DNA of 64,000 nucleotides, taken from positions 124,001 to 188,000 of the forward strand of contig NZ_CP076326.1 of the NCBI RefSeq assembly GCF_018771565.1. The letters run 5' to 3'. The notes beneath the pieces were generated by a model. That model saw only the letters and a program-made list of their open reading frames with translations. It made no database searches and had not been told where the DNA came from. This document shows, one piece after another, positions 1 to 64,000 of the stretch (the stretch's first letter is position 1; the number at the start of each line of letters is the position of its first letter). The stretch is from Thermoflexus hugenholtzii. Its GTDB lineage: Bacteria > Chloroflexota > Anaerolineae > Thermoflexales > Thermoflexaceae. A program made the position numbers and the translations under genes.

Positions 1-255
1 GTGTTGAAGAAGGAGGAGGGGGGGCGGCACAAGGCGTTTTTCAGCGGGTATAAGCCGCAGTTTTACTTTCGGACGGCGGATGTGACGGGGGAGATTCAGT
101 TGCCGGCGGGGGTGGAGATGGTGATGCCGGGGGACAATGTGAACCTGCGGGTGCGGTTGATTGCGCCGGTGGCCATTGAGGAAGGGCTGCGCTTCGCCAT
201 CCGGGAAGGCGGCCTCACCGTCGGCGCCGGCGTGGTCACCAAAATCCTCGACTAA
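1..255 (+). CDS. tuf: Elongation factor Tu, C-terminal fragment (cut by window edge)
   Basis: The 84 visible residues match the end of EF-Tu domain III: the [12 protein letters not shown] start, the [14 protein letters not shown] stretch and the usual end with a G-V-V-T-K-I-L tail. EF-Tu delivers aminoacyl-tRNA to the ribosome as a GTP complex. The GTG at base 1 is an internal codon, not a start: the GTPase domain and domain II lie before the window. Its place just ahead of rpsJ is the common bacterial str-S10 junction, so the genes probably share transcription. Confidence 0.95.
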
Positions 256-289
256 CCCCTGGCCCGCTGAACTCGGAGAGGTGAGCGCG

Positions 290-598
290 ATGGCCAAGCA
301 GCGGTTGCGCATCCGTCTGAAGGCTTACGATCACCGGATCCTGGATGAATCCGCCCGCCGCATCGTGGAGGTGGCGGAGCGCACCGGCGCGCGGGTGATC
401 GGGCCGATCCCGCTCCCCACCAAGCGGGAACGGTTCACGGTGATCCGCTCGCCGTTCATCGATAAGGATTCCCAGGAACATTTCGAGATCCGGACCCATA
501 AGCGCTTGATCGACGTCCTGGATCCGGATCCGAAGACCATCGATCAGCTGATGCGCCTGAACCTCCCGGCGGGCGTGGATATTGAGATCAAGATCTGA
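290..598 (+). CDS. rpsJ: 30S ribosomal protein S10
   Basis: The 102-residue product has the typical S10 length and motifs ([18 protein letters not shown] at the N-terminus, GPIPLPT loop, [21 protein letters not shown]). S10 sits in the 30S head and in other bacteria also joins NusB in antitermination. I chose the ATG at 290 because GAGAGGTGAGC lies just upstream and the conserved family N-terminus begins there; the longer open frame overlaps tuf. First gene of the S10 block, 34 bases after tuf. Confidence 0.97.
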
Positions 599-653
599 TC
601 CCGGGGATGATGGGCCCGGCTCGGGCGCCAGTCCCCTGATGGAGGCTTCGGCG

Positions 654-1295
654 ATGAAGGGCTTGCTGGCGCGCAAGATCGGAATGACGCAGATGTTCAA
701 CGAGCAGGGCGAGGTGGTCCCGGTGACCGTCCTGCGGGCGGGGCCGTGTTACGTGACGCAGCTGCGCACCCCGGAGCGGGACGGCTACGCGGCGATCCAG
801 CTGGGGTTCGAGGAGACCAAGCCTCGCCGCCTGACCCAGGGGGAGCTGGGGCATCTGGTGAAGCGGAACCTGCCTCCCCTGCGGGTGCTCCGGGAGATCC
901 GCCTGCCCAACCCGGCACTTCTTTCTCAATACCAGGAGGGGCAGGTGTTGACGGTCTCAATCTTTTCCCCGGGGGAGCGGGTGGATGTGACCGGCTGGTC
1001 GAAGGGGCGGGGATTCGCCGGCGGCATCAAGCGACACGGGTTCGCCCGCCAGGCGAAAACCCACGGCCAGTCGGACCGACACCGGGCACCCGGGTCCATC
1101 GGCACCAACACGGATCCCGGGCGGGTGATCAAGGGGAAGCGCATGGCCGGCCACTACGGGAACGAACGGGTCACCGTCCGCAACCTCCAGGTGGTCTGGG
1201 TGGATCCGGAGCGCCATCTCATCGCCCTCAAGGGCGCCGTCCCCGGCCCCCGAGGCGGACTGGTGATCATCCGGCAGGCCAAGCGCCCCTATTAA
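654..1295 (+). CDS. rplC: 50S ribosomal protein L3
   Basis: The 213-residue protein begins [15 protein letters not shown] and carries the L3 signature [13 protein letters not shown] near residues 120-135 and the PGSIG...[10 protein letters not shown] loop that reaches the peptidyl transferase region of 23S rRNA. A GGAGG eight bases upstream supports ATG 654; an in-frame ATG at 639 lacks this spacing. At the position where E. coli L3 has a methylated glutamine (PGSIGQ) this protein has threonine. Followed by an unusually long gap before rplD. Confidence 0.97.
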
Positions 1296-1468
1296 CTGAA
1301 GTAACTCGAAATTTATTTCGAGCATCTGTCTCGCAGTTTTCGAATTAAAGAGAGCGCATCGACGATTATCTTGGTCTCTCTAAAAGTTAAGAAGATCGAC
1401 CGCGGGATTGGGCAGGGAGCGCCTGCCTGTTCGCATGGATGTGAACCGTTTGAAGAGGAGATCGCACG
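1296..1468 (+). promoter_or_regulatory. AT-rich gap with palindrome inside the S10 operon
   Basis: The rplC-rplD gap is 173 bases in an operon where most gaps are below 50. It is visibly AT-richer than its surroundings. It holds a perfect palindrome CTCGAAATTTATTTCGAG at 1305-1322 (8-bp arms, 2-base loop) and a looser AGAGAG/CTCTCT pair further on. The palindrome resembles CGAAAT-NN-ATTTCG hairpins found elsewhere in this window, so it may be an inserted repeat. A secondary promoter or an L4-responsive leader is possible, but I see no clear -35/-10 pair. Confidence 0.45.
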
Positions 1469-2146
1469 ATGCGGGTTCCAGTCTGGAACATCGAAGGGCA
1501 ACAGGTGGGGGAGGTCGAGCTGCGGCCGGAGGTGTTCGAGGCGCCCATCCACATCCCCCTGATGCATCAGGCCCTGGTCCGGCAGCTGGCCAACGCCCGG
1601 CTGGGGACCCACAAGACCAAGACGCGGGGGGAGGTGCATTACAGCAGCCGGAAGATGTGGCCGCAGAAACACACCGGGCGGGCCCGCCAGGGAAGCCGGG
1701 ACGCCCCCCACTGGTATCACGGAGGGGTGGTCTTCGGGCCGCGGCCGCGCAGTTACGAGCAGAGGATGCCGAAGAAGATGCGTCGCGCGGCCCTGCGCTC
1801 AGCCCTCTCCGTCAAGGCCAGGGAGGGCCAGATCCTTATCCTGGACCGCCTGGAGTTGCCTGAGCCACGGACCCGGCTGATGAAGGAGGTCCTGGCGCGG
1901 CTCCCTGTGGGCAAAAGCGCCCTCATTCTCCTGGCCGGGCCTAACGAGAACGTCCGGCGTGCGGTCCGCAACCTGCCCAACGTCGCTTATCTGCACGCCA
2001 TGTGCCTGAACATCCGGGATCTCTTTAAATATGAGACCCTGATCATCCCGCTGGACGCTTTGGCGATGATCGAGGATTGGCTGACGCGTCCGGTGGTGCG
2101 GAAGAAGTTCGCCCTGCCCGCAGCGGGTGCCGCATCGGCGGCCTGA
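1469..2146 (+). CDS. rplD: 50S ribosomal protein L4
   Basis: The 225-residue product has the L4 pattern: the LMHQALVRQLANARLGTHKTKTRGEV segment followed by the extended loop SSRKMWPQKHTGRARQGSRDAPHW that lines the exit tunnel near residues 40-75, then the Rossmann-like globular part. L4 represses its own S10 operon in E. coli; whether it does so here is unknown. ATG 1469 follows GAAGAGGAGATCGCACG, a good ribosome binding site. Confidence 0.97.
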   Translation: MRVPVWNIEGQQVGEVELRPEVFEAPIHIPLMHQALVRQLANARLGTHKTKTRGEVHYSSRKMWPQKHTGRARQGSRDAPHWYHGGVVFGPRPRSYEQRMPKKMRRAALRSALSVKAREGQILILDRLELPEPRTRLMKEVLARLPVGKSALILLAGPNENVRRAVRNLPNVAYLHAMCLNIRDLFKYETLIIPLDALAMIEDWLTRPVVRKKFALPAAGAASAA

Positions 2147-2174
2147 GCCTGAGCCCTGAGTGGGGGGATGGGAT

Positions 2175-2483
2175 ATGGATCTGTATGAGGTGATCAAGCG
2201 GCCCGTCATCACCGAAAAGACCACTCGCCTGAAGGAGATGGGCCAGTATGTTTTCGAGGTGGATCCCCGGGCGAACCGCCAGCAGGTGAAGCAGGCGGTG
2301 GAGAAACTGTTCAACGTCCAGGTGCTGGCGGTGCGGATCATCAACGTCCCCGCCAAGCGGCGGCGGGACTGGCGGGCGCGGATCCTGAGCAGCAAGCCCA
2401 AGCAAGTGGTGCGCCGTCCAGGCTGGAAGAAGGCCATCGTTCAGGTGGCCCCCGGCCAGACCATCGATATCTTCGAGGTCTGA
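2175..2483 (+). CDS. rplW: 50S ribosomal protein L23
   Basis: The 102-residue protein starts [17 protein letters not shown], the usual L23 opening, and includes the [22 protein letters not shown] core. L23 lies at the exit of the peptide tunnel and docks trigger factor and SRP. The ATG at 2175 is preceded by a GGGGGGATGGG purine run; a GTG at 2160 would add five unconserved residues. 28 bases after rplD. Confidence 0.96.
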
Positions 2484-2524
2484 TCCGGAGCGCGAGACCT
2501 CGAGGGCGTGGGAGGGGATGCCCG

Positions 2525-3361
2525 ATGGGAATTAAGGTGTATAAACCGACGACGCCCGGTCGCCGGAACGCGACCGGATACACATTCGAGGAGATCACCA
2601 AGGACGAGCCGGAGAAGTCCCTGGTCGTTCCCTTGAAGAAGCACGCCGGGCGCAACTTCCAGGGACGGATCACCGTCCGCCATCGAGGGGGCGGCCATAA
2701 GCGGCTCTACCGGATCATCGACTTCAAGCGTCGGGACAAGGAGGGGATCCCGGCGAAGGTGATCAGCATCGAGTATGATCCCAACCGCACCGCCCGGATC
2801 GCCCTCCTGCAATATGCGGACGGGGAGAAGCGCTACATCCTGGCCCCCCTGGGCCTGCAGGTGGGGGATGTGGTGATGAGCGGACCCCAGGCCGAGATCC
2901 GGGTGGGCAACGCCATGCCCCTGGCCAACATCCCGGTGGGAACGCTGGTGCACAACGTGGAGCTGTATCCGGGCCACGGCGGGCAGCTCGCCCGGGCCGC
3001 GGGGGCGGCGGCGCAGCTGCTGGGCAAAGAGGAAGGCTACGCCATCTTGCGCCTGCCCTCGGGGGAGATCCGGAAGGTCCGCCTGGAGTGCTACGCCACC
3101 ATTGGCCAGGTGGGGAATCTGGAGCACGCGAACATCCGCCTGGGCAAGGCCGGCCGCAAGCGCTGGCTGGGCATCCGCCCCACCGTCCGTGGCTCCGCCA
3201 TGTCCCCGCGGGATCATCCCCACGGGGGCGGCGAGGGGCGGGCGCCCATCGGCCTGCCCTACCCGAAGACCCCATGGGGCAAGCATGCCCTGGGCAAGAA
3301 GACCCGGCGCAACAAGGCCACGGACAAATATATCATCCAGCGCCGGCAGAAGAAGGCATAA
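2525..3361 (+). CDS. rplB: 50S ribosomal protein L2
   Basis: The 278-residue protein has the full L2 layout: N-terminal [17 protein letters not shown], the OB-fold with [17 protein letters not shown] near residue 52-70, and the C-terminal [17 protein letters not shown] loop that contacts the peptidyl transferase centre. The conserved histidine in HPHGGG is present. Length equals the family norm. It lies 41 bases after rplW and 16 before rpsS. Confidence 0.98.
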
Positions 3362-3377
3362 AGGGAGGTGATCGGCG

Positions 3378-3659
3378 ATGGGCCGTTCGCTGAAGAAGGG
3401 TCCCTATTGCGATCCGAAGCTTCTGAAGAAAATCGAGGAGCTCAACCGCCGGGGCGAGAAGCGGGTGATCCGCACCTGGTCGCGCGCCTCGGTGATCTTC
3501 CCCCAGATGGTCGGCCACACCATCGCGGTCCACGACGGCCGGCGCCACGTGCCGATCTACATCACCGAGCAGATGGTGGGCCACCGTCTGGGCGAGTTCG
3601 CCCCCACCCGGACCTACCGGGGGCATACGGTGAAGGAGAAGAAGACGGGGGTGCGGTAA
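3378..3659 (+). CDS. rpsS: 30S ribosomal protein S19
   Basis: The 93-residue product shows the S19 hallmarks [15 protein letters not shown] at the start and [30 protein letters not shown] in the second half. S19 pairs with S13 in the 30S head near the A-site tRNA. AAGGGAGGTGATCGGCG just upstream of ATG 3378 is a strong ribosome binding site. The stop is separated from rplV by 33 bases. Confidence 0.97.
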
Positions 3660-3692
3660 GGCCCCGTGGGAGAACCTGGAGGGGGATGGACG

Positions 3693-4040
3693 ATGGCCAA
3701 TCGGGTTCGGGCAGTTGCCCGCTACATTCGGATCTCGCCCTACAAGGCGCGCCTGGTCTGCAACCTGGTGAAGGGGATGCGGGCGGAGGAAGCCCTGGAT
3801 GTGCTCCGCTTCACGCCCAAGAAGGCGGCGCGCTACGTGGCGAAGCTTATCCGCTCCGCCATGGCCAACGCGGAGAACAACTACGGTCTGTCGCCCGCGG
3901 ACCTTTATGTGGTCGACATCCGGGCCGACGACGGACCACGCTACAAGCGGGTCCGCTTCGCCGCCCGCGGTCGGGTCCGCCCGATCCTCAAGCGGACGAC
4001 GCACCTCACGGTGGTCCTGGAGGAGCGGGTGAGCGAATGA
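3693..4040 (+). CDS. rplV: 50S ribosomal protein L22
   Basis: The 115-residue protein begins MANRVRAVARYIRISPYKARLVCNLVKG and ends in the beta-hairpin region (YKRVRFAARGRVRPILKRTTHLTVVLEE) that lines the peptide tunnel and is the site of macrolide-resistance changes in other species. ATG 3693 with GGAGGGGGA upstream fits the family start; the upstream GTG at 3666 adds nine residues without homology. Confidence 0.96.
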   Translation: MANRVRAVARYIRISPYKARLVCNLVKGMRAEEALDVLRFTPKKAARYVAKLIRSAMANAENNYGLSPADLYVVDIRADDGPRYKRVRFAARGRVRPILKRTTHLTVVLEERVSE

Positions 4041-4084
4041 GCCGGCTGCCGCAGGGGATCCGCTGAGATATAGAGGAGGTCATC

Positions 4085-4777
4085 TTGGGTCGAAAAGTTC
4101 ATCCCATCGGCTTCCGTCTGGGGATCACCAAGAACTGGCTGGCCCGCTGGTATGCCGAGGGCCGGGAGTATGTGGAGCTGCTCCACGAGGATCTCAAGAT
4201 CCGTCAGTTCGTGAAGGAGCAGCTCAAGGAGGCGGGGATCGCGCGCATTGAGATCGAGCGCTTCCCCAAGCAGATCAACCTCTACATCCACGCCGCCCGG
4301 CCCGGCATCGTCATCGGGCGCAAGGGCCTGGGGATCAAGCAGCTGCGCCAGGCCATTGAGGAGATGACCGGCAAGAAGGCGCGGGTGGAGATCGTGGAGG
4401 TCCCCCGGCCGGAGCTGGAGGCAGCCATCGTGGCGGAGAGCATCGCCCAGCAGATCGAGAAGCGGGTCAGCCACGCCCGGGCCATGAAGCGAGCGATCCA
4501 GCAGGCCATGCGCGCCGGGGCCAAAGGGATCCGGATCACGGTTTCCGGCCGGCTGGGCGGAGCGGAGATGGCCCGCACGGAGACCCTGATGGAGGGCCGG
4601 GTCCCCCGCCACACCCTGCGGGCGGACATCGATTACGCCCTGGCCGAGGCGATCACCAAATGGGGCAAGATCGGGATCAAGGTCTGGATCTACCGGGGCG
4701 ACACCGAGCCGGGCGCTTACGTCCAGCAGACCGCGGAGATGGTCGCCCGGGTCACCTCGGCGCAACGGGGAGGATAA
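4085..4777 (+). CDS. rpsC: 30S ribosomal protein S3
   Basis: The 230-residue protein starts GRKVHPIGFRLGITKNWLARWYAE and has the KH RNA-binding loop IVIGRKGLGIKQLR near residues 75-88, then the C-terminal KGIRITVSGRLGGAEMARTE segment of the mRNA-entry helicase region. The start is TTG at 4085, which decides the frame: a perfect TAGAGGAGG lies six bases upstream and no ATG gives the conserved N-terminus. Confidence 0.97.
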   Translation: MGRKVHPIGFRLGITKNWLARWYAEGREYVELLHEDLKIRQFVKEQLKEAGIARIEIERFPKQINLYIHAARPGIVIGRKGLGIKQLRQAIEEMTGKKARVEIVEVPRPELEAAIVAESIAQQIEKRVSHARAMKRAIQQAMRAGAKGIRITVSGRLGGAEMARTETLMEGRVPRHTLRADIDYALAEAITKWGKIGIKVWIYRGDTEPGAYVQQTAEMVARVTSAQRGG

Positions 4778-4780
4778 GCG

Positions 4781-5197
4781 ATGCTGATGCCCAAGCGCGT
4801 CAAATACCGCAAGCAGATGCGGGGGCGGATGAAGGGCAAGGAGACCCGCGGTGTGGAGCTGGCCTTCGGCGAATACGGGCTCCAGGCCCTGGAGCCATGC
4901 TGGCTGACCGCCCGCCAGATCGAGGCCGCCCGCCGCACCATCGTCCGCTTCCTGCGCCAGCGGGGCAAATACTGGATCCGGGTCTTCCCGGATAAGCCGG
5001 TGACCCGCAAGCCGGCCGAGACCCGCATGGGCAAAGGGAAGGGGAACGTGGACCACTGGGTGGCCGTGGTGCGGCCCGGCCGCATCCTCTTCGAGATCGG
5101 CGGGGTGAGCGCCGATGTTGCCCATGAGGCCCTGCGGCAGGCCTCCTACAAGTTGCCCATCCGAACTCAGATCATCACGGCCGAGGAGCAGGTCTGA
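4781..5197 (+). CDS. rplP: 50S ribosomal protein L16
   Basis: The 138-residue product reads [24 protein letters not shown], then [28 protein letters not shown] and [20 protein letters not shown], all diagnostic of L16, which binds near the A-site tRNA elbow. ATG 4781 starts only three bases after the rpsC stop; ATG 4787 would give the canonical MPKRVKYRK start and cannot be excluded. Confidence 0.97.
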
Positions 5198-5235
5198 TTA
5201 CCGGTTTTCAGATGCGATCACGCGGGGAGGAAGCC

Positions 5236-5448
5236 GTGGCCCTTCGTCCGGAGGAAATCCGCAACTGGTCAGATGAAGAGATCCGCAACCGGCTGGAGCA
5301 GGCCCGTCGGGAGCTCTTCCATCTGCGCCTGCAGTGGGCGATGAATCAGCTGAAGGATGTGAACCGTATCCGTGCCCTGCGCAAGGACATCGCTCGCATG
5401 CTCACCATCCTGCGGGAGCGGGAGCTGGCTCGGGGAGGTCGACGATGA
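5236..5448 (+). CDS. rpmC: 50S ribosomal protein L29
   Basis: About 70 residues forming the two-helix L29 hairpin: RPEEIRNWSDEEIRNRLEQARRELFHLRLQWAMNQLKDVNRIRALRKDIARMLTIL contains the conserved ELFxLR and RxxRKDIAR motifs. I place the start at GTG 5236 because GGGGAGG ends five bases before it; a longer frame from 5212 adds eight unconserved residues. The stop overlaps the rpsQ start (ATGA). Confidence 0.93.
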   Translation: MALRPEEIRNWSDEEIRNRLEQARRELFHLRLQWAMNQLKDVNRIRALRKDIARMLTILRERELARGGRR

Positions 5449-5750
5449 AGGACCGTCGCAAGCGCTTCATCGGACGGGTGACCAGCGACAAGATGGATAA
5501 GACAGTGGTGGTGACGGTGGAGGAGCTGGTGCGCCACCCGCTGTATGGCAAGGTCATCCGCCGTCGCCGCAAGTTCATGGCTCACAACGAAGGGAACCTG
5601 GCCCGCATGGGCGATCTGGTCCAGATCGTGGAGTCCCGTCCCCTGAGCCGACGCAAACGCTGGGTGGTGGAGGCGATCCTGGAGCGGGCCCAGAAGCCGG
5701 TGGAGCCGGTGCCGGAGCAGTTGCCCGGCGAAGAGATCCTGGCGGAGTAG
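5445..5750 (+). CDS. rpsQ: 30S ribosomal protein S17
   Basis: The 101-residue protein has the S17 OB-fold: [46 protein letters not shown] and [20 protein letters not shown]. It has a roughly 15-residue acidic C-terminal extension ([17 protein letters not shown]) beyond the shorter E. coli protein. The start ATG at 5445 overlaps the rpmC stop, a sign of translational coupling. Confidence 0.96.
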
Positions 5751-5763
5751 CCGGAGGTCATCC

Positions 5764-6132
5764 ATGATCCAGCAGGAAACCCGCCTCAAGGTCGCAGACA
5801 ACACCGGCGCCCGGGAGATCCTGGTCATCCGGGTGCTGGGGGGATCCTATCGCCGCTACGGGTATGTGGGGGATGTGGTGGTGGCCACGGTGAAAGACGC
5901 CATCCCGACGGCCACCGTGAAGAAAGGCGAGATCGTGCGCGCCGTGATCGTCCGGACGGCCAAGGAATACCGGCGGCCGGACGGCTCCACCATCCGTTTC
6001 GACGACAACGCGGCGGTGATCCTGGACGAGTTCGGCAACCCGAAAGGGACACGGATCTTCGGTCCGGTGGCCCGGGAGCTGCGCGACAAAGGCTTCACCA
6101 AGATCATCTCCCTGGCCCCGGAGGTGCTGTGA
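5764..6132 (+). CDS. rplN: 50S ribosomal protein L14
   Basis: The 122-residue product has normal length and the L14 signature: [27 protein letters not shown] at the start, [13 protein letters not shown] in the middle and a [19 protein letters not shown] end. It binds 23S rRNA near the factor-binding site. CGGAGGTCATCC precedes ATG 5764. The gene that normally follows, rplX, is displaced by an inserted nucleotidyltransferase gene. Confidence 0.97.
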
Positions 6133-6150
6133 GCGCGAGAGGGGGGAGCG

Positions 6151-6474
6151 GTGCGCCGGGGGATGCCGCCGGATCCCAATCTGGAGAAGCTGGTAGCGCT
6201 CCTGAAGCGCTATGGGCCGGAGCGGATCATCCTGTTCGGCTCCCGGGCGCGGGGGGAGGCGGATCCCTGGAGCGATTACGACATCATCGTCATCAAACGC
6301 ACCGATCAGCCCTTCATGGAGCGGCTCCGGGAGATGGTGCCCTATCTGGTCGAGTTCGAGCGGCCCGCCGAGATCCTGGTTTACACCCCCGAGGAGTTCG
6401 AGCGCATGCAGGAGACCGGCCTCGGGTGGATCGTGCGGGATAAAGGGGTGATTCTCTATGAAGCGGAATTCTGA
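6151..6474 (+). CDS. MNT-type nucleotidyltransferase embedded in the spc operon
   Basis: This 107-residue protein has the minimal nucleotidyltransferase core: [32 protein letters not shown] near residues 18-48, with the GS motif and the D-x-D pair (SDYDIIV) that bind metal and NTP, then a third-strand region [19 protein letters not shown] proteins usually pair with a HEPN toxin and inactivate it by adenylylation, but no HEPN gene is adjacent. The GTG at 6151 follows GGGGGGAG; ATG 6163 is an alternative. It sits 18 bases after rplN and 15 before rplX on the same strand, so it must be co-transcribed with ribosomal genes. Family assignment is firm; substrate and partner are unknown. Confidence 0.9.
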
Positions 6475-6489
6475 GGGAGAAGAAGGCCT

Positions 6490-6810
6490 ATGGCTGCCAA
6501 GATCAAGCGGAAGGATCGGGTCCTGGTGATCGCCGGGGACGACCGGGGCGCTCAGGGGGAGGTCCTGCGGGTGCTCCGGAAGGAGAACCGGGTGGTGGTC
6601 GCCGGGGTCAACATCGTCAAGAAACATCAGCGCCCCCGCCCCACCGGGCGCGGGCAGGTCGGCGGCATCATCGAATTCGAGGCGCCCATTCATATTTCAA
6701 ACGTGATGCTGATCTGCCCGAAATGCAATCGCCCCACCCGGGTGGGCTTTGTCGTGGAGGGGGGGCGCAAGCTGCGCCAGTGCAAGAAGTGTCAGGCTAC
6801 CTTCGTGTGA
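6490..6810 (+). CDS. rplX: 50S ribosomal protein L24
   Basis: The 106-residue protein begins with a KOW motif ([44 protein letters not shown]) and ends with a CxxC...CxxC pair ([13 protein letters not shown]...[11 protein letters not shown]), as in many bacterial L24 proteins. L24 is an early assembly protein of the 50S subunit. GGGAGAAGAAGG precedes ATG 6490. The gene follows the inserted nucleotidyltransferase. Confidence 0.97.
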
Positions 6811-6829
6811 AACCCGGGGAGGCAACAGG

Positions 6830-7396
6830 ATGGCGGAGGCGACGACCAAGGTGATCCCACGCCTGAAACAGCGATACCTGGAAGAGGTCCGCCCGGCCCT
6901 GATGCGGGAGTTCGGCTATCGCAACATCATGGAGGTCCCGCGGGTCTGGAAGGTGGTGGTCAACGTTGGGGTGGGAGAGGCGGTGACCAACCCCAAAGCC
7001 CTGGATTATGCGGTGCAGAACATCGCCACCATCACCGGCCAGAAGCCCCTGGTGACCAAGGCCCGCAAATCCATCGCCGCCTTCAAGCTGCGGGCCGGGC
7101 GCCCCATCGGGGTTAAGGTCACCCTGCGGGGGGACCGCATGTGGGCGTTCCTGGATCGGCTGTTCAACGTAGCCCTGCCTCGCATCCGGGACTTCCGAGG
7201 GGTCTCCCCGGATTCCTTCGACGGCCGGGGGAATTACACCCTGGGGCTGCGCGAGCAGCTGGTCTGGCCGGAGATCGACTACAGCCAGGTGGATAAAGTC
7301 CGGGGGATGGAGATCACCATTGTGACCACGGCGAAGACCGACGCCGAGGCGCGGCGGCTGCTGGAGCTGCTCGGCATGCCGTTCCGCAAAGGATAG
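6830..7396 (+). CDS. rplE: 50S ribosomal protein L5
   Basis: The 188-residue product shows L5 motifs: [63 protein letters not shown] and the [30 protein letters not shown] stretch. L5 binds 5S rRNA and contacts P-site tRNA. I chose ATG 6830, just after GGGGAGGCAACAG; the longer frame reads through the end of rplX. Confidence 0.97.
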
Positions 7397-7440
7397 GCGG
7401 TAAGAAGGAGGACTTCCACACCGGATGCCGGAGGGGATCT

Positions 7441-7623
7441 GTGGCCCGGAAATGCATGATTTATCGTGAGATGCGTCGGAAATATAAGGTGCGGGTGCGG
7501 AACCGGTGCCGCCGGTGCGGCCGGCCCCGGGCCTACATCCGTCGCTTCGCCCTGTGCCGGATCTGCTTCCGGGAGCTGGCCCTCCAGGGGCTGATCCCGG
7601 GCGTCCGCAAGGCCAGCTGGTGA
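7441..7623 (+). CDS. rpsN: 30S ribosomal protein S14, zinc-binding (type Z)
   Basis: The 60-residue short form of S14 has the zinc ribbon C-x2-C...C-x2-C ([20 protein letters not shown]) and the usual [18 protein letters not shown] end. This zinc form is typical of Gram-positive bacteria, Chloroflexota and thermophiles and contrasts with the roughly 100-residue zinc-free form. The start is GTG 7441, preceded by GGAGGGGATCT. Lies between rplE and rpsH. Confidence 0.96.
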
Positions 7624-7700
7624 GCGCGCCCATGTCTCAACCCGGCGCAGGGAAAGCCCTCCCAGGTCTGATAGGGAACATTCGGATAGGAGTGAAACCG

Positions 7701-8111
7701 ATGAGCGCGGTGACGGATCCGATTGCCGACATGCTCACCCGAATCCGGAACGCCTCGATGGTGGGGCACAGCCGGGTGGCCATCCCCAGCTCCAAGCTGA
7801 AGGTGGCCATCGCCCGGGTGTTGAAGGAGGAGGGCTACATCGAGGACTTCCAGGTGACGAACGATCGGCCTCAGCCGAAGCTGATCATCAAGCTGAAATA
7901 CATCGGCGAGCGGCGCTTCCGCAAGCCGGCCATCTCGGGGTTGAAACGGGTGAGCAAGCCGGGCCGTCGGGTGTATGTGGGCAAGGAGGATATCCCGCTG
8001 GTGATGAGCGGGATGGGCATCGCTATCCTCTCCACCCCGAAAGGGGTGATGACCGATAAACAGGCCCGCCGCCTGGGGGTCGGCGGCGAGGTCCTCTGCT
8101 ACGTCTGGTGA
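7701..8111 (+). CDS. rpsH: 30S ribosomal protein S8
   Basis: The 136-residue protein has the S8 opening [19 protein letters not shown] and the closing GGEVLCYVW with the preceding [19 protein letters not shown] motif. S8 binds the central domain of 16S rRNA and in E. coli represses the spc operon. ATG 7701 follows GGATAGGAGTGAAACCG. A 77-base gap separates it from rpsN. Confidence 0.97.
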
Positions 8112-8122
8112 GGGAGGAAGCC

Positions 8123-8692
8123 GTGTCGCGCGTAGGCAAGAAGCCGATCCCGATCCCGCCGGGGGTCCAGGTCCGGATCGAGGGCTCGACGGTGACCGTC
8201 ACCGGGCCGAAGGGGACCCTCACTCAGACCTTCCATCCGTCGATGCAGATCTCCATCGAGGACGGCCATCTGGTGGTGCGACGCCCTTCGGACGACCGCA
8301 AGCACAAGGCCCTGCATGGCTTGACCCGGGCCCTGCTGGCAAACATGGTCACCGGCGTCACTCAGGGTTTTCAGCAGCACCTGCGCATCGAAGGGGTGGG
8401 CTACCGGGCTGAGCCCATGGGCAAGGCCATCGTGCTCTATCTGGGATATTCCCACCCCATCATTGTGGAGCCGCCGGAGGGGATCACCTTCGAGGTGAAC
8501 ACCCGCGATCGCATCATCACCGTCTCCGGAATCGATAAGCAGCAGGTGGGCCAGGTGGCCGCCAAGATCCGGGCCCTGCGTCCGCCCGAGCCCTACAAGG
8601 GCAAGGGGATCCGCTACACATACTGGAAGGGCGATCACTGGGAGGACGAGCCGATCCGGCGCAAGGCTGGGAAGGCCGGCAAGGCCAAGTAA
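8123..8692 (+). CDS. rplF: 50S ribosomal protein L6
   Basis: The 189-residue protein has two alpha-beta repeats; the start SRVGKKPIPIPPGVQVRIEGSTVTVTGPKGTL and the C-terminal RPPEPYKGKGIRYTYWKGDHW are diagnostic of L6, which lies near the sarcin-ricin loop. The GTG at 8123 sits after GGGAGGAAGCC; an earlier GTG at 8108 overlaps the rpsH stop but leaves the Shine-Dalgarno inside the coding region. Confidence 0.95.
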   Translation: MSRVGKKPIPIPPGVQVRIEGSTVTVTGPKGTLTQTFHPSMQISIEDGHLVVRRPSDDRKHKALHGLTRALLANMVTGVTQGFQQHLRIEGVGYRAEPMGKAIVLYLGYSHPIIVEPPEGITFEVNTRDRIITVSGIDKQQVGQVAAKIRALRPPEPYKGKGIRYTYWKGDHWEDEPIRRKAGKAGKAK

Positions 8693-8740
8693 TATCCTCG
8701 GGCTCAGGGATGGAATCCTGGCCCTATGGAGGAGCAGCGG

Positions 8741-9109
8741 ATGAGCTGGGAGCATCCACGAGACGAAGGACGCCGTCGACGGCATCTACGGGTCCGCAAA
8801 AAGGTCTTCGGCACGCCGGAGCGGCCGCGGCTTTCGGTCTTCCGGAGCCTGAAACACATCTACGCCCAGATCATCGACGACACACGGGGGATCACCCTGG
8901 CTGCGGCCTCCACGCTGGATCCCGAGCTGCGGGGCCAGCTGGATGGGTTGACCAAGACGGAGAAGGCCCGCCTGGTGGGCCGCCTGATCGCCCAGCGGGC
9001 CCTGGCGAAGGGGATCCGCAAGGTGGTGTTCGACCGCGGCGGCTATAAATACCACGGCCGGGTGAAGGCCCTGGCCGACGCCGCCCGTGAGGCCGGACTG
9101 GAGTTCTAA
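8741..9109 (+). CDS. rplR: 50S ribosomal protein L18
   Basis: The 122-residue product contains [37 protein letters not shown] and ends [27 protein letters not shown], the L18 signature for 5S rRNA binding. GGAGGAG ends five bases before ATG 8741; the in-frame ATG at 8726 lies upstream of that site and is less likely. 48 bases after rplF. Confidence 0.96.
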
Positions 9110-9124
9110 CAGGGCGAGGTGACA

Positions 9125-9655
9125 ATGGCGGAGATCCAGGAAGTCCCGACGGTGGAATACGAGGAGCGCATCGTGGACATCGCCCGGGTGGCGAAGGTCC
9201 ACAAGGGGGGTCGTTCCTTCTCCTTCCGGGTGGTCGCTGTGGTCGGCGATCGCAACGGACGGGTGGGAGTAGGAATCGGCAAAGCCCGCGCCGTCCCGGA
9301 GGCCATGCGCAAGGCCACCGAGCGAGCCCGTCGAAACATGAAGAAGATCGCCCTGCTGGGGACCACGATCCCCCATCCGGTGGAGGTCAAGTTCGGGGCC
9401 ACCCGCTTGATCCTGCGACCCGCCTCGCCGGGCACCGGCGTGATCGCCGCCGGCGGGGTCCGCGCTGTCCTGGAGGCCGCCGGGATCCGGGACGTGCTGA
9501 CCAAGATCCTGGGGAGCACCAACCCGGTCAACGTGGTCTACGCTGCGATGAAAGGGCTGGAGATGCTCCGCTCCCCGGAGGAGGTGGCCCAAATCCGAGG
9601 GAAGCCGGTTGAGGAAGTGATGCCACCGTGGAGCCGGAGGCGCCATGAAGGCTGA
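9125..9655 (+). CDS. rpsE: 30S ribosomal protein S5
   Basis: The 176-residue protein has the S5 double-stranded RNA-binding fold start ([42 protein letters not shown]) and the second domain ([36 protein letters not shown]). It lines the mRNA entry channel and shapes accuracy. ATG 9125 follows GGGCGAGGTG. The 3' end overlaps rpmD by 11 bases. Confidence 0.96.
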
Positions 9656-9854
9656 AGGGACCCGCTGTTTGCGCATCACGCTGGTGAAAAGCCCCATCGG
9701 GTATTCCCAGCGTCAGCGCCGCACCCTGCGCACCCTGGGGTTGCGCCATCTAAACGATGTGGTGGAGTGGCCGGACACCCCGGTGGTGCGGGGGATGGTG
9801 GCCAAGGTGAGCCATCTGGTTCAGGTGGAGGAGGTGGAGCGTGAAGCTGCATGA
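9645..9854 (+). CDS. rpmD: 50S ribosomal protein L30
   Basis: The 69-residue protein holds the L30 core [56 protein letters not shown]30 is a small two-sheet protein of the 50S subunit and is absent in some lineages. It overlaps rpsE by 11 bases and rplO by 14, so translation of the three genes is likely coupled. Confidence 0.95.
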
Positions 9855-10299
9855 ACTGAAGCCGGCACCGGGGTCGAAGAAAGCGCGCAAGCGGGTGGGC
9901 CGCGGTCTGGGCTCGGGCCACGGCACCTACGCCGGGCGGGGGCGCAAGGGCCAGAAATCCCGCTCCGGCGATCGCAAGATGCCGCCTTATTTTGAGGGCG
10001 GCCGCACCCCCCTCGTCCGCCGCCTGCCCAAAGCGCGGGGGGAGGGCTTCACCCTGGTGGAGAAGGTGATCTACCAGCCGGTCAACGTGGGCCAGCTGAA
10101 CCGTTTCCCGCCCCATAGCGAGATCACCCCCCTCATCCTGGCCCAGGCCGGCCTGCTCCGGGATCCGGAGGAGCCGGTGGTGATCCTCGGAGATGGGGAG
10201 GTGGATCGCCCGCTGGTGGTCAAGGCCCATCGCTTCTCCGCCTCGGCGCGAGCGAAGATCGAGGCCGCCGGCGGCCAGGCGGTGGTGATCCCTCGCTAA
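9841..10299 (+). CDS. rplO: 50S ribosomal protein L15
   Basis: The 152-residue product begins [41 protein letters not shown], the glycine- and arginine-rich extension of L15, and ends in the [19 protein letters not shown] segment. It is a late-assembly 23S rRNA binder. The GTG start at 9841 lies within the end of rpmD, with GGAGGAGGTGGAGC just upstream. Confidence 0.96.
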
Positions 10300-10318
10300 G
10301 GGAGACCGAGGAGGCCGT

Positions 10319-11623
10319 ATGCTGGACGCCCTGCGCAACGCCTGGCATCTGCCGGATCTGCGGCGGAAGATCCTCTATACGCTGCTGATCCTGGCCATCT
10401 ACCGCCTGGCCGCCCACATCCCGGTGCCCGGCGTGGACCGCGCCGCTCTGCAGCAGCTGCTCCAGGGCACCACCGCCGCCGGGCAGCTTTATATCATCCT
10501 GGATCTGCTCTCCGGCGGGGCCATCGCGAACTTCTCCATTATGGCCATGGGCGTGTATCCCTACGTCACCGCCTCCATCATCCTGCAGTTGCTGGTGCCC
10601 GTCGTGCCGCAGCTGGAGCGGCTGGTGAAAGAGGGCGGATCCGAAGGCCGGCGCAAGCTCGAGCAATACACGTATTTCCTGACCGTCCCCCTGGCCGCCC
10701 TCTACGCCATCGGTCAGGCGAACCTGCTCAGCGCCCCCGGCCGGGCGGTGCTGCCCAACTTCGGCTTCGCTCCTCATCAACTGCTGCCGACCCTGACGGT
10801 GATCCTGACGATGACGGCCGGCACCATGTTCGCCATCTGGCTGGGCCAGCTGATCACCGAACAAGGGATCGGCAACGGGCTCTCCCTGATCATCTTCGGG
10901 GGGATCGTGGCCCGAGCCCCCTACAACTTGGCCCAGATCTGGACCAGCAACGGCACCCTGGGCATCCTGGTGTTCCTGGCCCTGACCGTGATCACCGTCG
11001 CGGCCATCGTCTTCATCCAGGAAGGCCAGCGGCGGATCCCGGTTCAGTATGGACGCCGGGTGCGGGGCCATCGGATCTACGGGGGCGGCAGCACCTACAT
11101 CCCCCTCCGGGTGAACATGGCGGGGATGATCCCCCTCATCCTCGCCCAGTCCGTCCTGGCTTTCCCGGCCATCATCGCCCAGTTCTTCCAGTATTCCAGC
11201 AACGCCATTGTGGCGAGCATCGCCAACACCATCGTGAGCGTCTTCTCCGGATTCAGCGATATCTACTGGCCGATGTATTTCATCACCGTGGTGGCCTTCA
11301 CCTATTTCTACACGGATGTGATGTTGCAGCAGATGAACCTGGCTGACACCCTTCAGAAGCAGGGCGGATTCATCCCGGGGATCCGGCCGGGGAAGGCCAC
11401 CGAGCAGTATATCAACCGGATCTCCCGGCGGATCACCCTGGTGGGGGCGCTGTTCCTGGGGATCCTGGCCATCCTGCCCTGGCCGGTGCGGGCCGTGCTC
11501 CAGACCAATGTGCTGCTCTTCAGCAGCGCCGCTCTCCTCATCGTGGTGGGCGTGGTCCTGGACACGATGCGCCAGCTGGAGGCGCAACTGGTGATGCGTC
11601 ACTACGAGGGCTTCATCCGCTGA
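10319..11623 (+). CDS. secY: Preprotein translocase subunit SecY
   Basis: The 434-residue membrane protein has the SecY opening (LRNAWHLPDLRRKILYTLLILAIYRLAAHIPVPGVD), ten hydrophobic segments, the cytosolic loop QEGQRRIPVQYGRRVRGHRIYGGGSTYIPLRVNMAGMIPLI and the FIPGIRPGKATEQYI loop. SecY is the channel of the Sec translocon with SecE and SecG and is driven by SecA. It lies in the usual place after rplO, with GAGGAGGCCGT before ATG 10319. Confidence 0.98.
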   Translation: MLDALRNAWHLPDLRRKILYTLLILAIYRLAAHIPVPGVDRAALQQLLQGTTAAGQLYIILDLLSGGAIANFSIMAMGVYPYVTASIILQLLVPVVPQLERLVKEGGSEGRRKLEQYTYFLTVPLAALYAIGQANLLSAPGRAVLPNFGFAPHQLLPTLTVILTMTAGTMFAIWLGQLITEQGIGNGLSLIIFGGIVARAPYNLAQIWTSNGTLGILVFLALTVITVAAIVFIQEGQRRIPVQYGRRVRGHRIYGGGSTYIPLRVNMAGMIPLILAQSVLAFPAIIAQFFQYSSNAIVASIANTIVSVFSGFSDIYWPMYFITVVAFTYFYTDVMLQQMNLADTLQKQGGFIPGIRPGKATEQYINRISRRITLVGALFLGILAILPWPVRAVLQTNVLLFSSAALLIVVGVVLDTMRQLEAQLVMRHYEGFIR

Positions 11624-11638
11624 GGGGGTAAGGATCCC

Positions 11639-12307
11639 ATGCCGCTCGATCTGATCCTGATGGGACCCCCAGGGGCGGGGAAGGGGACGCAGGCCAAGAT
11701 CCTCAGCCAGCGCCTGGGCATCCCCCATGTGGCCAGCGGGGATCTCTTCCGGGATCACTTGCATCGTCAGACCCCTCTCGGGCAGCTGGCCCGCCAGTAT
11801 ATGGATCGGGGGGAGCTGGTTCCGGATGATGTGACCATCGGCATGATCCGGGAGCGGCTGGAGCAGCCGGACTGCCGGGGCGGCGTGATCCTGGATGGGT
11901 TCCCTCGCACGCCTGCCCAGGCCCGGGCGCTGGATGAGATGCTCTCCGAGATGGGGCGCTCCCTGGTTGCCGTGCTCTATATCCGGGTGCGAGAGGAACT
12001 GCTGCTCCGCCGCCTGGCCGGCCGCTGGACATGCCGGACCTGTGGGGCGGTCTATCACATCGAGTTCAATCCTCCTCGCATCCCCGGTCGATGCGATCTG
12101 GACGGAGGGACCCTTTACCAGCGCGAGGACGACACCGAGGAGGTCCAGCGCCGGCGGATCCAGGTCTATCAGGAGCAGACGGCGCCGCTGGTCTCGTTCT
12201 ACCGGGACCGGGGGCTCCTGGTGGAGATCGATGGGGAGCAACCGATCCCGGAGGTAACCGCGGCCCTCCTCCAGGCCATCGAGATCCGGAGGACGGCGGA
12301 TCCATGA
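11639..12307 (+). CDS. adk: Adenylate kinase
   Basis: The 222-residue enzyme interconverts ATP + AMP and 2 ADP. It has the P-loop LMGPPGAGKGTQAKIL (residues 8-23), the AMP-site DGFPRTPAQA segment and a long lid (near 126-163) with CRTCGAVYH and CDLDGG, a C-x2-C/C-x2-D set of the zinc-binding type. It follows secY by 15 bases, as in many Gram-positive-like spc operons. Its stop overlaps the map start (ATGA). Confidence 0.97.
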   Translation: MPLDLILMGPPGAGKGTQAKILSQRLGIPHVASGDLFRDHLHRQTPLGQLARQYMDRGELVPDDVTIGMIRERLEQPDCRGGVILDGFPRTPAQARALDEMLSEMGRSLVAVLYIRVREELLLRRLAGRWTCRTCGAVYHIEFNPPRIPGRCDLDGGTLYQREDDTEEVQRRRIQVYQEQTAPLVSFYRDRGLLVEIDGEQPIPEVTAALLQAIEIRRTADP

Positions 12308-13140
12308 GCCCCTGGGTGGTCCCTCGAACGCGTCGTCCGGCCGAAGGGATCCGGCTCAAGACGTGGCAGGAAATCCGGATGATGCGGGAGGCCGGCCGCA
12401 TCGTGGCCGAGGTCCTGGAGGCCATGCGCACCCTGGTCCAGCCCGGCGTGACCACCGCGGAGCTCGATCGGTGGGCGGAGGATTACATCCGCCGGCGGGG
12501 CGGGATCCCGGCCTTCAAGGGGTATCCCAGCATGAAGGACGAAGGCGGACCGCCCTATCCGGCCACCCTGTGCACTTCCGTCAACCACGTGCTGGTGCAC
12601 GGGATCCCCGGGCCCTATCGCCTCCGGGAAGGCGATATCATCAGCATCGATGTGGGGGTGAACTTCCGGGGATACTTCGCCGACGGGGCGATCACCCTCC
12701 CCGTCGGGGAGATCTCCCCGGAGGCCCGGCGCCTGATCGAGGTCACCCAGGCGGCCCTGTGGGCGGCCATCGCCCAGGCCCGAGTGGGCCGTCGCCTGGG
12801 TGACATCCAGTGGGCCATCCAGCATACCGTGGAATCCCAGGGTTTCCAGGTGGCCCGGGAGTTCGTCAGCCACGGGGTCGGGCGGGCCCTTCACGAGGCC
12901 CCCTCTTTCGTAAACCGGGGGCGCCCCGGGCGGGGCCTTCCCCTGCGACCCGGGATGACCCTGGCCATCGAGCCGATGGTGATCATGGGGGACTGGCGGA
13001 CCCGCATCCTGGAGGACGGATGGACGGTGGTCACCCTGGACGGAAGCCTGACGGCTCACTTTGAGCACACCGTGGCGATCACGGAGGGGGATCCCATCAT
13101 CCTCACCGCCCTGGAGGATGATCCCCGGCTCGCCTCCTGA
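12304..13140 (+). CDS. map: Methionine aminopeptidase, type I
   Basis: The 278-residue enzyme removes the initiator methionine. Metal ligands are visible: the two aspartates in SIDVGVNFRGYFADGA, the histidine in SHGVGRALHEAP, and the glutamates in TLAIEPM and HFEHTVAIT. The ATG at 12304 overlaps the adk stop. About 25 residues precede the pita-bread fold (LKTWQEIRMMREAGRIVAEVL). In many genomes infA follows; here the next gene is rpmJ. Confidence 0.97.
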   Translation: MSPWVVPRTRRPAEGIRLKTWQEIRMMREAGRIVAEVLEAMRTLVQPGVTTAELDRWAEDYIRRRGGIPAFKGYPSMKDEGGPPYPATLCTSVNHVLVHGIPGPYRLREGDIISIDVGVNFRGYFADGAITLPVGEISPEARRLIEVTQAALWAAIAQARVGRRLGDIQWAIQHTVESQGFQVAREFVSHGVGRALHEAPSFVNRGRPGRGLPLRPGMTLAIEPMVIMGDWRTRILEDGWTVVTLDGSLTAHFEHTVAITEGDPIILTALEDDPRLAS

Positions 13141-13176
13141 GGCCGGTTCAGCCGCTGTCGGGCTCCGAGATCCGTC

Positions 13177-13195
13177 CGGAACTGGAGAAGTTCCG
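13177..13195 (+). promoter_or_regulatory. Small hairpin in the map-rpmJ gap
   Basis: CGGAACT and AGTTCCG form a perfect 7-bp stem with a 5-base loop. No T-run follows, so it is not a standard terminator. A TAAAAT box occurs shortly after it (near 13206) in an AT-rich patch, which could serve as a -10 for the alpha operon genes, but no convincing -35 was found. Confidence 0.35.
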
Positions 13196-13261
13196 CATGT
13201 TCCGGTAAAATAAAAGATCACCGCTTGCTGCCGACACATTCAGGTCCTTCAGGAGGGCGCG

Positions 13262-13375
13262 ATGAAGGTCACACCTTCGGTGCGCCGGCGATGCCCGAAG
13301 TGCAAGATCGTGCGGCGCAAAGGAGTGGTGCGGGTGATCTGCGAGAACCCCAAGCACAAGCAGCGCCAGGGGTGA
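13262..13375 (+). CDS. rpmJ: 50S ribosomal protein L36
   Basis: A 37-codon reading frame reads [21 protein letters not shown] and ends in a [11 protein letters not shown] tail, which is L36 with its zinc ligands C11, C14, C27 and H32. The ATG at 13262 follows AGGAGGGCGCG. It stands at the head of the alpha operon genes before rpsM, as usual, but infA is missing between map and this gene. Confidence 0.96.
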
Positions 13376-13450
13376 GCCGGGATCGCCCGGCCACTTTGGG
13401 GGAGGACTGAATCGGGATCGCCGGGACAGCGTTCAGGGAGGAGATGCGCG

Positions 13451-13840
13451 ATGGCACGGATCGCAGGCGTGGAGTTGCCCCGGGATAAACGGGTGGAGAT
13501 CGCCCTCACCTACATTTTCGGGATCGGCCGCTCGCTGGCCAAGCGGATCCTTCAGCAGACCGGGGTGAACCCGGATAAGCGGGTGAAGGATCTGACGGAG
13601 AGCGAGGTGAACATCCTTCGCGAGACCATCGAGCGGAACTATAAGGTGGAGGGCGATCTGCGACGCGAGATCGCCATGAACATCAAGCGCCTGATCGACA
13701 TCGGGTGCTACCGGGGGCTGCGGCACAAAATGAACCTGCCGGTGCGCGGCCAGCGGACCCGGACGAACGCCCGGACCCGGAAGGGTCCGCGGAAGACGGT
13801 GCCCGGCCGCGGCCGCAAGCGCGGCGCCAAGAAGAAGTAA
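13451..13840 (+). CDS. rpsM: 30S ribosomal protein S13
   Basis: The 129-residue product begins [34 protein letters not shown] and ends with the basic tail [31 protein letters not shown]13 contacts P-site tRNA and forms bridge B1 with the 50S subunit. GGGAGGAGATGCGCG precedes ATG 13451. It is 75 bases after rpmJ. Confidence 0.97.
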
Positions 13841-13968
13841 GCCATCCCTTTCCCCGTCGCCGCCCAAGCCCGGGGCGATGGGGGAGATCATCCGGATGGC
13901 TGGGGTGAAGATGGCGGGGAGGCTCTTTGCCTCTCCCCGGGTGATCCACATTGCCTGAGGAGGGATCG

Positions 13969-14355
13969 ATGGCGCGAGGTTCGCGGAGCGGTCGTAAGGC
14001 CCGCCGGAACGTGACGCGGGCGCACGTTTACATCCACGCCACGTTCAACAACACCATCGTCACGGTGACGGATCCCAACGGGGATACCTTAACGTGGGCC
14101 AGCGGGGGGACCATCGGCTACAAGGGTTCCAAGAAGAGCACTCCCTATGCGGCCCGCCTGGCGGCGGAACAGGCCGCCCGCAAGGCGATGGACATGGGGG
14201 TGCGGGAGATCGACGTCTTCATCAACGGGCCCGGCCCCGGGCGGGAGGCGGCACTGCGGGCCCTGCACGCGATGGGGTTGAAGATCCGTTCCATCACCGA
14301 CGTCACACCGATCCCCCACAACGGGTGCAAGCCGCCCTCCAAGCGGCGGGTGTGA
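13969..14355 (+). CDS. rpsK: 30S ribosomal protein S11
   Basis: The 128-residue protein has the S11 stretches [31 protein letters not shown] and [44 protein letters not shown]. It lies in the 30S platform near the E site. ATG 13969 follows TGAGGAGGGATCG; a TTG at 13951 in frame adds six unconserved residues. The 128-base gap before it shows only weak hairpin potential. Confidence 0.96.
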
Positions 14356-14430
14356 GGTCTTCCCCTTTCAGGCCGATGGGCCGAACCGCGCGCCTTCGAT
14401 CGTCTGCGCAGATCCTGTGAGGAGGAGGGA

Positions 14431-15069
<639 letters not shown>

Positions 15070-15086
15070 ACCGGGGCGGCCGCTTG

Positions 15087-15126
15087 GCCCTTCCCTTCGC
15101 TGGGGGATGATGGAGGAGGGAAGGGC
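15087..15126 (+). promoter_or_regulatory. 10-bp hairpin between rpsD and rpoA
   Basis: GCCCTTCCCT (15087-15096) and AGGGAAGGGC (15117-15126) are perfect inverted repeats around a 20-base loop in the 104-base rpsD-rpoA gap. No T-run follows. It may pause or protect the transcript, or modulate rpoA relative to the ribosomal genes. Function is inferred only from position and symmetry. Confidence 0.45.
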
Positions 15127-15173
15127 TCACAGGCGCCCCCCGTTCCGTTCCCGATTCGGAAAAGGAGGCCTTT

Positions 15174-16154
15174 GTGGCGGGTGTCACGCTGGTTCTGCCT
15201 AAAGTGGAGGCGGAGATCCTGACGCAGGCATACGGGCGCTTTGTGATCAGCCCGCTGGAGCAGGGCTATGGGGTGACCATCGGGAACGCCCTCCGGCGGG
15301 TGCTGTTGAGCTCGTTGCCGGGCGCTGCGGTGACCAGCATCCGGATCACCGATGTGCCCCACGAGTTCTCGACCATCCCGGGCGTCCGGGAGGACGTCAT
15401 CCAGATCATCCTGAACATCAAGCAGCTCCGGATGAAGCTCTACGGCGACGGGCCGGCCCGCCTGCGGCTGGAAGTGGCCGGCGAGGGCGTGGTCACGGCG
15501 GCCGACATCCAGTGCCCGCCCGAGGTGGAGATCGTCAACCCCGATCTCTACCTGTTCACGGTGGACGACGAGCGGACCCGTCTGGAGATCGAGATGACGG
15601 TGGAGCGAGGGCGGGGATATTCCCCGGCCGAGGAGCGCGGCCGCCTGCCCATCGGGGAGATCCCCGTGGACGCCATCTTTAGCCCCGTCCGCCGGTGCAC
15701 CTTCGAGATCGACCGGGCCCGGGTGGGACAGCGGACGAACTACGATCGCCTGGTGATGGAGATCTGGACGGATGGGACGATGGGGCCAAAGGAGGCGTTG
15801 ATCGAGGCCGCTCGCCTGCTGATGCAGCATTTCTCCCTGATCTCCGAGTTCGTGGCCCCGGAGGAGCAGGAAGCGGTGCCCGCTCCGGTGCGGGCGATGA
15901 TCCCGCCCCAGGCTTATGAGACCTCGCTGGAAAGCCTGGAGCTGAGCGCCCGGGTGATTAACCCGTTGCGGCGGGCCGGCATCACCAACGTCGGCCAGGT
16001 CCTGGAGCTCCTGTATCGCGGGGAGGAAGCCCTGCTCTCGGTCCGCAACTTCGGCGCCAAATCCCTGGAGGAGCTGCGCGAACGGCTGATCGAGCGGGGG
16101 TTCCTGAAGCCCGAGGACCTGGCCCAGCCTGAGGAGGAGATCGAGGAGGCCTGA
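15174..16154 (+). CDS. rpoA: RNA polymerase alpha subunit
   Basis: The 326-residue protein has the alpha N-terminal dimerisation domain (GRFVISPLEQGYGVTIGNALRRVLLSSLPGAAVTSIRI, residues 22-60) and the C-terminal UP-element and activator-contact domain (LELSARVINPLRRAGITNVGQVLELLYRGEEALLSVRNFGAKSLEELRERL, about 250-305). The start is GTG 15174 after AAAGGAGGCCTTT, an excellent Shine-Dalgarno. It lies in the usual rpsD-rpoA-rplQ order. Confidence 0.98.
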   Translation: MAGVTLVLPKVEAEILTQAYGRFVISPLEQGYGVTIGNALRRVLLSSLPGAAVTSIRITDVPHEFSTIPGVREDVIQIILNIKQLRMKLYGDGPARLRLEVAGEGVVTAADIQCPPEVEIVNPDLYLFTVDDERTRLEIEMTVERGRGYSPAEERGRLPIGEIPVDAIFSPVRRCTFEIDRARVGQRTNYDRLVMEIWTDGTMGPKEALIEAARLLMQHFSLISEFVAPEEQEAVPAPVRAMIPPQAYETSLESLELSARVINPLRRAGITNVGQVLELLYRGEEALLSVRNFGAKSLEELRERLIERGFLKPEDLAQPEEEIEEA

Positions 16155-16156
16155 GC

Positions 16157-16531
16157 ATGCGCCATCGAGTTGCCGGGAAGACGTTAAGCCGGGACAAGGA
16201 TCATCGCGAAGCCTTGGCCCGTAACCTGGCCACGCAGCTCTTCCTGCACGGGGCGATCGAGACCACGGAGGCCAAGGCGGAGTTCGTGCAGGCCTACGCG
16301 GAGAAGCTGATCACGCTGGCCAAGAAAGCCCTGGAGGATCCCTCCCGGCAGGTGGCTGCGCGTCGGCTGGCGGCGGCCCGGCTCTACGGCCGGGAAGTGG
16401 TGAAGAAGCTCTTCGATGAGATCGCGCCCCGTTACCGGGATCGGAACGGGGGCTACACCCGGATTTACAAACTGGGATTCCGCCGGGGGGACGCCGCGCC
16501 GATGGCGCGCCTGGAGCTGGTCCAGGATTAA
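16157..16531 (+). CDS. rplQ: 50S ribosomal protein L17
   Basis: The 124-residue product starts MRHRVAGKTLSRDKDHREALARNLATQLFLHGAIETTEAKA and ends DRNGGYTRIYKLGFRRGDAAPMARLELV, the L17 signature. It sits around the peptide exit of the 50S subunit. It starts two bases after the rpoA stop, with its ribosome binding site (GAGGAGATCGAGGAGG) inside the rpoA end, implying coupling. Confidence 0.97.
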   Translation: MRHRVAGKTLSRDKDHREALARNLATQLFLHGAIETTEAKAEFVQAYAEKLITLAKKALEDPSRQVAARRLAAARLYGREVVKKLFDEIAPRYRDRNGGYTRIYKLGFRRGDAAPMARLELVQD

Positions 16532-16567
16532 GCCGGCGGCCCGTGCAGGCCGGGCGAGCAGGAGCGG

Positions 16568-17395
16568 ATGCGGGTCTGGGCGGCCATCGCATATGTCGGC
16601 ACAGCCTATCGAGGGTTCCAGCGGCTGGCCCCTTCTCATGAGCCGACCGTCCAGGGGACTCTGGAGGCCGCCCTCGCCCGCCTGACCGGAGTCCCGGTCC
16701 GGGTGCGGGGGGCGGGCCGCACGGACGCCGGGGTGCATGCTTTGGGTCAGGTGGTGGCCTTTGATGTGACCTGGCGCCACTCCCTGGCGGATCTCCAGCG
16801 AGCCCTGAACGCCGTCCTGCCGGCGGACATTGTGGTCTGGGCTCTGGGGGAGGCGCCGCTGGACTTCCACCCCCGCCGGGAGGCGCGGTCGCGGGCCTAC
16901 CGTTACGTGATCTACACCGGGCCCTGGCGGGATCCCTTCGGGCGATACCTGGCGTGGCATGTGCCGCGCCCGCTCCGCCTGGAGGCGATGCAGCAGGCGG
17001 CCGCCGCCTGGGTGGGCCGCCACGATTTCGGCGCCTTCGGCCGCCCCCCTCGCGGCCAGAACACGGTGCGGGAGGTCCGCCGGGCGCAGGTGGAGGCCAA
17101 CGGGAACTGGGTGTTCTTCGAGATCGAGGCAGACGCTTTCCTTTATCATATGGTTCGGATCATGGCTGCTGTGCTGGTGGCGGTGGGGCGAGGCGATCGC
17201 CCTCCGGAGGCGGCAGGGTTCTACCTGGAGCACCCGGAGGCCTACCCGGCGGACGCCCCCGCCCCTGCCCACGGCTTGTATTTCGTCGGGGCACGCTACG
17301 ATCGGATCGCGATCCCGCCGGCGCCGGACTTCCTGCCCCACTGGATGGAGGGTGGGAGGCCTCGATCGGGCGGACGTGAAGATCCGGAAACCTGA
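16568..17395 (+). CDS. truA: tRNA pseudouridine(38-40) synthase TruA
   Basis: The 275-residue enzyme isomerises uridines 38-40 in the tRNA anticodon arm. The catalytic aspartate is D53 in [19 protein letters not shown]; further family blocks are [26 protein letters not shown] and the C-terminal [19 protein letters not shown]. It lies between rplQ and rplM, a frequent arrangement. GGAGCGG precedes ATG 16568. Confidence 0.96.
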
Positions 17396-17418
17396 CCCGA
17401 TGCGGTGGAGGGAGGACC

Positions 17419-17847
17419 GTGAAAACCTATGTGACCAAACCCGCGGACATCCGAGCCGAGTGGTGGATCGTCGACGCCACAGGCCAGAACCTGGGACGGC
17501 TGGCCAGCCGGATCGCTCAGATCCTGCGTGGCAAGCACAAGCCGTATTTCGACCCCTCCCAGGATTGCGGGGATTATGTGATTGTCATCAACGCGGAGAA
17601 GGTGGCCGTTCACCCGCGGCACCTCGATCAGAAAATCTACTACCGCCACAGCGGGTATCCCGGCGGCTTGAAGGAGATCCCGCTGCGCCGGATGCTGCAG
17701 ACGCATCCGGAGCGGGTGATCCAGAAGGCCGTCTGGGGGATGCTGCCCAAGAACCGGCTGGGACGGCGCATGCTCAAGAAGTTAAAGGTTTATGCCGGGC
17801 CGGAGCATCCGCACCAGGCCCAGCAGCCCAAGCCGCTTCCGCTGTGA
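17419..17847 (+). CDS. rplM: 50S ribosomal protein L13
   Basis: The 142-residue protein has [43 protein letters not shown], then [13 protein letters not shown] and [19 protein letters not shown], all typical of L13, an early 50S assembly protein. The start is GTG 17419 after GGAGGGAGGACC. It is followed by rpsI, its standard partner. Confidence 0.97.
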
Positions 17848-17912
17848 GTCGATCCGGACAGGGGGGCGCGTAGCCCCCTTTCCCCTGAACTCCATGGAGG
17901 AAAGGAGCCGGG
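17848..17912 (+). promoter_or_regulatory. Gap between rplM and rpsI with a GC hairpin
   Basis: A GGGGGGCGCGTAGCCCCC hairpin near 17861-17878 is followed by TTTCCCC, a weak terminator-like shape. Because rpsI follows on the same strand with its own GGAGGAAAGGAGC binding site, it more likely reduces or paces transcription than ends it. Confidence 0.35.
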
Positions 17913-18347
17913 ATGGCTGTGGCGATGGAAGGGATCACCTTTGAGGCCTTCAAAGGCCGACCGTATGTCGAAGGCGTGGGCCGGCGCAAGCGGGCCGTGG
18001 CCCGGGTCCGGCTGTATACAGGCGGGACCGGCGTCTTCATTGTCAACAACAAGCCGGTCCAGGACTACTTCGTGCGCCCGCAGGATCTCCACCATCTGTT
18101 CGAGCCATTGCGTCTGGTCGGGCTGGAGGGGAAGCTGGACGTGACGGTGAAGGTGGAGGGGGGTGGCCTCACCGGGCAGGCCGGGGCGGTCCGTTTGGGA
18201 TTGGCCCGCGCGCTGCTCGCCATCGATCCGAGCCTGCGGCCGTTGCTCAAGCAACATGGCATGCTGACCCGCGATCCGCGGGAGAAAGAGCGCAAGAAGC
18301 CGGGCCTCAAGCGGGCGCGCAAGGCCCCGCAGTCGCCCAAGCGCTGA
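17913..18347 (+). CDS. rpsI: 30S ribosomal protein S9
   Basis: The 144-residue product has the S9 core YVEGVGRRKRAVARVRLYTGGTGVFIVNNKP and the basic C-terminal tail REKERKKPGLKRARKAPQSPKR that reaches the P-site tRNA anticodon. It has a short extra N-terminus (MAVAMEGITFEAFKGRP); the ATG at 17913 follows GGAGGAAAGGAGCCGGG. It is the last gene of the superoperon before a terminator. Confidence 0.96.
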   Translation: MAVAMEGITFEAFKGRPYVEGVGRRKRAVARVRLYTGGTGVFIVNNKPVQDYFVRPQDLHHLFEPLRLVGLEGKLDVTVKVEGGGLTGQAGAVRLGLARALLAIDPSLRPLLKQHGMLTRDPREKERKKPGLKRARKAPQSPKR

Positions 18348-18380
18348 AGCGCGATGGCGGATCCAAATGGCGAAGCTCCG

Positions 18381-18421
18381 GGGGCGGGCAGGAGCGCCAT
18401 GTCCTCCTGCCCGCCCCTTCT
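18381..18421 (+). terminator. Strong hairpin terminator after rpsI
   Basis: A perfect 14-bp stem (18381-18394 with 18404-18417, GC-rich) with a 9-base loop is followed by TTCTCTGTT. It lies between rpsI and the convergent nitrilase-family gene and probably stops transcription from both sides. Confidence 0.8.
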
Positions 18422-18433
18422 CTGTTCGCACGG

Positions 18434-19309
18434 TCAGGGATCCCGTGCCTCCGGGGCGGACGATCCGAGGATCCGCCGCAGCTCCCGGAGGACCAGATCC
18501 GGGCGTTCGTCGCGCACCAGCGGCAGGCGGATCCGCGTCCGCCGAATCTGATCCAGATCGATGGAGGCCAGGATCAGCGCCTCGTCGAAATAAGGACCCT
18601 GGACGACCAGATCCCCGTTGGGGTCGAAGATGGTCGACCCGCCCCAGAAGTTCTGACCGTCCTCGAAGCCGGCGCGGTTGACATGGATGACGAACACGGT
18701 GAAGAGGCTGGCGTAGGCCTGATTGACCAGCTCCACCCAGCGCGCGCTTCCCAGCTTCCCGGGGATCCCCAGGCCGCGCCCGGGGCTGGCGGAGGTGAAG
18801 ATCAACACTTCCGCCCCGTCCAGCCACAGCAGGTAGGGAGGGCTGACATGCCAGAAATCCTCACAGATCAGCAGGCCGAAACGGCCGAACCGGGTGCGGA
18901 AGGCGCGGACTCGGTCGCCGGGGGCCATGTCCCGGCCTTCGTCGAACATCCCGTAGGTGGGCAGATACACCTTGCGATGACGATGGAGCATCTGCCCCCC
19001 GGAGAGATAGGCCCCCGCGGTATAGTAGCGTCCCCGTTCATCGATCTCCACAAACCCCACCACCAGATCCACCCGCCGGCTGGCGTCCAGCAGCGGGCGG
19101 AGGATCGGATGATCCGGCTCCGGCCGGATGGCCACCTCGTAGGTCAGGTCCTGCAGCACGTAGCCCGTGAGGGAGAGCTCGGGGAACACGACGAGGTCGG
19201 CGCCCCGCGCCGCCGCCTCCTCGATGAACTCCAGATGCTTCTCCAGGTTCGCCTCCAGATCCCCCAGGCGAGGATAGATCTGGGCCAGTCCCACCTTCAG
19301 GGTGCTCAT
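18434..19309 (-). CDS. Carbon-nitrogen hydrolase (nitrilase superfamily)
   Basis: This 291-residue enzyme has the Glu-Lys-Cys triad: E44 in VFPELSLTGY, K113 in HRKVYLPTYG and C149 in LLICEDFWHV. The RKVYLPTYGMFDEGRDMAPGD stretch and CEDFW resemble the glutaminase-like domain of NAD synthetases, but no synthetase domain is attached, so it is a stand-alone amidase of unknown substrate. Its ATG at 19309 has GGTGGGACT-type purines only in the coding part; no clear binding site was seen upstream. It faces the ribosomal operon and shares an 85-base divergent region with the solute-binding gene. Confidence 0.9.
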   Translation of the reverse strand: MSTLKVGLAQIYPRLGDLEANLEKHLEFIEEAAARGADLVVFPELSLTGYVLQDLTYEVAIRPEPDHPILRPLLDASRRVDLVVGFVEIDERGRYYTAGAYLSGGQMLHRHRKVYLPTYGMFDEGRDMAPGDRVRAFRTRFGRFGLLICEDFWHVSPPYLLWLDGAEVLIFTSASPGRGLGIPGKLGSARWVELVNQAYASLFTVFVIHVNRAGFEDGQNFWGGSTIFDPNGDLVVQGPYFDEALILASIDLDQIRRTRIRLPLVRDERPDLVLRELRRILGSSAPEARDP

Positions 19310-19394
19310 CTGTCTGGCTCCCGGGATGGGATAGCGGCGTGAAGTAAAATCCGGATGGTCATCCCTATTTTAGGCTCGTGAGGAGCGAGGGAGG

Positions 19395-20570
19395 ATGCGC
19401 TGGACACAGGGAGTGGGGCTTCTCGCCCTGATGGCCGCAGCGGCCTGCGCCCCGCTGGGGAGGCCGTCCCGTCTGCTCGTCCTCTGGCACGCCCTGGATC
19501 CCGAACGGGGGGCTGCCCTGGCTCGGCTGACCGAGGCCTTTATGGCCCGGCATCCGGACGTGGCGATTTACATCGAAACCTTCCCCGGCTCCTCCGAGCT
19601 GCTCCGTCGTCTCCATCAGCCCTCGGAGCGCGGGCCTGATCTCGTGCTGATCCCCTCCGAGGCGGTCCCCGCCCTCGTGCAGGCCGGCCGGCTGACCCCC
19701 TTGAGGCCCTGGATGGAGGATCCGGTCCGCGGCCTTTCTGCGGCGGAGCGCCAGGATCTGTTGCCCCCCACGACGGCGGGCTCCCTCCCTTTCCTTCGGG
19801 AAGGGCTGGTGCTCTACGCGGACATCGATCGCTTGCTGGAGTCCGGCCTGGAGCAACCCCCGGGGGACTGGGAGGCGATCCGCCAGGTCTGCCTGCGGGG
19901 CGCGCTGGATCTGAACGGCGATGGGATCCCGGACACCGCGGGCTGGATGGCGCCACGGGCAGCCTGGACGCTTCAGGGGTGGCTGGCCGGGCGCTCCGAG
20001 GCCGAGGCCCAGGCGCTGCTGGAGGCGGTGCAGGGGATGCTCCGGGTGGGCTGCGCCCGCCTGGCGGATCCCCCGCAGGCGCTGCGGGCCTTCCTGGAGG
20101 GCGAAACGGTCCTCCTCTTCGGCTCCAGCCGCTGGCTCTTCACGCTGGAACGGGAAAGCGAGGCCGGGCGCCTGCGCTTCCGCCCGGCCCTCGCCCCGCT
20201 GCCGGATCCCGGGATGCGCGGCCGTCCGATCCTGCCGGGATGGGGCTGGGATCTGGCGATCGCCGCGACGGATCCAGGCCAGCAGGCCGCCGCGTGGTCC
20301 TTCATCCGCTGGACCCTGGATCCGGAGGTGCAGGTCCGCTGGGCGCAGGAGGCGCAGGCCCTTCCGGTTCGCCGGACGGCGGCCGTTCGCCTCCAGCAGC
20401 TCGCCGGCCCGGACAGCCTCGTGGGTCAGCTGATGAAATGGGTGCTGGAAGGTTACCAGGAGGAGCCCGCGGATCAGCGTCCTGCGGCCCCTCGTCTGGA
20501 GGAAGCGCTCCGCCTTCTCGAGAGCGGGACGGCCGTTTCGATCCTCCTGGATCGATTGCGGAGCCCATAA
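19395..20570 (+). CDS. Extracellular solute-binding lipoprotein (ABC importer, family 1-like)
   Basis: The 391-residue protein opens with a lipoprotein-like signal (MRWTQGVGLLALMAAAAC, Cys about 18) followed by LLVLWHALDPERGAALARLTEAFMARHPDVAIYIETFPGSSELLRRL, the usual start of a family 1 solute-binding fold that captures sugars or similar solutes. Later blocks GRPILPGWGWDLAIAAT and AAAWSFIRWTLDPEVQVRWAQEAQALPVRR fit the same family. No permease or ATPase gene is nearby, so the partner transporter is elsewhere or absent. It ends 13 bases before the phosphatase gene and is likely co-transcribed with it. The ligand cannot be told. Confidence 0.82.
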   Translation: MRWTQGVGLLALMAAAACAPLGRPSRLLVLWHALDPERGAALARLTEAFMARHPDVAIYIETFPGSSELLRRLHQPSERGPDLVLIPSEAVPALVQAGRLTPLRPWMEDPVRGLSAAERQDLLPPTTAGSLPFLREGLVLYADIDRLLESGLEQPPGDWEAIRQVCLRGALDLNGDGIPDTAGWMAPRAAWTLQGWLAGRSEAEAQALLEAVQGMLRVGCARLADPPQALRAFLEGETVLLFGSSRWLFTLERESEAGRLRFRPALAPLPDPGMRGRPILPGWGWDLAIAATDPGQQAAAWSFIRWTLDPEVQVRWAQEAQALPVRRTAAVRLQQLAGPDSLVGQLMKWVLEGYQEEPADQRPAAPRLEEALRLLESGTAVSILLDRLRSP

Positions 20571-20583
20571 GCGGGAGGAGACC

Positions 20584-21399
20584 ATGAGCCCATCGGGCGC
20601 CCATCTGGAGGTCTGGCTGCTGACGGCGATCGAGGCCGCCCTGGCAGGAGGTGCGGTCCTCCGCGCCCACTGGCCGATGCCGCGCCAGGTGCACGAGAAA
20701 GGGTTCCGGGATTGGGTGACCGCGGCGGACCTGGCCGCTCAGGAGGCCGTCGTGGCGGTGATCCGGCGCCACGATCCCGCCCATCGTGTGCTGGGGGAAG
20801 AGGGCACGTCCCAGGAGGAAGCGCGGGAGGCGATGGCCCAGGGCATCGTCTGGGTGGTGGATCCTCTGGATGGGACGACGAACTTCGCCCGGCGCCTGCC
20901 GTATTTCGCCGTCTCCGTCGGCCTGCTGGTGGAAGGGGAGCCGGTGGTCGGGGTGATCTACGCTCCCCTCCAGGATATGTTGTTCACAGCCGCCCGGGGC
21001 CGGGGCGCTTTCCTGAACGGCAGGCCCATCCGGGTCAGCGAGACGGAGCGCCTGGAGCAGGCGTTGATCGGGCTGGACTGGGGGCATCGCAACGAGACGC
21101 GGGAGCAGGTCCTGGCCTGGCTGAGCTACCTGGCGGTGCGTTGCCAGACCGTGCGGGCCATCGGATCCGCCGCCCTGGGGATGGCCTACGTGGCCGCGGG
21201 CTGGCTGGATCTGTATTTCCACCTGGCGCTGCAGCCATGGGACGTGGCCGCCGCCGCCGTGCTGGTCCGGGAGGCGGGGGGACAGATGAATCGCCCGGAT
21301 GGCTCTCCCTGGACGTTCCGGGATGCGGGGGCGGTGGTGAGCAACGGTCGGCTGGATCGAGCGGTGTGGGCCCTGCTCGGGGAATCCTCCGGCCGCTGA
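20584..21399 (+). CDS. Inositol monophosphatase family protein
   Basis: The 271-residue enzyme has the metal-binding motifs of the family: GEEGTS, VVDPLDGTTNFARRLPYFAVSVGL (residues about 94-120) and the C-terminal QPWDVAAAAVLVREAGG. These Mg-dependent phosphatases act on inositol-1-phosphate and related sugar phosphates or on 3'-phosphoadenosine compounds; the exact substrate is unclear. GCGGGAGGAGACC precedes ATG 20584. It follows the solute-binding gene in an apparent two-gene unit. Confidence 0.9.
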   Translation: MSPSGAHLEVWLLTAIEAALAGGAVLRAHWPMPRQVHEKGFRDWVTAADLAAQEAVVAVIRRHDPAHRVLGEEGTSQEEAREAMAQGIVWVVDPLDGTTNFARRLPYFAVSVGLLVEGEPVVGVIYAPLQDMLFTAARGRGAFLNGRPIRVSETERLEQALIGLDWGHRNETREQVLAWLSYLAVRCQTVRAIGSAALGMAYVAAGWLDLYFHLALQPWDVAAAAVLVREAGGQMNRPDGSPWTFRDAGAVVSNGRLDRAVWALLGESSGR

Positions 21400-21454
21400 G
21401 ATCGGTGCGCCGCGCTCGGGGCTCCGCATCCGCGATTTCCCGCTAAACCCGGAT

Positions 21455-21482
21455 TTGACAAGAGGGGGAAATCTGGTAGAAT
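21455..21482 (+). promoter_or_regulatory. Promoter upstream of the cold-shock gene
   Basis: TTGACA at 21455-21460 and TAGAAT at 21477-21482 are spaced by 16 bases, a good sigma-70-type promoter. Expected transcription start is about 21489. It drives either a roughly 70-nt RNA ending at the nearby terminator or the whole cold-shock mRNA with a leader of about 185 nt. Confidence 0.8.
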
Positions 21483-21527
21483 GAGGGTGCGTGAGGAGCA
21501 CACGCGGAAGGGAAGTCGAAGGCCAGA

Positions 21528-21561
21528 CCGCCGGGTCGCCCGAGACGCCCGGCGGTTTTTT
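21528..21561 (+). terminator. Intrinsic terminator in the leader before csp
   Basis: CCGCCGGG (21528-21535) and CCCGGCGG (21548-21555) form an 8-bp GC stem with a 12-base loop followed directly by TTTTTT. It lies about 40 bases after the predicted start and 112 before the csp ATG, so it would cut the transcript short unless overridden. Confidence 0.8.
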
Positions 21562-21673
21562 GTTGACCCGGAGATCGGCCCCTGGCCATCCCCCGGTCCG
21601 TCCTCGAGCCCTTCCAGAACAACGGAAGCCTGGGCTCCGGCTTCGTCCTAACTTTACGTAAGGAGTTCTTCCG

Positions 21674-21895
21674 ATGTCTGAAGCACGCATGAAGGGAACC
21701 GTCCGCTGGTTCAACCGGATCAAGGGGTATGGCTTCATCCGCCCCGATCAGGGAGAGAAGGACATCTTCGTCCACTACTCCGGGATCGCCGGGGATGGCT
21801 TCCGGAACCTCGAGGAGGGGGACCGGGTGGAGTTCAGCGTCCGGCAGACCGCCAAGGGCCCCCAGGCCTACGACGTGACCCGCCTCTCCGCCTGA
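21674..21895 (+). CDS. csp: Cold-shock domain protein
   Basis: The 73-residue OB-fold protein has the RNP1 motif (KGYGFIRP) and the RNP2 motif (DIFVHYSGI) of cold-shock proteins, which bind single-stranded RNA and DNA and act as RNA chaperones and antiterminators. TAAGGAGTTCTTCCG precedes ATG 21674. It is monocistronic: a promoter and attenuator-like terminator lie upstream and a strong terminator downstream. Family members are often autoregulated through long leaders. Confidence 0.95.
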   Translation: MSEARMKGTVRWFNRIKGYGFIRPDQGEKDIFVHYSGIAGDGFRNLEEGDRVEFSVRQTAKGPQAYDVTRLSA

Positions 21896-21919
21896 TCTCC
21901 TGAACCGGGCATCCGGTCG

Positions 21920-21956
21920 CGACGGCCCTGCCGAAAGGTGGGGCCGTCGTTTTTTT
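21920..21956 (+). terminator. Intrinsic terminator after csp
   Basis: CGACGGCCC (21920-21928) pairs with GGGCCGTCG (21941-21949) over a 12-base loop and is followed by TTTTTTT. It lies 25 bases after the csp stop. Confidence 0.9.
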
Positions 21957-22221
21957 AGAACGAACGCCGCGCCACGCGGCCCCTCGCGAATCCAGAGGGC
22001 GCACAGGGGGAAGAGCCCGGCCTCTGAGCCGTCAGCTTGCAAATCGAAATTCATTTCGATCGCTATCCCGGCCGGTGCGGAGAACCCCCGTCTGTCCGCA
22101 GGCGTCTTTTAAAGTCCATCAAGGGAAGGAAACCTGTTAGAATGACACAGGGTGATCAGGGATGGGATCGGAAGGCTGGTGGAAGCGAGGCCTTCGGATC
22201 TGCCACCTGGGAGTTTCACCG
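21957..22221. other. Gene-free stretch before the moeA-like gene
   Basis: No gene is seen. It holds a perfect hairpin ATCGAAATTCATTTCGAT at 22043-22060, a member of the CGAAAT-NN-ATTTCG palindrome family of this window, and a TAGAAT box at 22138-22143 that could be the -10 of the moeA-like gene, although its -35 region is poor. Confidence 0.5.
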
Positions 22222-24204
22222 ATGGGACGCCGGATCTATCTGGAAGATGTGCCCCTGGAGGAAGCGTGGACCCGTTTCACGCGGGCCCTCACGGAAGCGG
22301 GCCTCGACGCTCCCTTTCCCGGAGAGTGGGTGCCGCTGGAGCAGGCCCTGGGCCGGGTGACCGCGGAGCCCATCTGGGCGCGCCTCTCCGTCCCGCCCTA
22401 TGCGGCGGCGGCGATGGACGGCTTCGCCGTGCGGGCTCAGGATACCGTGGGGGCCACCGAGACCCAGCCCCGCGTGCTTCCCGTCCCGCCCGGTCCGGAC
22501 GGCATCGGCGCCTGCTATGTGGACACCGGCGATCCCCTCCCCCCATGGGCGGACGCGGTGGTCCCGGTGGAGCAGGTGCAGTTCGATGGGGAAGCCCCGG
22601 AGCGGGCCACCCGGATCACTCTCTATCAGCCGGTCCCCCCCTGGGCCAACGTCCGCCCGGTGGCGGAGGACATCGCGGCGGCCGAGCTGGTGTTGCCGGC
22701 CAATCACCGCCTGCGGCCGGTGGACCTGGGGGTGATCGCGGCGTGCGGATATGCGACCGTGCCGGTGCGCCGGTTGCCGCGGGTGGCCATCCTCCCGACC
22801 GGAACGGAGCTCATCCCTCCGGAGGAAGCGGCGGCCCGCGGGGTGCGCCCCGGGGAGCTCATCGAGTTCAACTCGCTGGTGCTGGCGGCCCAGGTCCGGG
22901 AGTGGGGCGGGCTCCCCACGCGTTTCCCCATCGTTCCCGACGATTTCGAGCGCCTGCTGGAGGCCACACGGGAGGCCGCGCGGACCCACGACCTGGTTCT
23001 CATCAACGCCGGCTCCTCGGCGGGCAGCGAGGATTTCACCGCGCGGGTGGTCTCCACCCTCGGGACGCTGCTGGTCCATGGGGTGGCGGTGCGCCCCGGC
23101 CATCCCGTGATCTTGGGGATCCTCCGGGTGGATGGGCGTTCGGTCCCGGTCATCGGCGTCCCCGGCTTCCCGGTCTCCGCGGCCCTCACCGGGGAGATCT
23201 TCGTGGAACCGTTGCTGGCGCGCTGGCTGGGCCTTCCGCCGCGCCGGCGGCCGCGCCTGGACGCTGTGCTCACCCGCAAGCTCCTTTCCCCGCTCGGCGA
23301 TGAGGAGTGGGTGCGGGTGACGGTGGGGCGGGTCGGGGGACGCTATGTGGCCGCCCCGCTTTCCCGAGGGGCGGGGGTGCTCTCCTCCCTGGTGCGGGCG
23401 GATGGGATCCTGCGGATCCCCCGCTTCGTGGAGGGCTATGACCAGGGGGAGACGGTGGCGGTGGAGCTGTATACGGATCCGGAGGCGATCGAGGGGACGA
23501 TTTTGGCCATCGGCAGCCATGACATGGCGCTGGATCTGATGGCTCAGTTCCTGGCGGAGCGCTGGCCGGGACGGCGGCTGCGGAGCGCGAACGCCGGCAG
23601 CCTGGGCGGGCTGATCGCCCTGCGGCGGGGGGAGTGTCATCTCGCGGGCACCCATCTCCTGGATCCCGAGAGCGGCGAATACAACCTCCCTTATGTTCGC
23701 CGCTACCTGGCCGGCGTGCCCGTGGTGGTGGTCACCCTGGCCCACCGCGAGCAGGGCCTGATGGTGGCCCCAGGGAACCCGAAGGGGATCCGGGATCTCC
23801 GGGATCTGGCGCGGCCGGACGTGCGGTTCGTTAACCGCCAGCGGGGCGCCGGGACGCGGGTGCTGCTGGATTACTATCTGCAGCGCCTGGGGATCGATCC
23901 GGCCTCCATCTCGGGTTACGATCGGGAGGAGCTGACGCATCTGGCGGTGGCGGCAGCGGTGGCCAGCGGCCGGGCTGACGTCGGGCTTGGGATTCGAGCG
24001 GCGGCGGCGGCGATGGGGCTGGATTTCCTCCCCCTGGCTCTGGAGCGCTATGATCTGGTGATCCCCCAGGATCTGTATGAGGACCCCTGGTTCCGCCCGC
24101 TCCGGGAGCTCCTGCATGACTCCCGGTTCCGGGCCGCGGTGGCGGCATTGCCGGGTTACGATGTCCGGGCGATGGGGGTTGAAGTGGCCCGCCTCGGTCC
24201 GTGA
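22222..24204 (+). CDS. moeA: MoeA-type molybdopterin molybdotransferase fused to a PBP-like domain
   Basis: The roughly 660-residue protein has two parts. Residues 1 to about 420 are MoeA: VPLEQALGRVTAEPIWARLSVPPYAAAAMDGFAVRA, then PTGTELIPP, INAGSSAGSEDF and GVPGFPVSAALTGEIF, the fold that inserts molybdate into adenylylated molybdopterin. From about 440 on comes a periplasmic-binding-like domain (AIGSHDMALDLMAQFLAERWPG, NAGSLGGLIALRRGECHLAGTHLLDPESGEYN, FVNRQRGAGTRVLLDYYL), which may sense molybdate or a cofactor. This fusion is known in archaea and some bacteria. I prefer ATG 22222 (conserved MGRRIYLEDVPLEEAW) over an in-frame start at 22162. No other molybdenum gene is near. Confidence 0.92.
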   Translation: MGRRIYLEDVPLEEAWTRFTRALTEAGLDAPFPGEWVPLEQALGRVTAEPIWARLSVPPYAAAAMDGFAVRAQDTVGATETQPRVLPVPPGPDGIGACYVDTGDPLPPWADAVVPVEQVQFDGEAPERATRITLYQPVPPWANVRPVAEDIAAAELVLPANHRLRPVDLGVIAACGYATVPVRRLPRVAILPTGTELIPPEEAAARGVRPGELIEFNSLVLAAQVREWGGLPTRFPIVPDDFERLLEATREAARTHDLVLINAGSSAGSEDFTARVVSTLGTLLVHGVAVRPGHPVILGILRVDGRSVPVIGVPGFPVSAALTGEIFVEPLLARWLGLPPRRRPRLDAVLTRKLLSPLGDEEWVRVTVGRVGGRYVAAPLSRGAGVLSSLVRADGILRIPRFVEGYDQGETVAVELYTDPEAIEGTILAIGSHDMALDLMAQFLAERWPGRRLRSANAGSLGGLIALRRGECHLAGTHLLDPESGEYNLPYVRRYLAGVPVVVVTLAHREQGLMVAPGNPKGIRDLRDLARPDVRFVNRQRGAGTRVLLDYYLQRLGIDPASISGYDREELTHLAVAAAVASGRADVGLGIRAAAAAMGLDFLPLALERYDLVIPQDLYEDPWFRPLRELLHDSRFRAAVAALPGYDVRAMGVEVARLGP

Positions 24205-24224
24205 ACGGGTGGGACCGCCAGGTG

Positions 24225-24264
24225 CCATCGGCCGGAATGGGCCTCCGGCCGATGGTGGGTTTTT
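24225..24264 (+). terminator. Terminator after the moeA-like gene
   Basis: CCATCGGCCGG (24225-24235) pairs with CCGGCCGATGG (24245-24255) around a 9-base loop, followed by TGGGTTTTT. It lies 20 bases past the stop codon. Confidence 0.85.
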
Positions 24265-24285
24265 GCCGGCCGCGTCATTTGTAGG

Positions 24286-24355
24286 TGTAGGAGGGGCTTT
24301 AGCCCCGAATCTCTGTCTTCGAGGCAGCGAGGTCGCGGCTGAAGCCGCTCCTACA
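24286..24355. repeat. REPIN-like palindromic element, copy A
   Basis: The 70-base unit starts TGTAGGAG and ends CTCCTACA (8-bp terminal inverted repeat) and holds two inner hairpins, GGGGCTTTAGCCCC and CGGCTGAAGCCG, in opposed halves. Its reverse complement is highly similar to the unit at 39862-39932, so this is a dispersed non-coding repeat, similar in design to REP doublets. Confidence 0.85.
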
Positions 24356-24363
24356 ATACGGAT

Positions 24364-24381
24364 GCCGAAATGAATTTCGGC
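24364..24381. repeat. CGAAAT-NN-ATTTCG hairpin
   Basis: GCCGAAATGAATTTCGGC is a perfect palindrome with 8-bp arms. Near-identical hairpins lie at 39836-39853 (beside another REPIN-like unit), 22043-22060 and 1305-1322. Confidence 0.75.
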
Positions 24382-24443
24382 TTACGTGCCGAACCTCCGT
24401 CTTCGATGGCGTGATGGGGCGCGGCGAAAGCCGCGCCTACTAT
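24382..24443. repeat. Diverged partial copy of the REPIN-like element
   Basis: The stretch contains GAACCTCCGTCTTCGAT and a GCGCGGCGAAAGCCGCGCCTAC half that match the inverse orientation of the unit at 39862-39932. One end lacks the TGTAGGAG terminus. A still more decayed half may follow to about 24520. Confidence 0.6.
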
Positions 24444-24610
24444 GTGGATGGCGAAACGAATTTGGGCCTGCAGAAGCAATGGGTCGCGGCGGAAGCTGTT
24501 CCTGCCGGCAGGAGGGCTTTCGCCTCGATGCCCGGTTTTCTCCTGAGGAAGCGGGTGCGGAGCGCCCCGGAGGTCGAACCCGCCCTCGGCCTTGGGGCGC
24601 ATCCTGCGGC

Positions 24611-24690
24611 GGGTGTGTCCCAATTTTGTCGGGCCTCGCCGCGTTATAGGACAACTGCTCGCAGTTGTCCTACGGTTTTGGGGCACACCC
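24611..24690. repeat. 80-base palindromic element, copy 1
   Basis: Outer arms GGGTGTGTCCCAA and TTGGGGCACACCC are nearly complementary, and the centre is a 12-bp perfect palindrome (24647-24672, TAGGACAACTGC arms, 2-base loop). The same element is present in inverse orientation at 42527-42591. No coding capacity, so it looks like a MITE-like or REP-like mobile repeat. Confidence 0.75.
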
Positions 24691-24706
24691 CCCTGCGGCG
24701 AGGGTC

Positions 24707-24735
24707 TTGACAGGATCCGTTCTCCCCCCTATAAT
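24707..24735 (+). promoter_or_regulatory. Consensus promoter of the tetR-paaABCD operon
   Basis: TTGACA (24707-24712) and TATAAT (24730-24735) are both perfect consensus hexamers with an ideal 17-base spacer. Predicted start is about 24741-24743, inside the operator and only some 18 bases before the tetR ATG. Confidence 0.92.
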
Positions 24736-24740
24736 TTAAG

Positions 24741-24754
24741 CAAACGTTCGTTAG
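24741..24754. promoter_or_regulatory. PaaR-type operator overlapping the start site
   Basis: CAAACGTTCGTTAG fits the 14-base pattern CNAACGNNCGTTNG that I recall for the TetR-family repressor PaaR of Thermus thermophilus. It lies just after the -10 box, where a bound repressor would block initiation, so the operon is probably self-repressed and induced by phenylacetyl-CoA. The fit is seen in the sequence; binding is inferred. Confidence 0.8.
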
Positions 24755-24759
24755 CAAAA

Positions 24760-25368
24760 ATGGCGCGAGGAAGCAGGAGCGATCGACGCAGGGCGATCTT
24801 GCGGGTGGCCGGGCGGCTCTTCAGCCAGCGCGGCTACTACGGGACGTCCATCCGGGACATCGCGGCGGCGATCCGCCTGCAGGGAGGGAGCCTCTATGCG
24901 CACATCGCCTCCAAGGAGGAGCTGCTCTGGGAGATCGTGGACGAGGCGGCGCAGGCCTTCCTCTCCAGCCTGGAGCCCATCGTCCGCTCGGAGCGGCCTC
25001 CTCTGGAGAAGCTGCGCATGGCGGTGGCCGCCCACATCCGGGTGGTGACGGAGCGTCAGGATGCGGCGGTGGTCTTCAACCACGAATGGCGGGCGCTGAG
25101 CCCGAAACGCCGGAGCGAGATCCTCGCCCGCCGGGACGCCTATGAGGCGCTCTTCCGGGAGATCCTGCGGGAGGGGATCGCGGCCGGTGTCTTCCGGGCA
25201 GACCTGGATGTCCCGCTGATCACCCGCTTCATCCTGACCGCCTTGAACGGGGTGGCCGTGTGGTATCAGCCGAAAGGCCCGCTCTCGCCGGATCAGATCG
25301 CGGAGGCCTTCAGCGACTGGGCGGTGCGAGGGCTGGTTCGCTCGGAATCCCCGTCTGCGGATCCGTGA
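24760..25368 (+). CDS. paaR: TetR-family repressor, probable PaaR
   Basis: The 202-residue protein has an N-terminal helix-turn-helix (RAILRVAGRLFSQRGYYGTSIRDIAAAIRLQGGSLYAHIASKEELLWEIV, about 10-60) and a TetR_C-like ligand domain. ATG 24760 is the only start consistent with the promoter; the 5' leader would be about 18 bases with no Shine-Dalgarno, so translation may start in a near-leaderless way. It heads an operon with paaABCD (15-base gap), and its likely operator lies at its own start site. Ligand phenylacetyl-CoA is inferred from context. Confidence 0.88.
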   Translation: MARGSRSDRRRAILRVAGRLFSQRGYYGTSIRDIAAAIRLQGGSLYAHIASKEELLWEIVDEAAQAFLSSLEPIVRSERPPLEKLRMAVAAHIRVVTERQDAAVVFNHEWRALSPKRRSEILARRDAYEALFREILREGIAAGVFRADLDVPLITRFILTALNGVAVWYQPKGPLSPDQIAEAFSDWAVRGLVRSESPSADP

Positions 25369-25383
25369 AGGAAGGAGGGGCCC

Positions 25384-26415
25384 ATGATCACCTACCGCAT
25401 CCAGGGTCATCCGGTTCCGGTTCCGGAGCAGGCGCCGCCTCCCCAGGAGGGCCCGGAATACGAGGCCCGTCTGGCGGAGTTCGAGGCGCGCATCGCCCGG
25501 GGGGAGAAGATCGAACCCACCGACTGGATGCCGGAGGAATACCGGCGTCAGCTGATCCGGATGATCTCCCAGCACGCCCACAGCGAGATCGTGGGGATGC
25601 TCCCCGAAGGGAAGTGGATCCCGCACGCCCCCACCCTCCGGCGCAAGCTGATCCTCATCGCCAAGGTGCAGGACGAGGGGGGCCACGGCCAGCTGCTGTA
25701 TCGGGCGGCGGAGACCCTGGGGATCAGCCGGGAGGAGATGATCGAGGCTTTCCTGGCCGGGAAGGCCAAGTATTCGGTGGTGTTCAACTACCCCACGCCC
25801 ACCTGGGCCGATGTGGCGGCCATCGGGCTGCTGATCGACGGCGCGGCGGTGGTCAACCAGCTGATGCTGGCCCAGGGCTCCTACGGCCCCTACGCCCGGG
25901 CGATGAAGCGCATCTGCTATGAGGAATCCTTCCACATCAAGCAAGGCTACGACGCCTTCGTCGCCCTGGCCACCGGCACCCCCGCCCAGCGGCAGATGAT
26001 CCAGGAGGCGGTGAACCGCTGGTGGTATCCGGCGCTGATGCTCTTCGGCCCGCCGGACCGCGACTCGGTGCACACCCCGACGCTGCTGCGCTGGCGCATC
26101 AAGACGAAGACCAACGACCAGCTGCGGCAGGAGTTCGTGGATCAATACGCGCCGATGGTGCTGCGCCTGGGCCTCACCATCCCGGATCCGAACCTGCGCT
26201 ACGATCCCGAGACCGGGCACTGGCGCTTCAGCGAGCCGGACTGGGAGGAGTTCTGGCGGGTGATCAAGGGCGACGGCCCTTGCAACGCGGAGCGGATGGC
26301 GGTCCGGCGCCGGGCCCACGAGGAGGGGCGCTGGGTGCGGGAGGCTCTAACAGCGAAGGCGGCGCAGCGGACGAATGGAGGGGGCAATGGCCGATACGCA
26401 GTGGCCGGTCTATGA
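25384..26415 (+). CDS. paaA: Phenylacetyl-CoA 1,2-epoxidase subunit PaaA
   Basis: The 343-residue protein is the catalytic di-iron subunit. The E-x-x-H ligand pairs are visible in [20 protein letters not shown] and [14 protein letters not shown], with [31 protein letters not shown] before them. PaaA with PaaC forms the core that epoxidises the aromatic ring of phenylacetyl-CoA using O2 and electrons from PaaE. It overlaps paaB by 29 bases. GGAAGGAGGGGCCC precedes ATG 25384. Confidence 0.96.
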
Positions 26416-26710
26416 GGTCTTCCTCCAGGAGAAGCGGGGCGACCCCCACGTCCACGTGGGAGCGGTCCACGCCCCCGACCCGGAGATGGCCCTGATCCTG
26501 GCCAAAGAGCAGTTCGCCCGTCGGGGCCGTTGCGCCAGCCTGTGGGTGGTCCCCGCGGAAGCGATCTACGCTTCCCGGGCCGAGGAGGCGGAGGAGCTGT
26601 TCGCCTCCGCTCTGGAGAAAGAGTATCGGGAGCCCCGGGGCTTCCGGGTGACGGAGCGGGTGCGGAGGTGGATGGAGCGCCATGGCCAGTCCCTCCCTGA
26701 AGCCGAATGA
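26387..26710 (+). CDS. paaB: Phenylacetyl-CoA epoxidase subunit PaaB
   Basis: The 107-residue protein has the PaaB core [42 protein letters not shown] and [12 protein letters not shown]. PaaB bridges the PaaAC dimers. I chose ATG 26387, after GGAGGGGGCA; ATG 26375 lies before this site. It overlaps paaA and, by 29 bases, paaC. Confidence 0.94.
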
Positions 26711-27476
26711 AGCGGTTCCGCTCCCGGATCCCCTCCGGGAGGCGGTGGGGCATCTTCTTCTGGCGATGGCCGACGACGAGGTCCTGCTGGGCCATCGGGA
26801 CGCGGAGTGGGTGGGCCATGCCCCCATCCTGGAGGCGGACATCGCCATGGCCAGCATCGCCCAGGACGAGATCGGGCATGCGGTCCTCTGGTATTCGTTG
26901 CTGCAGGAGCTGGGGTGGCCCGACCCCGACCGCATGGCCTACTTCCGGGATCCCCCGGAGTTCCGCAACGCTACCCTGGTGGAGCTGCCCCGGGGGGATT
27001 GGGCCTTCACGGTGGTCCGCCAGTTCCTTTTCGATTACGCGGAGAAGGTCCGCCTGGAGGCCTTGATGAACAGCGCCTATCCGCCGCTGGCGGCGGCGGC
27101 GACGAAGGTCCGCCGGGAGGAGACCTATCATCTGATGCACAGCCGGGCCTGGGTGCTGCGGCTGGGGGATGCCACAGAGGAGAGCCACCGCCGGATGCAG
27201 GCGGCTCTGGAGCAGGCATGGCCGCACGCCCTGGGGCTGTTCGAGCCGGCGCCCGGAGAGGACCTGCGGGTGGCGGCGGGGATCCAGCCGCCGGAGGCCG
27301 AGCTGCGGGCCCGCTGGGAGGCGGAGGTGCGTCCCATCCTGGAGGCGGCCTCCCTGAAGATCCCGGAGGCGGAGCCCGTTTACGGCGGGCGGATCGGCCG
27401 GCACACGGAGCACCTGACTGCCCTGCTAACGGATTTCCAGATGGTCGCACGCTCCGGGATGGGGGAGACATGGTGA
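26682..27476 (+). CDS. paaC: Phenylacetyl-CoA epoxidase structural subunit PaaC
   Basis: The 264-residue ferritin-like protein has LLLAMADDEVLLGHRDAEWVGHAPILEADIAMASIAQDEIGHAVLWYSLL, then TKVRREETYHLMHSRAWV. In the known complex PaaC is the structural partner of PaaA. It starts inside paaB and its stop overlaps the paaD start, so the four genes are tightly coupled. Confidence 0.95.
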   Translation: MASPSLKPNEAVPLPDPLREAVGHLLLAMADDEVLLGHRDAEWVGHAPILEADIAMASIAQDEIGHAVLWYSLLQELGWPDPDRMAYFRDPPEFRNATLVELPRGDWAFTVVRQFLFDYAEKVRLEALMNSAYPPLAAAATKVRREETYHLMHSRAWVLRLGDATEESHRRMQAALEQAWPHALGLFEPAPGEDLRVAAGIQPPEAELRARWEAEVRPILEAASLKIPEAEPVYGGRIGRHTEHLTALLTDFQMVARSGMGETW

Positions 27477-27979
27477 ACGACGGACGGGCGGACGGGCCGG
27501 GGCTGACCCGGGAGGCGATCCTCGCCGCGCTGGAGGCGGTGAAGGATCCGGAGATCCCCACGGTCTCGGTGGTGGACCTGGGGTTGATCTACGACGTCCG
27601 GGTGGGCGATGACATGGTGGAGGTGGACTTCGCGCCCACCTTTGTGGGGTGTCCGGCCCTGCACGTGATGGAGCGGGAGATCGTCGAGCGCATCCAGGCC
27701 CTGGGGGCGCGGCGGGTTCAGGTGCGGCGGATATATCGGCCGCCGTGGACACCGGAACGGATGAGCGAGCGGGCACGACAGGCGCTTCGGGAGCTGGGGA
27801 TCGCGCCGCCCCGGCCGTCTGCGGGGGAGATCACCCCGGAGTTGCTGAAGGGGGTGCCGTGCCCCTTCTGCGGCTCCACGAGCACGCGGATGGAGAACCT
27901 CTTCGGGCCCACCTCGTGCCGCGCGCTGTTTTATTGTGAGGCATGCCGGCAGCCTTTTGAGGCCTTCAAGCCGCTGTAA
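27470..27979 (+). CDS. paaD: Phenylacetate degradation Fe-S assembly protein PaaD
   Basis: The 169-residue protein has an N-terminal MIP18/DUF59 domain (ILAALEAVKDPEIPTVSVVDLGLIYDVRV, FAPTFVGCPALHVMEREIVERI) and a C-terminal zinc-ribbon CPFCGSTSTRMENLFGPTSCRALFYCEACRQPFEAFKPL. PaaD helps install metal centres in the epoxidase system. It overlaps paaC by 7 bases. The reductase gene paaE, which usually follows, is not in this window. Confidence 0.94.
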   Translation: MVNDGRADGPGLTREAILAALEAVKDPEIPTVSVVDLGLIYDVRVGDDMVEVDFAPTFVGCPALHVMEREIVERIQALGARRVQVRRIYRPPWTPERMSERARQALRELGIAPPRPSAGEITPELLKGVPCPFCGSTSTRMENLFGPTSCRALFYCEACRQPFEAFKPL

Positions 27980-28033
27980 GGTCCCGCGCGGGTGGGGATG
28001 TAGGCTCGTGCCTTTGTTTTCGGATCGTCCGCC

Positions 28034-29521
28034 TCAACGGGACTCCCCCCACCATACCTCCAGAAGCGGTCGTCCCTCCGTGTTCCAGTCTTCGGCGTCG
28101 GAGGACACGAAATATTTGCCGCTGTGATAAGCCGAATCGGCGCTGTAGAGGATCAGCCGCAGCGGCTCGCCCCGCGCATAGGCCTGCGCGACCGCATAGG
28201 AGACATCCCAGGTGCGGGGAACGCCAGGCCACCCCGGCCACTCGAGAAGGGGATCCACCCAGGCGCCGCCGACGTTCTCATATGCCAGCGGCGCGTTGTT
28301 CCAGGTGATGGTCTCCTCATCCCAATCCGCCGAGGCGATCAGCACCTGGATCCATGAAGGCCGGGCCTGTCCGGGATCCCCGGCGTTGCCGAACTGATGG
28401 AGGGTGAGCGTAGCCGAGATGATTGTCTTCCCCCGCGGAATCGCGTCCAGAGGGAAGGTCACGTAATATTTAGCGAAGCACGGCCAGTCAGCGACATCGG
28501 ATTGATTCTGGATGTTGAAGTCGGGCGCGTGGCCGTCGTTGCGGTTCCCCCATTCGTTCCAGATGTAGTGTTCATCGCCGGGACACTGGTTGGATGTGGT
28601 GCCGCCCACGTTGGCGTCCGGGACGAGGGGGCTGTTCCGCACAGGGCGGCGGATCCGGATGTAACCAGTCGGGACGGCGGTGGCGTGATAAGCGGGGAGG
28701 CCGAAGTGCAGAAAGCCCCAGCAGCTTGGGTCGTCCGGCGAGGCGGAGGGCGGCCAGGAGGTCTCCTCGAGGGGTGGATCTTCCATGGAATCCCGGTCAT
28801 GAACCCGAACGGCCAGCCGCCAGATGGTCCCCTCGGGGGGCGCGGAGGTCAGGCCCAGGCTGGAAAAGGGAATGGTGAAGCCCATGGCCCAGCCCCGGTC
28901 GCTCTCGCGGTCGTCGTTCAGGGCGTTTCCCCGCCAGCCCGGGACCGCGTTGAACGGAACGTGGATCGGCTTCCAGCCTTCGGCGCTTCCCCGCTCGACG
29001 TTCCGTCGAGACGGGCTGGGCTCGCTGTAGAGCTGGGCGACGAAGCGCCATGACGAAAGAGAAAGCCGATCGCCGCCGGAGGTGTCCAGCAGGATCGTTG
29101 CGGCGTCCCATTGCGTCAGCGTCTGCGGCGTGGGGTTCTCATCATACCAGAGGTGACGGTCAAAGATGGCCAGGTAGATGAAGAGCTCGCGGGCGTTGTA
29201 GCCCACGCGGATGTCGGTATAGTTCCGCGTGGGGGAGACCTGCCCGAACCAGGCGATGGCGCTCTGCTCGAAGGGGATCGGGCCTTCGAAGCGGGGGGCA
29301 TGAATCCGAGGCAACATCTCAGGGGCACAGAGATCCCGGAGCGCAGGGGTGGCGGAAAGGGTTGGAGATGAGGACGGGAGCGTTCCTTCGGTCAAGGTGG
29401 GGGAAGGAGACGGGGGCCGTCGCGAGCGGAGCAGCAAGCCCATCCCCATCAGCGTGAGGATGCCCAGCGTGATGAGCCATCCGACCGGGAGCGATCGACC
29501 TCTTCTCGTTTCAAAGGACAT
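28034..29521 (-). CDS. Membrane-anchored protein with a CBM9-like and a DNRLRE-type domain
   Basis: The 495-residue protein has one N-terminal membrane helix (SLPVGWLITLGILTLMGMGLLL, about 11-32), a Ser/Thr/Pro linker, a central region like carbohydrate-binding family 9 (NYTDIRVGYNARELFIYLAIFDRHLWYDENP, WDAATILLDTSGGD, WAMGFTIPFSSLGL) and a C-terminal DNRLRE-like region (KTIISATLTLHQFGN, WIQVLIASADWDEETITWNNAP). These point to a cell-surface carbohydrate-binding or scaffold protein. ATG 29521 follows GAGGAGGAGCTTC. It faces paaD convergently. Domain calls are by pattern; function is unknown. Confidence 0.7.
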   Translation of the reverse strand: MSFETRRGRSLPVGWLITLGILTLMGMGLLLRSRRPPSPSPTLTEGTLPSSSPTLSATPALRDLCAPEMLPRIHAPRFEGPIPFEQSAIAWFGQVSPTRNYTDIRVGYNARELFIYLAIFDRHLWYDENPTPQTLTQWDAATILLDTSGGDRLSLSSWRFVAQLYSEPSPSRRNVERGSAEGWKPIHVPFNAVPGWRGNALNDDRESDRGWAMGFTIPFSSLGLTSAPPEGTIWRLAVRVHDRDSMEDPPLEETSWPPSASPDDPSCWGFLHFGLPAYHATAVPTGYIRIRRPVRNSPLVPDANVGGTTSNQCPGDEHYIWNEWGNRNDGHAPDFNIQNQSDVADWPCFAKYYVTFPLDAIPRGKTIISATLTLHQFGNAGDPGQARPSWIQVLIASADWDEETITWNNAPLAYENVGGAWVDPLLEWPGWPGVPRTWDVSYAVAQAYARGEPLRLILYSADSAYHSGKYFVSSDAEDWNTEGRPLLEVWWGESR

Positions 29522-29697
29522 GAAGCTCCTCCTCGGGCCAACGAATGCGCACATGGGCTACCATACCGGCGCTTCAGCGCGGCGTCAAAGGGCGTGTGGG
29601 ATCCGGCAAGCATCGGGAGCTCCGATGAGGAGGGAGCCGGGTGATGGGCGTCGGTCCCGTGCGCTCATCGGATGACGATCCTGGGAGGGAGGAAGGG

Positions 29698-30555
29698 ATG
29701 CGCGCGGGGGATATGGCGATCCTGCTGGCGCTGGGGGCCATCTGGGGGGCCTCGTATCTCTTTTTCGCCCTTGGGGTGCGGACGATCCCGCCGTTCACGT
29801 TCGTGGCGGGACGGCTGTTGATCGCCGCCGCCCTCCTCGGGCTGTTCCGACGGCTCCGTCCGGGCCCCCGGGCGGATCCGCCCTGGGGGACCTATCTGGT
29901 GATGGGGGCCTTCAACGCCGCGCTTCCCCACACGCTGGTCGCCTGGAGCGAGCGGACCATCGCCAGCGGGCTGGCGGGGGTGCTGATCGCCACCATGCCC
30001 CTCTGGGCCGCCGGGTTCACGGCCATCGGGTTGCGGGAGGAGCGACCCTCGCGGCGCCAGCTGGCCGGGCTGCTCCTGGGCTTCCTGGGGATCCTGGTCC
30101 TGTTGTTCCCGGACCTGCGGCGGGCGGCTCATGCGCATCTGCTCAGCGAGGGGGCCGTGGTAGCAGCCGCCATCTCGTATGCCGCAGCCACCGTCTACGC
30201 CCGACGGGCGCTGCGGGGGGTCCCGCCGGTGGACGCGGCCATCGGGCAGCTGGGATGCGGTGGATGGATGGCGCTCCCCTTGAGCCTGCTCCTGGATCGG
30301 CCGTGGGCGCTCTCCCCGGCCCCTGAGTCCCTCGCCGCCCTGATCCTTCTGGCGGTCCTGGGCACGGCGATCGCTTACGTGATGTATTATGCGCTGCTCG
30401 AGCGGACCGGGGTGATCGGGGTTTCCCTGGTGGTGTATCTCAATCCGATCTTCGCGGTGCTCTGGGGGGCGCTATGGCTCGGCGAGCCCCTCTCAGGGTG
30501 GCTTCTCGCAGGCCTGGCGCTGATCCTGGCCGGGGTGTTTCTGGCCGGGCGGTGA
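29698..30555 (+). CDS. EamA/DMT-family permease
   Basis: The 285-residue protein has ten hydrophobic helices in two EamA repeats, with the GAIWGASYLFFALGVRTIPPFTFVAGRLLIAA start, and ends LYLNPIFAVLWGALWLGEPLSGWLLAGLALILAGVFLAG-like (VVYLNPIFAVLWGA). Such drug/metabolite transporters export or import small molecules; substrate cannot be told. ATG 29698 has GGGAGGGAGGAAGGG upstream; an earlier in-frame GTG at 29641 lacks conservation. Convergent with the penicillin-binding protein gene. Confidence 0.9.
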   Translation: MRAGDMAILLALGAIWGASYLFFALGVRTIPPFTFVAGRLLIAAALLGLFRRLRPGPRADPPWGTYLVMGAFNAALPHTLVAWSERTIASGLAGVLIATMPLWAAGFTAIGLREERPSRRQLAGLLLGFLGILVLLFPDLRRAAHAHLLSEGAVVAAAISYAAATVYARRALRGVPPVDAAIGQLGCGGWMALPLSLLLDRPWALSPAPESLAALILLAVLGTAIAYVMYYALLERTGVIGVSLVVYLNPIFAVLWGALWLGEPLSGWLLAGLALILAGVFLAGR

Positions 30556-30648
30556 GCGCCCAGACCGACAACCGATGGGTCCGGGCGCCCGCCGCGCCGG
30601 AGCGATCCGAGACCGCAAGGGATCGGCCTGCATCGACCCGGACTCCGG

Positions 30649-33426
30649 TCACGGGGTGGGCAGCGGCGTCAGCGGAAGCGTCGGCAGGGGGATCGGCGTC
30701 GGCGCGGGCGTGGCCTCCTCCGGTGTCGGGGTGGGGAGCGGCGTAGGCGTGACGGTCGGGATCGGCGTGGGTGTGGGGACGATCCCGTTGTCCACGTAGG
30801 TCCGCACCTCTCCGACGAAGACCTGCCCGGCGCGGTTGAAGGCGGTCACCCGCAGGGCATACCACCCCGTGGGCAGCCCGGAGGTATCCCAGACGGTGAT
30901 CTGGCCATCGCGGACCGGCGCCAGATGCGGGCCGCTCAGCCACTGCCAGGCGACGCCGTCCGCCCCCACGATGCCCCATTCCACATTGTAGTAGGCGAAG
31001 TCCGGGATCCATACCGTCCCCTGCACGGGGACGATGCCTCGGACCACGGTGCTTTCGTTGGGCCATCGGATGATGACCTGGGGGATGGCCGCAGTGCAGA
31101 CCTCGCTGGGCGGCTGAGGGATCTGACGCTGCTCGGCCCACCAGCGCCCTTCCTCGGGCACGATGTAGAACACCCGCTCGATGGGCGGGCCCGGGCAACC
31201 CTCGGCGTAACGCAGCCCGGTGGCCCCGTCCAGGACCACGAGCTGCCAGAGGTCATGCTCCGGGCCGGGCGGGGGCTGATCGGCGGCGAAGACCTCCACC
31301 CGCCGCCGGTCGGGGGGGCAGTAGGGCGAGGGCCGCGTCCCCGAATCCAGACAGATCTCCAGCTCGATGATCCCGGGCGGCCGGCGGAACTCCCGGGGCG
31401 GCAGGTTCAGGATGCGATGGGCCTCTTCCATCACATCATGCCAGACCGGCGCCGCGCCGGTGATGCCGGTGACCCCCTTCATCTCCGAGTTGTCGGCGTT
31501 GCCCACCCAGACCCCGACCACCAGATCCGGGCTGTAGCCCAGCGTCCAGTTGTCCCGGAAGTCGTTGGTGGTCCCCGTCTTGGCGGCCGCCGGCCGTGAG
31601 AGCTTGAGCGGGCTGTTGGGCCCGAAGGCGGCCTTGCGGGCCTCGTTGTCGGAGAGGATATGGGTGATGAGATAGGCGTGCTCCGGGCGCATCACCGGCT
31701 GCCCCGGCGGCGGCGTGTATTCGTAGAGCACGCGGCCGAAGGCATCGGTGATCCGACGGACCGGAACCGGGGGCACGCGCCGGCCTTCGTTGGCGAAGGC
31801 CGCATACAGCCCGACCATCTCCAGCAAGGGCACCTCGCCGCCGCCCAGGGTGAGGGAAAGCCCGTAATCCGGCCGGGTGAGGGTGGTGATGCCCAGATCC
31901 CGGGCCCGCTGGAGGAAGGCCGGCAGCCCCACGAAGGCCAGGGCCTTCACCGCCGGGACGTTGTAAGAGTTCCCCAGCGCATAGCGCACGGTGACCGGCC
32001 CGTGGAAGCGGCGATCATAGTTGACCGGCTCGTAGAATCGCCCCGGCCCGTCCGGGAAGCGGGTCGGCACGTCCCAGATCAGGGTGGCGGGGGTCCACCC
32101 CTTTTCGAAGGCCACGAGGTAGGTCAACGGTTTGATGGAGGAGCCCGGCTGGCGGGGGACGATGGCCATGTTGATCTGGCCGCCGTGGGCGGCGTCGTTG
32201 TAATCGGGGCTCCCCACCATGGCCAGGATCTCACCGGTGCGGGGATCCAGGATCACCACGGCCCCGTTGTGGACGTTCTTATCGGCCAGCTTGGCCAGGT
32301 GCTCCCGCAGGACGCGGGTCGCCATCCGCTGGAGGCGGAGGTCCAGGGTGGTCTCCACCCGCAGCCCGCCCCGGTGGAGGGTCTGGGGGTCCAGGCCGAA
32401 GGTCTGTTCCAGCCACTGCAGCACATAGAGGGCGAAATGGGGCGCCTCGGGGGCGGGGGAGGCGGCCGGGGGCTTCTGGAAGGGATACGCCTGCATCTCC
32501 CGGGCGGCGGCCTCTGCCTGCTCCGGGGTGATGAAGCCGGCCTCCACCATCAGCCGGAGCACGTCCCGCTGACGCCGCAGGGCCCGCTCCCGACCCTCTG
32601 GGGTGAAGGGATCATACAGGGCCGGGGCCTGGGGGAGCCCGGCCAGGAAGGAGGCCTCCGCCAGGGTGAGGTCTTTGGCCGGCTTCCCGAAGTAGGTGCG
32701 GGCGGCGGCCTCCACGCCATAGGCCAGGTTCCCGTAGTAGATGGTGTTGAGATAGATCTCCAGGATCTGCTCCCGGGGGTAACGGCGGGTGATCTCCGCG
32801 GCCAGCACCGCCTCCTTGATCTTGCGCCGCAGCGTCCGCTCCGGGGAGATGATCAGATTGCGCACCAGCTGCTGGGGGATGGTGCTGGCGCCGCTGACCA
32901 CCTCCCCCTCCCGGATCGCCTGGTAGATCGCCCGGACGATGGCGATGGGGTCGAACCCCGGATGTTGCCAGAACCGGGGGTCCTCGGTGGCCACAGTGGC
33001 CCGGATCAGCCAGGGGGAGATCTCCGAGAGGCGGACCAGCTGGCGGCGCCCGCTCTGGGGGTCGGCGATCTCCCCGATCAGCTCCCCGTTGCGGTCCGTG
33101 AGCACCAGCGAGGTGGAGAGGTTCAGGGCTCGCTCCTGGAGCGTTTCCGGCGGCGGCAGCTGCATGGCCACATAGACGTAGCCGGCCAGGGCGGCCACGC
33201 TCCCCGCGGCGCCCAGCAGGATCAGGATCAGCAACCCAGCGAGGATGCGCCGGCCCCAGGGGCGGCGGGAGGCCGCCGGGGTGGCGCGGGGCGGACGCGG
33301 CGGCCCTCCCGACGGCCCTCCCGCCGTCGGCCGCGGTGGGATCCGCTGCGTGCGATCCCGGCCCGGCACCCACCAGCCGGCCGTCTCGCTCACATCCCCG
33401 GTCGGATGCGGCCAATGCTCGCTCAT
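30649..33426 (-). CDS. Class A penicillin-binding protein (PBP1A-like)
   Basis: The 925-residue bifunctional enzyme has a Pro-rich cytoplasmic head, a membrane helix (about 58-88), a GT51 glycosyltransferase domain with E148 in ATEDPRFWQHPGFD and the STIPQQLVRN block, and a transpeptidase domain with SSIK (S429 as the nucleophile), SYN (487-489) and KTG (616-618). It polymerises and cross-links peptidoglycan. After the catalytic part come an Ig-like region and a tail of P-T-P repeats. An intact class A PBP argues for a peptidoglycan wall in this organism. ATG 33426. Confidence 0.96.
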   Translation of the reverse strand: MSEHWPHPTGDVSETAGWWVPGRDRTQRIPPRPTAGGPSGGPPRPPRATPAASRRPWGRRILAGLLILILLGAAGSVAALAGYVYVAMQLPPPETLQERALNLSTSLVLTDRNGELIGEIADPQSGRRQLVRLSEISPWLIRATVATEDPRFWQHPGFDPIAIVRAIYQAIREGEVVSGASTIPQQLVRNLIISPERTLRRKIKEAVLAAEITRRYPREQILEIYLNTIYYGNLAYGVEAAARTYFGKPAKDLTLAEASFLAGLPQAPALYDPFTPEGRERALRRQRDVLRLMVEAGFITPEQAEAAAREMQAYPFQKPPAASPAPEAPHFALYVLQWLEQTFGLDPQTLHRGGLRVETTLDLRLQRMATRVLREHLAKLADKNVHNGAVVILDPRTGEILAMVGSPDYNDAAHGGQINMAIVPRQPGSSIKPLTYLVAFEKGWTPATLIWDVPTRFPDGPGRFYEPVNYDRRFHGPVTVRYALGNSYNVPAVKALAFVGLPAFLQRARDLGITTLTRPDYGLSLTLGGGEVPLLEMVGLYAAFANEGRRVPPVPVRRITDAFGRVLYEYTPPPGQPVMRPEHAYLITHILSDNEARKAAFGPNSPLKLSRPAAAKTGTTNDFRDNWTLGYSPDLVVGVWVGNADNSEMKGVTGITGAAPVWHDVMEEAHRILNLPPREFRRPPGIIELEICLDSGTRPSPYCPPDRRRVEVFAADQPPPGPEHDLWQLVVLDGATGLRYAEGCPGPPIERVFYIVPEEGRWWAEQRQIPQPPSEVCTAAIPQVIIRWPNESTVVRGIVPVQGTVWIPDFAYYNVEWGIVGADGVAWQWLSGPHLAPVRDGQITVWDTSGLPTGWYALRVTAFNRAGQVFVGEVRTYVDNGIVPTPTPIPTVTPTPLPTPTPEEATPAPTPIPLPTLPLTPLPTP
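30655..30790. repeat. Low-complexity GT-rich DNA encoding the PT-rich tail
   Basis: Runs of GGCGTGGGTGT and GTCGGGGTGGGGAGCGG-like units encode a threonine-proline tail (PTPTPIPTVTPTPLPTPTP) of the penicillin-binding protein. Such DNA is prone to slippage, so length may vary among strains. Confidence 0.75.
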
Positions 33427-33478
33427 GGACGGCTCCCCCAGCGCTGGATGCTCCGAAAGCGGCGCGGCCTTCTTCTCC

Positions 33479-34162
33479 TCAATCCTTCAGCAGGCGTCTC
33501 ACCGTCTCCCAGACGGCGTCGAACATCTCCGACGTCAGGCGACCGGTCTGCGTGTTCTGGCGACTGGGATGATAGGAGGTGATCAGAACGGGCCACCCGG
33601 GTCCCAGGGGATGCACCGCCCCGTGGCGGAAGGCCGGGCGTGGCCCCTCGTAACCCAGCTCCCGCAACGCCCGTATGAACCCCTCCGTGGCGATCTGCCC
33701 CAGGGTGACCACGACCTGCAGGCGGGGGAGCGCCCGGAGCTCCCGCACCAGATACGGCCGGCACCGCGCCCGTTCCTCGGGGGACGGCTGGTTGTCGGGC
33801 GGTGCGCAGCGCACCACCGCGGTGAGATAGACGTCCCGCAGGACCAGCCCGTCCTCCCGATGGGTGGAGGTGGGCTGGTTGGCGAAGCCGGCGCGATACA
33901 GGGCGGCGATCAGGAAATCCCCCGAGCCGTCCCCGGTGAACATGCGCCCGGTCCGGTTCGCCCCGTGGGCGGCCGGCGCCAGGCCCACCACCAGCACCCG
34001 GGCCTGGGGGTCGCCGAAACCGGGGACCGGCCGGCCCCAGTATTCCCAGTCCCGAAATTGTCGCCGCTTGCGCCGGGCCACCGCCTCCCGATAGGCCACC
34101 AGCCGCGGGCACCGCCGGCAGGCGATCACCTCCCGGGCGATCTCCTCCAGGGATTCTCCCAC
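33479..34162 (-). CDS. Uracil-DNA glycosylase, family 5-like (UdgB type)
   Basis: The 227-residue protein has the family 4/5 iron-sulfur set (C15, C18, C119, C134), the GLAPAAHGANRTGRMFTGDGSGDFL motif in place of the family 4 GExPG motif, and the HPSRQN motif near the C-terminus. Family 5 enzymes of thermophiles remove uracil and other deaminated bases from DNA, useful at high temperature. Start ATG 34162; GGAGGGGCGGGATCGGT lies upstream. It follows the penicillin-binding gene direction with a 52-base gap. Confidence 0.9.
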   Translation of the reverse strand: MGESLEEIAREVIACRRCPRLVAYREAVARRKRRQFRDWEYWGRPVPGFGDPQARVLVVGLAPAAHGANRTGRMFTGDGSGDFLIAALYRAGFANQPTSTHREDGLVLRDVYLTAVVRCAPPDNQPSPEERARCRPYLVRELRALPRLQVVVTLGQIATEGFIRALRELGYEGPRPAFRHGAVHPLGPGWPVLITSYHPSRQNTQTGRLTSEMFDAVWETVRRLLKD

Positions 34163-34275
34163 CGATCCCGCCCCTCCTGTTCAGGCTATCTGTATTCTAA
34201 TCCCGGACCGGCCCCGCCTCCGGGTAAAATACAGTAAAGCGGTCGGATGGCAGAACTTCACGTTTGGAGGCCCCG

Positions 34276-35223
34276 ATGGAAGCATTGATCAGCATGCTGG
34301 TCCTGGTGCTCTGTGTCGGCCTGATCCTCCTCGCCCTCCTCGGCTCCATGATCCGCATCGTCCCCGAATACCAGCGCCTGGTGGTCTTCCGTCTGGGGAA
34401 GGTCATCGGCGCCAAGGGGCCGGGCCTGGTGCTCCTCATCCCCGTTGTGGACCGCGCCATCACCGTGGACCTGCGGGAGCAGTTCCGCGAGATCCCCCAG
34501 CAGACCTCCATCACCAAGGACAACGCCCCCATCGGCATCGACTTCCTGATCTACTGGCGGGTAGTGGATCCGGTCCAGAGCGTGGTGCAGGTGCGGGACT
34601 TCGTCTCGGCGGCGGTGGGGATCGCCACCACCACGTTGCGGGCGGTGATCGGGGACATCCTGCTGGACGACGTGCTGGCCAAGCGGGAATACATCAACCA
34701 GGCCCTGCGGGTGAAGCTGGACGAGGTGACGGAGCGCTGGGGGGTGAAGGTCACCGCCGTGGAGATCCGGGAGATCCAGCCGCCCCGGGACGTGCTGGAG
34801 GCGATGACCCGGCAGATGTCGGCGGAGCGCAACCGCCGGGCCCTGGTGACGGAGGCCGACGGCAAGCGGGAGGCGGCGGTGAAGGTGGCCGAGGGCGAGA
34901 AGCAGGCGGCCATCCTGAAGGCGGAAGGGGAGAAGGAAGCCGCCATCCTGCGAGCCCAGGGGGAGCGGGAGGCCCAGATCCTGCGGGCGGAGGGGTTCGC
35001 CCTGGCCCTGGAACGGATCTTCAGCGTGGCCCGCACCCTCGACGCCAACACGATGACCCTCCAGTATCTGGAGGCCCTCAAGGCCCTGGGAGCCAGCCCC
35101 GCCACCAAGTTCGTCTTCCCGATGGAGTTCACCCGGCTGGTGGCTCCCCTCTCGAACCTGATGGGAGACGCCGGCGCCCGGGCCTCCGGGGAGGGCGCCG
35201 CGCCGGGCGGAGCTTCCGGGTAG
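34276..35223 (+). CDS. SPFH/band-7 (stomatin-like) membrane protein
   Basis: The 315-residue protein has an N-terminal helix (LISMLVLVLCVGLILLALLG), then the band-7 domain (IVPEYQRLVVFRLGKVIGAKGPGLVLLIPVVDRAITVDLREQ...), then an Ala/Glu-rich coiled coil (EADGKREAAVKVAEGEKQAAILKAEGEKEAAILRAQGEREAQILRAEG). SPFH proteins form membrane microdomain scaffolds. The common partner gene for NfeD is not adjacent. I prefer ATG 34276 (GGAGGCCCCG upstream) to a TTG at 34264. Confidence 0.92.
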   Translation: MEALISMLVLVLCVGLILLALLGSMIRIVPEYQRLVVFRLGKVIGAKGPGLVLLIPVVDRAITVDLREQFREIPQQTSITKDNAPIGIDFLIYWRVVDPVQSVVQVRDFVSAAVGIATTTLRAVIGDILLDDVLAKREYINQALRVKLDEVTERWGVKVTAVEIREIQPPRDVLEAMTRQMSAERNRRALVTEADGKREAAVKVAEGEKQAAILKAEGEKEAAILRAQGEREAQILRAEGFALALERIFSVARTLDANTMTLQYLEALKALGASPATKFVFPMEFTRLVAPLSNLMGDAGARASGEGAAPGGASG

Positions 35224-35237
35224 GAGGGACCCGGGGG

Positions 35238-36176
35238 ATGGCGGCGCGCATCCTGGACGGGCGGGCGATGGCGGCCCGCTGGCGGGCGTGGGTCAAAGCC
35301 CAGGTGGAGGCCTTCCGGGCCCGCACCGGGCAGGTCCCTGGCCTGGTCACCGTCCTCATCGGCGATCACCCGGCCTCCCGGACCTACGTCCAGGCCAAGC
35401 AGAAAGCGTGCGCGGAGGTGGGGATCCGCGCCTTCGGCGAGCATCTCCCCGCCGACGTGGATCCGGAGACGGTGCGGGAGCGCGTGCAGGCCCTCGCTGC
35501 CCGCCCCGAGATCCACGGCATCCTGATCCAGCTGCCCCTCCCATCGCACCTCGATGAGGAGGAGATCCTGGGGGCCATCCCGCCGGAGAAGGATGTGGAC
35601 GGCTTCCATCCGGCGAACCTGGGACGGCTGGGCTTGAAGGGGAAGGATCCCTGTTTCATCCCCTGCACCCCTCTGGGGATCCTGGCCATGCTGCAGGAGG
35701 CCGGGATCCCCATCGCCGGACGCCACGCTGTGGTCCTGGGGCGCAGCCGCATCGTGGGGCTTCCCATGGCGCTGTTGCTGTTGCGGCTGGACGCCACCGT
35801 GACCCTCTGTCATTCCCGGACCCCCAATCTGGCGTCGCTGGCGCGGCAGGCGGACCTGCTGATCGCCGCCGTGGGGCGCCCGGGCCTGGTGCGGAGGGAG
35901 ATGGTGCGCCCGGGGGCGGTGGTGATCGATGTGGGGATCAACCGGGTGCCGGACCCCCAGGATCCGCGGGGTTATCGGCTGGTGGGGGACGTGGCCTTCG
36001 AGGAGGTGGCGCCCATTGCGGGCGCCATCACGCCGGTCCCCGGCGGGGTGGGCCCCATGACGGTCGCCATGTTGCTGGTCAACACCCTCAAGGCCGCCCA
36101 GCGTCAGGTGGAGGGTGCCGCCTCCCCCTGGCTCCCCGTGAGCCCGGCGCCGGAGCAGCCGGGCGGGGTCCAATAG
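35238..36176 (+). CDS. folD: Bifunctional methylenetetrahydrofolate dehydrogenase/cyclohydrolase
   Basis: The 312-residue enzyme converts 5,10-methylene-THF to 10-formyl-THF using NADP. Motifs: GDHPASRTYVQAKQKAC with the catalytic lysine, GILIQLPLPSHLDEEEILGAIPPEKDVDGFHP, PCTPLGIL, the nucleotide-binding VVLGRSRIVGLPMALLLL and the PVPGGVGPMTVAML signature. It starts 14 bases after the SPFH gene and may share its promoter. Confidence 0.96.
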   Translation: MAARILDGRAMAARWRAWVKAQVEAFRARTGQVPGLVTVLIGDHPASRTYVQAKQKACAEVGIRAFGEHLPADVDPETVRERVQALAARPEIHGILIQLPLPSHLDEEEILGAIPPEKDVDGFHPANLGRLGLKGKDPCFIPCTPLGILAMLQEAGIPIAGRHAVVLGRSRIVGLPMALLLLRLDATVTLCHSRTPNLASLARQADLLIAAVGRPGLVRREMVRPGAVVIDVGINRVPDPQDPRGYRLVGDVAFEEVAPIAGAITPVPGGVGPMTVAMLLVNTLKAAQRQVEGAASPWLPVSPAPEQPGGVQ

Positions 36177-36185
36177 CGGAAGGCG

Positions 36186-36770
36186 TCACGCTTCCGGTGG
36201 CTTCCAGCCGATCACCCAGAGGCGAAAGGAGCGGGCGTCGCGCTCGATTCGGGTCTGCAGATCGGAGGAGCGGGCCAGGGCTTCGATGACCTCCCCGGGG
36301 AGGAAGCGGCTTCGCAGCCCGAGCAACCGCTCCAGGAGGGCGATCCCTTTCACCGGCCACCGGCCGATGTCCGGCTCCTCGATCACCAGACGTCCGCCCG
36401 GCCGGAGCACCCGGGCGGCCTCCCGGATGGCGGCCCCGGCGTCGATGAAGTGGTGCAGGGCGTCGACGATGATCACCCGGTCGAAGGAGGCATTGGGGAA
36501 GGGCAGCCGCTCGGCCAGGGCCTGCACGGGGAGGAGCCCGGGGCGGCGTCGCGCCACCCGGAGCATCCCCTGGGCGGCGTCCGCCACCACCGCGGCGCTG
36601 ACCTGACCGCGTAATGCCCAGGCCACCCGACCGGTCCCCCCGCCGAGGTCCAGCAGCCGTCCTTCCGCCGGGAGGACGAGATGGTGGGCCAGAGGCTCCG
36701 GATCCAGGAAGCGGATCGCCGCGTCGTAGAAGGGCGCCACCCATTCGAACAGCCAGTTGGATCCCATCAC
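36186..36770 (-). CDS. Class I SAM-dependent methyltransferase
   Basis: The 194-residue protein has the SAM-binding LLDLGGGTGRVAWALRG (motif I, about 38-54), ADAAQGMLRVARRR, DRVIIVDALHHF and AARVLRPGGRLVIEEPD blocks of UbiE/COQ5-like enzymes. The substrate is unknown. It converges with folD (9 bases between stops) and is divergent from the eIF2B-like gene. Confidence 0.88.
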   Translation of the reverse strand: MMGSNWLFEWVAPFYDAAIRFLDPEPLAHHLVLPAEGRLLDLGGGTGRVAWALRGQVSAAVVADAAQGMLRVARRRPGLLPVQALAERLPFPNASFDRVIIVDALHHFIDAGAAIREAARVLRPGGRLVIEEPDIGRWPVKGIALLERLLGLRSRFLPGEVIEALARSSDLQTRIERDARSFRLWVIGWKPPEA

Positions 36771-36814
36771 GCGCTCCGTCTTTCAGGGGGTTGCGGTGCA
36801 ATGATAATTTTTGT

Positions 36815-36842
36815 AGGAGGGGCTTTCGCCCCTCTCCCGATG
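36815..36842. repeat. Half of a REPIN-like element
   Basis: TGTAGGAGGGGCTTTCGCCCCTC begins like the 70-base units at 24286 and 39862 but the second half is absent. It lies in the divergent region between the methyltransferase and the eIF2B-like gene. Confidence 0.7.
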
Positions 36843-36921
36843 TTCGATTTTGCCACAGAATGGGGCCGACGCGACTCCGTCTAAGAGGCGGGGAGGATCC
36901 GGCGCCGGAGAGGGCTTGGGC

Positions 36922-37764
36922 GTGGACTGGCAGGAGCGGTTGCGGGCGTATCAGGCGGACCGGGTCTCGGGGGCCATGGCCCTGGCGGATCAGGCCGCGT
37001 GGATCCTGGAGGCGTGGGCGCAGGCCGCCCCGGCGGAACGGATGGAGGACCTCCGCGCCGGGCTGGAGGCGTTGCTGGCCGCCCTGCACGCCGCGCACCC
37101 GGATATGGCCCCGCCGCTGCATCTTGCCGCCGCCGCCCGGCGGGCGCTGGCGGAGGCCCCCGATCCTCCGGCCGCGCGAGCGGCGCTCTCCGCGGCCGCT
37201 CGGGCCTTCCGGGAGCGGCTGGAGGCCCATGAGGAGGCGGCGGCCCGGCACGCGGCGGCCCTCCTGCATAGGGCCCGCGTGATCATGACCCACTCCCGCA
37301 GCGGCACCGTCCTCCGTGCCCTGGCCTTCCTCGCCCGGGAGGGCCATCCCCTGGAAGTGATCTGCCCCTTCTCGGAACCCGGTGGGGAGGGCCGACGGAT
37401 GGCGGAGGACGTGGCCGCCCAGGGTCACTCCGCCCTCCTCCTCCCGGATCTGGTGGCCCTGCAATGGCTGCCGGAGGTGGATCTGGTCCTGGTGGGGGCC
37501 GACGCCTGGGATGCGGAGGGGATCGTCAACAAGGTAGGGACGCGGGCCATCGCCCGGCTGGCCCGGGCGTTCGGACGGCCCTGCTGGGCGGTGACGGTCT
37601 CTGAGAAGCGCTGGCCGCCGGAGGCCGGCCTTCATCCCGCCCGCCGCCCGACCCCTCTCCCCCGGTCTGCAGAGGAAGCCCGGTGGTTCGAGTTCATCCC
37701 CTATGCCGAGCTGACCGGCCTGATCCGGGAGGACGGGCCGCACCCGGGCGGGCCACCCCCATGA
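36922..37764 (+). CDS. eIF-2B alpha/beta/delta-like protein
   Basis: The roughly 280-residue protein has the fold of eIF2B-alpha and ribose-1,5-bisphosphate or methylthioribose-1-phosphate isomerases: HRARVIMTHSRSGTVLRALAFLAREGHPLEVICPFSEPGGEGRRMAEDVAAQG, then DLVLVGADAWDAEGIVNKVGTRAIARLARAFGRPCWAVT. The catalytic residues of known isomerases cannot be assigned with confidence. I placed the start at GTG 36922 (VDWQERLRAYQ) with GAGAGGG upstream; the longer frame has no homology. Function unknown. Confidence 0.75.
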   Translation: MDWQERLRAYQADRVSGAMALADQAAWILEAWAQAAPAERMEDLRAGLEALLAALHAAHPDMAPPLHLAAAARRALAEAPDPPAARAALSAAARAFRERLEAHEEAAARHAAALLHRARVIMTHSRSGTVLRALAFLAREGHPLEVICPFSEPGGEGRRMAEDVAAQGHSALLLPDLVALQWLPEVDLVLVGADAWDAEGIVNKVGTRAIARLARAFGRPCWAVTVSEKRWPPEAGLHPARRPTPLPRSAEEARWFEFIPYAELTGLIREDGPHPGGPPP

Positions 37765-37885
37765 CCAAGGTCCTACCGCCCGGCCCGGCCTTCTGGATTA
37801 CACTGAGAAACAGAGCCTCCCTGCCTCGAGGACGGAACGGTCCAGGGCCGGGAGAGGACCCGATGATCTCAGGAGTGGAGCCCGG

Positions 37886-38035
37886 ATGCGCAATCGGATT
37901 CGGGAGCGGGGGCAGGGGCTGGTGGAATACGGCTTGCTCATCCTGTTGATTGCGCTGGTCGTCCTGGTGGCCCTGACCGTGTTCGGGCAGTCGGTCTCCT
38001 CTTTGTATTCCCAGGTGGTCTCCAGCTGGCCCTGA
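37886..38035 (+). CDS. Flp-type pilin, 49 residues, orphan
   Basis: A 49-codon frame reads MRNRIRERGQGLVEYGLLIL followed by a hydrophobic stretch and a short FGQSVSSLYSQVVSSWP tail. This is the Flp/Fap pilin layout: basic leader, cleavage after G9, then E at +5 and Y at +6 (QGLVEY), then one helix. ATG 37886 follows AGGAGTGGAGCCCGG. No tad/flp assembly genes (ATPase, prepilin peptidase, secretin) are in the window, so assembly genes must be elsewhere. Call by motif and size; confidence is moderate to good. Confidence 0.82.
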   Translation: MRNRIRERGQGLVEYGLLILLIALVVLVALTVFGQSVSSLYSQVVSSWP

Positions 38036-38268
38036 GCGCCTCGCGCCGGAGCACCTTCAATCGCCCCCAGCGCGGCTTGCCGCGCATCTCGCCTCATCGG
38101 GCCCGCAGACGCCGAGCTTCCTCGTCCGCTGATTCCTTTCCGGCAAGCGGAGGGCTTCCTCGTCTTTTCACGGATCGACCCTTCGGGTTTACAATCTAAC
38201 CCACGGACGCCGCGCGGCGCATCCGGTGTGGATTGTGGAGAACCCAAGATCGTGCGAGGAGGAACGGC

Positions 38269-39639
38269 ATGCCCTTTCCCCCCACGCCGATGACCATCCG
38301 CTGTCCGTTCTGCGGTCAGCCGGTGCAGGTCCCGGTCCGTCAGATCATCGACGTTTCGGAGGAGCCTCCGCTCAAGCGGTTGCTTCTGGCCGGGCGTCTC
38401 AACGCCTTCGTCTGCCCCCGGTGCGGCAACCGGGTGAGCTTCGCCGCGCCCTTCCTGTATCACGACCCGGAGAAGGAGCTGGCCTTCGTCTTCATCCCGA
38501 TCCAGGCGGACCTGAAGGAGACCGACCGCCAGCGTATCGTGGGGCAGCTCGTGGAGACGGTGTTGCGCCAGTTGCCCCGGGAGAAGCGCAAGGCCTATCT
38601 GCTCCAGCCCAAGGAGTTTTTCACCATCCCGAGCATGCTGGAGGCCATCCTCCGGGCCGATGGCTACACAGATGAGGACCTCAAGGCCATGGAGGAACGG
38701 ACGCTCCTGCTGCATCGCCTCCTGAACGCCCGGCGCATCGAAGACGCGGAGGAGATCATCCGGGAGAACGCCGAGAAGATGAACGGCGAGTTCTTCCGGC
38801 TCTTCCAGGAAGCTCTGGCGGCGGTCCAGGAGGAGGGCTCGGCGGAGGAGTTCGCGCGTCTGATGGCCATCCGGGATCGCCTGCTGGAGCTCACCCCTTA
38901 TGGGCAGATGGTTCGGGCTCGGACGCAGGTGGTGGAGAAATTCACCCGGGCGCCCAGCTCAGAGACCCTGCTGGAGGCGCTACTGGAGGCTCCGGATGAG
39001 GCGACCCGCCGGACCCTGGTGGCCCTGGGCCGTCCCTTCCTGGACTATCGCTTCTTCCAGAACCTGACGCGTCGGATCGAGGAGGCGGAGCAGGCCGGGC
39101 GCGCCGAGGAGGCCGAACGCCTGATCGCCCTGCGCCGGGAGATCCTCGAGGCCCGCGAGGCGGTGGATCAGGAGATCCAGCGGGTATATGAGGAGCGGGC
39201 CCGTCTGATCCGGGAGCTCCTGAGCGCCCCCTCGGAGCGCGAGCTGCAGGAGCGGCTGGTCCAGCACCTCGCCGAGCTGGACGACATCTTCTTCGATGTC
39301 CTGCAGATGAACATCCGGGCGGCTCTGGAGGAGGGGGAGACCCGGCTGGCCCAGGCCCTGGACCTCCTGGGGCGGATCGCGATGGCCGTTCTGCAGCAGA
39401 CGCTGCCGCCCGAGCTGCGGCTGCTCAACGCCCTGCTCAACACCCCCTCCGAGGAGGGGCGCCGTCGGCTCCTGGAGCGCAACCGCCGCCTCCTGACCCC
39501 GGAGTGGCTCCAGTGGCTGCAGCAGATGGAGGGGCGCATGCGGGAGGAGGGGCGGGCGGAGGTCGCCGAGCAGATCGCCGCCATCCGCACCATGGCCGAA
39601 CAGGTCGCCGCCACCCCGGCCATCCTCCGCCCTTCCTAA
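38269..39639 (+). CDS. CpXC-domain protein with long alpha-helical tail
   Basis: The 456-residue protein starts with a zinc-ribbon-like pair, MTIRCPFCGQPVQVPVRQIID and NAFVCPRCGNRVSFAAPFLYHDPEKELAFVFIP, matching the CpXC domain, followed by some 330 residues of charged helices (repeated E-E-A-E-R-L/I-A-L-R patterns) without recognised enzyme motifs. No signal or membrane segment. GCGAGGAGGAACGGC precedes ATG 38269. It is monocistronic. The family has no known biochemical role. Confidence 0.75.
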   Translation: MPFPPTPMTIRCPFCGQPVQVPVRQIIDVSEEPPLKRLLLAGRLNAFVCPRCGNRVSFAAPFLYHDPEKELAFVFIPIQADLKETDRQRIVGQLVETVLRQLPREKRKAYLLQPKEFFTIPSMLEAILRADGYTDEDLKAMEERTLLLHRLLNARRIEDAEEIIRENAEKMNGEFFRLFQEALAAVQEEGSAEEFARLMAIRDRLLELTPYGQMVRARTQVVEKFTRAPSSETLLEALLEAPDEATRRTLVALGRPFLDYRFFQNLTRRIEEAEQAGRAEEAERLIALRREILEAREAVDQEIQRVYEERARLIRELLSAPSERELQERLVQHLAELDDIFFDVLQMNIRAALEEGETRLAQALDLLGRIAMAVLQQTLPPELRLLNALLNTPSEEGRRRLLERNRRLLTPEWLQWLQQMEGRMREEGRAEVAEQIAAIRTMAEQVAATPAILRPS

Positions 39640-39764
39640 CCGGCTTCCGCCGCGACCTTTTTCGCTATGGCGAGGGAGAAAGGCCGTCCACGAATGGAGC
39701 ACGCATACACGAATGAGGAGAAGCGGAGGCTCCGAAGGAAGCGTTCGTGGATGGCCCCCCTCCT

Positions 39765-39834
39765 TGTCGGAGCGGCTTTCGCCGCCACCCTATGGGATCG
39801 ATGACAGGGGTTCGGGGCTGAAGCCCCTCCCGTA
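39765..39834. repeat. REPIN-like element, diverged copy B
   Basis: The 70-base stretch carries GGAGCGGCTTTCGCCGC at one end and GTTCGGGGCTGAAGCCCCTCC at the other, parallel to the complete unit at 39862-39932, but its termini are mutated (TGTCGGAG, CTCCCGTA). Confidence 0.65.
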
Positions 39835-39835
39835 A

Positions 39836-39853
39836 GCCGAAATTCATTTCGGC
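39836..39853. repeat. CGAAAT-NN-ATTTCG hairpin
   Basis: GCCGAAATTCATTTCGGC, a perfect 8-bp-arm palindrome. It lies between two REPIN-like units, as does the similar hairpin at 24364, so the two repeat types travel together here. Confidence 0.75.
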
Positions 39854-39861
39854 ATCCGTGT

Positions 39862-39932
39862 TGTAGGAGCGGCTTTCGCCGCGACCTTCGTGTTATCGAA
39901 GACGGAGGTTCGGGGCGAAAGTCCCTCCTACA
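39862..39932. repeat. REPIN-like element, complete copy C
   Basis: A 71-base unit beginning TGTAGGAG and ending CTCCTACA with two inner hairpins (CGGCTTTCGCCG and GGGGCGAAAGTCCC). It is the inverse-orientation counterpart of copy A at 24286-24355, matching along the whole length with scattered changes. A half copy starts at 39946. Confidence 0.85.
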
Positions 39933-40000
39933 CAAAGATCAACCCTGTAGGAGCGGCTTTCACCGCGAACCTTGCTTGCGTCGCGAAGAGGCGTAAGGAG

Positions 40001-40828
40001 ATGAACCTTCCCGTAGGCGAATCGACCTCGGAGCGGGCATGGGAGGGGAACCCCATTCGGTTCCCCATGGGCGGTGCCGGGGGGCCGCCCCGGGCCGCCC
40101 GCGTGGTCCGGGTGATCCCGGAAAGCGAGCGGGTGAAGACCCTGATCCTCGACCTGCGGCTCCCGGCTCAGCCCGGCCAGTTCGTCATGGTCTGGCTGCC
40201 CGGCTATGAAGAGAAACCCTTCAGCCTGGCCGAGGCGGACCCGGTGGGGCTGACGGTGGCGCGGGTGGGCCCTTTCTCCGCCGCCCTTCATCATCTGGAG
40301 CTGGGGGATCCGGTATGGATCCGGGGGCCTCTGGGGCGCGGGTTCACCCTGGAGGGACGGCGGATCCTGCTGGTCGGCGGGGGATATGGGGTGGCGCCGC
40401 TGGCCTTCCTGGCTCGGGAGGCCCTCGCCCGGGGCATGGAGGTCACCGCCCTCACCGCCGCCCGCACCGCCGCGGACGTGCTGTATCGGGAGCGTTTTCG
40501 CGCCCTGGGCGCTCGGGTGGTCGTCGCCACGGAGGACGGCTCCGCCGGGGAGAGGGGGCGCGCCCCGGAGGTCGCCCGCCGCCTCCTGGAACAGGAGCCC
40601 TACGATGCCCTCTACGGATGCGGCCCGGAGGGGATGCTGGAGGCCTTGCGGGCCCTGGCGGCCGAGCGAGGCCTCCCCGCCCAGCTCAGCTACGAGGCCT
40701 ACATGCGGTGCGGCATCGGCCTGTGTGGATCCTGCGAGCGGGAAGGCCGGGTGCTGTGCCTCGAAGGCCCGGTGCTCCGCTTCGCCCCCGATGGAGGTCC
40801 CCCGGAGGAGGGGACGGGCTTTGCGTAA
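40001..40828 (+). CDS. pyrK: Dihydroorotate dehydrogenase electron-transfer subunit (PyrK-like)
   Basis: The protein (276 residues from ATG 40001; 254 from ATG 40067) has an FAD site (EKPFSLAEAD), an NAD site (VGGGYGVAPLAFLAREA) and a C-terminal 2Fe-2S cluster, MRCGIGLCGSCEREGRVLCLEGPVL, in the CX4CX2CX~9C pattern of PyrK. PyrK passes electrons from type 1B dihydroorotate dehydrogenase to NAD. No pyrD is next to it. The start is uncertain: 40001 has a purine run with no spacer, 40067 gives the conserved PRAARVVRVI beginning. Another reductase role, such as PaaE-like partner, is less likely from the cluster motif. Confidence 0.82.
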   Translation: MNLPVGESTSERAWEGNPIRFPMGGAGGPPRAARVVRVIPESERVKTLILDLRLPAQPGQFVMVWLPGYEEKPFSLAEADPVGLTVARVGPFSAALHHLELGDPVWIRGPLGRGFTLEGRRILLVGGGYGVAPLAFLAREALARGMEVTALTAARTAADVLYRERFRALGARVVVATEDGSAGERGRAPEVARRLLEQEPYDALYGCGPEGMLEALRALAAERGLPAQLSYEAYMRCGIGLCGSCEREGRVLCLEGPVLRFAPDGGPPEEGTGFA

Positions 40829-40861
40829 ACCCGGAGCCGGCCTGGTTGCGGGATCTTCCCG

Positions 40862-41383
40862 ATGATCGGTCCTTTTGTCTTCTGCCCTCGTTGTGGCGCC
40901 CGCCTGGCCCAGCAGTTCCTCTTCGGTCGGGAGCGACCGGTCTGCCCGGCCTGCGGCTACATCGTGTTCTACGATCCCAAGGTGGCGGTGGGGGCGCTGG
41001 TGGAGCACGAAGGGAAGGTGTTGCTGGTGCGCCGGCGTTACGATCCGGGCAAGGGGGGCTGGGCCCTCCCGGCCGGGTTCGTGGAGATCGACGAGGGGCC
41101 GGTGGCGGCGGCCATTCGGGAATGCCGGGAGGAGACCGGGCTGCTCATCCGCATCTGCGGCCTGCTGGACGTCTTCGCCGTCCCGACGGATCCCCGGGGT
41201 CCTGCGGTGTTCATTGTATATCGGGGGGTTCCGGTTGCGGGGGATCTGCGGCCGGGGGATGACGCCCTGGAGGCGGGCTTCTTTCCGCCGGACGGGTTGC
41301 CTTCCCCCCTGGTCTTCGCCAGCACCCGCCGGGCTCTCTGGCGCTGGCGCCGGGGAAAAGGGTTCGAGGGGAGGAGGTTCTGA
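40862..41383 (+). CDS. NUDIX hydrolase with N-terminal zinc ribbon
   Basis: The 173-residue protein begins with a zinc ribbon (FCPRCGARL...PVCPACGYIVFYDPKVAVGALVEHEGKVLLVRR) like the NADH pyrophosphatase NudC, and has the Nudix box GFVEIDEGPVAAAIRECREETGL (about 75-97) with its G-x5-E-x7-REUxEExGU pattern. These enzymes hydrolyse nucleoside diphosphates linked to another group. Substrate is not fixed, although the ribbon fits the NudC-like or ADP-ribose group. It lies 33 bases after the PyrK-like gene on the same strand. Confidence 0.92.
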   Translation: MIGPFVFCPRCGARLAQQFLFGRERPVCPACGYIVFYDPKVAVGALVEHEGKVLLVRRRYDPGKGGWALPAGFVEIDEGPVAAAIRECREETGLLIRICGLLDVFAVPTDPRGPAVFIVYRGVPVAGDLRPGDDALEAGFFPPDGLPSPLVFASTRRALWRWRRGKGFEGRRF

Positions 41384-41412
41384 GCGTAGAATGGAAGAGG
41401 GGAGGTGGGAAG

Positions 41413-41985
41413 ATGGCACGGGCGGTGACGGTGGAGGGCGTTCGGTTTGAGCGCTATGAGGCCTTCCGGAAGTGGGCGGAGGGCCAGCCGGGCTACTGGA
41501 TCCTCGTGCGGGGGGTCCCCATGCCGAGCCCATCCCCTTCGCGTAAACATCAAAAGATCTCGTTGCGTCTGCTCCTGCATCTCGTGGAAGCGGTTCTCCG
41601 GCCCGGGCTGGGGGAGGTATATGCCGCGCCCCTGGATGTGAAGCTGGGGGAGGACACAGTGTATCAGCCGGATCTGCTGGTGGTGTTGCGGGAGCATGCG
41701 GACCGGCTGCGGGAGACGCACATCGAGGGGGCGCCGGATTTGGTGGTGGAGGTGGTTTCGCCGTCGACGGCGTATCTGGATCTCCTGGAGAAGCGCTATG
41801 ACTACGGGCGAGCAGGGGTGCGAGAATACTGGGTGGTGGATCCGGAGACGCGGATGGTGGAGGTGTATGGATTGGAGGGGGAGCGGCTGGTGCTTTTAGA
41901 GGGAGCGCGTGGGACGGGACGGGTGCGCAGCCGTCTGATCCCCGGCTTGGAGGTGGACGTCGCGGATCTCTTCCGGGACCTGTGA
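41413..41985 (+). CDS. Uma2-family (DUF820) restriction-endonuclease-like protein
   Basis: The 190-residue protein has the Uma2 pattern: a PSPSRKHQKISLRLLLHL helix, then VYQPDLLVVLREH and PDLVVEVVSPSTAYLDLLEKRYDYGRAGVREYWVVDPETRMVEVY, where the D and E-x-V of the PD-(D/E)xK nuclease core can be seen. Uma2 genes are multi-copy in cyanobacteria and Chloroflexota and are of unknown role. AGGGGAGGTGGGAAG precedes ATG 41413. A 22-base echo of its 3' end lies at 42612-42633. Confidence 0.85.
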   Translation: MARAVTVEGVRFERYEAFRKWAEGQPGYWILVRGVPMPSPSPSRKHQKISLRLLLHLVEAVLRPGLGEVYAAPLDVKLGEDTVYQPDLLVVLREHADRLRETHIEGAPDLVVEVVSPSTAYLDLLEKRYDYGRAGVREYWVVDPETRMVEVYGLEGERLVLLEGARGTGRVRSRLIPGLEVDVADLFRDL

Positions 41986-42084
41986 TCGAAGACACGTCGG
42001 GAGGGCGGAGGCGGCTTCGGCGCTGGCGGCGCGTGTGGATCTGCGGAGCGAGAAGGCTCTCCACCGATTCGGGAGAGGGGCGGA

Positions 42085-42495
42085 ATGAAGGTGGCGATCG
42101 AGGTCCTGAAGCGAGAGATCCTGGAGCGGCTCCGGCCGCTGGATCCCGAGCGGGTGATCCTCTTCGGTAGCTACGCCTGGGGACACCCGACGGAGGACAG
42201 CGATATCGATCTCTACATCGTCACCAAAGATGATTTTCTGCCCCAAAGCTACGAGGAGAGGCGGGAGCTGGTGCGGCGGGTGTCCCGGGCGCTCTGGGAC
42301 CTCCGGCTGCGCGTCCCGATGGATCTGATCGTGCATACGCGGCCGATGAGCGAGCGATTCTTCCGGAACGGGGGCTCCATGGCCCGGGAGATTCAGGAAA
42401 GGGGGATCGTGTGGTATGAGTCGGGAGATCGCCCGGGAATGGTGGAGATCGGCGGAGGCCGACCTTCGGACGATCGAGCGGATCCCGGACGGTGA
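42085..42495 (+). CDS. MNT-type nucleotidyltransferase (minimal NTase)
   Basis: The 136-residue protein has the GSYAWGHPTEDSDIDLYIV core (residues about 28-46) with GS and D-x-D, then VPMDLIVHTRPMSERF. It starts at ATG 42085 and overlaps the HEPN fragment by 80 bases, as in HEPN-MNT toxin-antitoxin pairs where the MNT enzyme adenylylates and silences the HEPN RNase. Here the HEPN partner is broken. The last 20 residues (SGDRPGMVEIGGGRPSDDRADPGR) are the other-frame reading of the HEPN start and may not be conserved. Confidence 0.85.
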   Translation: MKVAIEVLKREILERLRPLDPERVILFGSYAWGHPTEDSDIDLYIVTKDDFLPQSYEERRELVRRVSRALWDLRLRVPMDLIVHTRPMSERFFRNGGSMAREIQERGIVWYESGDRPGMVEIGGGRPSDDRADPGR

Positions 42496-42526
42496 AGCCC
42501 TGACCCACGTCCTCGCTTCCCACATC
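42416..42526 (+). pseudogene. HEPN-domain gene, 5' fragment
   Basis: ATG 42416 opens MSREIAREWWRSAEADLRTI, followed by ERIPDGEALTHVLA, the first helix of a HEPN domain (about 34 residues). Exactly where the family continues with helix 2, the sequence switches into the palindromic element at 42527, so the rest of the gene, including the RX4-6H RNase motif, is missing. It follows the MNT gene in the usual order. Confidence 0.75.
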
Positions 42527-42591
42527 GTAGGACAACTGCTCGCAGTTGTCCTACAAGGCGGCCAGGCCCGACAAAATCGGGACACACCCCC
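42527..42591. repeat. Palindromic element, copy 2 (inverse orientation)
   Basis: A 13-base-arm palindrome (42527-42554, GTAGGACAACTGC arms) is followed by GGCCAGGCCCGACAAAATCGG and ACACACCCCC, the reverse complement of the element at 24611-24690. It interrupts the HEPN gene, which shows the element can move or recombine. Confidence 0.75.
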
Positions 42592-42611
42592 AAAGATCAG
42601 CCCGCGCAAGG

Positions 42612-42633
42612 CTCTTCCGGGACCTGGGATCGA
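42612..42633 (+). repeat. 22-base echo of the Uma2 3' end
   Basis: CTCTTCCGGGACCTGGGATC and the next two bases match 41968-41989 with one mismatch, covering the LFRDL end of the Uma2 gene and its stop region. It looks like the scar of a lost second Uma2 gene or of a local duplication. Confidence 0.6.
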
Positions 42634-42647
42634 TGGGAGGAGGCGGG

Positions 42648-42854
42648 ATGGAGCCGCTGGACCGCATCACGGTGGACCCGGGGATCTGCATGGGCCAGCC
42701 GACCATTCGAGGGATGCGGATCACGGCCAGTGTCATCGTAAAGATGCTGGCCGCCGGTCGCTCCATCTCCGAGATCCTCGAGGCCTACCCGGAGCTGGAG
42801 GAGGAGGACGTCGATCAGGTCCTGAAATATACATCCTTCATGCCCCGGGATTGA
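42648..42854 (+). CDS. DUF433 protein (antitoxin-like)
   Basis: The 68-residue product reads MEPLDRITVDPGICMGQPTI and then RGMRITASVIVKMLAAGRSISEILEAYPELEEEDVDQVLKY, the DUF433 winged-helix core. DUF433 genes usually precede a PIN-like DUF5615 gene as a toxin-antitoxin pair; no such gene follows, as an IS607-like element begins about 70 bases later. GGGAGGAGGCGGG precedes ATG 42648. The C-terminal YTSFMPRD is atypical and could be truncated. Confidence 0.82.
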   Translation: MEPLDRITVDPGICMGQPTIRGMRITASVIVKMLAAGRSISEILEAYPELEEEDVDQVLKYTSFMPRD

Positions 42855-42928
42855 AACGACAGATCCTCCGCCGGAGTCGCTGCGCGCTTTGTGGTTTCTC
42901 CATCAACCGTTCTGCAGCGCATCGTCAT

Positions 42929-44254
42929 TTATTTCACCCGCCTGGGGTGAAACTCATGACGGGCTGCTTCCTGCTTCATCGACCCATGGCTCGTAGACCG
43001 ACCCTCACGGGCCGTTCCGCCGCCAGAGGGATCTCCACAGGCGTCACTTCCCGGGGAACTCCCGGTAGGGCCTTTCAGGGCGGCCAACCCGTAGTTTCTC
43101 AGATTGAGGGCCGCGTTGAGATCCCGATCCACCTCCAGCCCGCACGCCCCACAGTGAAACACCCGCTGGGAAAGGGGGAGCGCAGGACCGACCCAGCCGC
43201 AGCGCGAGCACCGCTTCGTGGACGGGAAGTCCCGCGGCGCAATGAGGAGCACGGCCCCATACCAGGCGCACTTATACTCCAGCATCCGCCGGAAGGCCCC
43301 CCACCCCACATCCTGAATGGTCCGGGAAAGGCTCCCGTTCCGCGCCAAGCCCTGCACGTTCAGGTCTTCCACCACCAGAACCGGCTTGGCTTTCGCCAGC
43401 TCCGTGGTGACCTTGTGCAGGAAGTCCCGGCGGATGTTCCGAACCCGGCGGTGCAGCCGGGCCAGACGCAACACGGCCTTCTCGTAGTTGCGAGAGAAAA
43501 CCGTCCGCTTCCGCTCCTTACCCGTCTCCGGGTCTTGTTCCACCACCGTCTTCTTCTGCTTCCGCGAGAGCTGCTTCGAACGCTGCTTCAAAAGCCGCAA
43601 AGCCTTCGCCAGAGGCTTCGGGGCCTCCATCCGCGTTCCATCCGACAGCACGGCGAACGACTCCAGCCCCACGTCGATGCCCACCACATCCTCCGGGCCC
43701 CGGATCTCCCGGGGCTCGGGATCCGGGCGCTCCACCTCGCAGGTCAGGCTCACGAACCAGCGATCCGCCTCTCGGGAGATAGTCGCCGAGAGGATGCGGG
43801 CCTTCCCGGACTGAAGGAGCTCCAGGAGCTGGTCCGTCCGCTCCCTGGTGCGGACCTTGCCGATGCGAGGAAGCTGCACGTGCCGGGGAGTGACCCGGAT
43901 GGAGCCGGTCAGCCGGGCCTTGTTGTCCGCCAGAGCCTTCTTGCGTTTGAAGCGGGGGAAGCCGGCCCGGCCCTCCCGCCAGTTGCGGACAGCCCGCTCC
44001 AGATCCCGGAAGGCCTCCTGGGGGGCGCATTTGGACACCTCCACCCACCAGGGGGCGTGCTTCCGCTTCCACTCGTTCCAGTCCTTGTGGAGGTCCACCG
44101 CCGAGGGGATCTGCTCACCGCGCGCTTGGGCTTCCAAACAGCGGGCCAGGCCCCAGTTGTAGGCGAAGCGGGCGGCGCCCACGTGCTTCGCCAGGGCGAT
44201 CCGGGCCTCCCGGTTGGGGTCCAGCTCGAAGCGGAACGCCTGCTTGACTTGCAT
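42929..44254 (-). CDS. tnpB: TnpB RNA-guided nuclease (IS607-type)
   Basis: The roughly 441-residue protein has an intact split RuvC site: D194 in VVGIDVGLES, E296 in VLVVEDLNV and D378 in EVDRDLNAALNL, plus a zinc finger (C349, C352, C368, C371 in CSRCG...CGACG) and the N-terminal AFRFELDPNREARIALAKHVGAARFAYNWGL start. TnpB cuts DNA at guide-matched sites next to a motif and helps keep the transposon. I prefer ATG 44254 (MQVKQAF) with GGGAGG upstream; ATG 44269 is an alternative. It lies below the tnpA fragment. Confidence 0.94.
   Translation of the reverse strand: MQVKQAFRFELDPNREARIALAKHVGAARFAYNWGLARCLEAQARGEQIPSAVDLHKDWNEWKRKHAPWWVEVSKCAPQEAFRDLERAVRNWREGRAGFPRFKRKKALADNKARLTGSIRVTPRHVQLPRIGKVRTRERTDQLLELLQSGKARILSATISREADRWFVSLTCEVERPDPEPREIRGPEDVVGIDVGLESFAVLSDGTRMEAPKPLAKALRLLKQRSKQLSRKQKKTVVEQDPETGKERKRTVFSRNYEKAVLRLARLHRRVRNIRRDFLHKVTTELAKAKPVLVVEDLNVQGLARNGSLSRTIQDVGWGAFRRMLEYKCAWYGAVLLIAPRDFPSTKRCSRCGWVGPALPLSQRVFHCGACGLEVDRDLNAALNLRNYGLAALKGPTGSSPGSDACGDPSGGGTAREGRSTSHGSMKQEAARHEFHPRRVK
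42932..42952 (-). ncRNA. Candidate omega-RNA 3' hairpin of TnpB
   Basis: TTTCACCC and GGGTGAAA form an 8-bp stem with a 5-base loop at the very 3' end of tnpB. In IS200/605 and IS607 systems the guide RNA comes from the 3' end of tnpB and runs past the element end, so bases just below 42925 on the minus strand would be the guide. Only this hairpin is seen; the full RNA is inferred. Confidence 0.45.
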
Positions 44255-44341
44255 CCCATTGCCTCCCATGCTGGCCGGGCTCGTCTCCTGGCCGACCGAC
44301 GCCCATGTCGCCCCGAAGCGGCCATAGCCGCTTCCAGCAAG

Positions 44342-44680
44342 TCAAATCCGAACCACCTGGGGATCCCGCAGGATCCGTAGAAGTTTCTTTCGTTTTCCGT
44401 TCAGCCCGAAGCCGATTTCGGTCACCGCTTTAACCTCTGTCCAACCTTGTTCTTGGGCAAAGGCCTGAAGGCGTTGAACTTGCCGTTCCAGATCCTCTTT
44501 CTGGTCAGCGGAGGACACTCGGGCATAGCGCACAGGGATACCTTCTGGGTGAGGCGCTTCTACCCAGATGGTCCCAGCAGGCAATGGGCGGGCAGGGACA
44601 GGAAGCTTTCCTGCCCGAAACCACCGCCAGGCGGTGATATCGCTTATCCCCTGCTGACGAGCCCAATCTGAGAGTTTCAT
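44342..44680 (-). pseudogene. tnpA: IS607 serine recombinase TnpA, C-terminally truncated
   Basis: The 112-residue reading frame has a MerR-like DNA-binding helix (MKLSDWARQQGISDITAWRW) and the serine recombinase start IPVRYARVSSADQKEDLERQ with the catalytic serine (S56). Full IS607 TnpA proteins are about 190-220 residues; this one stops after LLRILRDPQVVRI, so the second half of the catalytic domain and its helical tail are lost. About 70 non-coding bases follow before tnpB. Start ATG 44680 has only a weak binding site. Confidence 0.85.
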
Positions 44681-44758
44681 GGCTGAAATAAATGATAATA
44701 AAATTGCCAACAGTTGTCCACCCCCGGGTTCGCTCTCCCGGAGCGGGAGGAGCAGGTC

Positions 44759-46114
44759 GTGAGCGACATCGAGACCGCCTACGCGGAGGTCCTGGCCGAG
44801 CTCTTCGGCCGGGCGGATTTCGAGGCCCGCCGGCCCCGGCTCCCGGAGGCTTTCCGCCTGGAGCCGATCCGAAGCTTGCTGGAGCGGCTGGGCGACCCCC
44901 ACCGGCGCTACGCCGTGGTCCACATCGCGGGCACCAAGGGCAAGGGCTCCACGGCCGCGATGGTGGAGGCCATCCTGCGGGCCGCCGGCTACCGCACCGG
45001 CCTCTACACCTCCCCCCATCTCCACACCATGCGGGAGCGCATCCGCATCGACGGGGAGCCCATCCCCCCTGCGACCGTGGTTCATCTCTTTGAGCGCCTC
45101 CGGCCCGAGATCGCGGCGGATCCGGCCCTCACGGTTTTCGACATCCTGACCGCCATGGGTTTCCTCGCGTTCGCGGAGGCCGGGGTCGAGATCGCCGTGG
45201 TGGAGGTGGGCCTGGGGGGGCGGCTGGACTCCACCAACGTGGTCTCCCCGGCGGTCTGCCTGATCACCGCCCTCAGCATGGATCACATGGAGATCCTGGG
45301 CCCTACGCTCACCCACATCGCCTTTGAGAAGGCCGGCATCATCAAGCCGGGGATCCCGGTGGGGACTGCCCCTCAAGCCGAGGAGGCGATGGCGGTGTTG
45401 CGGCGGGTGGCGGCGGAGCGCGGCGCCCCTCTCCTGACCCTGGATGGATGGCGGTATGGTCCGCGGGAGATCTCGCCGGCGGGGCAGTGGGGGGAGATCC
45501 ACCCGCCGGAGGGATCGGGCTGGTCGGTGCGCCTTCCCCTTCTGGGCCGCCATCAGTGGGAGAACGCCGCCCTGGCGGTCCTGGCCGCCCTCCAGCTGCG
45601 GGCGCAGGGCTGGTCGCTCCCCGATGCGGCGATCCCGGAGGGGCTGGCGCGGGTGCGCTGGCCCGGCCGATTCGAGGTGTTGCGGGAGGAGCCCCCGGTG
45701 GTGCTGGACGGGGCCCACAACGATGCCTCCGCCGCTCGCCTGGCGGAGACCCTGATGGAGGTCTTCCCGGGGCGCCGCTGGGGGCTGGTCTTCGGGGTCT
45801 CGGCGGACAAGGACGTGGCGGCCATCCTGCGGCCGCTGCGCCCCCTGGTCGGGGAGGTCTGGCTGACCCGATCCCGTCATCCCCGGGCGGCCGATCCCGC
45901 GGCGCTCGTGGCCGCTGCGGCGGCCTTCGGCCTCCCCGCTCGGGTGCGGGCGACGGTGGCGACGGCCGTTGAGGAGGCCCTGGCCTCCGGCGGGCCGGTG
46001 CTGGTCACCGGCTCCCTCTTCGTGGTCGCCGAGGCCCGGGAGGCGTGGGCGGCGCGGGGCGGGATGCCCATGCCGGAGGTCGATCCCCTTCCCCTCCGGG
46101 TCGGGGGTCGGTGA
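44759..46114 (+). CDS. folC: Folylpolyglutamate/dihydrofolate synthase
   Basis: The 451-residue Mur-ligase-like enzyme has the P-loop VHIAGTKGKGSTAAMVEAIL (about 48-67), YTSPHLHTMRERIRIDG, VEVGLGGRLDSTN, SMDHMEILGPTLTHIAFEKAGIIKPG and the C-terminal GAHNDASAARLAETL, as in FolC, which adds glutamate to folates. GGGAGGAG lies six bases before GTG 44759; a TTG at 44714 is upstream of that site. The IS607-like element ends 63 bases before it, so its native promoter may have been displaced. Confidence 0.95.
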   Translation: MSDIETAYAEVLAELFGRADFEARRPRLPEAFRLEPIRSLLERLGDPHRRYAVVHIAGTKGKGSTAAMVEAILRAAGYRTGLYTSPHLHTMRERIRIDGEPIPPATVVHLFERLRPEIAADPALTVFDILTAMGFLAFAEAGVEIAVVEVGLGGRLDSTNVVSPAVCLITALSMDHMEILGPTLTHIAFEKAGIIKPGIPVGTAPQAEEAMAVLRRVAAERGAPLLTLDGWRYGPREISPAGQWGEIHPPEGSGWSVRLPLLGRHQWENAALAVLAALQLRAQGWSLPDAAIPEGLARVRWPGRFEVLREEPPVVLDGAHNDASAARLAETLMEVFPGRRWGLVFGVSADKDVAAILRPLRPLVGEVWLTRSRHPRAADPAALVAAAAAFGLPARVRATVATAVEEALASGGPVLVTGSLFVVAEAREAWAARGGMPMPEVDPLPLRVGGR

Positions 46115-46189
46115 AGGGGGCTCCGGCGCGCCGAGGCGCGCGACCGGGATCCCCCTTCGAAGCGATGGAAGGCATCGAAGGGCTTTCCT

Positions 46190-46976
46190 CCGTCGAATGA
46201 ATTCGACCTTTTGCGTCGGCGGAGGCCGACGCTTGGCGCGGAGCGTCTTGGGAGGCCGATTTCAATCGGCGTCAAAGGCCTTCGGCCGACGGTCGGCCTG
46301 CACGCCGAATGAATTCGGCCTCCAGGGGCCTCTGGCCGGTGAGTCGGCCTACGCCGACCTGGAAAAGCACCTTTTGCGTCGGCGGAGGCCGACGCTTGGC
46401 GCGGAGCGTCTTGGGAGGCCGATTTCAATCGGCGTCAAAGGCCTTCGGCCGACGGTCGGCCTGCACGCCGAATGAATTCGGCCTCCAGGGGCCTTTGGCC
46501 GGTGGTCGGCCTACGCCGACCTGGAAAAGCACCTTTTGCGTCGGCGGAGGCCGACGCCTGGCGCGTCTTGGGAGGCCGATTTCAATCGGCGCCAAGGCCT
46601 TCGGCCGACGGTCGGCCTGCGCCGACCGGGAAAGCGTTCTTTGCGTCGGCGCAGGCCGACGCCTGGCGCGCAGCGCCTTGAGAGGCCGATTTCAATCGGC
46701 ACCAAGGCCTTCGGCCGGTGAGTCGCCTGCGCCGACCTGGAAAAGCACCTTTTGCGTCGGCGGAGGCCGACGCTTGGCGCGGAGCGCCTGAGGAGGCCGA
46801 TTTCAATCGGCGTCAAAGGCCTTCGGCCGGTGGGTCGCCTACGCCGACCGGGAGAAGATTCTTTTGCGTCGGCGGAGGCCGACGCCCGGCGCGCAGCGCC
46901 TTAAGAGGCCGATTTCAATCGGCTTTCAAGGCCGACGCCTGGCGCGGAGCGCCTTTGAAGGCCGATTTCAATCGGC
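46190..46976. repeat. Tandem array of nested palindromes upstream of lon
   Basis: Seven copies of GCCGATTTCAATCGGC (46255, 46418, 46575, 46685, 46796, 46908, 46961) alternate with six copies of a GCGTCGGC/GCCGACGC hairpin (46213, 46376, 46538, 46643, 46754, 46866), each followed by a GGCGCGxAGCG stretch. Two units also carry GCCGAATGAATTCGGC (46304, 46467), and all include GGCCTTCGGCC-like palindromes. Spacing falls from about 163 to 157, 110, 111, 112 and 53 bases, as if units were shortened by deletion. Any open frame there merely translates the repeats. Confidence 0.9.
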
Positions 46977-47017
46977 ACCCGGGTGGCGCTCCGGACTCCC
47001 CCTTCTCCCGGCCCCTG

Positions 47018-47026
47018 TGATAGAAT
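47018..47026 (+). promoter_or_regulatory. Extended -10 promoter of lon
   Basis: TGATAGAAT is an extended -10 (TG, one base, TAGAAT) 58 bases before the lon ATG. The -35 region, GC-rich, has no consensus TTGACA, as expected for extended -10 promoters. The predicted start is near 47033. Confidence 0.6.
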
Positions 47027-47083
47027 CCCGATGCCCGGAAACAGCGGACGGGAGGTGAAACGTCCCGGGCGAGGGAGAGCAGG

Positions 47084-49471
47084 ATGGCGCTGGAGCCGGT
47101 CCTGGGAGAGGAAGCGCTGGACCAGCGGGCGGAGGGGGAGGAGCAAGTGGAAGCGGCGGTCCTCCCCCTGCGGGACGTGGTGGTTTTCCCCCGCATGGTG
47201 ACCCCGTTGCGGGTGGGCCGCGACAAATCCCTGCGGGCGGTGGAGGCGGCCGTCCAGCGGGAGGAGCCCCTGGTGGTCCTCACCCAGCGGGCGGAGGAGG
47301 TCGAGGATCCCACCCCGGAGGACCTCTACACCGTGGGGACGCTGGTCTCGGTGGCGCGGGTGCTGCGCATGCCCGACGGCACCACCAGCGTCCTGGTCCA
47401 GGGCCAGCAGCGAGCCCAGGTGGTGGAGTTCCTGCAGCAGGAGCCCTACCTGCGGGCCCGCGTCCGCCTGATCTTCGAGCGGACGGATCGGCCGCCGGCC
47501 ACCGAGGCCCTGATGCGGGCCGTCCTCTCCCAGTTCGAGCGGGTGGTGCAGCTGGACCGGTCGGTGCCGGAGGACGCCTATGTCTTCGCCATGAACATTG
47601 AGGAGCCGGGCTGGCTGGCGGATCTCATCGCCAGCACCCTGAACCTGAAGACGGCGGAGCGGCAGGAGCTCCTGGAGATCTTCGAGCCCTCGGCGCGGCT
47701 GCTGCGCCTCTCCATCCTGCTGGCGCGGCTCCTGGACGTCCTGGAGCTGGAGAGCAAGATCCAGGCCCAGGTGCAGCAGGAGGTGGACCGGACCCAGCGG
47801 GAGTTCTACCTGCGGGAGCAGATGAAGGCCATCCAGCACGAGCTGGGGGAGGTCGACGTCTACACCCAGGAGATCCAGGAGCTGCGGGAGCGGATCGAGG
47901 CCAAGAACCTCCCCGAGGAAGTGCGGGCCCGGGCGGAGAAGGAGCTCAACCGGCTGGCCCAGATGCCGCCCCTCTCCCCGGAGGTCAGCATCGTCCGCAC
48001 CTACATCGACTGGATCCTGGAGCTGCCCTGGACCGAGGAGACCGAGGACAACCTGGACATCGCCCATGCGGCGGAGGTGCTGGAGCGGCATCACTACGGG
48101 CTGAGGAAGGCCAAGGAGCGCATCCTGGAGTTCCTGGCGGTGCGCAAGCTGGCGGGGGATCGCAGCCGCAGCCCCATCCTCTGCTTCGTGGGGCCGCCGG
48201 GGACCGGCAAGACCTCCCTGGGGAAGGCCATCGCCGAGGCCCTGGGCCGGCGGTTCGTGCGGATATCCCTGGGAGGGATCCACGACGAGGCGGAGATCCG
48301 GGGGCATCGTCGGACCTACATCGGCGCCCTGCCGGGGCGGATCCTGCAGGGGATGGCCCGGGCGGGGACCATCAATCCGGTTTTCATGCTGGATGAGATC
48401 GATAAGATCGGGGCGGACTTCCGGGGGGATCCGGCGGCGGCCCTCCTGGAGGTGCTGGATCCCGAGCAGAACCATGCCTTCTCGGACCACTACCTGGAGA
48501 TCCCGTATAACCTTTCCAAGGTCCTCTTCATCACCACGGCCAACATCCTGGACACGATCCCGCCGGCCCTGCGGGACCGGCTGGAGGTCATCGAGTTCCC
48601 GGGCTACACCGAGGGGGAGAAGGTGCAGATCGCCCGGCGGTTCCTGATCCCCCGCCAGATGGAGGAGAACGGGCTGGCAGGGATCCCGCTGAAGATCACC
48701 GATGGGGCTCTGCGGCGGATCATTCGGGAATACACCTCGGAGGCGGGGGTGCGGAACCTGGAGCGGGAGATCGCGGCCATCTGCCGCAAGACGGCGCGCC
48801 TGGTGGCGGAGGGGAAGCCGTATCGGCGGGTGATCACCCCGGCCGTTCTCGAGCGGTATCTGGGGCCGCCCCGGTATGACTACGGGCGGGCGGAGGAGGC
48901 GGATCAGGTGGGGGTGGCCATGGCCCTGGCCTGGACGGAGGCGGGGGGCGAGGTGATGCCGGTGGAGGTGACGTTGATGGAGGGGAAGGGGGTTTTGCTG
49001 CTCACGGGCCAGCTGGGGGAGGTGATGCAGGAGTCGGCCCAGGCGGCGTTGAGCTACGTGCGCTCCCGGGCGCGCGATTTCGGGATCCGGCCGAAGCGGT
49101 TCGAGAAGACGGATGTGCACGTTCACGTGCCCGAGGGGGCGATCCCGAAGGATGGGCCTTCAGCGGGGATCACCATCGCCACGGCCCTGGTGTCGGCCTT
49201 CACGGGGATTCCGGTGCGGCGGGACACGGCGATGACGGGGGAGATCACCTTGCGGGGGCGGGTGCTGCCCATCGGGGGGTTGAAGGAGAAGATCCTGGCC
49301 GCCCATCGGGCGGGGATCCAGCGGGTGATCCTGCCGAAGAAGAACCAGCGGGACCTGGTCGAGCTGCCCCGGCGGGAGATCCGGGGGATGACCCTGATCT
49401 TCGTGGAGACCATGGAGGAAGTCCTGCGCGCCGCCCTCGCCCGCCCCCTCCGAGGGCTCCGCGCTCGTTGA
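47084..49471 (+). CDS. lon: ATP-dependent protease Lon
   Basis: The 795-residue protein has the Lon substrate domain (residues 23-220; [21 protein letters not shown]), a coiled-coil (about 225-290), the AAA+ domain with Walker A GPPGTGKT (370-377) and Walker B MLDEID (435-440), and the protease domain with the Ser-Lys dyad S693 (PKDGPSAGI) and K736 (GGLKEKIL). It degrades damaged and regulatory proteins. It is monocistronic with an array of palindromes upstream. ATG 47084. Confidence 0.97.
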
Positions 49472-49923
49472 TAGATAGCGAACGAATTCGGATAGGAGTT
49501 ATGCGGTTGGATGGAGGGGATAGGGGAATGAGCCCGGTAATGCCGGATGGCCTCCCGGAGGATGACCGCCTGGGCCCCCTCTCCCTCCCTACCTCTTGGC
49601 AAGCTCTCGCTCTTCATGTTAGGTTTAGTATGGGATTGCAGAGTGAGGCCATGCCGATCGACGGCAGATAGCTAAGAGGCATGCCACGGAGCGAAATGCT
49701 CCTCGGTGGCATTAGCCGCCGAGGGAGGGCTCGGTGGGTGATCCCCTTCGCCGGTCCTCCGGCCTTGGGTGAAAAGCCCCCGACCACGACCGGAATACGC
49801 AGAAAGCAGCGTAAATCCTATTGAAAATCGAGCATCGGCGCTGATGTTCATTCGGATCTTTTCGCGAATCGAGTCTATACGATTAAGGTTCTCTTTGTGA
49901 GTTTTGTGAGGATATCATACAAC
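49472..49923. other. Gene-free stretch between lon and the glycan cluster
   Basis: About 450 bases without a supported gene. The first half is GC-rich and structured (see the candidate RNA at 49652-49775); after about 49800 the composition turns AT-rich, which marks the border to the glycan cluster. No terminator with a T-run was seen after lon. Confidence 0.6.
49652..49775 (+). ncRNA. Candidate structured RNA with four hairpins
   Basis: Four consecutive stems: TGCCG/CGGCA (49652-49666), a two-part ATGCCAC-GGAGC stem with GAAAT loop and 3-base bulge (49681-49712), CCGCCGAG/CTCGGTGG with one G-U pair (49716-49737), and CCC-GCCGG/CCGGC-GGG with symmetric inner loop (49743-49769). It ends before a GGGTGAAAAGCCCCC stretch. 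Strand and function are uncertain; it does not fit a riboswitch class I know by heart. It could be a leader or a free RNA. Confidence 0.4.
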
Positions 49924-51273
49924 ATGTTTGGAAGTCGAAAGTATATCTTGATCATTAGCCATGATGTTGTTGGTGATCGGATGGCAGGCCCAGGTATTCG
50001 TTATTTTCATCTAGCACGGGTTTTAGCCCAGGAGTTTCGAGTAATCCTTGCTGTCCCTGAAGGATCCATGGTTTCTGGGATCTTTCCCATAATCATTTAC
50101 CGTTCTGAAAGGGATGCACTTCTGGAGCAAGCTATAGCGAATGCACGGGTGGTGATTATTCCGGCAGTGTATGTTGCCCAGATCCCAGCTATCTGGAATA
50201 CTGATTCCTTCATTGTAGTGGACGGATATGATCCATTTGTGGCCGAATCTTTATTCCTGGGCGGAGATGTTCTCGCCTTGCAACGTGCTCTGACTAAAGC
50301 CTATTTGGTGGGAGATTTCTTTATTTGCGCCAGTGAGCGCCAGCGGGACTGGTTGTTAGGATTATTAGAGGCTCATGGGCGGATTAATCCGTTCACTTTT
50401 AGCGAGGATCCATCCTTGCGAAAACTGGTGGATGTTGTCCCTTTCGGTCTTCCGGAGACTCCCCCACAAGCGACCAAGCCAGTTATAAGGGGTGTCTGGC
50501 CTGGCATCAGTAGGCAGGACAAAGTGGTTCTCTGGGGAGGTGGGCTCTGGCCCTGGCTGGACCCGTTGACTGCTATCCGTGCCGTGGCTCGGGTCTGGCA
50601 GCAACGCCGGGATGTGCGACTGATTTTCCCCGGAACCCGTCATCCCAATCCTCAGATGGTCAATATTCCAACCCATAACGAAAGAGCTAAGATCTTAGCG
50701 GAGGAACTTGGATTATTAAATAAGGCTATTTTCTTTGGAGAATGGGTCCCATATATCGACTGGCCAGGTGTATTGCTGGAGAGCGATTTGGCTATAACCC
50801 TCCATCTGGATACGCTGGAAGCTCGTTTGGCTTTTCGTAGCCGGGTGCTGGACTACATTTGGGCGGGCTTGCCGGTTATCGCCACTCGGGGAGATGCGAT
50901 TAGCGATCTAATAGAACGATATCAATTGGGAATCGTGGTGGATTATGAGGATGATTTGGGCGTAGCCAGCGCGATTCTTCAGCTCCTGGAGATCCCGAAA
51001 GAGATCTGGCGGACACGATTTGAGAAGGCTTGGAAAGATTTGACCTGGGAGCGTGCAGCGCGGCCTTTGATGGAATTCTGTCATTCCCCTCGCCGAGCGC
51101 CGGATAAAGCGACGTTGGGAGAACATATAGGCAACCCATATTACATAAGCGAGATTACCTATTTGCGAACGCTCATAAAAGGATATGAGCAAGGACGGTT
51201 TATCCGTTTGATGCGCTGGCTCCATCAAACCAGGGTTGAGGTCCAAAAATGGTTGCGCCAAAGGTTTCTGTGA
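49924..51273 (+). CDS. Glycosyltransferase, GT4 type
   Basis: The 449-residue protein has the GT-B layout: YILIISHDVVGDRMAGPGIRYFHLARVLAQ at the N-terminus with the G-P-G-x-R loop, and in the C-terminal half LWGGGLWPWLDPLTAIRA and VLDYIWAGLPVIATRGDAISDLI. It likely transfers a sugar from a nucleotide sugar to a lipid-linked or surface glycan. ATG 49924 gives the conserved start (GTGAGGAT upstream); a GTG at 49897 is possible. It is the first gene of the AT-richer cluster and its end overlaps the next gene by 25 bases. Confidence 0.85.
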   Translation: MFGSRKYILIISHDVVGDRMAGPGIRYFHLARVLAQEFRVILAVPEGSMVSGIFPIIIYRSERDALLEQAIANARVVIIPAVYVAQIPAIWNTDSFIVVDGYDPFVAESLFLGGDVLALQRALTKAYLVGDFFICASERQRDWLLGLLEAHGRINPFTFSEDPSLRKLVDVVPFGLPETPPQATKPVIRGVWPGISRQDKVVLWGGGLWPWLDPLTAIRAVARVWQQRRDVRLIFPGTRHPNPQMVNIPTHNERAKILAEELGLLNKAIFFGEWVPYIDWPGVLLESDLAITLHLDTLEARLAFRSRVLDYIWAGLPVIATRGDAISDLIERYQLGIVVDYEDDLGVASAILQLLEIPKEIWRTRFEKAWKDLTWERAARPLMEFCHSPRRAPDKATLGEHIGNPYYISEITYLRTLIKGYEQGRFIRLMRWLHQTRVEVQKWLRQRFL

Positions 51274-52493
51274 TTATACCAATATGGAACGGATCTGAAT
51301 ATTTAAATGCATGTTTAGATAGTTTAATAGCTCATGATTATCCGATTTTTGAGATTATTGCAGTCGATAATGCCTCAGTGGATGGTTCGGCTGAGTTGAT
51401 TGCCCGGCGCTACCCACAGGTGCGGCTGATTCGCAATGCCGTGAATCTCGGGTTTGCTGGAGGGTGTAATGCTGGTCTCAAAGCGGCTCATGGAGATATT
51501 CTGGTATTGCTGAATCAAGACACTATTGTCCAACCTGGTTGGCTTCAGGCCCTCGTGAAAGCACTTCAAAAAACCAAGATAGGGGTTGTGGGATGCAAGA
51601 TGCTCTATCCGGATGGCAGGACGATTCAGCATGCTGGGGGATGGATTGAATGGCCGCTCGGCCTGGCCCACCATTATGGTCAGGGAGAGCAGGATAAGGG
51701 CCAATGGGATGAATCCAGGCCAGTAGACTATGTGACCGGGGCCGCTATGGCTTTTCGGCGGGATGTTCTAGAAAATGTGGGTTATATGGATGAAGGATTC
51801 TGGCCCGCTTATTATGAGGATGTGGATTTCTGTTTTCGTGCTCGACAAATCGGATATGAAATTTGGTATATTCATGAATCATTGTTACTGCATTTTGAAA
51901 ACTCCTCGTTAAAAAACACCGGCGAACTTTTTTATTTTAGTGAGAAAAATAGGCTATATTTTGTGTTGAAATATCTTATACCAGAAAAATTTTTGTCCGA
52001 ATTTGTTCCTCTAGAGAAAACAAGGATTTTGGATTTTGTTAAAACCATCGGAGTTTATCCATTACGATTAGCTTATCTAAGTGCCATGCCGATAGCTGCT
52101 CGGGTTCTTATGAAGAGGCAGATTGCAGATGAGGAAACTGTCAATAAAGTTCTTTTAGCACTGAGATCATTGTATCATCTTACCGAAATATATTTAAATG
52201 ACGATTTGAATCAAGACGAACAAATGGTTTTCTCTGGTTTACAAGAATTTGAGTTCCGCTCGGCAATTCCTATAATTGGGCCTCTGATTGCTTGGTTTCG
52301 CAAAACCTGGTATAATGTGGCTGCCCGATGGGCAATCCGGCACTTAATCCAGCAACAGGCAGCAATTAATAAACGGCAAGAACAGATAATTCTAGAACAA
52401 AAACGGAAGATTTTTTGGTTAGAACGATCCTTGATGGAGAACACGCTGTCTTTGAGTCAGGAGATTGCTCGGCTGCTCTTGGAATCAAAGTAA
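51249..52493 (+). CDS. Glycosyltransferase family 2 with C-terminal helper module
   Basis: The 414-residue enzyme has the GT2 fold: VSVIIPIWNGSEYLNACLDSLIAHDYPIFEIIAVDNASVDGS, the NLGFAGGCNAGL block, LLNQDTIV (D-x-D-like QDT) and the YYEDVDFCFRARQIGYEIWY acceptor motif, as in WbbL-like rhamnosyltransferases. From about 300 on comes a helical part with SAIPIIGPLIAWFRKTWYNV and QQQAAINKRQEQII, similar to the end of the next protein. Start overlaps the previous gene by 25 bases. Confidence 0.88.
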   Translation: MVAPKVSVIIPIWNGSEYLNACLDSLIAHDYPIFEIIAVDNASVDGSAELIARRYPQVRLIRNAVNLGFAGGCNAGLKAAHGDILVLLNQDTIVQPGWLQALVKALQKTKIGVVGCKMLYPDGRTIQHAGGWIEWPLGLAHHYGQGEQDKGQWDESRPVDYVTGAAMAFRRDVLENVGYMDEGFWPAYYEDVDFCFRARQIGYEIWYIHESLLLHFENSSLKNTGELFYFSEKNRLYFVLKYLIPEKFLSEFVPLEKTRILDFVKTIGVYPLRLAYLSAMPIAARVLMKRQIADEETVNKVLLALRSLYHLTEIYLNDDLNQDEQMVFSGLQEFEFRSAIPIIGPLIAWFRKTWYNVAARWAIRHLIQQQAAINKRQEQIILEQKRKIFWLERSLMENTLSLSQEIARLLLESK

Positions 52494-52572
52494 AACAACA
52501 ATATTGGTGGTTAAAGTAAATGAATTCTTGGAATACCGCTTCGCGAAGTTGTTTAATGTGAGGGAGCCGGCC

Positions 52573-53052
52573 ATGGATTCTTATGATGGTTTGATGGAAA
52601 TTCATGATCCAGAGATCGATCCGGCTCGTATTATGGAAGAAATCCGGGGGCGGATTCAACGCCGCCGAGAGGAATTAGGATACCCTCGGCAGATTTTCCT
52701 CACTTTTGGCGCTGCAGCTTATCCAGGTGAGCCTGAGGGTGAAGATTATGACATCGAGCTATATTTCCACTTGCGTCGCGCTAATGAAACTTACCATCAA
52801 ATTGGTGTGGAGTCGCTGATCGTTCCTTCCCTTTGGTCTTCTATCCCAATTCTGGGGCCTCTTTGGGATCGCATCCGGCGCGAGGCTCACAACCTTGTTC
52901 TTTTTTACGTGAATAAATTGGCCCAACGACAAGCAACGGTCAACCGGCATCTGGTCAGTACACTGAACCGAATGGTGCTCCAAATTCAGGAACAGCAGCG
53001 TCGCATCCAGGCTATGGAAGAAGAATTGTGCAAGCTTCGAGAGGGTAGCTGA
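52573..53052 (+). CDS. Small glycan-cluster protein of unknown function
   Basis: The 159-residue protein starts MDSYDGLMEIHDPEIDPARIMEEIRGRIQRRREELGY, a pattern common to Chloroflexota glycan cluster proteins, and has SSIPILGPLWDRIRREAHNLVLFYVNKLAQRQATVN-like helices near the C-terminus. No enzyme motif is seen. Its C-terminal part resembles the tail of the preceding GT2 enzyme, so both may share a membrane-associated adaptor. I chose ATG 52573 (AGGGAGCCGGCC upstream); the longer frame starts inside the GT2 gene. The stop overlaps the next ATG. Confidence 0.7.
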   Translation: MDSYDGLMEIHDPEIDPARIMEEIRGRIQRRREELGYPRQIFLTFGAAAYPGEPEGEDYDIELYFHLRRANETYHQIGVESLIVPSLWSSIPILGPLWDRIRREAHNLVLFYVNKLAQRQATVNRHLVSTLNRMVLQIQEQQRRIQAMEEELCKLREGS

Positions 53053-54212
53053 TGCGAATTGCTATTGTTGTTCCTCGGTATGGCGCTCAAGTTCTGGGCG
53101 GCGCGGAATCTCAGGCTCGGGGTTTCGCCGAGGCAGCAGTCCAGCGGGGATGGGAAGTCGAGGTCTGGACGACCTGTGCGCATAGTCATTATACCTGGGA
53201 GAACATTTACCCAGCCGGAGTGGAACATGAAAACGGAGTCATCATCCGCCGGTTTCCTGTAGAGTCGTGGAAACGAGAACGCTGGGTGGAACTGGAAATT
53301 CGACTGGCACAAAAGGGATGTTTGTCTCATGCAGAAGCCTATGATTGGTTAGACAGTGGTCCTCATAGTCCTGCATTATACGCTCATATTAGGCGCGATA
53401 GCGCAAATTATGATGCGATCATAGCACTACCTTATCCTGTGCCTCTCGTTCACTACGCGGCTTGGTCTGCTGAAAGCCATGTCATCCTGTGGCCTTGTCT
53501 TCATGATGAGCCCTATGCGTATTTGGAGCCTGTTCGATTGCTGCTGGAAAGCGTATGGGGAGTGATGTTCTTTTCCCCCGAAGAAGCCAGGTTGGCTATC
53601 CATCGTCTCCGGGTTCACCTTCACAGATTCACGATTCTCGGCGCAGGGATCCGCCCGATCTTTGAGGCGAATATAGACCCACAAGGTGAACGACTCAATG
53701 ATTACATCCTGTATGCAGGCCGATTAGAAGAAGGAAAAAATGTCCCTTTGCTCTACGAATATGTGGGACGCTACTCTGAAGAAAAGGGCAGAATTCGTCT
53801 GGTAGTGATTGGCGAAGGGCCGATCAAGCCGCCGAGGCATCCAGCTTTTGTATACCTGGGGTTTGTATCTGAAAAGGAGAAGGCCGCCCTTTACAGAGGA
53901 GCCCTGGCCCTCTGTCAGCCCTCATTGCGAGAGAGCTTCTCCATAACAATTATGGAAGCCTGGCTGGCAGGTCGACCGGTGCTGGTCCATGAAGACTGCC
54001 CGGTTACGAAAGGGCATGTCCAACGTAGCAAGGGAGGATTGTGGTTTCGGACCTACGAGGATTTTGCGGGGGCGCTGGATTGGCTTCAGGCCCATCCAGA
54101 ACTGGCTGCTCGGATGGGCGAGAACGGAAGGCGCTATGTGTTGAGCAATTACACCTGGGATGTGATCCTGGACCGCTTTGAGAAAATCCTGCAGGACTGG
54201 AAAGGGACATGA
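53052..54212 (+). CDS. Glycosyltransferase, GT4 type
   Basis: The 386-residue protein begins MRIAIVVPRYGAQVLGGAESQARGFAEAAVQRGWEVEVWTTCA and has the C-terminal GRLEEGKNVPLLYEYV and SLRESFSITIMEAWLAGRPVLVHEDCPV donor-site blocks of GT4 (E-x7-E pattern). It likely builds part of a surface polysaccharide. It starts within the previous stop (TGATG) and overlaps the next gene by 4 bases. Confidence 0.9.
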   Translation: MRIAIVVPRYGAQVLGGAESQARGFAEAAVQRGWEVEVWTTCAHSHYTWENIYPAGVEHENGVIIRRFPVESWKRERWVELEIRLAQKGCLSHAEAYDWLDSGPHSPALYAHIRRDSANYDAIIALPYPVPLVHYAAWSAESHVILWPCLHDEPYAYLEPVRLLLESVWGVMFFSPEEARLAIHRLRVHLHRFTILGAGIRPIFEANIDPQGERLNDYILYAGRLEEGKNVPLLYEYVGRYSEEKGRIRLVVIGEGPIKPPRHPAFVYLGFVSEKEKAALYRGALALCQPSLRESFSITIMEAWLAGRPVLVHEDCPVTKGHVQRSKGGLWFRTYEDFAGALDWLQAHPELAARMGENGRRYVLSNYTWDVILDRFEKILQDWKGT

Positions 54213-55285
54213 GAGATCAACGGACGCTCCACCAGTTTATCATTGGTGCGACCCCCGGGGATGCCATTACAGACCAGGCTTTTGTGATCCAGCGCTGGCT
54301 TCGGGAGGCCGGTTTTCAATCGGAAATCTACGCTGAAAGCATCCATCCCTCCCTATTTGGAAAAGTAAAGCCCTATCGGAGTTATCGCCCTTCCCAGCCC
54401 AGCGAACTGGTAATCCTCCATCACAGCATCGGCTCAGACCTGGTTGACCACTTGCTTGCTCAGAACGTGCGTTTCCTGATCATTTATCACAACGTAACAC
54501 CCCCTTGGTTTTTTCGGCTTTTTGATCCATCGTTGACCAGACAGGTAAGCAGAGGAAGAGAACAACTTCAGTCTTTGAGGAAGCGCACAGTATTGGCCTT
54601 AGGAGTTTCTTCTTTCAACGAGACTGAATTGCGCCACGCCGGGTATGCCCATACCGGCGTTTTGCCCATTGTTCTGGATCCCGCCCAATATGATCTAGAA
54701 CCTAATTCGGATTTACTGTCCCGGTATCAGGGCGGTGGTGTGAAACTTTTATTCGTAGGGCGCCTGGTTCCCAACAAGCGACAGGAGGATTTGATCAAGC
54801 TGCTCTGGTATTACCGGCGCATTGACCCAGAAGCCCGGCTGTTCCTGGTGGGTCCACCCTGGGTGCCTTCCTACGCAGAATGGTTGCAGGAATTAGCGGA
54901 GATGCTGGGCCTTGCGGATGCTGTGGTGTTTACCGGCCATGTCTCTCAGCAGGATTTGGTTACCTATTACCGCCTGGCGGACATTTATGTTTCCATGAGC
55001 GAGCATGAGGGATTCGGAAAACCGTTGATAGAGAGCATGTATTTTGGCATCCCAGTGTTGGCCTATGCAGCAGCAGGGGTTCCGGAAACGATGGGAGGAG
55101 CGGGTGTGCTGTTTCGGGAGAAAGACTACGAGGCATTAGCTGAACTAGTAGATATAATTGTAAAAGATGAGACCCTTAGGAATCGAATTATCGCCCGAGA
55201 GCGGGAACGGGTGAAAGAGTTCCTTGAGCCTTCGGTACGACAGAAGTGGGAGCAGTATCTACATTTCGCTATGGAGAAAATATGA
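54209..55285 (+). CDS. Glycosyltransferase, GT4 type
   Basis: The 358-residue protein has LLFVGRLVPNKRQEDLIKLLWYY and SEHEGFGKPLIESMYFGIPVLAYAAAGVPETMGGAGVLF, with the E-x7-E of GT4 retaining enzymes. Its N-terminus (HQFIIGATPGDAITDQAFVIQRWLREAGFQSEIYAESI) is typical of mannosyl- or related transferases. It overlaps both neighbours by 4 bases. Confidence 0.9.
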   Translation: MRDQRTLHQFIIGATPGDAITDQAFVIQRWLREAGFQSEIYAESIHPSLFGKVKPYRSYRPSQPSELVILHHSIGSDLVDHLLAQNVRFLIIYHNVTPPWFFRLFDPSLTRQVSRGREQLQSLRKRTVLALGVSSFNETELRHAGYAHTGVLPIVLDPAQYDLEPNSDLLSRYQGGGVKLLFVGRLVPNKRQEDLIKLLWYYRRIDPEARLFLVGPPWVPSYAEWLQELAEMLGLADAVVFTGHVSQQDLVTYYRLADIYVSMSEHEGFGKPLIESMYFGIPVLAYAAAGVPETMGGAGVLFREKDYEALAELVDIIVKDETLRNRIIARERERVKEFLEPSVRQKWEQYLHFAMEKI

Positions 55286-55467
55286 CCCATATCCGAGCAA
55301 TGATGCGTCTCTTGTTTGAATTAAGCGCGGTTTACAGGGCCTGTCTGAAACGCGAACCGGATGCGGATGGTGATGCCTTCTATCTGGCGGCGCTTCGCCG
55401 GGGAAGCATGAGCAAGGTAGATATCTTGCGCTCGGTGCCGGAATCCAACGAGTTCAAACAAATCTGA
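55282..55467 (+). CDS. DUF4214-like mini-protein
   Basis: The 61-residue protein contains one DUF4214-like unit: VYRACLKREPDADGDAFYLAALRRGSMSKVDILRSVPESNEFKQ, a helical repeat often seen in S-layer or phycobilisome-linker-like proteins and in glycosyltransferases of glycan clusters. It starts ATGA-coupled with the upstream GT4 gene and is much shorter than typical proteins of this kind. Confidence 0.72.
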   Translation: MTHIRAMMRLLFELSAVYRACLKREPDADGDAFYLAALRRGSMSKVDILRSVPESNEFKQI

Positions 55468-55479
55468 GGTAAGTGCAAG

Positions 55480-57656
55480 ATGAGGAAAATCCAGGATCAT
55501 CCTACTCTCTCAAAGCTCGTTCTTTGGGTCCCTTTCTGGGTTCTCTTTGCCTTGAGGTGGCGGGTACAAAATATTTTCATATATATTCCTGGCTATGGTG
55601 ATGTATTAGAGGTGTTGTGGGGCATTCAATGGTATTATGATTCTATTTTTATCGAGCACAAGACGCCATTTTTTACATCTTTTGTTTTTTCGTCCCTTGG
55701 GATGGCATACTTCAACATTGGCCCATACGCCTTTTTTCTTTTTGCTTGCCCTCCCCTTTTACGGAATCGGCGGACTTGCTTTTGCATATAATTTGCTCTC
55801 TGTTTCATCGATGATTGTTTCATTCTCTGGTTGTTTCTTATTTATTAAATCATTTTCTTCGCCTTTAATAGCAACTATTGCAGCTCTGGTTTATACATTT
55901 GTGAACCCCCACTGGTTTCGGTTAGAGGGTCATCTGCATACAGCATGGCTCTTTGGGGTGCTCCCTTGGCTGGCGTTAGCCATTGAAAAGCTGGGGCAAT
56001 CCAATACCTTGCAACGCTAAAGATGACTTGTCATTGCTGCGGGTTTAATATGGGGGTTCGCTATTAATTCCTCGTTATACGGTATCTTCATGGGAGCTCT
56101 TGTTTTCTGGGTATGGGGACCTCGTCTTTTATCGAGCAAGCGAATTTTGCGAATAATGCTTGTCACTATTATTGCTCTGACCTTCGCTTCTCCAACAATT
56201 TTACTCTATGTTTTAGGTGTGCATCAAGATCATCTCCATATTCACGGCGTTGAACATAATCTTTGGTGGGGAGCAAGCTTAAATAGTTTGTTTATTCCTT
56301 CGGTTTTTCATCCGTTAGCTATCGTTCGGAAGATTGCTCGAATTCTGTACTCCGGTCCATATGATGAGTCGGGAGCTATCAACTTAGGTTTGGTAACTGG
56401 CCTTCTGGCTCTCTTCGGATCTACCATAGTGATCAAAACTAAATCGCGTTCAATGGATTTGTTGGGGCTAACTCTGACTGGTGTGATTTTGGGCCTGGGG
56501 TTGCTGCTGCGGTGGAATGGTGAGGTGATCTCTTGTCCTGCTTTCCGTCCATTGACAGCTTTGATATGGAAATTAGGACATACTCTGAAACCAAGCTTGT
56601 TTACTACTTCGCTACCCACACCGGTTTTTGAAGATGGAATCCCGTTGCCTGGCTTGGTGTTAACCGCCATCATTCCGTTCTGGGAATCAGCAAGAACAGT
56701 ATCGCGCTTCGCGTTTATAAGCATGCTGGGGGCTGTCGGTTTGGCAGCGATAGCTCTGGAAAGATTCCCTAAGTTATTGCGCTATCTGGCGATGGCGATA
56801 TGGATAGTAGAAGCACTTCCACCTCCTTTGAATGGCGTGCCTGTGCCTTTACAACCTCATCCTGCTTATGCTTGGCTTGCTAACCGGAAACTAGTACCAA
56901 GCGAAGGTGTTTTAGATTTAAGAAACCCCACCCTTTTTATTGATGGAAGAACTATCTGGGCAACTTTACTGCACAATAAACCCACATCTTCTGGTGCAGG
57001 ATCTTTCTGGCCAGAACACACATTTGCTTTGTGGTATTATCTCTTGAACAACCAGCATGTTCTTTCTCAAAAAGAGAGTGCGTTGGTTTTCCGGCAATAC
57101 GGCATTCGTTATATTTTTCTCCATGTATTGGGTGATAAAGAAAGGGAAATGTGGGGTATGATTTCTAAAAATCCTTCCGTTCGTCCCTTGACCTGCTTTG
57201 AGCCGCTGGAGCAGCCAACTGCCTGGCCTTGGCCCATTTGTGTTGCAGAGGTGCTTGACATGCAGGGGCCTATCAACCTAGTGCTTCAGGAAGGCTGGTC
57301 GGGTGCTGAGGATTGGGGAGTGTGGTCTGAAGGGCTGAGGTCTCAAGCGGGGTGGATGAGCCCCGCTCGGCAAGATTACCGCCTGCGCATAGGAGCCTTC
57401 CCGCTCTGCGTGCCGGATCGGCGCCAGGAAATGGTCGTGAAGGTCAATGGCCAGGAAATGGCCCATTACCGGTGGCAGGAGTGCGAATTGTGGGAGAGCG
57501 AAATCCTCATTCCTGCCTCCATGGTCAGGATCGGCTGGAACGAGGTCTCCTTTGAATACGCTTATGCTCTCAGCCCAGCAGAGGTCACCCCGAGGACAGA
57601 ACGGGGATCGGCGGATGCTGTCGGTAGGGTTCACCCGTTTGGAGGTGACGCGATGA
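55480..57656 (+). pseudogene. Large polytopic membrane protein, broken by four lesions
   Basis: Three reading-frame pieces encode one protein of about 720 residues, with many hydrophobic helices and a soluble C-terminal part (NEVSFEYAYALSPAEVTP). Lesions: a frameshift in a poly-T stretch near 55680-55700 (FVFSSLG to GWHTSTLAHT), two in-frame stops (56018-56020 TAA, 56024-56026 TGA) between LQR and LVIAAGLIWGFAINSS, and a frameshift near 57590, after which the natural end LSVGFTRLEVTR sits in another frame and stops at 57654-57656. The layout resembles YfhO or GT39-like membrane glycosyltransferases of glycan clusters; identity is tentative. Confidence 0.75.
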
Positions 57657-59521
57657 GGATGTATCTATGGCTCTTGGCCGCGTTGTGTCTGGGCTTCCTC
57701 TGGAGCACAGCAGCTCCCCAGCAGGTCGCCCCGCAATATCTCTCCCCGCGGTGGAGCCGTCCACTCCTGGGCGGCCGGATTGAGGATTCCTCGCCGACCC
57801 TCTACGACCTGGACGGCGACGGCAAGCTAGAAATCATCATCGGGACAACGAAGAACGGCGCCTCGCCTGTCCTGGCTGTATTAGAGGACGACGGCGCGAT
57901 CAAGTGGAGCGTTCCTCTGCCTGACCCGGTGAACTCCTCCCCGGCGGTGGCGGATATTTCGTATCCTCCGGACGGCATCCCGGAGATCATCGTCAGCACA
58001 GGGGGAGACGTTAACCAGCAAAGGGGCTCGGTCATCGCCTTTGACCGGAACGGCAACCGGTTATGGAAATACGATACTAACGATGCCCAGGGGACCGGAA
58101 CCCCCAGCGGCAACTGGTCCTCGCCGACCATCGGTGACCTGGACGGCGATGGGGATATGGAGATTGTGTTCGGTTCATGGGATCGCAATATCTACATGCT
58201 TAACCATCTCGGCCAATATCAGTGGCATTACCACGTGGCGGATACGGTCTGGTCTACGGCAGCGCTGGCAGACCTGGATCGGGATGGTGATCTGGAGATC
58301 ATCATCGGGACCGATATCGCCGGAGGGGGCGTCCTCCCCGACGGTTACCGTCCCACCGATGGTGGATTCGTGCTGATTCTGGATAAGAATGGACAGAAAC
58401 TGGCGCGCCGCCAGATGAACGAGGCGATTTACTCTTCTCCCGCGGTGGGAGACGTGGACGGCGATGGGCGCCTGGAGATTTTCGTAGGAACCGGAATGTA
58501 TTGGTATCTGCAGGGCAGATACACCCAGCCCTATGTGTATGGCTTCCGGGTGAATACCTCCGGCTCCGAATGGGTGCTGGAGGACCTGCCCGGCTGGCCC
58601 CAGCCGGTAGCCTATCCAGGCATGAGTTCCCCGGCCCTGGCGGACCTGGATGGTGATGGGGACCTGGAGATTATTATTGGCACAGGTTATGCTGGAAGCA
58701 GCGAGCCCAATCAATGCCCCCCCACTTGCTATGGAGCGCTCTATGCCTGGCATCACAATGGTTCTCCGGTGTCCGGCTTCCCAATGTGGCCCAAAGACTA
58801 TATGGGCAAGAACGCTTTCATCCGCTCCTCTCCCACTGTAGCCGACGTGGACGGCGATGGGCAGCCGGAAATCCTGTTTTCCATGAACTGGGACCTCATC
58901 GTGGTCGGCTCGAACGGCCAGCAAGAGAACATCCTGCATACTACCTATTCTCTCTTTGCTTCCCCAGCCATCGGCGACTTGGATCACGACGGCAAGACCG
59001 ATGTAGTCATTGGGGGCTCAAACTATTACGATTCTTCGCACGGCTATGTTTATGCCTTTACCTTTGGCGTGAACAGCTACAATCCAGCACTTCAGCCCTG
59101 GCCCATGTTCCACCGGGACCCCCGGCATATGGGATACTATCCCCAGCCCCCGCGGCTGAATGTGTCGCCTTCGTCGCTATATCTCTTGCATCAGTATGGC
59201 AGCGGCAGTGCTGAGACGGCTTATCTTGGGCTCCGCAACGCGGGTGACGGGTCTTTCCACTGGGCGGTCTCTTCCATCCCTTCCGGCGTGACGGTTGTCC
59301 CCTCATCCGGAACCGCCTTTTATACCTCCACCGCTCTCCTCACCGTGACCGTATCCACCACCGGCTATGAAACCGGCACTTATTCGCTGGGGAATGTGAT
59401 TATTACAGGGACGAGCGGTGGGAGTCCCGTGCAAGGAAGCCCTGCCAGCATCCCTGTGACTTTATACGTGGGACAGGTGCATCGTTTATATCTTCCCATC
59501 ATCCTGCGTTCGGCACGATGA
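57653..59521 (+). CDS. Secreted FG-GAP/VCBS repeat protein with YLP-type tail
   Basis: The 622-residue protein has a signal peptide (MRMYLWLLAALCLGFLWSTA), seven FG-GAP-like repeats with DLDGDGKLEIIIGT, DLDGDGDMEIVFGS, DLDRDGDLEIIIGT, DVDGDGRLEIFVGT and related calcium-binding loops (about 40-440), a BACON-like Ig domain (RLNVSPSSLYL...), and the end RLYLPIILRSAR. The GGAGGTGACGCG before ATG 57653 supports a separate gene, although the upstream frame runs into it because of a frameshift. Likely a surface-exposed adhesion or propeller protein. Confidence 0.88.
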   Translation: MRMYLWLLAALCLGFLWSTAAPQQVAPQYLSPRWSRPLLGGRIEDSSPTLYDLDGDGKLEIIIGTTKNGASPVLAVLEDDGAIKWSVPLPDPVNSSPAVADISYPPDGIPEIIVSTGGDVNQQRGSVIAFDRNGNRLWKYDTNDAQGTGTPSGNWSSPTIGDLDGDGDMEIVFGSWDRNIYMLNHLGQYQWHYHVADTVWSTAALADLDRDGDLEIIIGTDIAGGGVLPDGYRPTDGGFVLILDKNGQKLARRQMNEAIYSSPAVGDVDGDGRLEIFVGTGMYWYLQGRYTQPYVYGFRVNTSGSEWVLEDLPGWPQPVAYPGMSSPALADLDGDGDLEIIIGTGYAGSSEPNQCPPTCYGALYAWHHNGSPVSGFPMWPKDYMGKNAFIRSSPTVADVDGDGQPEILFSMNWDLIVVGSNGQQENILHTTYSLFASPAIGDLDHDGKTDVVIGGSNYYDSSHGYVYAFTFGVNSYNPALQPWPMFHRDPRHMGYYPQPPRLNVSPSSLYLLHQYGSGSAETAYLGLRNAGDGSFHWAVSSIPSGVTVVPSSGTAFYTSTALLTVTVSTTGYETGTYSLGNVIITGTSGGSPVQGSPASIPVTLYVGQVHRLYLPIILRSAR

Positions 59522-60792
59522 AGATTCTCCATATTGTTCAGCGTTACTGGCCAGCCAGGGGAGGGGCAGAGACCCATCTCCACGAGATTTCCGCTCGCCT
59601 GGTCGCCGACGGCCATGCGGTCACGGTGGCCACCACCGATGCGCTGGATTTTGAACTCTTCTGGGATCCTTCTCGCCGCCGCATTCCGGAGCCGGAGGGC
59701 TGGCGCGATGGGGTGCGGATTCTCCGCTTCCCGGTTCGTCATCTCCCGTTCCCCCAACTGGCCTATCCGGCCTGGCGACGCTTGCTCTGGACTTTCTCTC
59801 ACTTGCGTCCCGTTCCCGTTGGTCTGCTTCAGCGGCTTTCTCGCTACACCCCCTGGGTCCCCGATCTCTGGCGCTGGCTGGAGCAGACGGACGAGCCCTT
59901 TGATCTGGTGGCCGGGATGACGATTTGCTTTGAACCGCTGATGGAGGCAGGGTTGCGCTTCGCCCGTCGGCGAGGGATCCCCTTCGTCGCCTATCCGTTG
60001 ACCCACCTGGGGGCCGGGCCTCGCCCCGGCGCCGATGCCCTCAGCCGCTTCTACACGATGCGCCATCAGGTCGCGCTGGTCCGGGCCAGCGATGCAGTAG
60101 TGGCCCAGACCCCCACGGAGCGAGCGTTCTACATCCGGCAGGGAGTTCCACCGGAGCGGATCCTCGTAGTAGGACCAGGGGTAAACCCGGAGAAGGTCCT
60201 GGGCGGGGATGGGACGCGCTTCCGTGCCCGGCACGGCGTTCAGGGGATCCTTGTCGTTTCTATCTCTAATTTATCGTATGATAAAGGGACCTTTCATCTG
60301 GTAGAGGCCATCCGGCGTCTTCGCCGGCAGGGCTGTGAGGTGAGCCTGGCCCTGGCAGGGGCTTGCCTTCAGCCTTTCCGTCGATATTGGGAGCGGCTTC
60401 CCCTGGAGGCCCGTCAGGGCATCTATGTGCTGGGCCCAATCGGCGAGGAGGAAAAACGAGATCTGCTGGCCGCCTGCGATATTTTCGCGATGCCTTCCCG
60501 CACCGATTCCTTCGGCATCGTATACCTGGAAGCCTGGCTCTACCGGAAGCCCGTCATCGGGGCTCGGACCTGGGGAGTTACCGATGTGATTCAGCATGGG
60601 GAGGATGGTCTGCTGGTTCCTTTTGGGGATGTGGGCGCGCTGGCCGAAGCCATCGCCATGCTTGCCAGCCAGCCCGAGATGCGAGAGGTAATGGGCCGGC
60701 GGGGGGAGCAGAAGGCGCGCGCGTGGCACACCTGGGAGCGCAAATATCCCATGATCCGTGACCTCTACCTGCACCTGGCGGGAAAGCAGTAA
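59518..60792 (+). CDS. Glycosyltransferase, GT4 type
   Basis: The 424-residue protein starts MKILHIVQRYWPARGGAETHLHEISARLVADGHAVTVATTDALDFE and has VVSISNLSYDKGTFHLVEAIRRL, CDIFAMPSRTDSFGIVYLEAWLYRKPVIGARTWGVTDVIQHGEDGLLVPFGD (E-x7-E) of GT4. It is ATGA-coupled to the FG-GAP gene and overlaps the next gene by one base. Confidence 0.92.
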   Translation: MKILHIVQRYWPARGGAETHLHEISARLVADGHAVTVATTDALDFELFWDPSRRRIPEPEGWRDGVRILRFPVRHLPFPQLAYPAWRRLLWTFSHLRPVPVGLLQRLSRYTPWVPDLWRWLEQTDEPFDLVAGMTICFEPLMEAGLRFARRRGIPFVAYPLTHLGAGPRPGADALSRFYTMRHQVALVRASDAVVAQTPTERAFYIRQGVPPERILVVGPGVNPEKVLGGDGTRFRARHGVQGILVVSISNLSYDKGTFHLVEAIRRLRRQGCEVSLALAGACLQPFRRYWERLPLEARQGIYVLGPIGEEEKRDLLAACDIFAMPSRTDSFGIVYLEAWLYRKPVIGARTWGVTDVIQHGEDGLLVPFGDVGALAEAIAMLASQPEMREVMGRRGEQKARAWHTWERKYPMIRDLYLHLAGKQ

Positions 60793-62045
60793 TGCGTGTT
60801 CTCCATGTCGTTCATCAATATCCTCCGGACAGGATTGGGGGCGCCGAACTCTACACCCAGGCGATATCCCGGGCCCTGGCCCGACGCGGGCATGCTGTGG
60901 CCGTCTTCTACCGTCGGGATGCCCCTGGTCGGGGCCTGCAGCACCGCATGGAGGATGGGGTGCGCATCTATGCGGTCTGGGATGGAGAGGCCGGGCCGGC
61001 CCGGCGGTTCCTCTACACTTTCCGCAATCCATGGATTCACCGGGCGCTCACCCAGGCGGTGGATGAATTCCACCCCGACGTGGTCCATATCCAGCATCTG
61101 ATGGGACTCCCGGTTTCGTTGATGGATGCTATCCGGCAGCGCTCCATACCTTTCATTGTTACTCTGCACGATTACTGGTGGCTCTGCCCCAATGCTCAAC
61201 TATTGACCAACTACAGCGGCGAGGTCTGCGAAGGGCCCCGCGATTGGAACTGCGCCCGCTGTATGCTGGCCCGGGCCGGAGTCCCCGAGCTGTGGCCGGC
61301 CATCCCCTTTCTGGCTGGTCTATCGGCTTGGCGCAACCGCGTGCTCCGCGCTGTGCTGGAGGAAGCCTCTGTCCTGATCGCCCCCACCGAATTTGTGCGC
61401 CGCTGGCATGTGGCTCATGGCGTGCCCGAGGAGAAGATCATCGTATTGCCTCATGGATTGGAGAAACCGGTTCTTTCTGCTACACCATCACGCCCTGCTG
61501 ACGGCACAATTCGTTTCGCCTACATCGGCGGCCTTTCGTGGCAGAAGGGCGTGCATATGCTGGTAGAGGCCTTCTCTGGGATATGCGGGAAGGCAGAGCT
61601 ATGGATCGCTGGAGACGAGTCCTTTGACCCTGCCTATGTCTCCCGTCTGCGGGCGCTGGCTACTCCCAACGTTCGCTTTTTGGGCCGGCTGGACCGGATA
61701 GGGGTTTGGCAGGCCCTGATGCAGGTGGATGTGGTGGTCGTTCCCTCCCTGTGGTATGAGGCCTACTCTTTCCTCGTCTCTGAGGCCTTCGCGGCCGGCC
61801 TGCCGGTGCTGGCTTCCCGCCTGGGGGCCTTGGCCGATCGGGTCCGCGATGGTGTGGATGGCCTGCTTCTGCCTCCGGGCGATATCATGGCTTGGCGCGC
61901 CGCGATGCAGCGCCTGCTAGATGAACCGGATCTCCTCCCTCGCCTGCGTGCCGGCGTCCGGCCACCGATGACGATGGAGGAGCACGTGGATCGGCTGGAG
62001 ACGCTCTACGCTCAGGTCATTCTTCGGCACTCCTGCTTGGAGTGA
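60792..62045 (+). CDS. Glycosyltransferase, GT4 type
   Basis: The 417-residue protein starts MRVLHVVHQYPPDRIGGAELYTQAISRALARRGHAVAVFYRRD and has FAYIGGLSWQKGVHMLVEAF and VVPSLWYEAYSFLVSEAFAAGLPVLASRLGALADRVRDGVDGLLLPPGD, a GT4 donor site. A cysteine-rich loop (NYSGEVCEGPRDWNCARCMLARAG) in the N-terminal half is typical of such enzymes in this phylum. Follows the previous gene with a one-base overlap. Confidence 0.92.
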   Translation: MRVLHVVHQYPPDRIGGAELYTQAISRALARRGHAVAVFYRRDAPGRGLQHRMEDGVRIYAVWDGEAGPARRFLYTFRNPWIHRALTQAVDEFHPDVVHIQHLMGLPVSLMDAIRQRSIPFIVTLHDYWWLCPNAQLLTNYSGEVCEGPRDWNCARCMLARAGVPELWPAIPFLAGLSAWRNRVLRAVLEEASVLIAPTEFVRRWHVAHGVPEEKIIVLPHGLEKPVLSATPSRPADGTIRFAYIGGLSWQKGVHMLVEAFSGICGKAELWIAGDESFDPAYVSRLRALATPNVRFLGRLDRIGVWQALMQVDVVVVPSLWYEAYSFLVSEAFAAGLPVLASRLGALADRVRDGVDGLLLPPGDIMAWRAAMQRLLDEPDLLPRLRAGVRPPMTMEEHVDRLETLYAQVILRHSCLE

Positions 62046-62130
62046 GGAGGGTTGCTCACATCCCGGAGCGCCGCCCCGGATCCCCTCGCATGGTTGCCCC
62101 CCTGGTTCCGCCCTGGCAGGTGCCCCGGCG

Positions 62131-63216
62131 TTGGGCCTTCCCATGAAGGGCGGATCGCCGTGGGGTGAAGCCTATCGTCTGCGGCTCGGCTGGTATGTGG
62201 ATTGGACTGTCACCCCCAACGCTCCACAGCCTTACGGGATTGAGTATATTCCTATCGTTCGGCTTAAGCAGTGGAAGGTCAAGGACGGGGTCCCGATGCG
62301 TTGTTGCGCAGGTCCGGGATGTGAATATCTGAAGGTAAACGGACAGTATACCTATACGGTGTCTCCCTCTCTGGAGATCCTGCGTCAGGTGGCGCAGGAG
62401 CGGCCGGGTTTGCTCTGGGTGATCGGGAACGAGATCGAGCGGGTGGACTGGGAGACTAGCGACGGGGGATGCGCGGGGCAGGATGAGATGCTCCCGGAAG
62501 TATATGCCGAGGCTTACCATGAGATCCGGGAGGCTATCCGAGCGATCGATCCCACTGCTCGCTTCGCCATCGGCGGTGTAGTCCAATTTACCCCTCTTCG
62601 ACGACAGTATTTGCAACGCGTGTGGGACGCTTATCGTGCAAAGTATGGTCGGGACATGCCTGTCGATGTCTGGAATGTCCATGTTTTTATTCTACAAGAG
62701 AAGAAAGGGGAGTGGGGTGCTGATATACCAGCTGGAATAGAATCAGAACAAGGAATATTATACACGATTGAAGATAATAAAAGATTCGAATTGGGATGGC
62801 AACAACTTCTTTCGATGCGTCAATGGATGAAAGAAATAGGTCAACAAAATAAACCTTTAATCATCACAGAATATGGTGTCAATATGCCGCCTCATTACAG
62901 CGGATTTTCTTATGAAGAGGTTAAAACTTCCTTCATGTACCCATCTTTTGATCAGTTTTTAAATTATAAAGACTGTAATTTGGGTTATGGAGCGGACGAA
63001 TGTCGATTGATTCAGCGGTGGAACTGGTATAGCTTGGATGATGATAGTGGCCGGTTTGAGGATGGAGAATATCATCAATTTTATAATGGTAACCTTCTTT
63101 ACTCCGGCTTGGGCGGACAACCCCAGGGAATCTCGCCACTGGGGATATATTGGCGGGAATATGTGCGAGGTCTTTCTTCGGAAGGAGGGCGGCCGAGCTG
63201 GTGGCTTGGCCCGTGA
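62131..63216 (+). CDS. Glycosidase-like TIM-barrel protein, N-terminus doubtful
   Basis: The 361-residue protein has LLWVIGNEIERVDW (N-E, likely acid/base) and PLIITEYGVNMPPHYSG (E, likely nucleophile) in the order of a clan GH-A barrel, with IRAIDPTARFAIGGVVQFTPLRRQYLQRVWDAYRAKYGRDMPVDVWNVHVFIL between. Similar proteins begin with a signal peptide; none is seen and there is no ribosome binding site at TTG 62131 or ATG 62143, so the 5' end may be truncated or frameshifted. Composition becomes AT-rich from about 62690 on. Family by motif. Confidence 0.72.
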   Translation: MGLPMKGGSPWGEAYRLRLGWYVDWTVTPNAPQPYGIEYIPIVRLKQWKVKDGVPMRCCAGPGCEYLKVNGQYTYTVSPSLEILRQVAQERPGLLWVIGNEIERVDWETSDGGCAGQDEMLPEVYAEAYHEIREAIRAIDPTARFAIGGVVQFTPLRRQYLQRVWDAYRAKYGRDMPVDVWNVHVFILQEKKGEWGADIPAGIESEQGILYTIEDNKRFELGWQQLLSMRQWMKEIGQQNKPLIITEYGVNMPPHYSGFSYEEVKTSFMYPSFDQFLNYKDCNLGYGADECRLIQRWNWYSLDDDSGRFEDGEYHQFYNGNLLYSGLGGQPQGISPLGIYWREYVRGLSSEGGRPSWWLGP

Positions 63217-63264
63217 GTGAATGTGGCATCCCCACGGCTCGCATCGCATCCACAAGGCCGCGGT

Positions 63265-64000
63265 TTAGTGATAGGCGGCGGTTAAGGTGAGAAGGGAGAT
63301 GGCATTGAGCAGGCCCATGTAGGCGATCCAAGTTATGCTTAGAATCCGTCGATGCGTTCGAGGAAGCCGGGATAGCCCCCAGGTGCCTAAAATCGCCCAT
63401 GGGACAAGAGCGGGAAATAGAAAGCGTCCCTGAGGCTGGAATTGGGAGAGATTATAGCGAAGCACGCCGATCCAGGCCAGCACCTCGCCCAGGGCCAGCA
63501 GGATCAGGACGCGACGGAGAGGGGCGGATTCGGGCTTCCGCCGGAGCGTAAGAGCTTGTCCAAGTGTGAGCGCCGCTCCGATCGCCCATAGCCCCAAGGC
63601 GGTGGGAATCCATCCCTGCGGAAGGGCTACGTTCGCCCATCCGAAGCGCGCAAAGAAGAGCTCGATGAGCATAGCGGGGACGGGACGCCAGTAGTCCCAA
63701 GTGAGCGCCCGAGGGTGGATGCGCAGCTCCAGGGCGGTATGATGCAATGCCGCCCGGGCTTCGGGATACAGCCCATAATACAAGCCGACAAACATAAGGC
63801 TGGGTAGCGTTAAGCGAATTGTGTTCCGGATTCGCTCCTCGGATGAGGGGACAGGGAGAATCCAGACAGCAAGGATGGCGACAGGGAATACATATAGAAA
63901 AGCCAATTTGGACAACAAACCAAGACCTGCGGTGATTCCTAAGATAAAGATTTGTCGCCGGGCAGCTTGAGGTTCAGCGATATACTGTAGGCGAGCGCTG
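63265..64000 (-). CDS. DUF2142-like membrane protein, 5' part beyond the window
   Basis: On the minus strand the frame stays open to the window end. The visible part, about 245 residues, has several membrane helices: FILGITAGLGLLSKLAFLYVFPVAILAVWILPV, RFGWANVALPQGW and QPQGRFLFPALVPWAILGTWGLSRL, which fit the C-terminal half of DUF2142 or related multipass proteins of glycan clusters. Function is unknown. It converges with the glycosidase-like gene. Confidence 0.65.
   Translation of the reverse strand, partial: SARLQYIAEPQAARRQIFILGITAGLGLLSKLAFLYVFPVAILAVWILPVPSSEERIRNTIRLTLPSLMFVGLYYGLYPEARAALHHTALELRIHPRALTWDYWRPVPAMLIELFFARFGWANVALPQGWIPTALGLWAIGAALTLGQALTLRRKPESAPLRRVLILLALGEVLAWIGVLRYNLSQFQPQGRFLFPALVPWAILGTWGLSRLPRTHRRILSITWIAYMGLLNAISLLTLTAAYH

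Follow-up and report, generated by a model that had tools for sequence, protein, structure and literature searches.

An array of hairpin-forming repeats lies at the centre of this analysis, in the intergenic region between a folC-like gene and lon in the genome of a hot-spring Thermoflexus (Chloroflexota; G000). All positions are those of the window, the whole 64,000-nucleotide stretch that was analysed, unless a genome is named. The original prediction had described seven copies of GCCGATTTCAATCGGC and six GCGTCGGC/GCCGACGC hairpins before lon, in units of about 160, 110 and 53 bases. Both the copies and the unit sizes are borne out, the start-to-start distances of the 36-nt repeat being 163, 157, 110, 111, 112 and 53 nt. 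Three additional hairpin types (A, B and C), overlooked in that description, were recognised in the array, and the features are collected in the table. The view that this is not a CRISPR array also holds, and we rejected that candidate, since the spacers repeat along with the whole unit and none of them is unique. No Rfam family matches the array.

Table. Features of the repeat array upstream of lon and of its flanks (window positions).
Feature	Position	Strand	Basis or remark
Mur-ligase family gene (folC-like), upstream neighbour	44714..46114	+	
Entire array (modules A to F; F present seven times)	46191..46976	+	Sequence, repeat families D1-D4
Hairpin of module A (GTCGAATGAATTCGAC) at the left array border	46192..46207	+	Arrays genome-wide begin with A
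Further A copies (GCCGAATGAATTCGGC)	46304-46319, 46467-46482	+	
Module D hairpin (GCGTCGGCGnAGGCCGACGC), first of six	46213..46232	+	
D hairpins 2-6	46376-46395, 46538-46557, 46643-46662, 46754-46773, 46866-46885	+	
Module F hairpin (GCCGATTTCAATCGGC), 1 of 7	46255..46270	+	
F hairpins 2-7	46418-46433, 46575-46590, 46685-46700, 46796-46811, 46908-46923, 46961-46976	+	
Module B (AGGCCTTCGGCCGACGGTCGGCC; B begins AGGCCTTCGGCC)	46276..46298	+	
Further B copies	46439-46461, 46489-46511, 46595-46617	+	Remaining B degenerate
Module C hairpin (GGTCGGCCTACGCCGACC / GTCGGCCTGCGCCGAC), inverted copy of D	46504..46521	+	Inverted-repeat pair I9
Further C copies	46342-46359, 46610-46627	+	Remaining C degenerate
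Full unit of about 160 bases, D-E-F-B-A-B-C, single long nested palindrome	46369..46530	+	Folds of 46366-46530
Unit of about 110 bases, D-E-F-B-C	46637..46747	+	Without A and one B
Promoter-like TGTGATAGAAT between array and lon	47016..47026	+	Kept in four Thermoflexus genomes
lon, downstream neighbour	47084..49471	+	

The 165-nt stretch containing the full unit folds far more stably than its shuffled versions, both as RNA (-104.5 kcal/mol against -72.2 +/- 4.3 kcal/mol for shuffles; z -7.6) and as DNA (z -6.1). The shorter unit equals the longer one minus its A and one B copy, which is what recombination between the two B copies would be expected to produce.

In G000, G004, G006 and G001 the promoter-like TGTGATAGAAT comes after the array, and no array precedes lon in G002, G003, G005 and G008 (G007 was not parsed). 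As lon stands without the array in several relatives, the array looks dispensable for lon, and we rejected lon-specific regulation on the same ground. The region preceding lon in G005 (L091) and G002 (L092) holds another long inverted repeat, CTCCCCACGGCCC...GGGCCGTGGGGAG, whose centre has opposite orientations in these genomes. Several neighbours in the window deserve a record of their own. On the minus strand, a TnpB-like gene with OrfB_IS605 and Cas12f1-like TNB domains (42929-44269) is adjoined by a short open frame whose product corresponds to the N-terminal portion of a serine resolvase (44342-44755). The pair, situated 1.5 kb from the array, resembles a truncated IS607-type element. On the plus strand, genes for a nucleotidyltransferase-domain protein (42085-42495) and a DUF433 protein (42546-42854) are possibly parts of toxin-antitoxin-like pairs. 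Downstream of lon, two plus-strand genes (49897-52493) have a third-position G+C of 0.41-0.50 against 0.8-0.9 in their neighbours, suggesting recently acquired, glycosyltransferase-like genes.

The array upstream of lon is one of many. Exact copies of module F number 124 in the genome, on both strands and in about 35 arrays, which are mostly intergenic according to crude gene calls; the same pattern read backwards has 0 matches, and the 163-nt unit has 212. By the same crude gene calls, the genes at the arrays are codirectional in 16 cases, divergent in 9 and convergent in 9, with no arrangement preferred. Copies within an array are more alike (identity 0.89) than copies from different arrays (0.79; 0 of 500 shuffles), which fits local growth. 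The idea of a hotspot of repeat expansion is upheld. The original prediction had further stated that single copies of the units scattered over the genome would make it a mere REP hotspot. This is near to what is found: the units do occur genome-wide, but mostly as multi-copy arrays, one of which holds a candidate cognate transposase gene. Named matches to the repeat come from Candidatus Thermoflexus tengchongensis and Candidatus Thermoflexus japonica. Outside the genus the exact pattern is nearly absent, and three genus members have no exact F copies. No description of the Thermoflexus repeats was found in the mostly open-access literature covered by our search.

Reading of the 35 arrays of G000 defined the underlying element, a nested palindrome of about 128 nt with six modules in the order A-B-C-D-E-F that folds end to end in a REPIN-like manner. 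Module A repeats F in inverted orientation except for one swapped stem pair (compare GCCGAATGAATTCGGC in A with GCCGATTGAAATCGGC, the reverse complement of F), and C repeats D in inverted orientation (inverted-repeat pairs I6, I7 and I9). Module D starts with GCGTC. Within the element, A pairs with F and C with D. A clean solo copy from A to F, 128 nt long, is present at G000:634349-634476 and shows the same end-to-end fold. In a motif scan, nearly all arrays start with A, and they end mostly with F and in a few cases with D or A. The pairing of the stems is kept: among 148 copies, the second pair of module A is C-G in 96, T-A in 37 and something else in 15.

Comparison of the genomes reveals differences in both the presence and the size of the arrays. 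From G004, 20 stretches were selected because they contain F, and 19 of them align to array loci of G000, with flanks that are mostly 93-98% identical. The G004 arrays usually have fewer copies (one F against seven at lon), and since G004 is a draft assembly of 80 contigs, repeat collapse may lower its copy numbers. Three sites that are occupied in G000 and G004 (L057, L059 and L071) are empty in G001 and G008. These empty sites show gain or loss between species, and they do not specify the mechanism. Neither a conserved insertion tetra- or pentanucleotide nor a guide emerged as a clear motif at array borders or empty sites.

Among the four PF01797 matches in G000, the best one (G000:1827597-1828028) lies within a repeat cluster. 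It is a single-copy gene for a Y1 HUH transposase, here called tnpA, which is enclosed by one of the arrays and has no close second copy. The repeat core does not occur around the other three PF01797 genes, which were dropped as partners. Orthologues in two other Thermoflexus species, G003 (82%) and G008 (78%), also have repeats on both sides, and when read on the strand of the gene, F precedes tnpA and A follows it; in G003 the flanking repeat is a different version. The neighbours of tnpA differ among the three species, the gene sitting at unrelated loci. The elements on either side of it are complete, rather than an A-B-C end on one side and a D-E-F end on the other. In G203, a genome more distantly related, a homologue with 63% identity lies between arrays of a related repeat, whose core, GCGAT[TG]TCAATCGC, occurs on both sides of the gene and in 88 copies in the genome. 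The REPtron arrangement, a single-copy Y1 gene with a repeat family on both sides, is thus present in three Thermoflexus species and one more distant genome (G000, G003, G008 and G203). No tnpA was detected in G001 and G004, though both have the repeats, and at the orthologous tnpA locus G004 has one element and no tnpA. In these two genomes either the repeats persist without the gene, or the gene was missed or lost.

TnpA is 144 aa long and retains intact motifs, DHLH (HUH), WQ and YIQRQKEHH (Y). It passes the NCBIfam IS200/IS605 model (58.3 bits against a cut-off of 55) and fails REP_Tyr_transpos, the RAYT model (25.4 bits against 80). Sequence matches in the PDB favour IS200/IS605 TnpA over TnpAREP 4er8, as do the nearest folds of a single-sequence AlphaFold model (mean pLDDT 69). 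A canonical RAYT (class 2) was rejected, with Y---Q--HH in place of Y---NP and a score below the NCBIfam cut-off, and the GT[AG]G foot is absent from the consensus and from array borders. Subclass 1.2 of TnpA_Y1 is characterised by Y---Q--HH, DHxH (published consensus DH[IV]H, against DHLH here) and WQ, a length of about 148 aa and a low copy number (Quentin et al. 2018, PMC6006769). Its members come mostly from Cyanobacteria and Bacteroidetes, have no REP in the table of that paper and are described as being without IS properties (PMC6006769). By motif, length and low copy number, rather than by a tree, TnpA appears to be of the subclass 1.2 type.

Homologues of TnpA at E <= 1e-15 were found in 36 of 400 Chloroflexota genomes, many of them with lineage-specific flanking hairpins. 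Within 0.5 kb of the homologues there are 161 hairpins in 30 kb, compared with 19 in 28 kb at a distance of 1.0-1.5 kb, an approximately eightfold higher density that is inflated by the partly coding nature of the far regions and to which the three Thermoflexus loci contribute 47 of the 161. Loops of the types CTNC/GNAG or TTCA/TGAA (fixed central four bases), which are those of modules C/D and A/F, account for 109 of the near hairpins. At 16 of the 20 parsed homologue loci the hairpins exceed all 20 shuffles. The pattern is not universal: at least two hairpins with loops of these types occur at 14 of the 29 loci outside Thermoflexus. Beyond this phylum, the stem CGATGGGT/ACCCATCG occurs on both sides of the tnpA match on a Persicobacter plasmid (CP012861.1, L203), 85 nt in front of it and 133 nt behind it, and a second homologue on a Bacteroidota plasmid has no clear hairpin pattern.

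Taken together, we consider it probable that the array before lon arose by local tandem expansion of a REPIN/BIME-like non-autonomous element mobilised by the resident subclass 1.2-type TnpA, in a REPtron-like system. TnpA would bind the repeat by recognising its hairpins in single-stranded DNA, cut it, and place the element or a copy of it at intergenic sites. The arrays may then grow by slippage or recombination between adjacent direct repeats, by which the copy number per site would shift. Upstream of lon, the array would be a passenger ahead of the gene's own promoter.

The strongest competitor, which we regard as unlikely, is that tnpA and its flanking ends form a genuine IS200/IS605-type insertion sequence, moving as a unit, and that the MITE-like repeats derive from the ends of this element. 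The NCBIfam score, the nearest folds and the differing neighbours of tnpA in three species speak for it. Yet the gene is present once per genome and is flanked by complete elements, an autonomous element in several copies with fixed ends was not found, and Y---Q--HH is the signature of the subclass described as without IS properties. Less probable still is a role of the repeats as cis-acting RNA elements, namely terminators, mRNA-stabilising hairpins or a lon attenuator. Strong single-strand folding and the mostly intergenic location are compatible with this role, and REPs elsewhere are reported to have roles in termination and mRNA stability (PMC6006769). Against it stand the lack of a preferred gene arrangement and of an Rfam match, the kept promoter-like site that the lon array precedes, and the lon genes without an array; the association with tnpA would also be left unexplained.

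Purely passive tandem duplication, with tnpA trapped in an array by chance and no role for the transposase, has a slightly smaller chance of being correct. It would accommodate the homogeneity within arrays and the genomes that have repeats and no detected tnpA, but not the position of tnpA inside repeats, which recurs at unrelated loci of three Thermoflexus species and, with a related repeat core, in G203; the dispersed and empty sites, moreover, require a process of dispersal. A lon-specific role, or the binding field for a nucleoid or replication protein that the original prediction proposed, is not supported, given the spread over about 35 sites in no preferred arrangement and the empty sites, lon included, in relatives. 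A field for such proteins or for a supercoiling protein, kept for chromosome organisation, is very improbable in spite of the dense, regular stem-loops at about 35 places and the reported binding of gyrase, IHF and Pol I by REPs elsewhere (PMC6006769), as its sites and copy numbers vary between close species, three genus members have no exact copies, and the repeats flanking tnpA go unexplained.

The expansion of a TnpA-mobilised element, our preferred reading, can be set against known systems. Bacteria commonly carry REP repeats, whose spread is linked to a single class of domesticated transposase, the RAYTs. The Thermoflexus system resembles the REP/BIME/REPIN families with their TnpAREP (RAYT) REPtrons, such as E. 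coli rayT, in its dispersed intergenic palindromes, inverted pairs and tandem clusters, in the single-copy Y1 gene flanked by repeats, and in the persistence of repeats in gene-less genomes. It differs from them in its IS200-like TnpA (Y---Q--HH, not Y---NP), in the GT[AG]G foot, which was not seen, and in its larger, six-module nested palindrome. With IS200/IS605 elements (subclass 1.1) and their MITEs it shares the transposase superfamily and subterminal hairpins, whereas its gene is single-copy between complete elements and a multi-copy autonomous element was not found. CGTC-tagged REPs, which reportedly have no dedicated transposase, are likewise palindromic families (PMC3733652), and module D starts with GCGTC; unlike them, the Thermoflexus repeats have a Y1 gene of class 1 type between them. 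The same paper describes TIRtrons, in which inverted repeats of other kinds flank a Y1 gene (PMC3733652). The Y1 genes of class 3, known from Planctomycetes, Acidobacteria and Proteobacteria, are also flanked by atypical non-GTAG high-copy hairpins in a REPtron-like manner, with a CnGA foot, but they have a longer core and Y----Q as the Y motif (PMC6006769), in contrast to Y---Q--HH. Finally, TnpA agrees with subclass 1.2 in DHxH, WQ, Y---Q--HH, similar length and single copy, and departs from its published members in that the gene lies in repeat arrays and in Chloroflexota (PMC6006769).

On balance we favour the view that subclass 1.2, an orphan class of HUH nucleases, is a separate REPtron lineage, in which Chloroflexota genes are accompanied by lineage-specific palindromes that keep two loop types and diverge in their stems, and which spreads REPIN-like elements without the GTAG signal of the RAYTs. 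If so, there would be another transposase class, IS200-like, that has repeats of its own, suggesting more than one origin of the REPtron arrangement, subclass 1.2 would gain a candidate substrate, and repeats with the same loops and different stems would offer natural variants for studying hairpin recognition by HUH nucleases.
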